Positions 1 through 44,658 of a stretch of DNA of 44,658 bases are shown piece after piece. A model generated the notes under the pieces. That model saw nothing but the letters and a program-made list of their open reading frames with translations. It did not search any database and had not been told where the DNA came from. The position numbers and the translations under genes were made by a program. Source of the stretch: Desulfobacterales bacterium. Its GTDB lineage: Bacteria > Desulfobacterota > Desulfobacteria > Desulfobacterales > UBA5852. Positions within the stretch are counted from its first letter, which is position 1. Each line of letters starts with the position of its first letter. The stretch covers positions 1 through 44,658 of the forward strand of contig JASJCD010000001.1 in the NCBI GenBank assembly GCA_030066135.1. Reading direction: 5' to 3'.

Positions 1-331
1 GGTGCTCCCTCAAAGGCAGCCCGATATTCTCGGCCACCGTCATGAAATCAAACAGGGCCGAATCCTGAAACATATAACTGAACCTGCGGCGTAAAAGCCG
101 ACGCTGCCTGTTTTTCATGAACGCCAGGCAGTCGCCGTTGATATAGACACGGCCGCTGTCCGGTTGCATCAATCCAATGATGTGTTTGAGGAGCACACTT
201 TTACCGCCGCCGCTCTTACCGATGATCGTCGTAATCTGGCCGTGGAAAATCTCGAGATCGATCTCGTCCAGAACCAGATTACCGTTGAAGGCTTTCTTGA
301 CTTTCTCGAATCTTATTAAAGGTGCGCTCAT
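1..331 (-). CDS. mlaF: MlaF-like phospholipid ABC transporter ATPase (partial)
   Basis: The frame opens with ATG at 331 and runs off the left edge, so only about 110 N-terminal residues are present. A complete Walker A motif (GKSGGGKS) lies at residues 38-45, followed by the Q-loop region (FQDSALFDFMTV). The sequence around it (LLKHIIGLMQPDSG) is typical of MlaF/Ttg2A, the cytoplasmic ATPase of the retrograde phospholipid transporter that maintains outer-membrane asymmetry. The start codon is four bases after the stop of the MlaE permease, so the two are co-transcribed. An MCE-domain MlaD gene would be expected further left, outside the window. The family call rests mainly on the MlaE neighbour. 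The signature and Walker B motifs cannot be checked here. Confidence 0.88.
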   Translation of the reverse strand, partial: MSAPLIRFEKVKKAFNGNLVLDEIDLEIFHGQITTIIGKSGGGKSVLLKHIIGLMQPDSGRVYINGDCLAFMKNRQRRLLRRRFSYMFQDSALFDFMTVAENIGLPLREH

Positions 332-335
332 CTTT

Positions 336-1136
336 TCACAGCAGCAGAGAAGTTAAGATGTAATCGGTCACCAGCACGAGCACACAGGAAACCACCACCG
401 CCGTCGTCGTGGCCATACTGACACCCTTGGCGCCAAATTCCGTCCCGCGATGGGCATGGAATCCGTTGTAGCAGCAGACGGTCGTGACGACGATCGCGAA
501 CACGAATGACTTGATAAAACCACCGGTGACATCATGCAGCTGAACGGTTGAATGAATCCTTGCGAAAAAAATCCCCGGATCAATGCCCAGCATGGCCACA
601 CCGGTCAGATACCCCCCCATGATCCCCACCACATCGCACATGGCCGTCAGGAGCGGAAAACTGATCAGGGCTGCGCCCAGCTTGGGACTGACCATGAACC
701 GGACGGGATTGATATCCATGGTCTCGAGGGCGTCGATCTGCTCGGATATCCGCATGATACCGAGTTCCGCCGCCATGGCCGACCCGGCGCGGGCGATGAT
801 CATGATGGCGGTCATCACAGGGCCCAGCTCGCGGATCAGGGTCAAGGCCACACCGGCCCCCAGAACACCTTCCGAGCCGAATTTTACCAGCGTGTAATAG
901 CCCTGAAGCCCCAGCACCATACCGGTGAAAGCGGCTGTAAGGCACACCACCGAGACGGATTTCATGCCAATGAAATAAACCTGGTGGATAATTTTCTTGA
1001 TTTGCCAGGGCCAGATAAAAAGTTGGGCAAAACTGTCGCCCACAAAAAGCGCGTACTGGCCCAGCAGCCGGATGCGCTTTATGATCAGCCGGCCAAAGTG
1101 CGTGAACATCGGCAATGTGGTACCCGTCCCTGTCAT
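336..1136 (-). CDS. mlaE: MlaE-family ABC transporter permease
   Basis: This is an integral membrane permease of the MlaE/YrbE family, which moves phospholipids between the inner membrane and an MCE-protein bridge. Diagnostic segments include GMVLGLQGYYTLVKFGSEGVLG, a central LIRELGPVMTAIMIIARAGSAMAAELG motif and ISEQIDALETM, all conserved in this family. Several hydrophobic helices follow, to the stop at 336. The track ORF opens upstream at 1232, but its first 32 residues are non-hydrophobic and low quality. I prefer ATG 1136 (266 aa, the usual family length); ATG 1109 is an alternative. A sigma70-like promoter sits about 100 nt upstream. The gene is transcribed with mlaF and divergently from the ABC-F gene. 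Confidence 0.93.
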   Translation of the reverse strand: MTGTGTTLPMFTHFGRLIIKRIRLLGQYALFVGDSFAQLFIWPWQIKKIIHQVYFIGMKSVSVVCLTAAFTGMVLGLQGYYTLVKFGSEGVLGAGVALTLIRELGPVMTAIMIIARAGSAMAAELGIMRISEQIDALETMDINPVRFMVSPKLGAALISFPLLTAMCDVVGIMGGYLTGVAMLGIDPGIFFARIHSTVQLHDVTGGFIKSFVFAIVVTTVCCYNGFHAHRGTEFGAKGVSMATTTAVVVSCVLVLVTDYILTSLLL

Positions 1137-1242
1137 CGGTTGCCATCCAGCAGATGATTGCGATATGCCTTCGGGTCTTTGCGGGTGGGGATTTCCACAG
1201 GCAAAAACGGGGTTGACGGACAACGAGGGCAAAAATTATCAC

Positions 1243-1271
1243 AAAATATTCGCATTGAAATTGAAAGTCAA
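1243..1271 (-). promoter_or_regulatory. Candidate sigma70 promoter for the mla operon
   Basis: On the minus strand, TTGACT (1271-1266) and TATTTT (1248-1243) are separated by exactly 17 bases in an AT-rich island. The island stands out from the GC-rich surroundings and is placed about 107 bases before the chosen mlaE start. No clear promoter was found for the divergent ABC-F gene; a weaker TTGACG at 1212 on the plus strand is possible. Confidence 0.45.
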
Positions 1272-1380
1272 TTATATTATCGGCAACTTGTGACGCCGAC
1301 CGGCGGCCCTCACCCGAAGTTCGCTGCCGTGATCGACACCTGCTGGAAACACGCCGAAAATTTATACATAAAAGACCAAT

Positions 1381-3231
1381 ATGCTCAGCATTGAAAACAT
1401 TCACAAAGCCTATGGCCAATATAAACTATTTGACGGCGTCAGTTTCCGCCTGAACACACGAGAAAAAATTGGTCTGGTCGGACGCAACGGTCATGGCAAA
1501 ACAACCCTCATGCGCCTGATCGTCGGGCAAGAGGACGCCGACGCCGGCAGCGTGGTAAGACCTCGCAACTACCGCATTGGATACGTTCAGCAGCACCTGG
1601 CGTTTACCCAGCCCACCATTCTGGCCGAGGCCATCACCGGTCTACCGGCCCACGAGGCCGATCAGCACTGGAAGGCTGAGAGGATTCTGGCGGGCCTGGG
1701 GTTTTCGGACGACGCCATGCAGCGTACGCCGGCGGAATTTTCCGGCGGCTACCAGGTTCGTCTGAACCTGGCCAAGGTACTCATTTCCGAACCGGATCTG
1801 CTCCTGCTCGACGAGCCCACCAATTACCTCGACATCACTTCCATCCGCTGGGTTGTCCGGTTTTTGCGAGATTGGCCTCGCGAGGTGCTGCTGATTACGC
1901 ATGACCGCTCGTTTATGGACCAGGTCGTCACGCACGTGGTGGGTCTCCATCGTCGTAAGGCCCGCAAAATTGAGGGCGACACCGCCAAATACTACGACCA
2001 GGTGGCCCAGGACGAAGAAATCTATGAGAAGACGCGCCAGAACGACGAGCGGCGTCGCAAGGAAATCGAACTGTTCATCAGCCGCTTCCGGGCGAAGGCT
2101 CGCCTGGCCAATCTGGTCCAGTCACGCGTCAAAACCCTCGATAAGATGGAAAAGAAGGATCGCCTCGAAGCGATCCGCAGCCTCGATTTCGCCTTTCGCG
2201 ATCACCCCTATCGCGGCCGTCAGATGATGGTCGTCGATGATCTGGCTTTTGGCTATACGGAAGGTCAGAACCTATTCCGGAACTTGTCCTTTAGCCTTAG
2301 CAAGGGGGATCGCATTGGTATCATCGGCCGCAACGGCCAGGGCAAGACCACCCTTCTGAAGGTGCTGGCCGGGGATCTGGCGCCCGTTGCGGGCACCACC
2401 CGCTTCAATCCCAATGTTCGTCTGGGTATCTACGAACAAACCCACACCACCCGTCTGGTGGCGGAACGCACGGTGGAAGAGGAAATCATGTCCGCCAATG
2501 GTGACCTCGATCGCCAGGTCGCCCGCAGCATCTGCGGTGCCATGATGTTCTCCGATGACGCCGCCTTAAAAAAAATCCAGGTCCTCTCGGGGGGGGAGAA
2601 AAGTCGCGTGCTATTGGGCCAGCTGCTGGCGCGTCCGCTCAATCTGCTGCTTTTGGATGAACCCAGCAACCACCTCGACATGGAATCCTGCGATGCCCTC
2701 CTGGCGGCCATCGATCAATTCGAAGGCGCGGTGATCCTGGTTACCCACAACGAAATGTTCCTGCACGCCGTGGCCCGTCGTTTGATTGTCTTCCAGGGTG
2801 ATCAGGCCGTTGTCTTCGAAGGCAGCTATCAGCGTTTTCTGGAGTCGGGGGGCTGGTACCTGGAAGAAGAAATCGCCAAGCCCGGCGGCGGCAAAACCAG
2901 CCCGGTGCGATCATCCAAGAAGCAGTCGCGGCGCGAACGCTCGCAGATCTTGACCCGCAAGAACCGGGCCCTGCGGCCGCTGGAAAAAGAAATGGCCGAA
3001 ATCGAGGGTGTGATTGATACCTGCGAACAACGGCTCCACAGCCTGCATGCCGACATGCAGAAGGCCACGGCGCGCCGCGACGGCCAGCAGATCGCCAAAC
3101 TGGCGCGCGCCATCAAGGAGTGTGATCAGACGATCGAGACCGGTTTTGAACGTTTGGATGGATTGAACACCGAACTGGAAGCCACCAAGGCCCGATACGA
3201 CGCCCAGCTGGCGCAGATCGAAATGGCGTGA
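1381..3231 (+). CDS. ABC-F family ATPase (Uup/YheS-like)
   Basis: A 616-residue soluble protein with two complete ABC modules and no membrane segment, the layout of ABC-F proteins that act on ribosomes. Module 1 has Walker A GRNGHGKTT (about residue 35), signature FSGGYQVRLNLAK and Walker B LLLLDEPTNYLD. Module 2 has Walker A GRNGQGKTT (about residue 320), signature LSGGEKSRVLLGQ and Walker B LLLLDEPSNHLD. The linker between them is charged and helical (RRRKEIELFISRFRAKAR), as in the P-site interaction motif of ABC-F proteins. The C-terminal 100 residues form a Lys/Glu-rich coiled coil like the Uup/YheS C-terminal domain. The subgroup cannot be fixed without a tree. The DUF166 selenoprotein gene follows after 56 bases. 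Confidence 0.95.
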   Translation: MLSIENIHKAYGQYKLFDGVSFRLNTREKIGLVGRNGHGKTTLMRLIVGQEDADAGSVVRPRNYRIGYVQQHLAFTQPTILAEAITGLPAHEADQHWKAERILAGLGFSDDAMQRTPAEFSGGYQVRLNLAKVLISEPDLLLLDEPTNYLDITSIRWVVRFLRDWPREVLLITHDRSFMDQVVTHVVGLHRRKARKIEGDTAKYYDQVAQDEEIYEKTRQNDERRRKEIELFISRFRAKARLANLVQSRVKTLDKMEKKDRLEAIRSLDFAFRDHPYRGRQMMVVDDLAFGYTEGQNLFRNLSFSLSKGDRIGIIGRNGQGKTTLLKVLAGDLAPVAGTTRFNPNVRLGIYEQTHTTRLVAERTVEEEIMSANGDLDRQVARSICGAMMFSDDAALKKIQVLSGGEKSRVLLGQLLARPLNLLLLDEPSNHLDMESCDALLAAIDQFEGAVILVTHNEMFLHAVARRLIVFQGDQAVVFEGSYQRFLESGGWYLEEEIAKPGGGKTSPVRSSKKQSRRERSQILTRKNRALRPLEKEMAEIEGVIDTCEQRLHSLHADMQKATARRDGQQIAKLARAIKECDQTIETGFERLDGLNTELEATKARYDAQLAQIEMA

Positions 3232-3287
3232 CCAGTGGCCGCGACCCCTTGGCCCACCGAACCTCAGCGAGAAAGCGACGCACAACC

Positions 3288-3941
3288 ATGGCACCTGAAA
3301 AAAAATATCAGACCATCCTGGTCTGCCAGCAAAACGGCAGCGGCGAAGCCAAGATAGCCGGTATCCGCAAATACGGCGGACGCCTGTTCAAGATCAAAAC
3401 CCATGACATCGACACCCCCCTGCCCGAGTTGATCGATGATACGACCCCGTATCTCCCGGCCCGTCTGGAAGCCGACCTGATCCTGGACTTCCTCAAACAC
3501 CCGGATCTTTCCACCGACCTGGCACACATGGCACACCGGCAGGGCATACCGGTGGTGGCCTCCGGCAAGAAGATCCTGCAGGCCCTGACACCGCCCACCT
3601 GATGCGGTCTGCCCGGACAGGATTGTCTGGGACGGTATGGTCGTGAGTTTGGCAGCCCGGCATTCAGGGTCACGACGGTTGACGGCAAGGTTGAAACGGT
3701 GGATGTCTTACGCGGCGCCCCCTGTGGCGCCACCTGGGAGGCCGCACCGCGCGTTATCGGCATGCCAGCCGACCAGGCGGCCGTGCGCATCGGCCTGGAG
3801 GTCCAGTATATATGCGTGGCCGACCCGGCCGGATGGGATCCCATCCACGGAAAGAGCCCGGTCCATTTCGCCGGCAAGGTTCACCAGCAGGCCTTCCTGA
3901 AAGCACTGCGCGAAGAAGAGCAGCTTAAGTCCGACGATTGA
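3288..3941 (+). CDS. dfsP: DUF166 family selenoprotein, DfsP-like (Sec encoded by TGA 3600-3602)
   Basis: The track splits this gene into two ORFs (ending 3602, and starting 3699), but both are in one frame, separated by a single TGA at 3600-3602. Reading through gives a continuous 217-residue protein: an N-terminal half (TILVCQQNGSGEAKIAGIRKYG) and a C-terminal half (VLRGAPCGATWEAA, GKSPVHFAGKVHQQAFLKAL) that together resemble DUF166. The junction reads PPT-U-CGLPGQDC, so Sec would be residue 105 directly followed by Cys. A hairpin with the form of a bacterial SECIS starts nine bases after the TGA. I recall NCBI naming such proteins DUF166 family (seleno)protein DfsP. The function is unknown; a Sec-Cys pair suggests redox chemistry. 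The ATG at 3288 is preferred to the track's upstream GTG at 3228, which overlaps the ABC-F gene. A nonsense mutation is the alternative. Confidence 0.82.
3600..3631 (+). promoter_or_regulatory. UGA codon plus SECIS-like hairpin of dfsP
   Basis: After the TGA (3600-3602), CCCGGACA (3612-3619) pairs with TGTCTGGG (3624-3631). This gives eight base pairs with one G-U, closed by the tetraloop GGAT (3620-3623). The loop begins 17 nt after the UGA and has G at its first two positions. That agrees with the known geometry of bacterial SECIS elements read by SelB: short stem, small loop with early G, 16-37 nt spacing. Confidence 0.75.
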
Positions 3942-3977
3942 TTTTAAACCTGCGGACCGTGCCCCCGCCCGCCCGGA

Positions 3978-4514
3978 TCATGCCGGACGGCGTGAAAGCA
4001 CTTTCCAGATCCCGAACGCGATTACGGCGCTAAGCCCCCCCTGAAGAAAATTGGGACCGATCTCGATCAGGGCGGCCGCACGGTCCGTAACTCCGAAGAA
4101 GGGAATCCGCTTTGCCAGCAGGGGGTAGATATGGGCCTCAAAGAGATAATACCCCCCGACCAGCACGACGATACCGACGGCAAGCGCTAGGAGAATACGG
4201 CCCGTGGAGGCATTGCGTCGGCTCAAAAGCCCGATCAGGAGCCCCTCGATGCCCTTGACCACGCCGGTGGCCAGGATGAACTGTGGAAAACCCACGGCGT
4301 CGGCCAGGGCCGGGCCGACCATGCCGACGGCCCCGCCCACCAGCGGTCCGTAGAGCAGGGCGGCCGCCATCACGAATGTATCGCCCAGATTGAAATACCC
4401 GCCTGTTGCGGGGATCGGGATCCGAATGACGGTCGTTCCCAGGAAAGCCAGGGTGATGAATGCCACCGTAACGCCGACACGGAACAACTGCTGCATCTGG
4501 TTGGACGGTTTCAA
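3978..4514 (-). CDS. ECF transporter S component (riboflavin/HMP-type fold)
   Basis: A 178-residue membrane protein with about six hydrophobic helices. The segment PIPATGGYFNLGDTFVMAAALLYGPLVGG and the following ALADAVGFPQFILATGVVKGIEGLLIGLLSRR are characteristic of substrate-binding S components of energy-coupling factor importers (Pfam ECF-ribofla_trS-like). The substrate cannot be read from sequence; vitamins or their precursors are usual. I chose TTG 4514 because AGGAG lies six bases upstream and the TTGA overlaps the stop of the T component, implying translational coupling. ATG 4496 is the alternative. It is the third gene of an ATPase-T-S operon. Confidence 0.82.
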   Translation of the reverse strand: MKPSNQMQQLFRVGVTVAFITLAFLGTTVIRIPIPATGGYFNLGDTFVMAAALLYGPLVGGAVGMVGPALADAVGFPQFILATGVVKGIEGLLIGLLSRRNASTGRILLALAVGIVVLVGGYYLFEAHIYPLLAKRIPFFGVTDRAAALIEIGPNFLQGGLSAVIAFGIWKVLSRRPA

Positions 4515-5215
4515 CGCGATCTCCTGTTCTGCTGTATTTCCCGATCGGGCAGATCGGCAATTTCCCGGGCCCACAGAGGGATGAAACGCAATGCGGCGCA
4601 GATGCCGGCAACGCCGATCTGCACCAGGACGGCCATCAGGGCACCTGGCGTGGCTTTACGATCCACACCGTTTCGCCAACGCGCCCCCCGTGATTCGAAA
4701 GGTCTTTCCTCCCGCACGACTTCGAGGAGATTGGGTATAACAAAAAACGTTATGTGATTAAAGACCCGCACGGCCATCAGAACTTTCTTCTCCCAGGACG
4801 CAACGCCGCGAGCGCTCCTGAGCAGATGCTGCTCAAGGCGGCCGAAGGGGATGGTGGCCACGATGCTCAATGCCAGTGGAATCACGCTCAGCATGTTCAA
4901 CGCCAGGCGTACATAATGTCCGCCGTGGGCATCGGCCGGAATGGTGGACGGTGAAGCCAGCCAGGCAAGACACCATGTAATGGCCGCCCCGCCAATTACC
5001 ACCGGCAGAAGAATCAAAACGCTCACCGCCAGGGCGCCGGCGGCGAAGGTTCCGCCACAGGTCAGTCCCACCGCCAGATTCACTGCGGCCGCATAAATGA
5101 ATGCGCTCCAGGTCACACCGGGCAGCGCATCCCCCAGTCCGGACAGGGGATAGACCCCCGTAAAGGCCGGAATCCCGACCAGCATCAAAATCAGAATGCG
5201 GCCTTGCCAGATCAT
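4511..5215 (-). CDS. ECF transporter T component (EcfT-like transmembrane coupling protein)
   Basis: A 234-residue membrane protein with four to five hydrophobic helices in the N-terminal two thirds. A cytoplasmic helical region follows, containing SWEKKVLMAVRVFNHITFF and ERPFESRGARWRN. The latter resembles the xRG coupling motif by which EcfT contacts the ATPases. The track ORF is longer, but its first 105 residues are a shadow of the ATPase gene. ATG 5215 overlaps the ATPase stop by four bases (ATGA), the typical coupled arrangement. Its stop overlaps the start of the S component, so a fixed stoichiometry is likely. Confidence 0.8.
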   Translation of the reverse strand: MIWQGRILILMLVGIPAFTGVYPLSGLGDALPGVTWSAFIYAAAVNLAVGLTCGGTFAAGALAVSVLILLPVVIGGAAITWCLAWLASPSTIPADAHGGHYVRLALNMLSVIPLALSIVATIPFGRLEQHLLRSARGVASWEKKVLMAVRVFNHITFFVIPNLLEVVREERPFESRGARWRNGVDRKATPGALMAVLVQIGVAGICAALRFIPLWAREIADLPDREIQQNRRSR

Positions 5216-6531
5216 TGCAAGCGATTTGCCCTTTGCATCTGGATTTGGAACAGTTCCATCGAACCGGACGTCTGGTGGGGGTGAACTTTGCTGACCGCCA
5301 GACCGCTTCCGGCCCAGGGCCGCCACCAGGGCTTGTGAGAAATGAGCAGCACCGGAATGCCCTCCTGATGCGCCGCCCGGATCACCCCGCGCACATAGGC
5401 CAGCGCCGTGGCCCGCCGCAGGCCCCAGTCCGGTTCGTCCATCACGATCGCCGCCGGTCCGGCGGCCAGGCGCAAGGCGGCCAGCAGGATTTTGAGCTCG
5501 ACCAAGGACGCCGGCGTGCGCACACGACAAGCATCTTCAAATGATCTGATCGCCTCCGGCGTCAACGCCTCGTCCACCGTTGTCATGTCAGCCCGGATTG
5601 CATTGTAGAATCGCCCTACCCGTGCGCCGCCGCCAGGATTGGTGCCCGTGGCGAGTTGTCGAAAACTGCGCATCATGGCCTGGTTGATGAGATCCTGAAG
5701 CAGGAGGCGGACACGCCCTTTCGATTGCACGGTCTCCAAATCGGCCTGCCCCTCATGGGGCATGGCCCGGGCCAATATCTTGGCCACAAGGCTTTTGCCC
5801 TGACCGTTGTCGCCCTGGATCAGGCAGGGGGAACGCAGATTGAATTCACCATCCGCAATCAAGGCGTGCAGCTGCCGGTTATGCAGGCGGTCGAAGATCG
5901 AATTCAGGATGACCCGCGCCCGGCAGAAGACGAGTCGGAATTCCGGTCCGGAAGGCAACCCGGTCCGAAGATCGGGCGTGGCGGCATCATCCTCGCCTTC
6001 CAGGGCGAAGACCTCCAGGGGCTTGCCCAGCGTGCGGCAGTGATCGGCCAGGGCATAGAAAAAACGTCGATTGTTCTGCGACAGCCAGCTGAAAGGGCTT
6101 GCCAATGTCAGGCGGTCGGCGTGAACCGCCGCGGTGAAGGCCTTGGCCAGCGCCAGGCGGACGGTCTCCCCGCCCGAAAGTGAGCGTACCGGTTGGTTCA
6201 AGTGCGATCGAAGGCCGAAGCGCACAGCGATATCCTCCAGGTCCGCAGTCACTTCGGTCGATGACGGTGCGGCGGTCATGATAACGGCCTGAAGTACCTG
6301 GCGGGGGGTTCCGAACGCCAGGCAATCGCGGGGGTTACTGGTGATGTAGTGCTCGGCGCGGCGGGCCGAAGCCTCCGGCAGGGCGTCAAACAGGCGCTGG
6401 AAATCCCGCCAGAAGAGGGCCGTGCCGCCGTGCTTGCGGGGCAATAGGGTCGCGATCCGGCGACGGAAGGCATTTTCGAGGGCCTCGTAATCACGGAAGT
6501 AACGCGTGGTTATGTCCGGGTCCCGCTTCAC
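5212..6531 (-). CDS. Fused, degenerate double ABC ATPase of an ECF-type importer
   Basis: A 439-residue protein that looks like two ABC domains in tandem, each missing different motifs. The N-terminal half has a good signature (SLSGGETVRLALAKA, about residue 118). Its P-loop appears only as a ghost (RKHGGTALFW) and its Walker B position reads LTLASPFSWLS, without DE. The C-terminal half has an intact Walker A (GDNGQGKS), a Q-loop (LLQDLINQ), Walker B with D-loop (IVMDEPDWGL) and an H-loop (LISHK). Its signature is replaced by TPASLVELK. In a folded dimer, the C-half nucleotide site would face the N-half signature, leaving one working composite site. It is the first gene of the operon with EcfT and the S component. 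The start (ATG 6531) is the first in frame. Confidence 0.75.
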   Translation of the reverse strand: MKRDPDITTRYFRDYEALENAFRRRIATLLPRKHGGTALFWRDFQRLFDALPEASARRAEHYITSNPRDCLAFGTPRQVLQAVIMTAAPSSTEVTADLEDIAVRFGLRSHLNQPVRSLSGGETVRLALAKAFTAAVHADRLTLASPFSWLSQNNRRFFYALADHCRTLGKPLEVFALEGEDDAATPDLRTGLPSGPEFRLVFCRARVILNSIFDRLHNRQLHALIADGEFNLRSPCLIQGDNGQGKSLVAKILARAMPHEGQADLETVQSKGRVRLLLQDLINQAMMRSFRQLATGTNPGGGARVGRFYNAIRADMTTVDEALTPEAIRSFEDACRVRTPASLVELKILLAALRLAAGPAAIVMDEPDWGLRRATALAYVRGVIRAAHQEGIPVLLISHKPWWRPWAGSGLAVSKVHPHQTSGSMELFQIQMQRANRLQ

Positions 6532-6724
6532 CCTCGTTTGCCCTTTGCGTCCCCTTGCTACCCTGAAATATCGAATACGGATTGCCGCGCTTGTCGGGAT
6601 GACCCCTTAACAGGGTCGCCCGGAAAGGACAACCGTTTTCGCAATCAGGTCCGAGCCGTCTGGGTACGGTTGGATTCCCGGTTGCTTGTGGGCGTCGTGC
6701 GTCGCGTGGGATACCAATTCACGG

Positions 6725-8410
6725 TCACGACGGATTGCAGATTTTTTCCAACAGGACCTGGGTAATGAGGTAAGTGGGGGCAATCCCTTCCTGCCCCATG
6801 GGGCCCGATGCCAGGGTCTGTCCGCTCTTGAGGGGATTGTCGGAGGCATAGTAGGCATAGCGGGTTTTGATATCGCTGCTGATGTGGCCTTTGATCAGCG
6901 CGGCGTTGATGGCACGCTGGTAATGGCCGCCCTCCATTTCCAGACCGATCGCCTTCCAGCCGCGCTGGATACGGCGCAAAATGTCTTTGTTCTGAAGCGA
7001 GGTGCCCACCACCGTCAGCATGGGTCCATTGAAGGTATTGATGCGGCCCTCGAAGTCTTCCACCGCCAGGTCGTTATGCACAAGGTAGTTGTCCGTGGTC
7101 CCCTCGATGACATGGGCGTTGGCCAGCATAACATCGCCTTTATTGCCCGTCAGGATGCCGGCCTTGCCCATGATGGCGATCGAGCGGAAGTCAAAATACT
7201 GCTTTTTTCCATCAACCGTATAGGGCTCGAGCAGGCTCTCCATCAGTTCGAAAGCCTGGGCGCCAAAGGCGTAGTCCATGACCAGGATGACAGGCTGGTC
7301 CTTTTCAACCGCCTCGGAAGAAAAACGGACTTGTGGATGGACGCCATCGGGATCCAGCCGGGCGGTATCGATGATCTGGCAGTCTACGTGGGTTCCGGCC
7401 CCGTCGGGCATGACAAACAACCCTCGTTCGCGACCGTAATCGACGGCATCGATCTGATTCGCCAACAGCGCCGCGACCATTGCGGGAATACTATCCTCGG
7501 GTATTTTGCGGCCTGCCTTCCCCAGCGCGCCGGCCCCATAGAAAATATTGACCACGCTGTGCAGATTGGCGCTGATGATGTGCACCGGTCGTGCCTGAAG
7601 CCCGAGTTCGATCAATTTGTCTTTAAGCGTAGCAGCCCATTGCTTGCCGTATTTATGGTGGCCGATGTTGTTCATCAGGGAGGGGGTCATATAGATAATC
7701 AGGGCATCCTCTTTGGATTCCCGCTCGGCTTCGACACGTTTGCCCAGATGATAGACAAGGGCAAAGAGCCCGCCGTCGGCCTGTCCACTGGAGCGGCTTT
7801 GCACCAGATAGTCGTGGGTGGCCCGCGTTTCCAGAAAGGACCGGCCGATGATGATGCTCAGGTTCCACAGGGCCTGGTCGAGATCGTCGCCCGCGGGCGT
7901 CTTGCCGCTGAGGACGAGTTTCTCCAGATCGACCCATTCAACCGTCTGATGACCGGATTCGTCATAAATGCGTTCGGAGATCTTCTGGGCCTCGATGCAC
8001 AGGAACGTGAGATGGGTGAGTATATCGTAGATTTCGCTGATGCCCCGGGTAATGACGAAACAGATTTCCCGGTCCGTGACCCGATAGGATGTCCGCCGCC
8101 GTTTGGGCGGCTCGATTTTTTCGAAATGCGTTTCATCGAAGCCCTCTTCTTCCGTCAGGATGATACGCGTACACTTTTCGATCCCCTCGGGCAGGCGGTC
8201 GATCACGTACTCGAGCCCTTTGAGTTCCACCACACGCCGGTCGTTCATCGAGCCATAGATCTCCGGGTCCAGATTGCGCAGGCTGTCGGCCAGCGCCTGG
8301 CCGAAACGGTCCGACGGCCGGTAGTGGCCGCGAAGCCCCATGGCATCGGCCACCGTCTTGAAGCTGCGGATCGCCATGCGTGCTTTTTGGGATTTGGAAG
8401 GCGTCGTCAT
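6725..8410 (-). CDS. DUF6909 family protein, C-terminal nucleoside-phosphorylase-like
   Basis: A 561-residue soluble protein that I match from memory to DUF6909; no experimental function is known to me. The N-terminal two thirds is a helical and mixed region without motifs I can name (LTFLCIEAQKISERIYDES, HISANLHSVVNIFYGAGAL). The C-terminal third resembles purine/uridine phosphorylases and AMP nucleosidase: SIAIMGKAGIL, GDVMLANAHVIEG, then PMLTVVGTSLQNKD and AIGLEMEGGHY. The last is where those enzymes have the substrate-binding Met-Glu pair. A nucleotide- or nucleoside-cleaving activity is therefore possible but inferred. The gene stands alone, downstream of the 6S RNA candidate and 193 bases upstream of the ECF operon. 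Confidence 0.72.
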   Translation of the reverse strand: MTTPSKSQKARMAIRSFKTVADAMGLRGHYRPSDRFGQALADSLRNLDPEIYGSMNDRRVVELKGLEYVIDRLPEGIEKCTRIILTEEEGFDETHFEKIEPPKRRRTSYRVTDREICFVITRGISEIYDILTHLTFLCIEAQKISERIYDESGHQTVEWVDLEKLVLSGKTPAGDDLDQALWNLSIIIGRSFLETRATHDYLVQSRSSGQADGGLFALVYHLGKRVEAERESKEDALIIYMTPSLMNNIGHHKYGKQWAATLKDKLIELGLQARPVHIISANLHSVVNIFYGAGALGKAGRKIPEDSIPAMVAALLANQIDAVDYGRERGLFVMPDGAGTHVDCQIIDTARLDPDGVHPQVRFSSEAVEKDQPVILVMDYAFGAQAFELMESLLEPYTVDGKKQYFDFRSIAIMGKAGILTGNKGDVMLANAHVIEGTTDNYLVHNDLAVEDFEGRINTFNGPMLTVVGTSLQNKDILRRIQRGWKAIGLEMEGGHYQRAINAALIKGHISSDIKTRYAYYASDNPLKSGQTLASGPMGQEGIAPTYLITQVLLEKICNPS

Positions 8411-8506
8411 CGTCTAACCTCGCTCGTGGGGGGCGTCGACAAAGGTGAACACCCTGAGATTAGATTGAATTAGAGGTGCGGTCAAGTCCGTAACACTCAG
8501 GGACCG

Positions 8507-8675
8507 GCGAGGGAATCCCTACAAATGGTGGGCAGTTCTTGGATGGAAGACCGGAGGCGCATCGCCACGATGGGAATCCGACCTGGGACCAAGGCGGTCG
8601 CAAACCCTGGTCCGCCTGCTTACTTCTGTATGGCCATAGCTTGAAATAATCACCCCTCGGGGAACAGACCCTCAC
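8507..8675 (-). ncRNA. ssrS: Candidate 6S RNA
   Basis: The 319-base gap between DUF6909 and the YeeE genes is non-coding but highly structured on the minus strand. GUGAGGG (8675-8669) pairs with CCCUCGC (8513-8507) to close a domain of about 169 nt, and an inner UCCC/GGGA continues the closing stem past a small internal loop. The 5' side then reads CCCCGAGGGGUGAUUAUUUC, similar to the CCCCUGAGCCGAUAUUUC stretch of Escherichia coli 6S RNA. A GGACCAGG/CCUUGGUCC hairpin lies in the middle. Length and rod-like closing fit 6S RNA, which binds the housekeeping RNA polymerase. The ends are approximate and no clear promoter was seen. Confidence 0.5.
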
Positions 8676-8729
8676 GAAAATCTGTTGGATACGTTTTCTC
8701 CGGCAGGTGCGCATGCGACCGACGGCCGG

Positions 8730-9254
8730 TTAGACCCCCTTTTTCTCAAACAGCCGGAACATCGCCAGACACAAAGATGCCAAGACGACGATCACGATCC
8801 AAGGCGACAGGCCCGTCGCCTGGGGCAGGGTGATCTTGCCCCATTGCCCCCAGGAAATGACAGTGGCTTTGGCCACCGGATAGAACAGCGCGTACAGCGC
8901 ACCCCCGGCCACCATACCCACCAAACCCCAGGCGGCGTCCAGACGTCCCTCGCCCAGGGCGCCCCCGGCCGTTCCGGGGCAGTAGCCCAGAAGCCCCCAG
9001 CCAATGCCGAAGACGGTGCCCCCCACGACCTGGGCACCAATTGACGTCGATTTGAGACTGAGCGCCACCATTCCCAGATCTTTGAGCACATAGATTCCGA
9101 CGGCCGCCACCAGGATGGCGGACAGCATGAATTTAAATATGGTCATGTCTTTCAGACGCAGGGCACCCACCTGGCGGTCGTAGCGCAATACCTCCGCGCG
9201 CTGCAGCAAGATACCGAATAAAATCCCCGTTAGCAGTCCGTATAGCAAGCTCAT
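8730..9254 (-). CDS. YeeE/YedE family transporter, second half-size subunit
   Basis: A 174-residue membrane protein with about five hydrophobic helices, of the sulfur-transport (DUF395/YeeE-YedE) superfamily, DUF6691-like. The signature is GGTVFGIGWGLLGYCPGTAGGALGEG, which carries the conserved Cys expected to relay thiosulfate or a related sulfur species through the pore. The start at 9254 has AAGGAG seven bases upstream and follows its partner by 15 bases. Full-length YeeE proteins hold both halves in one chain; here they are separate. YedE-type proteins have also been linked to selenium handling, relevant given two selenoprotein genes in the window, but the substrate is not decided by sequence. 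Confidence 0.85.
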   Translation of the reverse strand: MSLLYGLLTGILFGILLQRAEVLRYDRQVGALRLKDMTIFKFMLSAILVAAVGIYVLKDLGMVALSLKSTSIGAQVVGGTVFGIGWGLLGYCPGTAGGALGEGRLDAAWGLVGMVAGGALYALFYPVAKATVISWGQWGKITLPQATGLSPWIVIVVLASLCLAMFRLFEKKGV

Positions 9255-9269
9255 TGTATTCTCCTTGGT

Positions 9270-9788
9270 CTAATCGCGGTAGAGCAGTTTGGCGGTGATC
9301 CATCCGCCGACGAAGAAAAAGGTAAGGGCCACAAAACCGCTGACGGCAAGTTGGGCCAATCCGCTGAGACCGTGGCCGCTGGGGCACCCCCCGGCCAGGC
9401 GGGCGCCGAAAATCAGAATGGCACCACCGACAAAGGCGGTCAGGTTGCGCCACAGCGGGCGCTCACCAAAGCGCTCGGCCCACATGGTGGGAACAGGCTG
9501 CAATTTAAAGGTGCCCGAAGCCAGCGAGGCGCCCAGGCCTCCCAGAGCTATGCCCACGACAAACAGCACCTGCCAGTTGGGGATCGAATCCGGGCCGAAC
9601 TTGCCGCCTTTGGTGGTGAAATATTCGATACGGCCGGTATCGATCCCGGCCACCGCTTCAATTTTGGCCGCCGTGCGGGCAAAGGTGGTGGACGCTCCGA
9701 AATACTTGCCAGCCACCAGCACCGACAGGGTCAGCAAGACACCAGTCAATGCGCCGGCGATGTACGGGTTCCAGGTATTCGATTGCAT
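9270..9788 (-). CDS. YeeE/YedE family transporter, first half-size subunit
   Basis: A 172-residue membrane protein carrying the YeeE hallmark AGGCPSGHGLSGLAQLAVSGF with its conserved Cys near the C-terminus. There are four to five hydrophobic helices and a periplasmic-looking loop (GRIEYFTTKGGKFGPDSIPNW). The track ORF starts at 9902, but ATG 9788 has AGGAG six bases upstream and begins just before the first helix. The gene precedes its other half (8730-9254), forming a two-gene operon likely importing thiosulfate or another small sulfur (or selenium) compound. Confidence 0.87.
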   Translation of the reverse strand: MQSNTWNPYIAGALTGVLLTLSVLVAGKYFGASTTFARTAAKIEAVAGIDTGRIEYFTTKGGKFGPDSIPNWQVLFVVGIALGGLGASLASGTFKLQPVPTMWAERFGERPLWRNLTAFVGGAILIFGARLAGGCPSGHGLSGLAQLAVSGFVALTFFFVGGWITAKLLYRD

Positions 9789-9971
9789 AGGGTCTCCTTG
9801 TCTCAATTCGGGTCGGGCAGCGATCCGACCGTTCATGCGATGGGGAAAAGGCCTTTTTTTCAAACGCCAGGCCCATTGTCGCTGCTGGTATCTACTGATC
9901 ACCAGACCGCCAGAAGGTTACAAAAAAAGGAATCCTGGCCTTCCCGCCGGGATAGTGGCGGCACTTCAGGT

Positions 9972-10001
9972 TTGACAGGTATTTTATTCCTATTCTATCT
10001 T
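9972..10001 (+). promoter_or_regulatory. Candidate sigma70 promoter for ppdK
   Basis: TTGACA (9972-9977) and TATCTT (9996-10001) are separated by 18 bases in an AT-rich patch, about 165 bases upstream of the ppdK start. In the rest of the 377-base gap between the divergent yeeE and ppdK starts I see no gene or RNA. The small track ORFs here are not supported. Confidence 0.45.
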
Positions 10002-10165
10002 GGTGGTCACGGCCTGTTGGTTGCGCATTCGATCTGAATTCACGCACGGCCTGACCTTATGCATTCCGCCCGACTAAGAATCAATCAAGGCAATCCTGGC
10101 AGGGGTTGGCTAAATTGCCGCGGCCGCACCGTCTGAGGCCGGCATCGGCTGGAAAGGGAATCGCT

Positions 10166-12901
<2,736 letters not shown>

Positions 12902-13049
12902 GCCTCAAAACCGGGTGTCAGGTTTGTAAGGATGCCGCCTAAACCGCGAAATCAGCGGCTATCAAAAGAGGGGCATGCATGCCGGCGAAGGGCTGAACGC
13001 CCGCGCCGGTAGCTGCGCGCCGTTGCCTGCTGTCGGCCGGTCGCATCAT

Positions 13050-13068
13050 CCCGGGCCCCAGGCCCGGG
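13050..13068. terminator. Strong GC hairpin downstream of ppdK
   Basis: CCCGGGCC and GGCCCGGG form an eight-base-pair perfect stem around a CCA loop. It is about 150 bases after the ppdK stop and has no T-run, so it may be a transcription barrier or processing site rather than a classical terminator. The rest of 12902-13142 holds no supported gene. Confidence 0.3.
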
Positions 13069-13142
13069 AATCCCCCCGAGGGTGGGGAATAAGACGATGC
13101 CTGGGAATCCACCCGGAAATGGGGGCCTTGGATTGAAGCCCT

Positions 13143-13171
13143 TTGCGAAAGGCCGGCCGTTCGTGTATACT
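13143..13171 (+). promoter_or_regulatory. Candidate promoter of the kinase/ExbB/VWA operon
   Basis: TTGCGA (13143-13148) and TATACT (13166-13171) are spaced by exactly 17 bases, predicting a start near 13178 and a leader of about 160 nt. A second, weaker candidate lies downstream: TTGACA (13259) with TATTTC (13282), spacing 17. A perfect palindrome follows the first promoter immediately. Confidence 0.5.
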
Positions 13172-13181
13172 TTCAGTCAAC

Positions 13182-13195
13182 ATATCAGCTGATAT
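13182..13195. promoter_or_regulatory. Perfect 14-bp palindrome, operator candidate
   Basis: ATATCAGCTGATAT is a perfect inverted repeat lying just after the predicted transcription start of the operon, at about +5 to +18. A dimeric repressor bound here would block the promoter. No regulator gene is adjacent, so the protein is unknown. Confidence 0.4.
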
Positions 13196-13340
13196 TTCAT
13201 AATGTTAACTTTCAGGCCCCCCGCCGGAACATACCCACTGACAGCCTTGGCCGGCAACTTGACACATGGGGGCCCGATTCTTATTTCCGGATGTGAGCTT
13301 TGCATGCTCCCGTCCAAGGTTAATACATCCCAGGTTTGAA

Positions 13341-14288
13341 ATGATGAAAACATTGTTCCGATCAGCTGCGTACAGACAAATCGCTGTGACGATCCTGGGC
13401 GTATTCGGCATTGGCCTTCTGATCGGTGCGAACGCCGAGGCCCTCAGTCGAGACGAACGCATCGCTCAGGCCCGCCGGGACTGGCTGGTCGGCCTGGCCA
13501 CCGAAAGGCGGATTGCCGAGGATCTGGCCCGCTATAAATCATCGGACCAGGCCTCGCCGGAAGTCGTCCAGCTTTACGAAACCTATCTGGATCGCGTGCG
13601 GCGCCTTACCGCCGAAAAACGCAAGCTTCTGGATGCCCTCCAGGGCGACCGCAGCAAAGGATCGGCGTCGGCCCATTCGGGCGGTGCTAAAACGAAGTCA
13701 CCTTCTCAGCCCGTATACGATCCCCAGATTCCTGAAGATCAGGAACTTGACGAGATCCGGGCCCTGAATGCGGAACTCGACCGCTCGCTGGCGGCCTTCG
13801 ACGACATGCTCCTGCGAGAAATCGAACAGTCCCGCGTCGAATCCGAGCTCAAAATGCAGAAGTTGGCCCGTGAGGCCGCCCGGGCCGCCAGGTCACTGCG
13901 CGACCAAGGCCAGATGGAGGGCAGCGAAGACACCGAGCAGGGACTGAAAGAAGGCCAGAGCTCCACTGGCAGCGGGAATGAAACCGGAAAAATGGAAGGC
14001 GACCGGCAAGGAGAACAACAGCCGGCCGGGGGGGCCGCGGGCGAGCGTGACGCCGAGGCCAGCCAGAAAGAAAGTGGCCAGGGAACCGATCTGGCCCGCT
14101 CAGAGAACAGGCAAACCAAGGGCACCGCCTCCGGGGAAGCGGGGTCACCGGGCGAAGACGATAACATCAACACCCAGGATGACGATATTGTCGCCCGCCA
14201 GTTGCGGGAAGCTGCCGAAAAGGAAACCGATCCCGAGTTGAAAGAAAAGCTGTGGAAAGAGTACCGCGACTACAAAAAGAGTATTTAG
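13341..14288 (+). CDS. Membrane-anchored or secreted coiled-coil protein, unknown function
   Basis: First gene of the operon, not recognised as a named family. ATG 13341 (with an adjacent ATG 13344) gives 315 residues with a basic N-terminus and one hydrophobic segment (AVTILGVFGIGLLIGANAEA). That segment is either a signal peptide cleaved near ANAEA or an anchor. The rest is charged and helical, with heptad-like stretches around LTAEKRKLLDAL and LLREIEQSRVESELKMQKLAREAARAARSL. A low-complexity Gly/Glu/Gln/Ser linker follows (about residues 195-285) and a short acidic-helical tail ends in WKEYRDYKKSI. It probably acts in the periplasm as a spacer or scaffold. The track start at 13266 adds residues without a credible signal. 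The next ORF overlaps its 3' end. Confidence 0.72.
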   Translation: MMKTLFRSAAYRQIAVTILGVFGIGLLIGANAEALSRDERIAQARRDWLVGLATERRIAEDLARYKSSDQASPEVVQLYETYLDRVRRLTAEKRKLLDALQGDRSKGSASAHSGGAKTKSPSQPVYDPQIPEDQELDEIRALNAELDRSLAAFDDMLLREIEQSRVESELKMQKLAREAARAARSLRDQGQMEGSEDTEQGLKEGQSSTGSGNETGKMEGDRQGEQQPAGGAAGERDAEASQKESGQGTDLARSENRQTKGTASGEAGSPGEDDNINTQDDDIVARQLREAAEKETDPELKEKLWKEYRDYKKSI

Positions 14289-15562
14289 GGTTTCCCGACG
14301 CCAGTCTTACAGCGAGGACCGGTAAGCGCCAAAATCGACGGCGGCGTCCTGTGTTGGTTTCCCTGCTGGGATGTATATTGGTCACGGCTTTAAGCGGCTG
14401 CGCCAGCCACAGTTACAATGCCCGCAATGTGGAGGCCACCCCGATCCAGATCGCCCAGCAGGAGATTCCCGAAGCGGATCTGCTCGACGTGGGGATCGTC
14501 GTTTTTGAAAGCGCCGAGCTTACCGAGGAAGACATCGAGGACAAGGGCACCAACAACGAAATTCGGCAATCCGAGACCCATTTCATTCCCTGCCACCTGC
14601 GCAATACTCTGCAGCGCAGCGCTCAGTGGGGAGCGGTACGCGTCATACCGGAAGAAAGCAGCACCCATGATGTTCTGCTCACCGGCACCATATTGGAATC
14701 CAACGGCCAGGAACTCGTCATTAAAATCAAGGCCACCGATGCCCGCGGCCGCCTCTGGTACGAGGAGACCTATCGTCAGGAAGCCACCGGGGTCTCCTAT
14801 AAAGACAATATCCCGTGGGAGCAGGATGCCTATCAAAACCTTTATAATACGATTGCCAACGATCTGGCCGACCATCGCAAGAAACTCCCGGCCGGTTCAG
14901 TCGACCGGATCCGTTCGATCGCCAAACTGCAATTTGCCCGGGACTTCGCCCCCGATGCCTACGAAGACTACCTCGTCGAAAATGACGATCAGGAAGTGAC
15001 TTTAAACCGCCTGCCGGCGGACGACGATCCCCAGATGGCCCGCCTGATGACCATCCGCGAGCGTGACCACATGTATATCGACACGCTAAATCAATACTAC
15101 GACGGCTTTTATGCCGGAATGTGGCCGGCCTACGAGAATTGGCGCAAGCTGGATCTGACCGAACGGCTGGCCCGGGAGGAAATCGAAAAATCCGCCATGC
15201 TGCGCAAAGCCGGCGGCGCCATGTTGGTGGCCCTGGCCATTTTGCTGGAAGTGACCCAGTCGGGGGCCGGGAATATGCTTCAGGGCGTGATGGCGGTTTC
15301 CGGCGGGCAGGTGTTCATGAGCGGTATCAACCTCTCCAAGCAAGCGGAAATGCACTCGGCGGCCATCGCGGAGCTGAGCGAATCGTTCGGGGCGGATATG
15401 GAACCGGTCAATCTGGAGCTCAAGGGCCAAACCTATGAACTGACCGGTTCAGCCCAAGAGCAATATCGGCAATGGCGGGCGCTCTTGCGTCAGATCTACC
15501 TGCGGGAAACCGGTTTCGAACCTGTCGCGGACGACGGCCCTGACGTGAGCGTGGCCGATTAA
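14252..15562 (+). CDS. Putative outer-membrane or periplasmic lipoprotein, unknown function
   Basis: Contains a lipobox (LVTALSGC, about residues 42-49) after a basic stretch (RQNRRRRP) and a hydrophobic run, so it should be lipidated and exported. The mature part starts ASHSYNARNVEATPI and has a mixed domain (LLDVGIVVFESAELTEEDIED, WGAVRVIPEESSTHDVLLTGTI) resembling ligand- or partner-binding folds of envelope lipoproteins. A helical part follows, with a Gly-rich hydrophobic segment (AGGAMLVALAILLEVTQSGAGNML). No named family was recognised. The start is uncertain: GTG 14252 overlaps the upstream gene by 37 bases and gives an unusually long n-region, while GTG 14351 would give a short one without the arginines. 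It is co-transcribed with its neighbours. Confidence 0.7.
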   Translation: MERVPRLQKEYLGFPDASLTARTGKRQNRRRRPVLVSLLGCILVTALSGCASHSYNARNVEATPIQIAQQEIPEADLLDVGIVVFESAELTEEDIEDKGTNNEIRQSETHFIPCHLRNTLQRSAQWGAVRVIPEESSTHDVLLTGTILESNGQELVIKIKATDARGRLWYEETYRQEATGVSYKDNIPWEQDAYQNLYNTIANDLADHRKKLPAGSVDRIRSIAKLQFARDFAPDAYEDYLVENDDQEVTLNRLPADDDPQMARLMTIRERDHMYIDTLNQYYDGFYAGMWPAYENWRKLDLTERLAREEIEKSAMLRKAGGAMLVALAILLEVTQSGAGNMLQGVMAVSGGQVFMSGINLSKQAEMHSAAIAELSESFGADMEPVNLELKGQTYELTGSAQEQYRQWRALLRQIYLRETGFEPVADDGPDVSVAD

Positions 15563-15634
15563 AACCGTGGACGCCATCACTGTTTCAGGCCGCCTTTCGG
15601 CCGCTGCCCGCTGCTGAGTGCCCAGGTCGGACCT

Positions 15635-18046
15635 ATGCCGCCTCCAATCCCTTCATCCATTCGTCCACAACAGATTCTCGGCGATCGTTTCGAGCTGCTC
15701 GCGCTTCTGGGCCGGGGGGGCATGGGGGAGGTCTGGCTCACACGGGATCTCGAATTGGAGGTCCGCATTGCGCTGAAACTTTTGCATCCGCGTCTGGCCG
15801 CCGCCGAGGGCGCAGTTGCGTTCATGAAAAACGAATGCCGGGCCGCCCGCCGTCTGACCCACCCCAATATCGTACGTGTCTACGATTTCCACCAGCAGGA
15901 CGATCTGGCGTTCATTTCCATGGAGTGGATCGAGGGTCCCACCTTTGATCGCTGGATGCTTTCTGACGGAACCGATCAGTTGCAACCGGTCCGCGTGCTG
16001 GGCACGGTGGCCGATGCCCTGGACCATATCCATGGGCAGGGGCTGGTGCATCGCGATGTCAAGGCCCGCAACATCCTGATGACCCCGCACGGGCAGCCGA
16101 AATTGACCGATTTTGGCATTGTCGGTCTATGGCGTTTCCAGGAGGACATGCTGAACATCCAGACCGGAGGATCCGCCGCGGGCATGAGCCCCCAGCAGCG
16201 CGAAGGCCACCCTCCGGATCCGGCCGACGATATCTATGCTCTGGGGGTACTGCTGCAGGTGACGCTGGCCGGTGGCCCCAACCCGGCTGTCACCCTGGAC
16301 CTCCCCGGGTCTGACGAAACCGTGGTTCCCGAGATAGAGACGCCCGCGCCTTCAGCCGCCTGGAACACTGGCGCACTGCTGCAGTTGGCCGCCCAGATGC
16401 AGGCGTCTTCCCGCCGCGCGCGCCCCGCCAGCATGACCGTTGTCCGGGATACCATCGATACCGCTCTTGCCGCTGCGGCTGAGAGCACCATGCCGCCGAA
16501 TGCCGACGTCCACCCGCTGGTTGACGACCGGACGTCAAGGACTGCCGACCATGTCGCGCCGCAATCGTACACGCCCGGTAAAGACATCTCAGCCCCGCCC
16601 TCACGGCGGCCGCCCCCATACTGGGGACTGGGCCTGGTCATGGCGGCCGTGGGGTTGATGGCCGCCGGTATCTGGCTCATCACCGTACTGGCCCCCAAGC
16701 CGCCGGTCGCCACGACGCCGGCGGCGTCCCCCGGGCCGGCAGCGGTTGCACCGCCGGCACCATCCGCAGGCCCCGACGGCGGAACCCGTCTGACACGCGC
16801 CCCCCAGGAAACGGCGCCGGGACCGGATCTCATTACGGCCGAAAAGAGCATGGCCCTCTGGCTGCGCCTCAACGAACAGCTCAAAGAGGCACATGCGGCA
16901 GACTGGGCGGCGGAACGGCTCGAACAAATTGAAACGCGCGCGCAAGCCGCCGATGCCGCCATGATGGCCCGCGACTATACCGGGGCCGCGGAAACCTATG
17001 GCGCCGCCGTCGCGGAAGGCGAAGCCCTGCTGGCCGAACGCGAGACCCGGTATGCGGCCGCAATGCAGGCCGGCGCGGAGGCCCTGCAGGCGGAGCGGCC
17101 TGCCAAGGCCCGCGATCATTTTTCATGGGCCCTCAGGATAAAGCCGGGCGATGCCGCTGCCAGCCAGGGTCTAGCGGCCGCCGATATACTTACAAAGGTC
17201 ATGGTGCAGATGGACGCCGGGCGCTCCCATGAAAGGGAGGGGCGCTACGAGCTGGCGCTGGCGGACTATGAGGCCGTGCTCGCGATCGACGGCGATTTTA
17301 TCCCGGCCCGGGAAGCCGTGGACCGCCTGCGGGAACAGATCGCCGCAACCCAGTATAATCGTCTGGTGGCCGATGGCCTGAGTGCCTATCACCAGAACCG
17401 GCTGAATGAGGCCCGCGGCCACATCAAGGAGGCCTTGCTCTATCGGCCAGGCGGCCATGAAGCCCGTGAAGCGTTGCGGCAAATCGACACGGCGGCGCGC
17501 AATCAGCGCATTGCACGCCTGCGGCAGAGAGGAAACAACGCCGAAAACAGGGAACAGTGGGATCAGGCCCTGAAAGCCTATGAAAATGCACTCGCCATCG
17601 ATCCGGCCCTCCAATTCGCCCGCGATGGTGCCGTGCGCAGTCGCGAGCGCATCCGCCTCGACAAGCGCCTGCGCTATTATCTCGACAATCCGGAGGTTCT
17701 GGCATCCGATCGTTATCTGCAGGAAGCGCGTCAGCTGCTGACGGCGATCGCGGCGCTGGAACCGCGCGGTCCCCGTCTGTCCGGGGAGATCCAAACCCTG
17801 GAAGCCCGAATCAAGGCCGCCCAGACCATCGTCCCCGTAACGCTGCTTTCGGACGGTCTGACAGAAGTGGCTGTGCTGCGTGTGGCCCGTCTGGGTCGCA
17901 TCACCCGCCGGACCCTTGATCTGCGCCCGGGCATCTATACCGTCGTCGGGGCGCGCAACGGTTACAAAGATGTCCGCCAAACCATCCGTGTTGAAGCGGA
18001 TCAGCAGGCCTTGCAGGTGTCGATCGCATGCAAAGAAAAGATCTGA
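15635..18046 (+). CDS. Transmembrane Ser/Thr protein kinase with TPR-like repeats
   Basis: An 803-residue Hanks-type kinase. The catalytic domain spans about residues 17-270: Gly-loop GRGGMGEV (26-33), ATP lysine K48 (ALKLL), alphaC glutamate E67, catalytic HRDVKARN (139-146) and DFG (159-161). All key residues are present, so it should be active. A Pro/Ala-rich linker leads to one membrane helix (about 328-354), then an extracytoplasmic Ala-rich helical region with tetratricopeptide-like repeats (SWALRIKPGDAAASQGLAA, YELALADYEAVLAIDGDF, DQALKAYENALAIDPALQF). The end is a PEGA-like beta module (LDLRPGIYTVVGARNGYKDV). It likely senses envelope or machine state and phosphorylates cytoplasmic targets. 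The FHA-domain protein encoded downstream is an obvious candidate partner. It overlaps the next gene by 19 bases. Confidence 0.93.
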   Translation: MPPPIPSSIRPQQILGDRFELLALLGRGGMGEVWLTRDLELEVRIALKLLHPRLAAAEGAVAFMKNECRAARRLTHPNIVRVYDFHQQDDLAFISMEWIEGPTFDRWMLSDGTDQLQPVRVLGTVADALDHIHGQGLVHRDVKARNILMTPHGQPKLTDFGIVGLWRFQEDMLNIQTGGSAAGMSPQQREGHPPDPADDIYALGVLLQVTLAGGPNPAVTLDLPGSDETVVPEIETPAPSAAWNTGALLQLAAQMQASSRRARPASMTVVRDTIDTALAAAAESTMPPNADVHPLVDDRTSRTADHVAPQSYTPGKDISAPPSRRPPPYWGLGLVMAAVGLMAAGIWLITVLAPKPPVATTPAASPGPAAVAPPAPSAGPDGGTRLTRAPQETAPGPDLITAEKSMALWLRLNEQLKEAHAADWAAERLEQIETRAQAADAAMMARDYTGAAETYGAAVAEGEALLAERETRYAAAMQAGAEALQAERPAKARDHFSWALRIKPGDAAASQGLAAADILTKVMVQMDAGRSHEREGRYELALADYEAVLAIDGDFIPAREAVDRLREQIAATQYNRLVADGLSAYHQNRLNEARGHIKEALLYRPGGHEAREALRQIDTAARNQRIARLRQRGNNAENREQWDQALKAYENALAIDPALQFARDGAVRSRERIRLDKRLRYYLDNPEVLASDRYLQEARQLLTAIAALEPRGPRLSGEIQTLEARIKAAQTIVPVTLLSDGLTEVAVLRVARLGRITRRTLDLRPGIYTVVGARNGYKDVRQTIRVEADQQALQVSIACKEKI

Positions 18047-20178
18047 ATAATACCACCCGCCCCGATGAAACCACGCCGCCGGATGTCGTCGGCGCGACGA
18101 CTGTCAAACCGGTCGCTTTCGAACCCCGCGGCGCAAAATCCTCTTCCGGTCAGGATCGACGCGGCCGGCTTTGGCTGGCTGCCCTGGGCCTGCCGGCCGT
18201 TGTATTGGCCGTCCTGGCCTGGTTTGTCTTTACCGCCCGCCAACTCGAGCTCGACATTGTGCCAGCGCCTGAAAAACTAACGATCCAGGGCGGTCTCCTG
18301 ACACCCCGCGTGGGCAAAGCCTACCTGCTGCGACCCGGAAACTATCGCCTGCATGCTGTTCGCGCCGGCTACCACGACCTTGAAACCGACTTCCAGATCG
18401 GTGCGGACAAGCATCAGACCCTCAAGTTCACCATGGAAAAGCTGCCGGGCGTGATTCACCTGACCACGCACCGGGAAGGCCAGCCAGCCGAAGCCGTGAA
18501 CGGCGCCGCTGTCGAAGTCGACGGCGATATTCTCGGCCAGAGCCCGCTGGTGGCGGTCGAGGTGCCCGCGGGCCGCCATACGCTCCGCCTGCAGGCGCCG
18601 CTCTACAAACCGCGGCAGGCGCATATCGATGTGGCGGGAGAGGGCCAGAAGCAGACGTTCGCCTTCGGGCTGGAGCCCAACTGGGCTGATGTCAGTTTCG
18701 AGACCAACCCGCCCGGCGCCTGGATTCAATTGGCTGGCCGCCGTCTGGGTCAGACCCCTCTGACGGCACCCCTGGAAGCCGGCCACCATCAGGTGCAAAT
18801 CCGCCGGGAAGGCTACAAACCGGCCTCCACGCGCATTCATGTGATCGCCGGCCAGGCCCTGGCGGTTCCGCCCCTAGCGCTTGAAAAGGTCGCAGGACGC
18901 CTGTTCGTCACCTCCCGCCCCACGGGGGCCAACGTCACGGTTGGCGACCGTTTCTATGGGCAGACTCCCATCGACCTCGCCCTGCCGGCGGATCAGGAAT
19001 ACGTGGTGCGCATTTCCGAACCAGGCTACAAAACGGCCGCGCACCGCGTGCGGGTGGCCAGCGGTGGCAAAGCCTCTGTGGCGGCCGATCTGGTGCCGCG
19101 CCGCGGGAGGATTCGCTTCAAGGTGTCCCCACCGGAAGCCCGATTGCTGGTAAATGGCCAGCCATACGGCCGGGTGCCGGCGTCGCTGGATCTCCTGGCC
19201 GTCCGCCATCAGATCCAGATCGTCAGGGAAGGCTACCGCGACTACCGCACCCAGATTACCCCCCGCCCAGGTTACACTCTGGAGCTCAATGTCAAACTCA
19301 AGCGCCCCTATGAAACCGACGTCCCCGGCATCATCCAGGCCCCCAACGGCTACCGTCTTAAGCTGATCCAACCGGCGGCGGCAACTTTCCGCATGGGGTC
19401 ATCGCGCCGCGAGCAGGGCCGCCGGGCCAATGAAACCCTGCGTGATGTCAGCCTGCGCCACCCGTTTTACATGGGCCTGAAAGAGGTCACCAACGGCCAG
19501 TTTCGAGAATTTCAGGCGGCCCACGACGCCGGCATCTTCAAAAACTATAGTTTGAACCGCAACGAACAGCCCGCGACCCGGATCACATGGCAGCAGGCCG
19601 CCGCCTTCTGCAACTGGTTAAGCCAGCGGGAGGGGCTGCCCCCGGCCTATGTTTCCCAAAGAGGAGGCGGGTTGAAACCGGCGATCCCCCTGAACCATGG
19701 CTACCGCCTGCCGACCGAGGCCGAATGGGCTTTCTGTGCCCGTGTGGATGCATCCGGAAGTGTGGTCAAATACCCCTGGGGGAACAAATTCCCGCCGAAG
19801 GACCGAACCGCGAACCTGGCCGATCAGTCCGCCCAGACGATCCTGCAGCTGTTTCTGCAAAACTACAAAGACGGGCATCCGGTGGCCGCCCCGCCGGGCA
19901 GTCTGAAGCCTAATCACCTGGGTCTGTTCGATATGGGGGGCAACGTCTCGGAATGGTGCCACGACTATTACATGATCTATCCCTATACCCAAGGCCGGGT
20001 GGTCACCGATCCGACCGGTCCGGCAACCGGACGCCACCACGTCATCCGGGGGGGAAGCTGGAAGCAGGCCTCAATCCAGACCCTGCGCGCCGCCCACCGC
20101 GATTATCAGGAGAAGAAGCGCCTGGATCTGGGATTCCGTATCGGCCGCTATGTCGCGCCAAACAAGGAGACAGACTGA
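18028..20178 (+). CDS. Membrane-anchored PEGA-repeat protein with SUMF1-like domain lacking catalytic Cys
   Basis: A 716-residue protein with a short cytoplasmic N-terminus, one membrane helix (about 51-71), several PEGA-type beta modules (GHHQVQIRREGYKPAS, EYVVRISEPGYKTAA, RHQIQIVREGYRDYR; about 75-430) and a C-terminal formylglycine-generating-enzyme-type domain (about 450-712). The fold is clear from TFRMGSSRREQ, YRLPTEAEWAFCAR, LFDMGGNVSEWCHDYY, VIRGGSW and DLGFRIGRY. After RGGSW, true sulfatase-modifying enzymes have the two copper/catalytic cysteines; here the stretch is KQASIQTLRAAHRD with none. It is therefore probably a structural or binding domain, like other non-enzymatic SUMF1-family proteins. 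PEGA repeats suggest peptidoglycan or surface association. It overlaps both neighbours, so it is tightly coupled to the kinase. Confidence 0.9.
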   Translation: MQRKDLNNTTRPDETTPPDVVGATTVKPVAFEPRGAKSSSGQDRRGRLWLAALGLPAVVLAVLAWFVFTARQLELDIVPAPEKLTIQGGLLTPRVGKAYLLRPGNYRLHAVRAGYHDLETDFQIGADKHQTLKFTMEKLPGVIHLTTHREGQPAEAVNGAAVEVDGDILGQSPLVAVEVPAGRHTLRLQAPLYKPRQAHIDVAGEGQKQTFAFGLEPNWADVSFETNPPGAWIQLAGRRLGQTPLTAPLEAGHHQVQIRREGYKPASTRIHVIAGQALAVPPLALEKVAGRLFVTSRPTGANVTVGDRFYGQTPIDLALPADQEYVVRISEPGYKTAAHRVRVASGGKASVAADLVPRRGRIRFKVSPPEARLLVNGQPYGRVPASLDLLAVRHQIQIVREGYRDYRTQITPRPGYTLELNVKLKRPYETDVPGIIQAPNGYRLKLIQPAAATFRMGSSRREQGRRANETLRDVSLRHPFYMGLKEVTNGQFREFQAAHDAGIFKNYSLNRNEQPATRITWQQAAAFCNWLSQREGLPPAYVSQRGGGLKPAIPLNHGYRLPTEAEWAFCARVDASGSVVKYPWGNKFPPKDRTANLADQSAQTILQLFLQNYKDGHPVAAPPGSLKPNHLGLFDMGGNVSEWCHDYYMIYPYTQGRVVTDPTGPATGRHHVIRGGSWKQASIQTLRAAHRDYQEKKRLDLGFRIGRYVAPNKETD

Positions 20179-20480
20179 TGCCGGCGGCCGCCAGAGGATG
20201 GGGGGTCGGCCTGTTGCTGGTGGTCTGGCTGCTGGCGGCTCATCCGGCCGGGGCTGAGAACGATGCCGCCGTCTCGCCTTCCCCGCCCCCCCGCCAGTCA
20301 GCGGAAAGTAACGAAGACCGTCCGGAAAACGCCGCGTCCGAATCATCTGCGGAGGCACAAGCCCGGCCGGCCGCCAAAGCGCCGGACCGGTCCCCGGCGA
20401 CGCCGCGCAACCGCAAGCCTTTCCAGCCCTCGGAGGAAATCCACGTGGACAAAGCGGTGGATTTCCCGGCGGACATATGA
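20178..20480 (+). CDS. Small exported Pro/Ala-rich protein, unknown function
   Basis: A 100-residue protein whose ATG overlaps the previous stop (TGATG), so it is translationally coupled. The N-terminus is a clear signal peptide (RGWGVGLLLVVWLLAAHPAGA). The mature part is low-complexity Ser/Pro/Ala/Glu and ends in a more ordered tail, EEIHVDKAVDFPADI, which may be a docking peptide. No family recognised. A MITE-like element begins six bases after its stop. Confidence 0.65.
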   Translation: MPAAARGWGVGLLLVVWLLAAHPAGAENDAAVSPSPPPRQSAESNEDRPENAASESSAEAQARPAAKAPDRSPATPRNRKPFQPSEEIHVDKAVDFPADI

Positions 20481-20485
20481 CACTA

Positions 20486-20753
20486 GAAACTATCTCAAAA
20501 TTAAGATTAGGGTTCCTGGACGGCGTGCGACGGCGATAAAGCGGAGCATACACGCAAGTATGTATGCAGGCTCGTAGGGCAGAGACCCTGCGATTCTGAT
20601 CAAAGCCGGCTCACGATGCACCGTTTTTTTGTAGATCAAGATGCTGAATCCCGCATCGCGGGGACTCACCGCCATGAATAAAAACCAGTGAGGAATCCAG
20701 CAAAGCGGAAAACGCTGCCCGGGGCACTTGGATTATTTTTGAGATAGGTTTTT
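20486..20753. mobile_element. MITE-like element with terminal inverted repeats
   Basis: The 329-base gap between the small exported protein and the ExbB-like gene is mostly one element of about 268 bp. Its left end GAAACTATCTCAAAATTAA and right end TTATTTTTGAGATAGGTTTTT are inverted copies with one or two differences. Inside are smaller palindromes (GCATAC...GTATGC, CCCGCATCGCGGG). No transposase fits. The minus-strand track ORF 20490-20675 (ending RRPGTLILILR) reads out through one end and may be a remnant. I see no clear target-site duplication, and the superfamily is not assigned. Confidence 0.55.
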
Positions 20754-20809
20754 ATCGGGGGCGTATCCGGCCCCCGGCAACCATCATCAACCCCTTTGCG
20801 GATACGCCG

Positions 20810-21613
20810 ATGAAACACAATCTGCCTGTTTCGTTTGAATTTATCTACCAGTTGTTTGCCCTGATCATCATTGTGATCGCGGTGCACGCCGTCTACGTGG
20901 CCGCCATTCGTCCGGCGGCCGATACCTTCCTGCAGCAGCAGGCCGAACGCGTGGCCAGCGGGCAGCCGGCGGAAACGGAGCAATCGATTTTTGTGATGAT
21001 CCGGGATTATGAGCAGGAGGCCTGCTTTATTCTGATGTTCTGGGCCCTGGCCATCATGGCCTATAAAAGCATCACCACCATCCGCCATCGGCGGCTGCTG
21101 AACGAGGATCTGATCCCCCTGGCCGAGGGGGTCCGCGTGCTGCCCGAAGACACCCTGGCCCTGTCCCGCCGTATCCAGGCCCTGCCTGCCGAACAGCGCC
21201 AATCGCTTCTGCCGCGGGCCCTGCTGGCCGCCCTGCAGCGTTTCAGCTCGACGCGCAACATCCAGGATGTGGCCAATGCCATGCATGCTTACTGCTCGAG
21301 CGAAGGCGAACGCCTGGACAGTGAACTGGCCATGATCCGCTATATCGCCTGGGCCATTCCTTCGGTCGGATTTATCGGCACCGTGCGGGGCATTGGTCAA
21401 GCCCTGGGCCACGCCCACAAGGCCCTTGAGGGCGATATCATGGAGGTTACCCGCAGCCTGGGCGTAGCGTTCAACTCCACGCTGATCGCGCTGCTCATCA
21501 GCATCGTGCTCATGTTTCTGCTCCATCAGCTGCAACTGCTGCAGGAACGCTATATTCTGGATTCGGAAGCTTACTGTGAAGACAAACTGACCCGTCGGCT
21601 GCACACCCGTTAG
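20810..21613 (+). CDS. MotA/TolQ/ExbB family proton-channel protein
   Basis: A 267-residue inner-membrane protein. Helix 1 is near residues 12-32 (IYQLFALIIIVIAVHAVYVAA), helix 2 near 70-87, then a cytoplasmic helical domain, and helices 3 and 4 at IAWAIPSVGFIGTVRGIGQAL and LGVAFNSTLIALLISIVLMFL. The last two match the ExbB/TolQ pore helices, including the polar threonines (IGT and NST) that line the ion path. Members form pentamers around a dimer of a single-helix ExbD/TolR/MotB partner. No such classical partner is encoded here; the two VWA proteins downstream have a suitable N-terminal helix. The gene lies just after the MITE-like element. Confidence 0.9.
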   Translation: MKHNLPVSFEFIYQLFALIIIVIAVHAVYVAAIRPAADTFLQQQAERVASGQPAETEQSIFVMIRDYEQEACFILMFWALAIMAYKSITTIRHRRLLNEDLIPLAEGVRVLPEDTLALSRRIQALPAEQRQSLLPRALLAALQRFSSTRNIQDVANAMHAYCSSEGERLDSELAMIRYIAWAIPSVGFIGTVRGIGQALGHAHKALEGDIMEVTRSLGVAFNSTLIALLISIVLMFLLHQLQLLQERYILDSEAYCEDKLTRRLHTR

Positions 21614-21624
21614 AGGATACGCAG

Positions 21625-23043
21625 GTGAACATCATCGGACTGGAAATACACGACACCGGCATCCTGTGTGCCGGCCCCGAAGGCCGGCTGCACCCCACGG
21701 ACGCGGAGGCCCTGGAGAGTCCGGGATTCGCCCTCGTGCACGGCCAGAATCTACAGCTCGGCATGTCCGCGCTGCACCAGGCCCGGCGGCGTCCCCGGCA
21801 GGTCATTTGCCGTTTCTGGGAAGAGCTCAACACCCAGCCGCTACTGAGCCCGGAGTTCGAGGGCTACAATCATGCCGAGCTGGCATACCGGCACCTGGAA
21901 CAGGTATGGCGCCAGGTTAGCGCCGATGCCGCGGAGGTGGTGCTCACCGTTCCCGACCACTACGAGGACCGTGAACTGGGCCTGCTGCTGGGCATTGCCT
22001 CCGTCCTGGGCCTGCCGATCCGCGGACTGATCTCCCAGGCGCTGGCCTGTACCCCTCCCGAAACCGATCAGGGCACCGACTTCCACGTTGATCTTCATCT
22101 CCACCGTCTGGTGCTTACGGCCGTCGATGGCCGCCCCCGCCCGGAAGTGGTCCGGCATGAAACCATCATCGATCAGGGCCGGGAGGCCGTCCACCGCGAG
22201 TGGGTCAAAATGCTGGCCGATGCCTTCGTGCACCAGACCCGGTTTGATCCGCTCTATGCGGCCGATGCCGAACAGGATCTGCACGACCGCCTGCCGCAAA
22301 TCGCCGATGCGCGGCAGCAGGACCCGATCCATGTCGAAATGCAGGCCGACGGTCGGACCCATCGCATCCAGCTCGATCAGCAGGCCTTTATGGCCCCTTT
22401 GGCCCCCTGGATTGAAAATCTCGGGCACACCATCGGCGACTGGCAGAGAGCGCTTTCCGTGTCGCCGGATGATTCCCGTCTCGTGCTGACCCATCGGGTG
22501 GCCGCGCTGCCGGGGTTCGTGGACACCCTGGAGAATGTTACCGGTTTGAAAGCCCGTCGGCTGTCTGCGGGTGCGGCCGCCGCCAACGCCCTGGCCTACG
22601 CCCAACTATTCTCCAAAGGCAGTACAGCACACGGGGTACCCTACCTGAAGCGCGTTCCCAGGGCGCCGGCGGACACGGCCGCGGTGCGCGCCGCGGCCCC
22701 GGCGGAAGACGAACCTGACCTGCCCACCCACCTGCTCTACCGCGGCCGGGCCTACCCCATCGTGGACGAGCCCCTGGTGGTGGGTCGTGAGCTGCCGGCC
22801 GGTACACGCGGTATTCTTATCCAAGGCCGGCTGGCAGGTGTTTCACGGCATCATTTTTCGGTAATCCGCGAGGATCAGCAGGTCCTGCTGATCGACTCCA
22901 GCAGCTATGGCACCCTCGTGGATGAAGTGCCGGTGATGGACCGCCGCGCCCTGATGGTGGGTCAAATCATACGCATCGGAAAACCGGGGGAAACCCTGCA
23001 GGCCATTGCCTGCCTGTCGCACCATGAAACGACGATCCCTTAA
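21625..23043 (+). CDS. Actin/Hsp70-like ATPase-fold protein with C-terminal FHA domain
   Basis: A 472-residue cytoplasmic protein; GTG 21625 has GAGG upstream and sits 11 bases after the ExbB-like stop. The N-terminal 340 residues resemble a diverged Hsp70/actin fold: IIGLEIHDTGILCAG at the phosphate-1 position, VVLTVPDHYEDRELGLLLGIASVLGLPIRGLISQALA (as in VPAYFND...NEPTAAALA of DnaK) and FHVDLHLHRLVLTAV at the phosphate-2 position. The usual GGG/GTT glycines are not conserved, so ATP hydrolysis is doubtful. The C-terminal 95 residues are an FHA domain: VVGRELPAGTRGI, then SRHHFSV and LIDSSSYGTLVDEVPV. These are the residues that bind phosphothreonine. It probably reads phosphorylation by the operon's kinase. 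Confidence 0.85.
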   Translation: MNIIGLEIHDTGILCAGPEGRLHPTDAEALESPGFALVHGQNLQLGMSALHQARRRPRQVICRFWEELNTQPLLSPEFEGYNHAELAYRHLEQVWRQVSADAAEVVLTVPDHYEDRELGLLLGIASVLGLPIRGLISQALACTPPETDQGTDFHVDLHLHRLVLTAVDGRPRPEVVRHETIIDQGREAVHREWVKMLADAFVHQTRFDPLYAADAEQDLHDRLPQIADARQQDPIHVEMQADGRTHRIQLDQQAFMAPLAPWIENLGHTIGDWQRALSVSPDDSRLVLTHRVAALPGFVDTLENVTGLKARRLSAGAAAANALAYAQLFSKGSTAHGVPYLKRVPRAPADTAAVRAAAPAEDEPDLPTHLLYRGRAYPIVDEPLVVGRELPAGTRGILIQGRLAGVSRHHFSVIREDQQVLLIDSSSYGTLVDEVPVMDRRALMVGQIIRIGKPGETLQAIACLSHHETTIP

Positions 23044-24115
23044 TGTATTCAGCCTGTCTTTCATCGACTGCATCTGTTGCGGTCTGGGGGCTGTTATCCT
23101 GCTCTTCGTCATCGTCAATGCCAAAAGCGCCGTACAGCGCGAAAAAGTGACCCGGGATGTCCACAGCGAGGCCACGCGCATTGAACGCGAAGTCCTGGAG
23201 GGCCGCAAGCGGCTGGTGGAGTTGAGGAACGCACTCGAGAAAACCGAGGCGGATATTGCGCGCACGCAAGGGGCCAGCCGCCGTATTCTCAAGCGCCTGG
23301 AAGAACGCCGCACCGAGATCGCGCACTACGACAAGGAGAACCTGGCGGAGAAAGCCCACCTCAACAAACTCAAAGCCGACGTCCGCTCCCTGGAGGAAGA
23401 AGTCAAACGACTCAAGGCCGGCAGTCAGGCCGAAGACGACCGGGGCGACACCATTCGCACTTTTGCCGGCGAGGGCGACCGTCAGTACCTGACCGATCTC
23501 AAGGTGGGCGGCCGCCGTATCTTCATCCTCGTCGACACCTCGGCCAGCATGCTCGACGACACCATCGTCGGCATCATCCGCCGGCGCAACATGCCCGCGG
23601 CGGAAAAAATCAGATCGCCCAAGTGGCGCCAGGCCGCTGCCACAGTAGACTGGATTACGGCCCAGTTGCCGGCCGAGAGCAAGTACCAGATCTACACCTT
23701 CAATGAGAGTGCCCAGCCGCTTGTGCCCGGTACCCGCAACCAGTGGCTGCCGGCCGCCGAGAGCAAGCGCCTGGACGAAGCGGTGAAACGACTCTATGAG
23801 ACCGCCCCGGAGAAGAGCACCAGTCTGGCCAACGCCTTCGACGCCCTCAATCGCCTGACGCCGCCGCCGGACAATATCTTTCTGCTGACCGACGGGCTCC
23901 CCACCATGGGGGCCGGCAAACCCTGGCGCCGCAAGGTCTCCAGCAAAAAGCGCCTGAGCCTGTTCAACGATGCCGTCGAAAAGCTGCCGGCCAAGGTGCC
24001 GGTCAACGTCATCCAGTTCCCCCTGCGGGGGGACCCCATGGCCGCCAGCGCTTTCTGGCGGCTGGCCACCCGCACCCGGGGCAGCTATTTCTGCCCGGCG
24101 GCGGACTGGCCCTGA
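23024..24115 (+). CDS. Membrane-anchored VWA-domain protein 1 with ExbD-like N-terminal helix
   Basis: ATG 23024 overlaps the FHA gene by 20 bases and gives 363 residues. A single membrane helix comes first (FSLSFIDCICCGLGAVILLFVIV, about 9-31). It is unusual in holding an acidic residue near its cytoplasmic end, followed by CxCC. A long charged coiled coil follows (about 40-140; EREVLEGRKRLVELRNALEKTEADI), then a VWA domain (about 165-363) with the metal-site motif DTSASM and a later TDGLPTMG. The layout of short N-terminus, one acid-bearing helix and a periplasmic domain matches ExbD/TolR/MotB topology, with VWA in place of the usual periplasmic domain. It is paralogous to the next gene. 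The last residues (SYFCPAADWP) end cleanly. Confidence 0.88.
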   Translation: MKRRSLNVFSLSFIDCICCGLGAVILLFVIVNAKSAVQREKVTRDVHSEATRIEREVLEGRKRLVELRNALEKTEADIARTQGASRRILKRLEERRTEIAHYDKENLAEKAHLNKLKADVRSLEEEVKRLKAGSQAEDDRGDTIRTFAGEGDRQYLTDLKVGGRRIFILVDTSASMLDDTIVGIIRRRNMPAAEKIRSPKWRQAAATVDWITAQLPAESKYQIYTFNESAQPLVPGTRNQWLPAAESKRLDEAVKRLYETAPEKSTSLANAFDALNRLTPPPDNIFLLTDGLPTMGAGKPWRRKVSSKKRLSLFNDAVEKLPAKVPVNVIQFPLRGDPMAASAFWRLATRTRGSYFCPAADWP

Positions 24116-24130
24116 AGGGGGCGAAAGCCC

Positions 24131-25159
24131 ATGGCCCGCGAACGACGCCAAATCGAAATTTTCAGCCTGTCCTTTCTGGACTGCATCTGCTGCGCCTTCG
24201 GGGCTATCATTCTTTTGTTTGTCCTGTCCAAATTTTCCGAACCGACGGTCATCGAAAAGGTGCGCACGGACCTGCGGGCCGACATCATCCGGATGGAAGA
24301 AGAACGCCATGAAATCAGAGGGCAGACCGTGCTCCTCGACCGGGAGCTCACCGCCAAACGTGTGGTGCAGTCCCAATCGCGTCAGAAACTGGCCCGCCTT
24401 CAGGGTGACCTCACCGCCATCGAGGGTGAATTCGCCGCTTCACGTGACGATGCCGAGGTCCAGAACATCATCGAGGGTCGCATGGCCCGCGCCCTGCAGG
24501 AGCTCACGGAAGAAATGAAAAAACTCTCCCTGGCGCCGCGCAAAAGGATCGACCGCCGTGTGGGCGGCATCCCCGTGGACAGCGAATACATCATCTTCAT
24601 CATCGACACCTCGGGCAGCATGCAGCGCGCCGCCTGGGTGACGGTCCAGAACAAAATCCGCGAGACCCTCGACATCTACCCCAAGGTCAAGGGGATTCAG
24701 GTCATGAACGATATGGGCGAATACATGTTTCCCCATTACCGGGGAAGATGGATCCCCGACACGTCGCGGTTCCGCAACCGGATCGTCGATACCCTGCGGA
24801 CCTGGTTTCCCTTCAGCAACAGCAGCCCCGTGGAAGGCATCACCGAAGCCATACGAACCTATTACGATCCCGACCTTCGCATCAGCCTCTATGTTTTCGG
24901 GGATGAGTACAGCGGCAAAAACATGCAGGGGGCCATCGAGGCGGTGGACCGGATCAACCGCGCGGACAAACAAGGCCGTCGTCGGGTGCGTATCCACGCG
25001 GTGGGGTTCCCCACCGTACTGGACGATCCGCGGGGCATCACCGGCGTGCGCTTCGCCACCCTGATGCGCGCCCTGTGCGAACGCAACGGCGGCGCCTACG
25101 TGGGCCTGAATCAATCCCACGGGTTGGGCACCGGGCGCGGCATCCGCATTCGTTTCTGA
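24131..25159 (+). CDS. Membrane-anchored VWA-domain protein 2 with ExbD-like N-terminal helix
   Basis: A 342-residue paralogue of the preceding protein, starting 15 bases after it. The N-terminal helix is almost the same (FSLSFLDCICCAFGAIILLFVL), again with the Asp and CxCC. A charged helical stretch follows (about 40-130), then a VWA domain with intact MIDAS motif (IIDTSGSM, about 156-163) and later LRISLYVFGDEYSG. The MIDAS is closer to consensus than in protein 1, where the corresponding motif is DTSASM. Two non-identical single-helix proteins could form the heterodimer at the centre of an ExbB-type pentamer. It is the last gene of the operon and is followed by a long inverted repeat. Confidence 0.88.
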   Translation: MARERRQIEIFSLSFLDCICCAFGAIILLFVLSKFSEPTVIEKVRTDLRADIIRMEEERHEIRGQTVLLDRELTAKRVVQSQSRQKLARLQGDLTAIEGEFAASRDDAEVQNIIEGRMARALQELTEEMKKLSLAPRKRIDRRVGGIPVDSEYIIFIIDTSGSMQRAAWVTVQNKIRETLDIYPKVKGIQVMNDMGEYMFPHYRGRWIPDTSRFRNRIVDTLRTWFPFSNSSPVEGITEAIRTYYDPDLRISLYVFGDEYSGKNMQGAIEAVDRINRADKQGRRRVRIHAVGFPTVLDDPRGITGVRFATLMRALCERNGGAYVGLNQSHGLGTGRGIRIRF

Positions 25160-25257
25160 GGTTCGGGGGTTCTGGGTTCTGAGGTTCTAGGTTTTGAGAT
25201 ATCTCGATGCTATCCGGTCAACCCTGAACTGAGAACCCAGAACCCTGAACCCTGATT
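25160..25257. repeat. Long imperfect inverted repeat made of GGTTCTGGGTTC units
   Basis: The space between two convergent stops is filled by arms rich in GGGTTCTGGGTTCT (25161-25197) and AGAACCCAGAACCCTGAACCC (25219-25256). They are reverse complements along about 35 bases and surround a short loop with the palindrome GAGATATCTC (25196-25205). RNA from either strand would form a large hairpin, so it may act as a bidirectional terminator. A related single arm occurs at 31570-31613. Confidence 0.7.
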
Positions 25258-25914
25258 TCACCCGATCAGACCGGTGGTATACGCGATCTGAAACTGTCCC
25301 AGGTAGTAGAGCGGCAGCCCGATAAGACGGTTGTAGAAGGTTTGATGCACAAACCGCTGACGGGCCACGAACAGGTCGGAAATGTAAAATGCCAGGGCCC
25401 CGTTGAGCACCAGCAGGCGGCCCGTAAAGGATAAGCCGGATACGCCGAACAGGGCCCCGGCCGCGATCACCATCAGGGTGATGACCACCACATACCCCAT
25501 GACGGCGTGCCGCATGCCGTCCAGAAACGGCAGCAGACGCGCGTAGACAAAGGTACTCGCCGGAATGGTCAGGACGGCCGTGATCCACATGGCCTTTCCG
25601 GGTGGAGCCAGCATCATGAAGGCCGCGATATACCCGACATGCCCCAGGAGAAAAGCGACCAACCCGACACGAAAAGCCACCTGACCCGGGACCGCCAAGC
25701 AGACATCCCCCACCAGGCACAGCGTGAGCCCGATCGTCACAGCGCCCGCATAGGCCGGGTGTTTGGCCGTCTGGATTGCGGCCAGAAGGATAAAAAGGGA
25801 GGAAAGTAGAAACTTGAAGACAATCTTGTACCCCGTCCGGCCGTTTTTTTCGCTTGTGAGCAGCGCGGCCAGAAGCAGGGGGGCCATGAGAAAAATGATG
25901 GTGTTCGGCGTCAT
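25258..25914 (-). CDS. YhhN family membrane protein (lysoplasmalogenase/TMEM86-like)
   Basis: A 218-residue protein with about seven to eight hydrophobic helices. The family pattern of short helices with conserved acids is visible: LTLCLVGDVCLAVPG..FRVGLVAFLLGHVGYIAAFMML and LNGALAFYISDLFVARQRFV near the end, then RLIGLPLYYLGQFQIA. Family members related to TMEM86 hydrolyse the vinyl-ether bond of lysoplasmalogens. Whether this one does is not shown, though ether lipids occur in some anaerobic sulfate reducers. It stands alone, convergent with the VWA operon. Confidence 0.88.
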   Translation of the reverse strand: MTPNTIIFLMAPLLLAALLTSEKNGRTGYKIVFKFLLSSLFILLAAIQTAKHPAYAGAVTIGLTLCLVGDVCLAVPGQVAFRVGLVAFLLGHVGYIAAFMMLAPPGKAMWITAVLTIPASTFVYARLLPFLDGMRHAVMGYVVVITLMVIAAGALFGVSGLSFTGRLLVLNGALAFYISDLFVARQRFVHQTFYNRLIGLPLYYLGQFQIAYTTGLIG

Positions 25915-26067
25915 GCCGTCTCCTGCGGAAACCCCGGGCAGTGCTGCGAATTAAGGGCGATGATCCCGAGCAACGCCCAAAGCTGTCGCAGTGCCGGCGG
26001 CGAAACGGGCAGGGGGTCTCTTGATCGCTGCAGTTGCCAGCGGATGGGTGCTCGTCCGCCCGGTGGT

Positions 26068-26820
26068 TTACGCCCCCGGGCGTATTCCGGATTCTATCTT
26101 CTGACGCGCAAGCGCGGCCAGGTCATCGATATTCGCGCGCCGGTAGCCCTGGATGTCGATGGGCGCATGGATCGTCATGGTTGCCCGCCCGGGAAATAAG
26201 TCCAGTGTATCCGAGGGGAGGATCTGGCGCGTCCCCTCAATGGTTACCGGCAGCAAGGGCAGCTGCAGATCGAGCGCGAAATGGAAGGCACCTTTTTTGA
26301 AGGACTTCAACTGACCGTTGCGGCTGCGGGTGCCTTCCGGAAAGAAGAGAACGGAAGTCCCGTCGGTTACCCGGGTCTTGGCGGCTTCGATCGAGGCCAG
26401 GGCCGCTTCGCGTCGGGATCGATCCACGTAGATATGCCCCAGTTTGTCACAGGCGATACCGATCACGGGGATGTTGCGCAGCTCCTGTTTCATCACCCAC
26501 TTGAAATCGATGTTGAGCCAGCCGTAGAGGACAAAGATATCGTATTGGCTCTGGTGATTGCACACAATCACGTATGACTGCGTGGGATCGATATGGTGTC
26601 GCCCCTGCACGCTGACGAGCATTGGGGTGACCCAGCTGTTGATGCGGGCCCAGCTTTGCGCAAAAATTCTGGACAGGGTGGACGGCCGTACAAACCATAC
26701 CAGGGCCACGATCGACATTCCGCAGACGAAAGTCGTTACACCCAGCATGGGAATCACCACGAACCACTTGTAGAAGCTGTAAAGCCGTCGAAGCACACTT
26801 TGCAATGGATGCGCCCTCAT
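26068..26820 (-). CDS. plsC: 1-acyl-sn-glycerol-3-phosphate acyltransferase (PlsC family)
   Basis: A 250-residue membrane-associated acyltransferase. Motif I is NHQSQYDIF (the catalytic NHxxxxD), motif III is FPEGTRSRNG, and a conserved VTIEGT lies near residue 190. There is a long N-terminal hydrophobic segment (VVIPMLGVTTFVCGMSIVALVWFV). Such enzymes make phosphatidic acid from lysophosphatidic acid. The length fits PlsC. The ORF starts with ATG 26820. A specificity for other acyl acceptors cannot be excluded. It is separated by 72 bases from the sugar dehydrogenase upstream on the same strand. Confidence 0.92.
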   Translation of the reverse strand: MRAHPLQSVLRRLYSFYKWFVVIPMLGVTTFVCGMSIVALVWFVRPSTLSRIFAQSWARINSWVTPMLVSVQGRHHIDPTQSYVIVCNHQSQYDIFVLYGWLNIDFKWVMKQELRNIPVIGIACDKLGHIYVDRSRREAALASIEAAKTRVTDGTSVLFFPEGTRSRNGQLKSFKKGAFHFALDLQLPLLPVTIEGTRQILPSDTLDLFPGRATMTIHAPIDIQGYRRANIDDLAALARQKIESGIRPGA

Positions 26821-26892
26821 CTTTTGGGATCAGCATTCAACCTGCACGATCGCTGGTTGCCGCATAGGGGATAAACGGCCGCCATTGGCCGG

Positions 26893-28203
26893 TCACAAAC
26901 GCCAATAGCGGATGTCCATCGCTTCGGCTTCAGCCGGGTCAAAAACCGCCTTGATGTCCAACAGCAGGCGATAGGCCGGGTTGAGCATTGGGGCCAATGC
27001 TTCCAAACCGCCCTCCAGGTAAGCATCGTGCCGAACGGCCAGGATGGCGGCATCCGCGTTGTGGATGTGTGCCCGGCTGACCAGCTGGATGTCATAATAG
27101 CGGCGCGCCTCTTCCGGGTCCGCCAGGGGATCGTGGACCAGAACATTCATACCGTAGTCTTGGAGCTCCTTGATGATGTCCACGATGCGGGTGTTGCGCA
27201 GGTCGGGAACGTTTTCCTTGAAGGTCAGGCCCAAAACCGCCACCGTGGCCCCGCGTACCTGCCGCTGCCCCTTGATCAGCAGCTTGACGGCTTTCTCGGC
27301 CACGTATTTGCCCATGCCGTCGTTGATGCGCCGCCCGGCGACGATCATGTCGGGGTGATAGCCGATCGACTCGGCTTTGAAGGTGAGGTAGTAGGGATCC
27401 ACCCCGATGCAGTGCCCCCCCACCAACCCGGGATGAAAGTTCAGAAAATTCCATTTGGTACCGGCCGCCGCCAGCACGTCGCGGGTGTCGATCCCCATGC
27501 GGTCGAAGATCATGGCCAACTCGTTCATCAGGGCGATATTCAGGTCGCGCTGGGTATTTTCGATGACCTTGGCCGCTTCGGCCACCCGTATGGAGGGTGC
27601 CTGATGGATACCGGCCGTGACCACCCGCCCATAGACCGCGGCCAACAGGCTGGTCGTCTCAGGGTCGGAGCCCGCTACGATCTTGACGATCTTGTCCAGT
27701 GTATGGACCTTGTCGCCGGGATTGATGCGCTCCGGGGAATAGCCCACGGCAAAGTCTTTTCCGAATGCCAGCTCAGACCGCGCTTCGATCAGGGGAACGC
27801 AGACCTCCTCCGTGGCCCCGGGGTAGACCGTGGATTCAAAAACCACGCAGCTGCCGCCGGCCATATTGGCGCCCACGGATTCGGAAGCCCCCTTTAGCGG
27901 CCCCAGATCCGGAATCCGCGATTCGTCGATCGGCGTCGGCACCGCCACGATGATGAGCCGGCATTCCCTCAGGACGGAGGCATCGGCGCTGAAGTTGATA
28001 TCCACGGTCTGCAGATCCTGGACGTCCACTTCGAGGGTGCGGTCCAGGCCGTCCTGCAATTCGGCCACCCGTTGTTCATTAAGATCAAAGCCCACCACTT
28101 CAAAATGGCGCGCCAGGTGAACGGCCAGCGGCAGGCCGACATAACCTAACCCGACTACGGCGATGCGGTCTTCGCGTGCATCCAGCGATTGAATCGTCAG
28201 CAT
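26893..28203 (-). CDS. UDP-N-acetylhexosamine 6-dehydrogenase (TviB/WbpA-type nucleotide sugar dehydrogenase)
   Basis: A 436-residue NAD-dependent enzyme oxidising the C6 hydroxyl of a UDP-sugar to a carboxylate for polysaccharide synthesis. The Rossmann motif AVVGLGYVGLPLAVHLA is at the N-terminus. The catalytic cysteine is in PGLVGGHCIGVDPYYLTF. NTQRDLNIALMNELAMIFDRMG and the C-terminal domain (VLGLTFKENVPDLRNTRI) are typical of the TviB/VipA/WbpA clade acting on UDP-GlcNAc or GalNAc rather than UDP-glucose. ATG 28203 is used because the track start at 28287 adds an unconserved stretch. No other glycan genes are adjacent, so the product's use is unknown. Confidence 0.92.
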   Translation of the reverse strand: MLTIQSLDAREDRIAVVGLGYVGLPLAVHLARHFEVVGFDLNEQRVAELQDGLDRTLEVDVQDLQTVDINFSADASVLRECRLIIVAVPTPIDESRIPDLGPLKGASESVGANMAGGSCVVFESTVYPGATEEVCVPLIEARSELAFGKDFAVGYSPERINPGDKVHTLDKIVKIVAGSDPETTSLLAAVYGRVVTAGIHQAPSIRVAEAAKVIENTQRDLNIALMNELAMIFDRMGIDTRDVLAAAGTKWNFLNFHPGLVGGHCIGVDPYYLTFKAESIGYHPDMIVAGRRINDGMGKYVAEKAVKLLIKGQRQVRGATVAVLGLTFKENVPDLRNTRIVDIIKELQDYGMNVLVHDPLADPEEARRYYDIQLVSRAHIHNADAAILAVRHDAYLEGGLEALAPMLNPAYRLLLDIKAVFDPAEAEAMDIRYWRL

Positions 28204-28304
28204 GGGATCGAGATTGTCCTTTTGGTGGTTATTGGGATTGGATGAGCAGCGGTCACCATGGCGATAGGAACCCAGGGCCGGCGCCACGCGTGCATTACGA
28301 CTGT

Positions 28305-28333
28305 ATTTGAATAAAAACGCGCGGTAAAGTCAA
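28305..28333 (-). promoter_or_regulatory. Candidate promoter for the UDP-sugar dehydrogenase
   Basis: On the minus strand, TTGACT (28333-28328) and TCAAAT (28310-28305) are 17 bases apart, about 100 bases before the start codon. The -10 match is partial (4 of 6). It lies back to back with the TRAP promoter. Confidence 0.35.
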
Positions 28334-28348
28334 GGTTGGATAAAAGGC

Positions 28349-28378
28349 TTGACAATCCACCGGTGATTACTTCATAAC
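28349..28378 (+). promoter_or_regulatory. Candidate promoter for the TRAP transporter operon
   Basis: A perfect TTGACA (28349-28354) is followed after 18 bases by CATAAC (28373-28378). The predicted start near 28385 gives a leader of about 255 nt that carries a short ORF and a hairpin before the DctP gene. Confidence 0.5.
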
Positions 28379-28401
28379 AACCTTTATTAATTGAGGTTTT
28401 T

Positions 28402-28458
28402 ATGCCCAGACGTTTCCGGCGACATCTTCGCTGCTGCTCCTACGATTATGCCTATTAA
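28402..28458 (+). CDS. Putative 18-residue leader peptide (Cys/Tyr-rich)
   Basis: A short ORF too small for the track: MPRRFRRHLRCCSYDYAY, then TAA. It has GAGG five bases before the ATG. The peptide is basic first, then contains two adjacent Cys codons and three Tyr codons just before the stop, and the stop lies one base before a strong hairpin. This is the layout of an attenuator peptide, in which ribosome speed over the Cys/Tyr codons would set RNA folding upstream of the TRAP genes. There is no protein-level evidence. Confidence 0.45.
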   Translation: MPRRFRRHLRCCSYDYAY

Positions 28459-28459
28459 T

Positions 28460-28494
28460 GGCCTGCTGCTCATCTTGGCGCGAGCACGCAGGCC
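28460..28494 (+). promoter_or_regulatory. Leader hairpin following the Cys/Tyr leader ORF
   Basis: GGCCTGC+TGCTC (28460-28471) pairs with GAGCA+GCAGGCC (28482-28494): twelve base pairs with one bulged C and a ten-base loop. It starts one base after the leader ORF stop, so a stalled or terminating ribosome would cover its 5' arm. No T-run follows, so an intrinsic terminator is doubtful. A second small hairpin (GCCGC/GCGGC, 28508-28521) comes next. Confidence 0.5.
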
Positions 28495-28640
28495 CTTACC
28501 GGTGAACGCCGCACCAGCGGCCCGTCTCTTACCCCATCAATACACACGACCCAAGCGCGTCATGCGGCTTGCCCCCAGACGAATCGGTTGTTAAAGCCGC
28601 TCGATTCTTCACCTCAAACCGGCAGAACCAAGGAGGCCCA

Positions 28641-29654
28641 ATGAAGAAACTGCATTCGATCGTTGCCCTGACGTTAATGGTGTTGATGCTGGCAGCCCTG
28701 GCACCGGCCAGTCACGCCGCCGCCCCGACCATCAAACTGACCTACAGCATCTTTTTCCCACCCTCCCACGGCCAATGCCAGGCAGCCGTCGCCTGGGCCG
28801 AGGCGATCGGGAAGCGCACCAACGGCCGGGTGCAGATCCAGGTCTTTCCGGCCGGCACCCTGACCAAGGCCAAGCAATGCTACGACGGCGTCGTCAACGG
28901 CATCTCCGATATCGGCATGTCGGTTTTTGCTTACACGCGCGGCCGTTTCCCGGTCATGGAAGCCCTGGACCTGCCCCTGGGCTACCCCAGCGGGCTGGTG
29001 GCCACCCGCGCGGCCAATGATTTTTATGCCAAGTTCCAGCCCAAGGAACTGGCCCAGGTCAAACTCCTGTATCTGCATGCTCACGGCCCCGGTCTGCTGC
29101 ACACCAAAAAGCCGGTCAAAGACATGGCCGGCCTGCAGGGCATGAAGATCCGCTCCACCGGTTTGAGTGCCAAGATCGTCGAGAAACTGGGCGGGGTGCC
29201 GGTGGCCATGCCCCAGCCGTCCACATACGAAGCCCTGCAGAAAGGCGTCGTCGAGGGCACCTTCGGGCCCATCGAGGTGCTCAAAGGCTGGAAGCAGGGT
29301 GAGGTGGTCAAATCCACCACCGACTGCCGCGGCGTGGGCTACACGACGGCCATGTTCGTGGTCATGAATCGCAGCAAATGGGAAAAGCTGCCCGCCGATG
29401 TTCAGAAGGTGTTCACCGAGACGAGTCAGGAATGGATCGACGTGCATGGCCGCACCTGGGACAAAAACGATGAAGAGGGCCGGGCCTTTACCCTGAGTCT
29501 CGGCAACCAGGTCATCCCCCTCTCGGATGGGGAGAGCGCCAAATGGAAGGGCGCCGTGCAGCCCATCATTGACAATTACGTCCAGTCGGCTAAAAGCAAG
29601 GGGCTTGCGGGGGACGACTACATCAAAACCCTGAATGAGTTGATCGCCCGCTGA
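28641..29654 (+). CDS. TRAP transporter substrate-binding protein (DctP family)
   Basis: A 337-residue periplasmic binding protein. ATG 28641 has AAGGAGG six bases upstream and starts a signal peptide ([25 protein letters not shown]). The mature chain begins [20 protein letters not shown]. It has the DctP fold marks: [42 protein letters not shown] (with the arginine that usually contacts a substrate carboxylate) and [19 protein letters not shown]. The ligand is probably an organic acid, but cannot be named. It is the first gene of a complete TRAP operon, 31 bases before DctQ. Confidence 0.94.
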
Positions 29655-29685
29655 AGCAGCAATCAACCCGGCACCGGGAGGAAAA

Positions 29686-30174
29686 GTGATTCAGCGCCTC
29701 GAAAAATGGACCGCACGGGCCGCCGAAGTCTTCAACTGGGTTGCGGCGGCAGCCGTAACAGGCATGATGCTCCTGACCTGTATGGATATCGTGCTGCGCC
29801 TGTTCCGGCGGCCCATCCCCGGCACGTATGAAGTCGTGGGATTCCTGGGAGCGGTTTTCGCGGCCTTCTCACTGGGGTACACGTCTGTCAATCGCGGGCA
29901 TATTGCCGTTGATTTCATCGTCCAGAAATTGCCGGCCCGGGTTCAGACCGTCGTGGACGGCGTAAATGCCGCGGTCTGCGCGGTGCTCTTTGGTCTGCTG
30001 GCCCGCCAGAGCATGCGCTATGCCGCCGATTTGCGATCCTTCGGCGAAGTGTCGATGACCCTGCAGATGCCGGTCTATCCCTTTGTTTACGGTATCGCCG
30101 CGGGCTGCTGGCTGCTGGTGCTGGTGCTGGCTGTGCGGGTGTTGAAGAACCTGGCGGTCACCCTGAAACCTTAA
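29686..30174 (+). CDS. TRAP transporter small permease (DctQ family)
   Basis: A 162-residue membrane protein with four helices; GTG 29686 has GGGAGG upstream. The family pattern is seen in LLTCMDIVLRLFRRPIPGTYEVVGFLGAVFAAFSLGYTSVNRGHIAVDFIV and the final MPVYPFVYGIAAGCWLLVLV. DctQ couples the binding protein to the large permease. Encoded between DctP and DctM. Confidence 0.93.
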   Translation: MIQRLEKWTARAAEVFNWVAAAAVTGMMLLTCMDIVLRLFRRPIPGTYEVVGFLGAVFAAFSLGYTSVNRGHIAVDFIVQKLPARVQTVVDGVNAAVCAVLFGLLARQSMRYAADLRSFGEVSMTLQMPVYPFVYGIAAGCWLLVLVLAVRVLKNLAVTLKP

Positions 30175-30266
30175 ACCGCAAGCCGCGGATTCAATATCTG
30201 AATCCCGGCCGTTGAACCCGGCGCCATCCGATCGGGATGGCGCCTTTGTTGTGGAAAGAGATTCGC

Positions 30267-31568
30267 ATGTCCCCGACCGCAATCGGCGTGGTGGGTCTGA
30301 TCGCCCTCTTCGTTCTCATCTTCTCGCGCATGCCCGTGGGCTTTGTCATGGCCCTGATCGGCTTTACGGGTTTCAGCACGGTCGTTTCCTGGGATGCCGC
30401 CTTGAGCCTGTTCGCCAAGGATATCTTCGATGTCTTCGGCTCTTATAACCTCACCGTCATCCCCCTGTTCATCCTCATGGGACAGATTTCTTTTCATGCC
30501 GGCATCAGCACACGGCTTTTCGATGTGGCCTACAAGTTCATCGGCCACTGGCCGGGGGGGCTGGCCATCGCCACCATCGGGGCCTGCACCGGTTTTGCGG
30601 CCATCTGCGGCTCCACCAACGCCACGGCCGCCACCATGGCGGCCGTGACCCTGCCGGAAATGCGCAAGTATGACTACCACGATTCCCTGGCCGCCGGCGT
30701 CGTGGCGGCCGGCGGCAGCATGGGGATTCTGGTCCCGCCCAGCGTCATCTTCATCATCTACGGGATCATGACCGAACAATCCATCGGCGAACTCTTCATG
30801 GCCGGCATCATACCGGGGCTGCTCCTGGCGGTGCTCTTCGTCATCGCCATCGTGGTCTGGGTATCCCTGTCCCCGGAGATCGCTCCCCGGGGGCCGCGCA
30901 CCAGCCTGCGGGAACGCCTGGCTTCGCTGGCGGGCCTGATCGAAACCCTGCTGCTCTTCGCCCTCGTCATGGGCGGGCTCTTCCTGGGCTTCTTCACCCC
31001 CACCGAGGCCGGCGCCGTGGGAGCCTTCGGATCGATCCTGATCGCCGTCCTGCGCCGCAACCTTACGGTGCGGGGCTTCATCCAGTCCCTCTTCGAAACC
31101 ACCCGCATCTCCTGCATGATCCTGGTGATCGTGGCCGGTGCCACGGTGTTCGGCCATTTTCTGGCCGTCACCCGGATTCCCTTCGACATCGCCGCCTGGG
31201 TGGCGGGGTTCAACCTGCCGCCCTGGGCCATCATGAGCATGATTATCACGGCCTACCTCGTGGGCGGCTGCGTGATCGACGCCCTGGCCCTGATCATGCT
31301 CACCGTGCCGATCTTCTACCCGGTGGTGACCGCCATGGGCTACAACCCCATCTGGTTCGGTGTGATCATCGTGCTGGTGACCCAGATTGGTGTGATCACC
31401 CCGCCGGTGGGGGTCAACGTCTACGTGGTGAGCGGCGTGGCCCGCGATATCCCCCTGCAGGTGATCTTCAAAGGCGTCGTCCCGCTGTTGATCGCCCTCG
31501 TGGTCGGCACCTTGCTGATGCTGCCTTTTCCCCAGATCGCCCTCTATCTGCCCGGCCTGATGCGGTAG
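30267..31568 (+). CDS. TRAP transporter large permease (DctM family)
   Basis: A 433-residue membrane protein with about twelve helices, the ion-coupled transport subunit. Recognisable segments are SRMPVGFVMALIGFTGF, GAVSGSTNA-like CGSTNATAATMAAVTLPEMRKYDYHDSLAAGVVAAGGSMGILVPPSVIFIIYG, and the C-terminal GVITPPVGVNVYVVSGVARDIPL. The track start (30237) is extended by ten residues; ATG 30267 follows AAAGAGA and begins next to the first helix. It is the last gene of the TRAP operon. Confidence 0.94.
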   Translation: MSPTAIGVVGLIALFVLIFSRMPVGFVMALIGFTGFSTVVSWDAALSLFAKDIFDVFGSYNLTVIPLFILMGQISFHAGISTRLFDVAYKFIGHWPGGLAIATIGACTGFAAICGSTNATAATMAAVTLPEMRKYDYHDSLAAGVVAAGGSMGILVPPSVIFIIYGIMTEQSIGELFMAGIIPGLLLAVLFVIAIVVWVSLSPEIAPRGPRTSLRERLASLAGLIETLLLFALVMGGLFLGFFTPTEAGAVGAFGSILIAVLRRNLTVRGFIQSLFETTRISCMILVIVAGATVFGHFLAVTRIPFDIAAWVAGFNLPPWAIMSMIITAYLVGGCVIDALALIMLTVPIFYPVVTAMGYNPIWFGVIIVLVTQIGVITPPVGVNVYVVSGVARDIPLQVIFKGVVPLLIALVVGTLLMLPFPQIALYLPGLMR

Positions 31569-31613
31569 TTTGTGGGTTCTGGGTTCGGGGTTCCAGGTTC
31601 TGAGTTGGGGTTC
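31569..31613. repeat. GGTTCTGGGTTC-type repeat at a convergent junction
   Basis: Starting after the DctM stop, the stretch contains GGGTTCTGGGTTCGGGGTTCC and AGGTTCTGAGTTGGGG. It resembles the left arm of the inverted repeat at 25160-25257, and again lies between two convergent genes. Only one arm is present here, so it would not fold alone. Confidence 0.55.
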
Positions 31614-31661
31614 ACAGAATTGGCTGACGCCTGATTACTGAAACCTTCACGCGGGAGCGAT

Positions 31662-32456
31662 CTACGGCTTGCGGGGCGTGCGGCCCTTTGGCCGGGGACG
31701 CGCTTTGGTGCTTTTTGGCGGGACGGCCGACCTGGGGCGGACCGCCGGCTGTGGTTTCGACGGTGCGGTCAACCCTTTGACCTCCTCCGACGTCAGGTGA
31801 CGCCACTGGCCGGGTTTGAGATCACCCAGATGGATGTTGGCCACGCGCATGCGGTGCAGGCGCAGCACCTTGTGGCCCACCTTGCGCACCATCCGTCGGA
31901 TCTGGCGGTTCCTGCCTTCCTGCAGGACGATCTTGAACCGGCTGGCGGAAAGGCGGGTTACCCGGGCCGGTCGGGTGCGCGTGCCCATGAGGGGCATGCC
32001 CTGGGCGAGTCGCCGCAGCGCCCCTTGCGGTATCGGCCGGTCCACGGTTACCTCGTATTCCTTTTCATGGTCAAAGGAGGGGTGCAGCAGGCGATGGTGG
32101 AGCGGCCCGTCGTTGGTCAGGAGCACCAGGCCGGTGGAATCCTTGTCGAGCCGCCCGATGGGATAGACCCGCGCCTCGAGGTCGATCAGGTCGAGCACGA
32201 CCGTGGTGTCGTCCTGATCGCAGGAAGTCACGACCCCCTCGGGCTTGTGGAGGGCCAGATGGATCAGCCCGGAGCGGTCGACCACCCGCCGGTTGTCCAC
32301 TTCGACCCGGTCGGTGTCCGGGTCGATCTTGGTCCCCAGCACGGTCACGACCTGCCCGTTGACCCGTACACGTCCCGCCGCCATCAGCGCTTCGCCTTTG
32401 CGGCGCGAGCAGACACCGGCCGCCGAGAGGAATTTTTGCAGACGCATCAAGCCCAT
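31662..32456 (-). CDS. Rsu-family (RluB/RsuA-like) rRNA pseudouridine synthase
   Basis: A 264-residue RNA-modifying enzyme. The N-terminal S4 domain is LQKFLSAAGVCSRRKGEALMAAGRVRVNG, and the catalytic motif is YPIGRLDKDSTGLVLLTND with the nucleophilic Asp. FKIVLQEGRNRQIRRMVRKVGHKVLRLHRMRVANI is the usual C-terminal segment. The RLDKDSTG form and S4 sequence favour an RluB-like 23S rRNA enzyme, but RsuA/RluF cannot be excluded. A basic, Pro/Lys/Arg-rich tail (about 35 residues) probably binds RNA. It follows argJ by 12 bases. Confidence 0.92.
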   Translation of the reverse strand: MGLMRLQKFLSAAGVCSRRKGEALMAAGRVRVNGQVVTVLGTKIDPDTDRVEVDNRRVVDRSGLIHLALHKPEGVVTSCDQDDTTVVLDLIDLEARVYPIGRLDKDSTGLVLLTNDGPLHHRLLHPSFDHEKEYEVTVDRPIPQGALRRLAQGMPLMGTRTRPARVTRLSASRFKIVLQEGRNRQIRRMVRKVGHKVLRLHRMRVANIHLGDLKPGQWRHLTSEEVKGLTAPSKPQPAVRPRSAVPPKSTKARPRPKGRTPRKP

Positions 32457-32468
32457 GGCCTTCTTCCA

Positions 32469-33653
32469 TCAGGTGCGGTAGTCCGCGTTGATTCTGACGT
32501 AATCCAGCGAAAAATCGCAAGTCAGCAGCCGGGCGGTTGCTGTTCCCAGATTCAGGTCGAGGGTCACGGCAAAGGTGGGCCGTTTCAATACCGCCGTGGC
32601 CCGGGCTTCCGCTTCCGGCCCGCAGCCCACACCGGCAGCAACCATCTGGACATCATCGAAATAGAGCGCGAGACGATCGGGATCCAGCGCAACACCAGCA
32701 CGCCCGGCCGCTGCCAGAATACGACCCCAGTTGGCATCCTGGCCGAAAAAAGCGGTCTTTACCAGGGGCGAATGGGCGATCGTATCGGCCACCTGCAGCG
32801 CCTCGGCCGGGGTGCGGGCACCCTGCACCCTGATCTCCACCGTTTTGTTGACCCCTTCGCCGTCACGCACGATCCAGCGGGCCAGTTCCAGCAGCATGTC
32901 CTCCAGCAGGGCCGCGAAATGTTCTTCATCCGCCGCGGTCGCGAGGCGGGCCCCGCTCTGTCCATTGGCCATGAGAATGACCGTGTCGTTGGTGCTCGTG
33001 TCGCCGTCGATACTGATGCGGTTGAAGGAAGCATCCACCGCCCGGCGCAGCGCCTGGCCCAAAAAGGCTTGCGGCACCTCGGCGTCGGTACAGGCGAAGC
33101 AGAGCATGGTGGCCATGTCCGGTCGGATCATCCCGGCGCCCTTGGCCACGGCCATGATATGATAAGGGCGGTCACCAGCCCGGCCGGCGCGGAAAACCTG
33201 TTTGGGTTCGGTGTCCGTGGTCATGATGGCCCGGGCCAGATGGTCGAAGCCGTCAGCCGCAAGATGCTCAACCAGCACCGGTGCGGCGGCCTCGATTTTC
33301 TCGACAGGCAGGGGCTGCCCGATCACGCCGGTCGAGGCCACCAGCACATCGGATTCTGCAATCCCCAAAGCGCCGGCCGCGGCCGCCCCCATGCGCTCGG
33401 CATCCTGCAGTCCGCGATTCCCCGTGCAGCAGTTGGCATTGCCGCTGTTGACGATGACGGCCCGGCTCCGCCCGGAGGCAACACGCTGCCGGTCGAGCAC
33501 CACCGGAGCTGCCTGGACCTGGTTGCGGGTGAAAACGGCGGCAAGGACGGCCGGTGTTTCCGAATATATCAGGCCGAGATCCAGTTCGCCTTCCTTTTTC
33601 AAACCGGCGTGCACCCCGGCGGCCTTGAACCCCAAGCATTGTTCTGTGTTCAT
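32469..33653 (-). CDS. argJ: Glutamate N-acetyltransferase / ornithine acetyltransferase (ArgJ)
   Basis: A 394-residue arginine-biosynthesis enzyme moving acetyl from N-acetylornithine to glutamate. The autocleavage site is present in AKGAGMIRPDMATMLCF, where the Thr of ATML becomes the N-terminal nucleophile of the beta subunit. Also seen are VNSGNANCCTGNRGLQDAERM, VASTGVIGQPLP and FGQDANWGRILAAAGRAG. ATG 33653 is preferred over the track start (33737) because GAGGG precedes it by eight bases and homologues start near this point. Whether it also accepts acetyl-CoA is not visible. It is co-transcribed with the pseudouridine synthase. Confidence 0.96.
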   Translation of the reverse strand: MNTEQCLGFKAAGVHAGLKKEGELDLGLIYSETPAVLAAVFTRNQVQAAPVVLDRQRVASGRSRAVIVNSGNANCCTGNRGLQDAERMGAAAAGALGIAESDVLVASTGVIGQPLPVEKIEAAAPVLVEHLAADGFDHLARAIMTTDTEPKQVFRAGRAGDRPYHIMAVAKGAGMIRPDMATMLCFACTDAEVPQAFLGQALRRAVDASFNRISIDGDTSTNDTVILMANGQSGARLATAADEEHFAALLEDMLLELARWIVRDGEGVNKTVEIRVQGARTPAEALQVADTIAHSPLVKTAFFGQDANWGRILAAAGRAGVALDPDRLALYFDDVQMVAAGVGCGPEAEARATAVLKRPTFAVTLDLNLGTATARLLTCDFSLDYVRINADYRT

Positions 33654-33825
33654 TCTGATTGCCCTCTTCATGAAATTGGATGCCGGCTGAATTTCCGCCG
33701 CTTGAGGCTCTTTGCCCCAAAGGCGCGCGCATGTCAACGCTGGGCCCTGAACGCCGTGCTTGACAAGGCGCCATCAGGGGCATAAACCTTCCCGACATCG
33801 CCTTGACCGCATGAAAGGATTCTCA

Positions 33826-34008
33826 ATGGACAACTCCCGACCGACCTGCGCCGGCTGCGGCCAGCCGCTGACCGTCAAACGCGCCTGACGCCGCGTTTAT
33901 CTCCACTGCCGGGTGTGCAGTGTCGATTATTCCATGGAAGCCTATGCCCAGCTAATCGACGACGAACTCGAAGAACGGCTGGCCCTTATCCCCTGTGATC
34001 GGATCTGA
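33826..34008 (+). CDS. Dual-CXXC small selenoprotein (Sec encoded by TGA 33886-33888)
   Basis: Absent from the track because of an in-frame TGA. ATG 33826 has AAGGA six bases upstream. Reading through TGA 33886-33888 gives 60 residues: C8-AG-C11, then Sec21, then C28-RV-C31, and an acidic tail (AQLIDDELEERLALIPCDRI). The two CXXC pairs form a zinc-ribbon-like module with Sec between them. I recall an NCBI family called dual CXXC motif small (seleno)protein, which this fits. A SECIS-like hairpin lies 16 bases after the TGA. The role is unknown; redox or metal handling is plausible. The AEC permease starts six bases after its stop, so the two are probably co-transcribed. A broken gene is the alternative, but the continuing sensible frame argues against it. 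Confidence 0.78.
33886..33922 (+). promoter_or_regulatory. UGA codon plus SECIS-like hairpin of the dual-CXXC gene
   Basis: CACTGC (33904-33909) pairs perfectly with GCAGTG (33917-33922) around CGGGTGT. An extra C-G pair would leave a GGGT loop and a bulged U, like known bacterial SECIS elements. The loop starts about 22 nt after the UGA (33886-33888), within the usual 16-37 nt range. Confidence 0.7.
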
Positions 34009-34014
34009 CCCCTC

Positions 34015-34926
34015 ATGGTGCTGAGCAGCCTGTTCCCCGTGGTTGTGCTGATCGTGCTGGGGCGCGCGCTGAAGTACTACGGTCTGACCGACGAGGCTTT
34101 TCTGAGCCGCTCCGACCGGCTGGTCTACTATATTTTCTTCCCGGCCCTGCTGTTCTGGAAAATCGGCGGTTCGCCGAGCACCAGCCCGATCGACTGGGGG
34201 CTTTTCAGTGCCGCCTTTCTGGCGGTGCTGACCATTTATGCCCTTTCGCTGGTCTATATCCGCTGGCGTGTGACGGACTATCAGGCCGGGACCTTCTCCC
34301 AGAGCTGCTACCGTTTCAACACATACATCGGCATGGCCATCGTCATCAATGCCTATGGCCCTGAGGGCGCCCGCACCTTCGGTCTGCTGGTGGGATTCAT
34401 CATACCGATTATCAACGTTCTGGCCGTTTCTACGCTGATCTGGTTTTCGGGCCAGTCCTATGCGCGCGGCAAGCGTCTGCGCCTGACCGCCAAAGCGCTG
34501 GTCTCCAACCCACTGATCCTGGCGTGTCTGGCCGGCATGCTTTTCTCCCGGGCCGGCGGTCATCTACCCGACTTTGCCGCCGCCGCCCTCAAGTTGATGG
34601 CCGCCATAACCCTGCCGCTGGCCCTGCTTTCCATAGGCGGCGCCCTGACGATGCGGACGGCCCGCGGTTATTTGGCGCCGTCGCTGGCGGCGGCCGCCTT
34701 CAAGCTGATTGGTTTACCCTTGGTCGGTCTGGGATTTCTGAAACTCTTCGGCGTTCAGGGCGCGCCCCTGCAGATCGGGATGCTCTTGTTCGCCCTGCCG
34801 ACCTCGACCGCACTTTACGTGCTCTCGGCCCAGTTGAACAGCGACACCCGCCTGGCGGCCGCTTCCATCGTGGTCTCGACCGTGCTTTCGTTTATATCCC
34901 TCTCACTGGTGCTGATTTACTTTTAA
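34015..34926 (+). CDS. AEC family permease (auxin-efflux-carrier type)
   Basis: A 303-residue membrane protein with about ten helices in two halves. Marks of the family: VVVLIVLGRALKYYGLTDEAFLSRSDRLVYYIFFPALLFWKIG at the start, FNTYIGMAIVINAYGPEG before the mid-point, and ALPTSTALYVLSAQLNSDTRLAAASIVVSTVLSFISLSLVLIYF at the end. Bacterial members export or exchange malate, malonate and other small acids; the substrate here is unknown. The start (ATG 34015) is six bases after the selenoprotein gene and has no good ribosome binding site, so coupling is likely. Confidence 0.9.
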   Translation: MVLSSLFPVVVLIVLGRALKYYGLTDEAFLSRSDRLVYYIFFPALLFWKIGGSPSTSPIDWGLFSAAFLAVLTIYALSLVYIRWRVTDYQAGTFSQSCYRFNTYIGMAIVINAYGPEGARTFGLLVGFIIPIINVLAVSTLIWFSGQSYARGKRLRLTAKALVSNPLILACLAGMLFSRAGGHLPDFAAAALKLMAAITLPLALLSIGGALTMRTARGYLAPSLAAAAFKLIGLPLVGLGFLKLFGVQGAPLQIGMLLFALPTSTALYVLSAQLNSDTRLAAASIVVSTVLSFISLSLVLIYF

Positions 34927-34948
34927 AAACCCTGCAGGGGATAACCCC

Positions 34949-35710
34949 ATGACCACCGCCGCAACCGACACGGCCCGCCATTTCAAACTGATCATCGAAT
35001 ACGACGGCACCGATTATTGCGGCTGGCAGCGGCAGAAAAGCGATCCCAGCATCCAGGGCGCCATCGAGGACGTGCTGGCCCGCATGACCCGGACGGCGGT
35101 CACCCTGCACGGTTCCGGCCGCACCGACGCCGGTGTGCATGCCCTCGGCCAGTGCGCCCATTTCAGCGCTGTGACCCGGCTCTCCAGCGAAGAACTGCTC
35201 AAGGGCATGAACAGCCTGCTGCCGGACGCCATCGCCATCCAGGCCTGCGAGGAGGTCGGTTCCGATTTTCATGCCCGTTTCAAGGTCCGGCACAAAACCT
35301 ACCACTATCGCATCCTCAACCGCCCCCAAAAAGCGGCCATCGGCCGCCAGTACGCCTGGCATATCCGGCGGCCGCTCGATCGTGAGGCCATGAATGCCGG
35401 CAGCACCCACCTCGTAGGCCGTCATGATTTCAAGGCCTTTGAAGCCACCGGCAGCCCCCGGCCCCACACCGTGCGCCACGTGATGACCGCCCGCTGGGAA
35501 CGCGGCGCAGGGCAACACCTGGTCTTCGAAATCCGGGCCGACGGTTTTCTTAAATTCATGGTCCGCAATATCGTGGGAACACTGGTGTCGGTGGGTCTGG
35601 GAAAGATCGAACCGGACGCGGTCAGAACGATCCTGGCGTCGGGCGACCGCCGGCAGGCCGCGGCCACGGCCCCGCCCCACGGCCTGTTTCTGATGCAGGT
35701 CACATATTAA
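34949..35710 (+). CDS. truA: tRNA pseudouridine(38-40) synthase TruA
   Basis: A 253-residue enzyme modifying the anticodon stem-loop of tRNA. Motifs are EYDGTDYCGWQRQ near the N-terminus, the catalytic GSGRTDAGVHALGQCAHF and the C-terminal FLKFMVRNIVGTLVSVGLGK. Normal length. It begins 22 bases after the AEC permease on the same strand. In the 255-base convergent gap after it (35711-35965) I see no gene, only a short CCCCG/CGGGG hairpin near the end. Confidence 0.96.
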   Translation: MTTAATDTARHFKLIIEYDGTDYCGWQRQKSDPSIQGAIEDVLARMTRTAVTLHGSGRTDAGVHALGQCAHFSAVTRLSSEELLKGMNSLLPDAIAIQACEEVGSDFHARFKVRHKTYHYRILNRPQKAAIGRQYAWHIRRPLDREAMNAGSTHLVGRHDFKAFEATGSPRPHTVRHVMTARWERGAGQHLVFEIRADGFLKFMVRNIVGTLVSVGLGKIEPDAVRTILASGDRRQAAATAPPHGLFLMQVTY

Positions 35711-35965
35711 GAAACATCCTCAATTATCTTCTATACCGCGATCTGCGGCGGGCGTTCATGGGCCCCCCGAAATACCAAGGTGTCCCTGCGGTTTGGTCCC
35801 GCCAGTCACATCGGAGTGGAAGAGAAACCGGACGCAGCGTGCGAACGCCCGGCCGTCTTGAACGGGAACCGATATTTATTATGTGATAGGGATTCGGGGG
35901 GCGACCGGCTGACTTGGTTAGTCGAGAAGCGCGTGTTGAGGTCCCCGTTACGGGGCCGGCGGCGT

Positions 35966-37786
35966 TCAGGTGGCCTGCGCCGGCCCTTTCATCTTCTGGA
36001 TCCGCTCGTTGTAGAAAGCGATCACCTCGCGGCGGTTCAGCATCCCCACCAATATGCTGTGATCATCAGCTTTGACAACGGGCAGGCTGTCGATATTCTT
36101 CTTGGTGAACTTGGTAAGGACGGTGTTCAGGTCTTCCTCGGGCGTCGTGAAGATGATGTCTGAAGTGGCGATATCGCGCATCACGATCAGGTTCTCGATC
36201 TCGGAAGAGAAGAGGACACTGCGAATATCGGTGCTCGAGAAGATCCCGTTCAGGCGGCCGTTCTGGTCCATCACCGGGAAATAGTGCTGCTTGGTCTTGG
36301 CGAAGAAGCGCTTGAAGTCGACAAAGCGCATATCCTCCGGAATCATCCGCACCTTGCGGATATGCGGGACCAGATCCTGCACGCGGATGGCCTGCAGAAT
36401 ATCCACAAAAAATTCACCGGCATGCGCCGGGGAAGCGATGCGGTTCTTGGGCTGCTTCTCGTAGATCGTCCAGCGCTGCGCGGCCAGGTAGGCCACCGAG
36501 CAGACCAGCAGGCTGGGCAGCAGCAGCTGGTAGGAATCGGTCATCTCGCTCACGAAAATGATGGTGGAGATGGGGGTGTTGGATACGGCCGTGAAGAAAC
36601 CGGCCATGCCCACCACCACGAAGGCGCCGGGTTCGGTGACGACGCCGGGCATGATCGTGTGGAAGACCCGGCCCACGGCACCGCCCATGGCCCCGCCAAT
36701 CACCACCGAGGGCCCGAAGACGCCGCCGCTGCCGCCCGAGCCGATCGAAAACGAGGTGGTCATGACCTTGCCGATGGCCAGAGCCAGGAGAAAGGAAACG
36801 CTCAACTCATTGAACAGGGCCTGCTGGGCAAATCCGTAGCCGAAAGCCAGGCACTGGGGGAAGTAAAAACCGATCATGCCGGTGCAAAGCCCCCCCAGGG
36901 CCGGCTTGAGATGGTTGGGAATTTTGATGCCTTTGAAAAATGCCGTCACCCCGTAGAAAGCCTTGACGTAGAAAATGCCGGTGCCCACGAGCACCAGGGA
37001 CAGAACGAGATAGGGTCCCAGTTCGAGCGGATTGGTGAATTCGAAGGGCGGGGTGTCGAAAAGCGATCCCCAGCCGAAAACCAGGCAGAAAAGGCAATAG
37101 GCCACCACCGAAGAGATGCCGGCCGGGATGATGACTTCAGACTCGAACTCCGGATCGCGGTAGAGGACTTCCGCCGCAAACAAGGCGCCTGCCAGGGGCG
37201 CCCGGAAAATACTGCCGACCCCGGCACTGATGCCGGCGGCCATCATGATACGCCGCTCGCGCTCGGAGAGTTTGAGGCGCGAAGCCAGAAAGGCGCCGAA
37301 GCCCGCCCCGATCTGAGCGATGGGCCCTTCTCGCCCGCCCGAGCCACCTGTCGTCAGGGTAATGGCCGAGGCGATTGTTTTCACGATCGGCACGCGGCCG
37401 CGCATGAAGCCGCCCTTGTTGTGATAGGCATCGATAGCCGAATCCGTGCCGTGGCCCTCGGCTTCAGGCGCAAAGGTGTAGACGATCCAGCCGCTGACGA
37501 TGCCGCCCAGGGCCGGAAGGATCAGCAGAATATAGCGGTTGAAGGGTCTTCCGGTGGGGGGCCAGGGGTGGTGTTCGCCAGCCGGTCCCGGCGGGACGTA
37601 GCCGGCCATGAAATCCATGAACCAGTGCATCCCCAGAAGGCAGAGATAGTGAAATACGATGGAGCCCAGCCCGGCAATGATGCCAATGATCAGAAAGTAG
37701 AAAGACCATTTCCCGGCGCGAGATATACGGGAAGAGAATTCCTCCGGATCCGATGGCTGCAATCGTTTCAAAAAGGTTAGGCCCAC
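35966..37786 (-). CDS. ClC family chloride channel with C-terminal CBS domains
   Basis: A 606-residue membrane protein. The ClC core covers about residues 25-440: GGSGGREGPIAQIGAG with the gating Glu, RAPLAGALFAAEVLYRD, and GGSGGVFGPSVVIGGAMGGAVG. Two CBS domains follow (about 465-600; DMRFVDFKRFFAKTKQHYFPVMDQNGRLNGIF and FTKKNIDSLPVVKADDHSILVGMLNRREVIAFYNE), which may bind adenine nucleotides. The residue after AAE is Val where proton/chloride antiporters such as ClC-ec1 have a second Glu, so passive conduction is suggested. GTG 37786 has GGAG five bases upstream. It stands alone. Confidence 0.94.
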   Translation of the reverse strand: MGLTFLKRLQPSDPEEFSSRISRAGKWSFYFLIIGIIAGLGSIVFHYLCLLGMHWFMDFMAGYVPPGPAGEHHPWPPTGRPFNRYILLILPALGGIVSGWIVYTFAPEAEGHGTDSAIDAYHNKGGFMRGRVPIVKTIASAITLTTGGSGGREGPIAQIGAGFGAFLASRLKLSERERRIMMAAGISAGVGSIFRAPLAGALFAAEVLYRDPEFESEVIIPAGISSVVAYCLFCLVFGWGSLFDTPPFEFTNPLELGPYLVLSLVLVGTGIFYVKAFYGVTAFFKGIKIPNHLKPALGGLCTGMIGFYFPQCLAFGYGFAQQALFNELSVSFLLALAIGKVMTTSFSIGSGGSGGVFGPSVVIGGAMGGAVGRVFHTIMPGVVTEPGAFVVVGMAGFFTAVSNTPISTIIFVSEMTDSYQLLLPSLLVCSVAYLAAQRWTIYEKQPKNRIASPAHAGEFFVDILQAIRVQDLVPHIRKVRMIPEDMRFVDFKRFFAKTKQHYFPVMDQNGRLNGIFSSTDIRSVLFSSEIENLIVMRDIATSDIIFTTPEEDLNTVLTKFTKKNIDSLPVVKADDHSILVGMLNRREVIAFYNERIQKMKGPAQAT

Positions 37787-37876
37787 ATCTGCTCCATCGC
37801 CATGAATGCCCGTCGTAGGGTGCGTCCCCCGCCGGCAATGGGTTTGCCGTGGCAGGTGAGCGAAATCAAATTAGGA

Positions 37877-37905
37877 TTTTTAGCCACTCGTCCGGGGAAA
37901 TGCAA
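37877..37905 (-). promoter_or_regulatory. Candidate promoter for the ClC gene
   Basis: On the minus strand, TTGCAT (37905-37900) and TAAAAA (37882-37877) are spaced by 17 bases, about 90 bases before the GTG start. Divergent from the aminotransferase promoter. Confidence 0.35.
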
Positions 37906-37933
37906 GTAAAATAAGACGTCCCGCCACCCGGAC

Positions 37934-37962
37934 TTGAAGCCGCACAGCGGCAGTGCTATAAG
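37934..37962 (+). promoter_or_regulatory. Candidate sigma70 promoter for the aminotransferase
   Basis: TTGAAG (37934-37939) and TATAAG (37957-37962) are separated by exactly 17 bases. The predicted start near 37969 leaves a leader of about 50 nt before ATG 38020, which has AAGGGA upstream. Confidence 0.6.
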
Positions 37963-38019
37963 AGATGACCGCCCACCGCCGCCCCAACACTGATCAACAT
38001 TACACGAGAAGGGAATGCC

Positions 38020-39297
38020 ATGTCCGATCTCAACGTCATGCCCCGGGAAGAACTGACCGTGTTGCGCCAGCAGTTGCGTGAACGTTTCGAGCGCTTCAAG
38101 CAAGCCGGTCTGAGCCTGGATCTGACCCGCGGCAAACCCTGCCCCGAACAACTCGATCTCTCCAATCCCATGCTGGCGGTCGTCAGCGAAGACGGTTTTC
38201 GGGCCGCAGACGGCACCGATTGCCGCAATTATGGTGGATTGGACGGCATTCCCGAGGCCAAAGCCCTGTTCGCGGAATACATGGGGGTGACGCCCGCGGA
38301 GGTGATCATCGGCGGCAATGCCAGCCTGACCCTGATGTACGACACGTTCATACGCGCGATGTTCATGGGAACGGGCGAGGGCCAACCGCCCTGGGCTAAA
38401 ATGGCCAAGGTCCGTTGTATATGCCCCAGCCCCGGCTACGATCGCCACTTTTCGATCTGCGCCAATCTGGGCATCGAGATGATACCGGTGGAAATGAATG
38501 CCACGGGCCCGGATATGGACGCGGTTGAAAGCCTGGTGGCGGAGGATGAGACCATCAAGGGTATCTGGTGTGTGCCGATCTACAGCAATCCCACCGGGGA
38601 CATCTACAGCGATGAAACCGTGGACCGCCTGGCCCGTATGCCCACGCGTGCGCAAGACTTCCGCATCTTCTGGGACAACGCCTACGCAGTTCACCATTTC
38701 GCGGGCGATCCGCCCGCCCAGAAGCATATCCTGACGGCCTGCAAAGAAGCCGGCCACCCCGAACGACCGCTGATGTTCGGCTCCACCTCCAAGATCACTT
38801 TTCCCGGTGGGGGTCTGGGCCTGCTGGCCGGCAGTGCGCGCAACATGGATTGGGTCCGTCAGCAGCTGTTTTACCAGACCATTGGCCCGGACAAGCTCAA
38901 CCAGCTGCGCCATGTGCGTTTTTTCGGCAATCTCGAGGGCATCCACCGTCACATGCAAAAGCATGCTGCCATCGTGCGCCCGCGTTTCGAGGCCGTCGAA
39001 ACCATTCTGACGCGCGAACTGGCAGGCCGGGGGATCGCCGAATGGACCCGCCCGCAAGGCGGCTATTTCGTAAGCTTCAACGCGCCGGACGGGTGCGCCC
39101 AGGCCGTGGTGGCCATGGCCCAGGAGGCGGGCGTCAAACTGACTCCGGCCGGGGCCACCTATCCATTGGGCATCGATCCGCGCGACCGCAACATCCGGAT
39201 CGCCCCGACCTTTGCCGCCCTGGAAGACGTCAACGCCGCCGTGGAAGTCCTGGCCGTATGCACCCAGATCGTCAGCATCGAAAAGATTTTGGGATAA
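38020..39297 (+). CDS. Class I aminotransferase, aspartate-type (Asp_aminotransf family)
   Basis: A 425-residue PLP enzyme. The N-terminal LSLDLTRGKPCPEQLDLSNPML and the substrate-loop YGGLDGIPEAKALFAEYMGV match the bacterial aspartate aminotransferase subgroup of Pfam PF12897. PLP-contact motifs are IGGNASLTLMYD, VPIYSNPTGDIYSDE, FWDNAYAVHHF, and the Schiff-base lysine in FGSTSKITFPGGGLGLLAGS. The arginine binding the substrate carboxylate is in NIRIAPTF. Normal length. Aspartate is the expected amino donor, but specificity is inferred. Single gene with its own promoter. Confidence 0.92.
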   Translation: MSDLNVMPREELTVLRQQLRERFERFKQAGLSLDLTRGKPCPEQLDLSNPMLAVVSEDGFRAADGTDCRNYGGLDGIPEAKALFAEYMGVTPAEVIIGGNASLTLMYDTFIRAMFMGTGEGQPPWAKMAKVRCICPSPGYDRHFSICANLGIEMIPVEMNATGPDMDAVESLVAEDETIKGIWCVPIYSNPTGDIYSDETVDRLARMPTRAQDFRIFWDNAYAVHHFAGDPPAQKHILTACKEAGHPERPLMFGSTSKITFPGGGLGLLAGSARNMDWVRQQLFYQTIGPDKLNQLRHVRFFGNLEGIHRHMQKHAAIVRPRFEAVETILTRELAGRGIAEWTRPQGGYFVSFNAPDGCAQAVVAMAQEAGVKLTPAGATYPLGIDPRDRNIRIAPTFAALEDVNAAVEVLAVCTQIVSIEKILG

Positions 39298-39308
39298 AGG
39301 CCCGTCGT

Positions 39309-39389
39309 CTATCGGGGTCGGCATCGGGATCGCTAGCGGGTCCCGAACAACCAGTGCGGTCCGCCTAATCGCCATGCCGATACCGATAG
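39309..39389. repeat. Imperfect inverted repeat after the aminotransferase
   Basis: CTATCGGGGTCGGCAT (39309-39324) and ATGCCGATACCGATAG (39374-39389) are reverse complements except at two positions, 49 bases apart. The unit ATCGG recurs within the arms. It lies between convergent genes, next to the terminator of the PxxKW gene. The sequence differs from the GGTTCTGGGTTC repeats. Confidence 0.6.
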
Positions 39390-39442
39390 CGGCACGGTCC
39401 CTGAGGTGATCGGCCCAAGTACAGCCTTTATGGCGCCCAAAT

Positions 39443-39480
39443 AAAAAAAGCGCCCGATCCGCAGAGCGGAAGGGGCGCTT
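39443..39480 (-). terminator. Rho-independent terminator of the PxxKW gene
   Basis: On the minus strand AAGCGCCC (39480-39473) pairs with GGGCGCTT (39455-39448), with an inner TCCGC/GCGGA stem, and is followed by a run of seven T. It starts about 20 bases after the gene's stop. Confidence 0.85.
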
Positions 39481-39498
39481 GGGTGTGTCGAAGAAAAT

Positions 39499-39777
39499 CT
39501 ATCGGCTGGCGCGCTTGGAAGCCTTGAGCGGATTGATCTTCTGCTTGCTGCCAGTGGCCTGGCGGCTTACATGCGTAGCCATGTTGCAGTGGCCGCTCTT
39601 CCATTTGACGCTGGGCTCGGGACAGGCGGTGCAGAACCAACCGGAAGTGTATTCGGTCTTCCGGTTGCAGCCGTCACAGTGCTCGACCGTCTCATGGCAG
39701 ATACCACCATTGTAAGAACATCCGCTGGCGGTCATGAACGGGCACTCCTGATCTTTGCGAACGGTTGTACAATGCAA
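39499..39777 (-). CDS. PxxKW family cysteine-rich protein
   Basis: A 92-residue protein with ten cysteines, several in CxxC-like spacing (CHETVEHCDGCNRK, WFCTACPEPSVKWKSGHC) and the segment PSVKW that gives the family its name. The C-terminus is basic (KINPLKASKRASR). It probably binds zinc or an iron-sulfur centre; the role is unknown. I know the family mainly from sulfate-reducing Desulfobacterota. The start is decided by the ribosome binding site: AAGGAGGTGAT, a full anti-Shine-Dalgarno match, ends shortly before TTG 39777, whereas the track's GTG at 39786 lies inside that site. Translation should be very strong. It has its own promoter and terminator. Confidence 0.85.
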   Translation of the reverse strand: MHCTTVRKDQECPFMTASGCSYNGGICHETVEHCDGCNRKTEYTSGWFCTACPEPSVKWKSGHCNMATHVSRQATGSKQKINPLKASKRASR

Positions 39778-39869
39778 GGGTATCACCTCCTTCGTAATCT
39801 AATAATAGAAAGGCCGGAGACGCGGACATGCCGTTTCCGACCTGGCTCTAACATCATCTAAACCATCGA

Positions 39870-39898
39870 ATACTAAATTATATACAAAATTATGTCAA
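39870..39898 (-). promoter_or_regulatory. Promoter of the PxxKW gene
   Basis: On the minus strand a perfect TTGACA (39898-39893) and TAGTAT (39875-39870) are 17 bases apart in a notably AT-rich stretch. The predicted start is near 39863, 86 bases before the TTG start. Together with the ideal ribosome binding site it suggests high expression. Confidence 0.6.
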
Positions 39899-39918
39899 GC
39901 TTTTTTATCATCCAAAGG

Positions 39919-39954
39919 AAAAAACCCCCTGGGCAAAGAAAAAAACCGCCCAGG
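39919..39954 (-). terminator. Orphan minus-strand terminator
   Basis: On the minus strand CCTGGGC (39954-39948) pairs with GCCCAGG (39934-39928), followed by GGG and six T. No recognised gene lies upstream on this strand between here and the divergent pfk start (40187). It may end a small RNA or read-through transcription. Beyond this, the 409-base gap 39778-40186 holds the PxxKW promoter and a GGGTTC...GAAACCC stem around 39965-40000, but no supported gene. Confidence 0.55.
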
Positions 39955-40186
39955 CGATGGTCGGGTTTCACACCTGCATCCGAAAAGCAGCATGAACCCG
40001 TCCCCCATATTGAATTTTCCGGGGGGGGCGCCGCCTGAATGCGGTCCTCCTTGGCACCCGTCGCCGCATTGGACACTAACGCGCAGGGCCACAGCATTTG
40101 AATATTTTCTATTGATTCTTAGCGTGTCATAACGGAAAAAGATCGCATCCCGCCATTACCCAATCTCAATCGATAGCGAGGCGAAA

Positions 40187-41518
40187 ATGTCCTTCGGCGA
40201 AATTGAAACCCATATTCCGACACTTGGCGCCGCCAAAATCGGCTCCCCCATTCAGGGCTGGCGGCAAGGCGGTGAATCTGCCAACTTCGTCAGCGACAAC
40301 GACCGTGTTCTCGTGGATGTGACCCCCGCGGGGCTCGAAAAATTGTGTCAGGAAAACAAGCCCTTCCCATCCTTCGAGATGGCCGGTCCGCGGGAGCGGA
40401 TCTATTTCGATCCCAGCAAACTGCGCTGCGCCCTGGTAACTTGCGGGGGGCTCTGTCCGGGCCTGAACGACATTATCCGCTCGGTCGTGCTGGAACTTTA
40501 CTACGGCTACGGCGTGCGTCGCATCTACGGCATCAAATACGGTCTGCAGGGGTTTATCCCCAGCTACGGGCACGACGTGATCGATCTCGATCCCCCTGCG
40601 GTGGTCAACATCCAGGACATGGGCGGATCGATTCTGGGCTCCTCCCGCGGCCCCCAGTCGATTGAAGAGATCGTTGACACCCTGGATCGCATGAACATCG
40701 GCATCCTATTCATGGTCGGCGGCGACGGCACCCTCAAGGCTGCCAACCTGATTGCCAAGGCCATCAGCGCGCACAACCTGCGCATCAGCGTCATCGGGAT
40801 CCCCAAAACCATCGACAACGATATTCACATGGTTTCCCGCTCGTTCGGTTTCGACACGGCCGTGGATATCGCCACCCAGGCCATCAAGGGCGCTCACAAC
40901 GAGGCCGAGAGCTACCCCAACGGCATCGGCCTGATCAAACTCATGGGCCGGCATTCCGGTTTCATCGCGGCCACCGCCACCCTGGCCCAGCAGGACGTGA
41001 ATTTCGTTTTGATCCCTGAAATCCCGGTCGATCTGGAAGGCCCCAACGGGCTTTTGACCAAGGTCGAAACCCGCCTGCAGGAGCGCGGGCATGCCGTCAT
41101 CGTCGTGGCCGAAGGCGCCCTGCAGGAACTGTTCGACAGCGAGGACCGGCGCACGGACGCTTCGGGCAACGTGCGCCTTCACGACGTGGGGCTTTTCGTT
41201 CGCGACCGCATCAAGGCCTACTTCAAAGCCAAGGACATCGAGATCAACCTCAAATATATCGACCCCAGCTACATGATCCGCAGCGTCCCCGCCAATGCCA
41301 ACGATAGCGTCTTCTGCGGCTTCCTGGGGCGCGACGCCGTGCACGCCGGCATGGCAGGCAAGACCGAAATGCTCGTGGCCCACTGGAACAACCACTTTGT
41401 GCACGTCCCCATGGCCCTCTCCGCAGGCCAGCGCAAACAGGTCAACCCCGATGGCAAACTGTGGTCGACAGTTCTGGGCGCCACCGGGCAGGGCTCAATG
41501 CGCAATCAGGACGCCTAA
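40187..41518 (+). CDS. 6-phosphofructokinase (ATP-type, long group)
   Basis: A 443-residue glycolytic enzyme phosphorylating fructose 6-phosphate. An N-terminal extension of about 75 residues precedes the core. Core motifs: LVTCGGLCPGLNDIIRSVV (phosphate loop), GGSILGSSRGPQ, FMVGGDGTLKAA, GIPKTIDNDIHMVSRSFGFDTAV and KLMGRHSGFIAATA. GGDGT (Gly rather than Asp after GGD) indicates ATP as donor. The Lys in PKTIDND is the residue seen in PPi-dependent and plant-type long enzymes; the combination is typical of long ATP-dependent PFKs. GAGG lies five bases before ATG 40187. Single gene. Confidence 0.93.
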   Translation: MSFGEIETHIPTLGAAKIGSPIQGWRQGGESANFVSDNDRVLVDVTPAGLEKLCQENKPFPSFEMAGPRERIYFDPSKLRCALVTCGGLCPGLNDIIRSVVLELYYGYGVRRIYGIKYGLQGFIPSYGHDVIDLDPPAVVNIQDMGGSILGSSRGPQSIEEIVDTLDRMNIGILFMVGGDGTLKAANLIAKAISAHNLRISVIGIPKTIDNDIHMVSRSFGFDTAVDIATQAIKGAHNEAESYPNGIGLIKLMGRHSGFIAATATLAQQDVNFVLIPEIPVDLEGPNGLLTKVETRLQERGHAVIVVAEGALQELFDSEDRRTDASGNVRLHDVGLFVRDRIKAYFKAKDIEINLKYIDPSYMIRSVPANANDSVFCGFLGRDAVHAGMAGKTEMLVAHWNNHFVHVPMALSAGQRKQVNPDGKLWSTVLGATGQGSMRNQDA

Positions 41519-41539
41519 CCGCCGGACGCCCCTCGGCAT

Positions 41540-42211
41540 CTAACCTTCCCTGACCTGCGTCCCGAAGCATACGTCCCAGATTGTATTGGTTACCCCAAAT
41601 CGCTTGTCCGGTGTTTTCCAATGGTGACGCATGTGGTTTTTTCTAAGCATGCGCATGTAGTTGGATTTGAAATCGAAGTGATGGAGGGCGTAGTGGGTCA
41701 TGTCATAGGCAATGTAGCCCGCCAGGAAGGCGGCGAAGAGGGGGTACACCCAGTGGGGTTGGCCGCAAAGCTCTCCGAAAACGGCGACATATAGATAGTA
41801 GAAAAGCAGCGCCAAGGGTATGCTCACCGCCGGCGGCATCACCAGCCGGCTCTTTACCATGGGCTGGGCATGATGAACGCCGTGGAAGAGAAAAGAAATC
41901 CTTGCCTGCCAATTGTTCCTGGGTTGGAAGTGAAATACGAACCGGTGCAGCCCATACTCGGTCAGGGTCCAGAGGACCAAACCCCCAAGCAGGCAAATCG
42001 GAAAATATATGGGGGATATGCCCTCGGGTTGCCGCACCCAACCGAAGACGGCCATCGTCACCACCGCTGGAATCCAAATGATCAAAACAACAGCGGGATG
42101 CATATGCGTGAAAAATTCCATGAAATCCGATTTAAAAAGACGCATCGGTTCTTTGCTGGACTGTACATTCCACATCAGAAAAACACCTTCGATAAAATCA
42201 AATAAAGCCAT
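41540..42211 (-). CDS. Fatty acid hydroxylase / sterol desaturase family protein
   Basis: A membrane di-iron oxygenase-type protein. The histidine clusters of the superfamily are present: HRFVFH, FHGVHHAQP, HYALHHFDF and HMRHHWKTP, with four membrane helices between them. It most resembles fatty acid 2-hydroxylases (2-OH fatty acids of sphingolipid or lipid A type). Such enzymes need oxygen, which is notable in a presumed anaerobe. The track start (42364) adds an unconserved stretch. ATG 42211 gives 223 residues; ATG 42175 is also possible. Confidence 0.87.
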   Translation of the reverse strand: MALFDFIEGVFLMWNVQSSKEPMRLFKSDFMEFFTHMHPAVVLIIWIPAVVTMAVFGWVRQPEGISPIYFPICLLGGLVLWTLTEYGLHRFVFHFQPRNNWQARISFLFHGVHHAQPMVKSRLVMPPAVSIPLALLFYYLYVAVFGELCGQPHWVYPLFAAFLAGYIAYDMTHYALHHFDFKSNYMRMLRKNHMRHHWKTPDKRFGVTNTIWDVCFGTQVREG

Positions 42212-42392
42212 CGCCACAACCCTTCGGCCCATGACATTGCCGCATGGGGGCGGAGCGACACAAGCGAGACCAACGGCCGCGGGTAACAGAGCCTCGTCGC
42301 CGAAATCACCGGTGGCTACCCGGCCGGTGTCGAAGAGCCGCCTATAGCACCTCGCCGAGGACATGACAAGCGAAGTGATGGCCTGAACCGGA

Positions 42393-43043
42393 CTACCGCC
42401 GGCTCATGGCCACCGCTTCGGCCGCGAGCCGGGTGATGGCCTCCCAGTTTCCCGTTTCGATATCCCGGGAGGGGACAATCCAGGAGCCGCCGACGCAGGC
42501 CACATTGGCAAGGGCCAGGTAGGCATTGAAATTGGCTTGCGAAACACCGCCGGTGGGGCAAAAGGTGACATGGGGGAAAGGACCGCCGATGGACTTCAGC
42601 ATGGGCACCCCGCCGGCGGCCTCGGCCGGAAAGAACTTGAAGGCGGTATAGCCCATTTCCATGCCAAGCATCAGCTCCGAGGCGGTGGCGATGCCGGGAA
42701 TCAGGGCGATGGGGCCCTGGTTGGCCGCCTCCAGCAGGCTCGGGGTCAGCCCGGGGCTGATGGCAAAGACGGCGCCCGCCTCGGTCACGGCCGCCAGATC
42801 ATCGCGTGAGGCCACCGTGCCGGCGCCGACAATCGCTTCGGGCACCTCGCGGCTGAGCAGGCGGATGGCCTCGATGGCGGCGGCACTGCGCAGGGTGACC
42901 TCCAGGACCTTGACCCCGCCTTCCAGAAGCGCCTTGGCCAAAGGTACCGCCTGCTCGATATGCTTGATCACGATCACCGGCACCACCGGTCCGGCATTGA
43001 GGACATCCAGGGGTGCCAGCTTCCAGCGTTTTGCATTCGACAT
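42393..43043 (-). CDS. eda: 2-keto-3-deoxy-6-phosphogluconate aldolase
   Basis: A 216-residue class I aldolase splitting KDPG into pyruvate and glyceraldehyde 3-phosphate. Motifs: [34 protein letters not shown] with the catalytic Glu, [16 protein letters not shown], and the Schiff-base lysine in [17 protein letters not shown] binds phosphate. ATG 43043 has GGAG upstream; the track start at 43130 reads into the edd gene. It lies 49 bases after edd on the same strand, forming an Entner-Doudoroff operon. Confidence 0.96.
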
Positions 43044-43092
43044 TGTATTCTCCGGGATTGCTTGTTCGTTTGTGTGGTGGACACGCCTGTTT

Positions 43093-44658
43093 TCAGCGCT
43101 GCGGGGGAACGACCACTTTGCAGCTTTCATTTACGTAGGTGAAGATCGAACTGGCGCCCTCCTCGGCGCCCGCCAGGTCTTTGCGCAGCGGTGCAAAGAT
43201 CTGGCGGCCCAGACCATAGCGGTGGGATGCCAGGTCAGGGGCCGCGTATTCACGATCTGCCAGTTCACGTTCATCCAGCTTGAGTTCCAGAGCGTTGTTG
43301 TGGGCGTCCATCCGTATAATATCGCCATCCCGAACTTTGGCGAGCAGGCCGCCGCAGAAAGCCTCCGGTGTGCAGTGAATGGCAAAGGGCACCTTGCCCG
43401 AGGCGCCGGACAGGCGCCCGTCTGTTACCAGCCCGACGGTGTACCCCCGATCCATGATGACGGCCAGCGGGGTGATCAGTTTGTGCAGTTCCGGCATCCC
43501 GTTGGCCTGGGGACCCTGGAAACGGACCACGGCAATCAAATCCCGGTCGAGCCGCCCGGCTTTGAAGGCTTTCTCCAATTCGTGCTGGCTGTCGAAAACC
43601 ATGGCCGGCGCTTCCACCAGGGTTTTCTCGCCGTCCGCCAAGGCCGAGATCTTCATGATGGCCCGGCCCAGATTGCCAGACAGGACCTTGATCCCGCCCA
43701 TGGTCTCAAAGGGTTGCGCGACCGTTGCAATGACGTCCGGATCAGCGGCTTCCTGGGGGCCGTCTCGCCAGACCACTTTGTCGCCGTCGAATAAAGGCGC
43801 ATCCAGATAGCGGCGCAGGCCGAACCCGGCCACGGTCTGGACATCCTCATGGACCATTTCGCCCTTGAGCAACTCACGGATGAGCAAGGCCATACCGCCG
43901 GCCTCCTGGAAGGCGTTGATGTCACCCGGTCCGTTGGGATAGATGCGGACCAGCAGCGGTATATTGTCCGAGAGTTCGGCAAAATCGTTCCAGTCGATGC
44001 GGATGCCGGCGGCGCGGGCAATCGCCACCAGGTGCATGGTCTCGTTGGTGGAACCGCCGGTGGCCAGAAGCCCGACCATGGCGTTGACCACGGATTTTTC
44101 GCTCACCACATGGGCAATGGGCACGTAATCGTCGCCCAGATGGGTCATGGCGCCAACGCGTTTGGCCGCGGATCGCGTCAGGGCGTCACGCAGTTTGGTG
44201 CCAGGATTGACAAAGGAGGCGCCGGGCAGATGCAGGCCCAGCATTTCCGCCATCACCTGATTGGAGTTGGCCGTCCCGTAGAAGGTGCAGGTGCCCGGAC
44301 TGTGATAGGACTTGACCTCGGCGTCCAGCATTTCCTGGCGCCCGATTTTGCCCTCGGCAAAGCGCTCGCGCGCGCGCACTTTTTCCTTGTTGGGCAGGCC
44401 GGACGGCATGGGCCCCCCCGGAATCAGGATCATGGGCAGGTGCCCGAACTGAAGGGCGCCCATGAGCAGTCCGGGCACGATCTTGTCGCAGATGCCCAGC
44501 AAGAGCGCACCGTCAAAAACGTTGTGCGACAGGCCGATGACCGTGGACATGGCAATCACGTCCCGGCTGATCAGGCTCAGGTCCATGCCCGGTTCCCCCT
44601 GGGTAATCCCGTCACACATGGCCGGTACGCCGCCGGCGAACTGGGCATTGCCCCCGGC
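43093..44658 (-). CDS. edd: Phosphogluconate dehydratase (partial at right edge)
   Basis: The first enzyme of the Entner-Doudoroff branch, dehydrating 6-phosphogluconate to KDPG. The frame continues to the window edge (reads [14 protein letters not shown] before the track's ATG), so the N-terminus, roughly 80 residues, is missing; 521 residues are seen. Edd rather than IlvD is indicated by [51 protein letters not shown] and the eda neighbour. The cysteines in GICDK and PGTCTF are the ones expected to hold the 4Fe-4S cluster. Confidence 0.95.

Follow-up and report, generated by a model that had tools for sequence, protein, structure and literature searches.

To our knowledge, only a small number of trans-envelope ion motors have been described in bacteria, mostly discovered through a phenotype. 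The closest described family is that of the TPH-vWA proteins, which are encoded as heterologous pairs beside tolQ homologues with no tolR/exbD and possess a conserved aspartate in a trans-pore helix (PMC12204202). In June 2025, such a VWA pair was proposed to serve as axle in a TolQ-like pentamer (Mol Biol Evol msaf138, PMC12204202), with AF3 models placing the TPH-vWA helices inside the pentamer. The motor is treated there in one passage and one figure, and the seed organism of the family is Idiomarina loihiensis. A separate vWA family with TonB-like topology, accompanied by tolR-like genes, is described in the same paper (PMC12204202).

Here we describe an operon in a stretch of 44,658 nucleotides from a Desulfobacterales bacterium (contig JASJCD010000001.1; hereafter "the window"). 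An earlier note on this DNA had regarded its architecture, an ExbB-like channel with two VWA proteins in the position of ExbD, as not being a described system; the June 2025 description of TPH-vWA pairs (PMC12204202) corrects this. The operon and its homologues exhibit the features of that family: the Asp helix in 87/87 VWA1 and 87/87 VWA2 proteins, the heterologous pair in 80/80 loci, a tolQ-like neighbour, no tolR/exbD neighbour in 90 loci, and no SHLS motif (0/175 sequences). LIPO, TPR/PEGA, PEGA-FGE, ExbB, VWA1 and VWA2 of the window have orthologues in an Idiomarina locus (L125), and an Aliidiomarina locus (L112) is likewise orthologous gene by gene. The text and legend of the TPH-vWA paper that bear on the motor do not mention the PEGA/FGE protein, the lipoprotein, the micropeptide or the kinase/Hsp70-FHA proteins (PMC12204202). 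The core idea of the motor is thus already in print; what we add is the full operon, its micropeptide and the kinase/Hsp70-FHA variant.

Gene order, distribution and envelope components

The open reading frames listed in the earlier note were recovered at the same positions (Table 1). The gene at 21625-23043, between the ExbB-like and VWA1 genes, had been omitted from it. The GENA reading frame is open from 13266, with a probable start at 13341.

Table 1. Features of the operon, in window coordinates
Feature	Position	Strand	Description
GENA	13341..14288	+	Secreted or anchored coiled-coil protein, low-complexity linker, conserved C-terminus
LIPO (lipoprotein)	14252..15562	+	Lipobox LSGC; mature Cys codon 14399; start codon uncertain
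Kinase-TPR-PEGA protein	15635..18046	+	TM Ser/Thr kinase fused to periplasmic TPR repeats, PEGA-like end
PEGA-FGE	18028..20178	+	One N-terminal TM helix, four PEGA domains, FGE/SUMF1-like domain
Micropeptide gene	20178..20480	+	Signal peptide, linker, C-terminal tail FQPSEEIHVDKAVDFPADI
ExbB-like channel	20810..21613	+	ExbB/TolQ/MotA family, four predicted TM helices
ExbB Thr191 codon	21380..21382	+	Aligned with TolQ Thr145; invariant 83/83
ExbB Thr224 codon	21479..21481	+	Aligned with TolQ Thr178; invariant 83/83
Hsp70-like/FHA protein	21625..23043	+	Hsp70 nucleotide-binding-domain-like, C-terminal FHA domain
VWA1	23024..24115	+	N-terminal pore helix, ~100-residue coiled coil, VWA with MIDAS, C-terminal Trp-Pro
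VWA1 Asp15 codon	23066..23068	+	79/79, plus 8 CTG-start loci = 87/87
VWA1 MIDAS DxSxS	23534..23548	+	D171 87/88, S173 88/88, S175 87/88
VWA2	24131..25159	+	N-terminal pore helix, coiled coil, VWA domain
VWA2 Asp17 codon	24179..24181	+	Invariant 87/87
VWA2 MIDAS DTSGS	24605..24619	+	D159, S161, S163 each 87/87

Searching with whole proteins recovered orthologues from genomes related to that of the window, and a helix-only profile recovered further ones. A scan of one genome per species with this profile yielded 504 encoded relatives, of which 80 loci were kept with their flanks; their hosts are Gamma-, Alpha- and Betaproteobacteria (Nitrosomonadaceae), Desulfobacterota and one member of Opitutales. 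The order GENA-LIPO-TPRPEGA-PEGAFGE-EXBB-VWA1-VWA2, on a single strand, is complete in 58/80 of these loci, nearly all others being shortened by a contig end, and EXBB-VWA1-VWA2 are in this order in 74/80. GENA, the first gene of the operon, is conserved in 59/80 loci (the remainder are mostly cut by contig ends), and LIPO was found in 62/80. A search across genomes for the helix beside ExbB genes, suggested in the earlier note, had a positive outcome: ExbB was detected in 75/80 loci, the majority of the exceptions again being contig-end cuts. This fixed operon (GENA, lipoprotein, TPR/PEGA, PEGA/FGE, micropeptide, ExbB, VWA1, VWA2), found in Proteobacteria and Desulfobacterota, appears not to have been described before.

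A 45-column profile of the helix produced strong matches in 8/296 genomes of the phylum, three weaker matches (E above 0.003) being set aside, and matches in 15/185 genomes from a class sample built around Rheinheimera, where the Asp was present in 25/25 helices read. The latter frequency indicates that the system is sporadic, and the small number of matching genomes in both samples argues that the common Asp helix is no chance likeness. The helix also occurs in single-helix relatives located beside ExbB-like genes, which carry a coiled coil followed by a different C-terminal domain and have FHA, VWA-FHA, PP2C and kinase genes as neighbours. They too keep the Asp, with ALD or MLD replacing FLD.

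Upstream of the channel gene, PEGA-FGE exhibits PEGA (2.3e-57) and FGE (2.1e-41) matches in Pfam, and its FGE/SUMF1-like domain is related to GldK/PorK. Against the GldK model itself it scores 3.7e-33 with 115 bits, below the equivalog cut-off of 350, and no GldL/M/N models were among the operon matches; membership in GldK was rejected on these grounds. The AF2 model of the lipoprotein (pLDDT 85.7) predicts a TolB/FlgT-like domain followed by a long helical hairpin. In Foldseek searches this model matched the flagellar LPHT-ring protein 8z5n (E 1.5e-4) and the TolB N-terminal region (prob 0.99-1.00), the whole-chain TM-scores being low because a single domain matches. The predicted domain thus resembles the TolB N-domain and the flagellar LPHT-ring protein.

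An uncalled micropeptide gene lies between PEGA-FGE and ExbB in 76/76 loci. Its product has a signal-peptide-like N-terminus and the tail F-P-x-[D/N/H]-I, of which F, P and the final I are invariant, preceded by I-S-L-[D/N]-S-P-V-S. Its ORF is shorter than 60 codons in many species, and the window's copy carries a long disordered linker. A six-frame count over the 80 loci (2.5 million bases) gives 78 occurrences of the ending, most of them at the operon site; across 28 whole genomes, the tail pattern has essentially a single true match in each, located at the operon, plus a few chance matches. A role of FPxDI as a genome-wide sorting tag was rejected for this reason. Judged from these sequences, the micropeptide is a dedicated component of the operon, which makes it a very specific marker and a likely binding partner. 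It may be secreted as a peptide of perhaps 12-20 residues, longer in the window, and as a guess its FPxDI end could bind to the metal site of a VWA domain or to the lipoprotein.

The window also represents a variant, newly described here, in which a kinase is fused to the TPR/PEGA protein (Pfam: Pkinase 8.7e-29, TPR 3.3e-11) and an Hsp70-like/FHA protein is present. The predicted fold of the latter (AF2, pLDDT 85.4) corresponds to the nucleotide-binding domain of DnaK (E 3.8e-18, TM 0.79 by target), with an FHA domain at the C-terminus (Pfam, 6e-8). An N-terminal kinase domain was identified in 5/29 scanned TPR/PEGA orthologues and is lacking in the others. The kinase is present in 5/5 loci with intact FHA residues (SRxH) and in 0/8 with degenerate ones, counts which overstate independence, as the loci are related. 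The direction is clear from the compared sequences: kinase and FHA go together. If our reading of the variant is true, it would represent an ion motor under phosphorylation control.

Invariant residues of the channel and the VWA pair

The ExbB-like protein matches PF01618 (Pfam, 1.5e-14) and exhibits four hydrophobic segments, near residues 20, 80, 183 and 228. Its two pore threonines are 33 residues apart, the same spacing as T145/T178 of the solved TolQ chain, to which they align without gaps. The alignment stems from a single-sequence search (E 0.44) and relies on the Pfam family match and on the ungapped match of both threonines; the family profile of the ExbB-like proteins had no significant match among PDB chains. 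With the Pfam match and the invariance of Thr191 and Thr224 in all 83 sequences, the assignment in the earlier note to an ExbB/TolQ-type protein with pore threonines is borne out. The same protein weakly matches the ZorA profile (0.0057), which could suggest a Zorya-like anti-phage motor. We consider this very improbable: the match is marginal, ZorB, ZorC and ZorD had no match, and the set of envelope proteins encoded with it is fixed in all loci, which does not resemble a mobile defence cassette. Membership in Zorya, with the ZorA match alone in its favour, was rejected.

Both VWA proteins begin with a similar helix (FSLSFIDCICCGLGAVILLFV in VWA1, FSLSFLDCICCAFGAIILLFV in VWA2). The remainder of their N-terminal halves is coiled-coil-like, and the C-terminal halves are VWA domains with the DxSxS metal-site motif. 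VWA1, which starts at ATG 23024 inside the end of the preceding gene, matches VWA_2 (Pfam, 5.9e-8), and its C-terminal Trp-Pro is invariant. The Pfam VWA match of the window's VWA2 is weak (0.097); among its orthologues 9/26 match VWA_2 (best 2.8e-6), and the DxSxS motif is invariant. As read from the sequences, the MIDAS is intact, the further VWA1 residues T266 and D290 being conserved in 85/87 and 87/87 proteins.

The aspartate of the helix was counted in the VWA1 and VWA2 proteins with a visible N-terminus (87 each). The earlier note had held that a lack of its conservation across homologues would speak against the proposed role; the residue is present in 174/174 helices. Of the common start motif described there, the Asp is invariant, but the cysteines of CICC mostly vary, one being fixed in each paralogue (C19 in VWA1, C21 in VWA2). 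An apparent loss of the Asp in eight alphaproteobacterial VWA1 proteins was rejected: a CTG start had been miscalled, and the upstream codons restore the residue. In these eight loci the CTG start overlaps the exbB stop codon as CTGA. Since 71/80 VWA1 genes match neither of the search patterns, the conservation of the Asp is no ascertainment effect. Covariation between the helices and the ExbB-like protein was weak: TM3/TM4 held 30% of the top pairs, against 13% of the variable columns, with an effective number of 27 and phylogeny as a confounder.

The axle of the proposed motor

The best explanation of this operon, and in our judgement a likely one, is an ion-driven envelope motor of 5:2 type with the VWA pair as its axle. 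It is supported by the invariance of Asp and Thr, the strict pairing of VWA1 with VWA2, the lack of a nearby ExbD and of SHLS, and envelope partners resembling TolB, a flagellar ring and GldK, as well as by the distribution of the kinase with FHA state (5/5 versus 0/8). The overlap of exbB and VWA1 in eight alphaproteobacterial loci points the same way, and the published AF3 models agree (PMC12204202). Against it, the VWA proteins have no PF02472 match in Pfam, and a profile comparison of their helices with ExbD (hhalign) detected no homology (probability 0.6%).

An HMM trained on 15 ExbD sequences taken from the host genomes found no ExbD beside the operon in 90 loci, the best score (E 0.075) being that of a 477-residue ORF. 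The earlier note's observation that no ExbD/TolR lies nearby therefore extends to the homologous loci, even though ExbD is encoded elsewhere in each of the 36 host genomes searched and the window's own genome has its sole PF02472 match on a different contig. A distant axle protein might thus contribute. These distant copies would suit a different arrangement, in which the VWA proteins are TonB/TolA-like force transducers bound to the side of the channel and an ExbD/TolR from another place in the genome serves as the axle; the published vWA family of TonB-like topology (PMC12204202) provides a precedent. That family, however, is accompanied by tolR-like genes (PMC12204202), which are absent here, and the SHLS motif of side binding was found in 0/175 sequences. 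The invariant Asp of the VWA helices also argues against side binding, and this arrangement appears improbable. We know of no role for an invariant Asp in a helix of the side-transducer type.

The invariance of the Asp and of both Thr over several classes would be poorly explained by a purely structural role. It thus weighs against the complex being a static anchor or sensor with vestigial or structural ion sites, an idea that the kinase, FHA and Hsp70-like parts of the variant, typical of signalling, might favour but that we consider quite improbable. With Asp in 174/174 helices and no ExbD/TolR beside homologous operons, the use of the VWA pair as axle, as first put forward in the earlier note, is supported.

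We infer the assembly of the motor, its stoichiometry, ion flow, partners, gating and purpose as follows. Five ExbB-like chains would form the channel, and VWA1 and VWA2, most likely one each, would place their N-terminal helices in its centre, where the single aspartates, facing two rings of threonines, would take up and release protons (or Na+). Turning would be transmitted across the periplasm through the two coiled coils of about 100 residues, which end in VWA domains with metal sites. In sum, the operon's probable product is a membrane motor in which ion flow moves two long VWA-tipped rods towards the outer membrane. The rods would probably act on envelope proteins of the same operon, namely PEGA-FGE, the lipoprotein with its TolB/FlgT-like domain and the peptide ending in FPxDI. 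In the variant found in the window, the TM kinase with periplasmic TPR/PEGA parts would probably signal to the cytoplasmic Hsp70-like/FHA protein, which may gate the motor.

The composition of the axle admits a variant compatible with this explanation, namely that VWA1 and VWA2 form homodimers, giving two alternative motors with one channel protein. Relatives with ExbB and one helix protein (L026, L035 and L147) suggest that a homodimer is possible in principle. But each of the 80 scanned loci has both paralogues, separated by short gaps or overlapping, and their helix residues differ consistently, so that we regard homodimers as rather unlikely. More tentative than the VWA-axle motor itself, and somewhat doubtful, is the wider proposal of a complete separate motor class, in which VWA1 and VWA2 form a heterodimeric axle within a pentamer of ExbB-like chains and act on PEGA-FGE and the lipoprotein as dedicated partners, with an obligate FPxDI ligand and, in some lineages, a switch by kinase and Hsp70-like/FHA protein. 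The gene set of this putative motor with its unusual axle is conserved across several Gram-negative classes. Many of the hosts are culturable (Idiomarinaceae, Methylophaga, Rheinheimera, Salinimonas), and the invariant residues allow direct mutational tests.

Comparison with known motors

The VWA proteins lack the mark of the ExbD/TolR family, PF02472 or profile similarity in the axle protein, and the operon lacks those of TonB/TolA-like vWA transducers, SHLS and tolR-like neighbours. The mark of a 5:2 motor, a MotA/TolQ/ExbB-family subunit with pore threonines, is present. The envelope components of the operon recall parts of other 5:2 systems by analogy, which is no proof of function.

With Tol-Pal and Ton the operon shares the channel family, the pore threonines, an axle helix with one Asp and, in its lipoprotein, a TolB-N-like domain. 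In contrast to these systems, the proposed axle is a VWA pair instead of ExbD/TolR, no TolA/TonB transducer or Pal was seen in the operon, and the ExbB-like protein has four TM segments, as MotA. In type IX secretion (GldK-GldL-GldM-GldN), GldK is the FGE-like partner of the motor, and here also a proposed 5:2 motor adjoins an FGE/SUMF1-like envelope protein; the operon differs in having no GldM/GldN, in its added PEGA domains and in a host outside Bacteroidota. Unlike the flagellar stators MotA/MotB and PomA/PomB, the operon has no peptidoglycan-binding domain on its axle and no adjoining flagellar genes. It nevertheless resembles these stators and the LPHT/FlgT ring in its four-TM channel subunit and in a lipoprotein whose predicted domain is similar to the LPHT-ring protein 8z5n.

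Relatives with a single pore helix

Proteins carrying a single pore helix, in its MLD/ALD variant, are a second branch of the proposed motor. These proteins consist of the helix, a coiled coil and a C-terminal domain without a Pfam name, with a weak DUF5697 match in one of them. FHA, VWA-FHA, PP2C and kinase genes are among the neighbours in L026 and L147.

Single pore-helix proteins (MLD/ALD variant) in loci from relatives
Locus	Coordinates	Adjoining gene
L026	8731-9540	ExbB-like
L035	1492-2166	ExbB-like
L147	3522-4214	ExbB-like
L164		

Gene ends and a short gene

In eight alphaproteobacterial loci (L074, L080, L082, L083, L091, L097, L114, L135) VWA1 starts with CTG, sharing bases with the exbB stop (CTGA); standard gene calling would lose the Asp. 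The C-terminus of VWA1 is Trp-Pro in almost every relative (W in 87/88, P in 88/88; window 24107-24112). The product of the uncalled micropeptide gene, in the window (20178-20480) and in 76 loci, always terminates in the tail F-P-x-[D/N/H]-I. Its ORF totals fewer than 60 codons in many species, and annotation would overlook it.

Neighbouring proteins

Downstream genes (28569-31568), by appearance the solute-binding protein and the small and large membrane subunits of a TRAP transporter, are apparently unrelated to the operon. The Hsp70-like protein (21625-23043) exhibits DLHLHR at the position of the phosphate loop, which is DLGGGT in Hsp70; judging from this replacement, it may have lost ATP hydrolysis. 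In the FGE-like domain of PEGA-FGE (18028-20178), which reads RGGSWKQASIQTLRAAHR, the catalytic cysteines known from formylglycine-generating enzymes are missing; given their absence, the domain is probably structural, like that of GldK.
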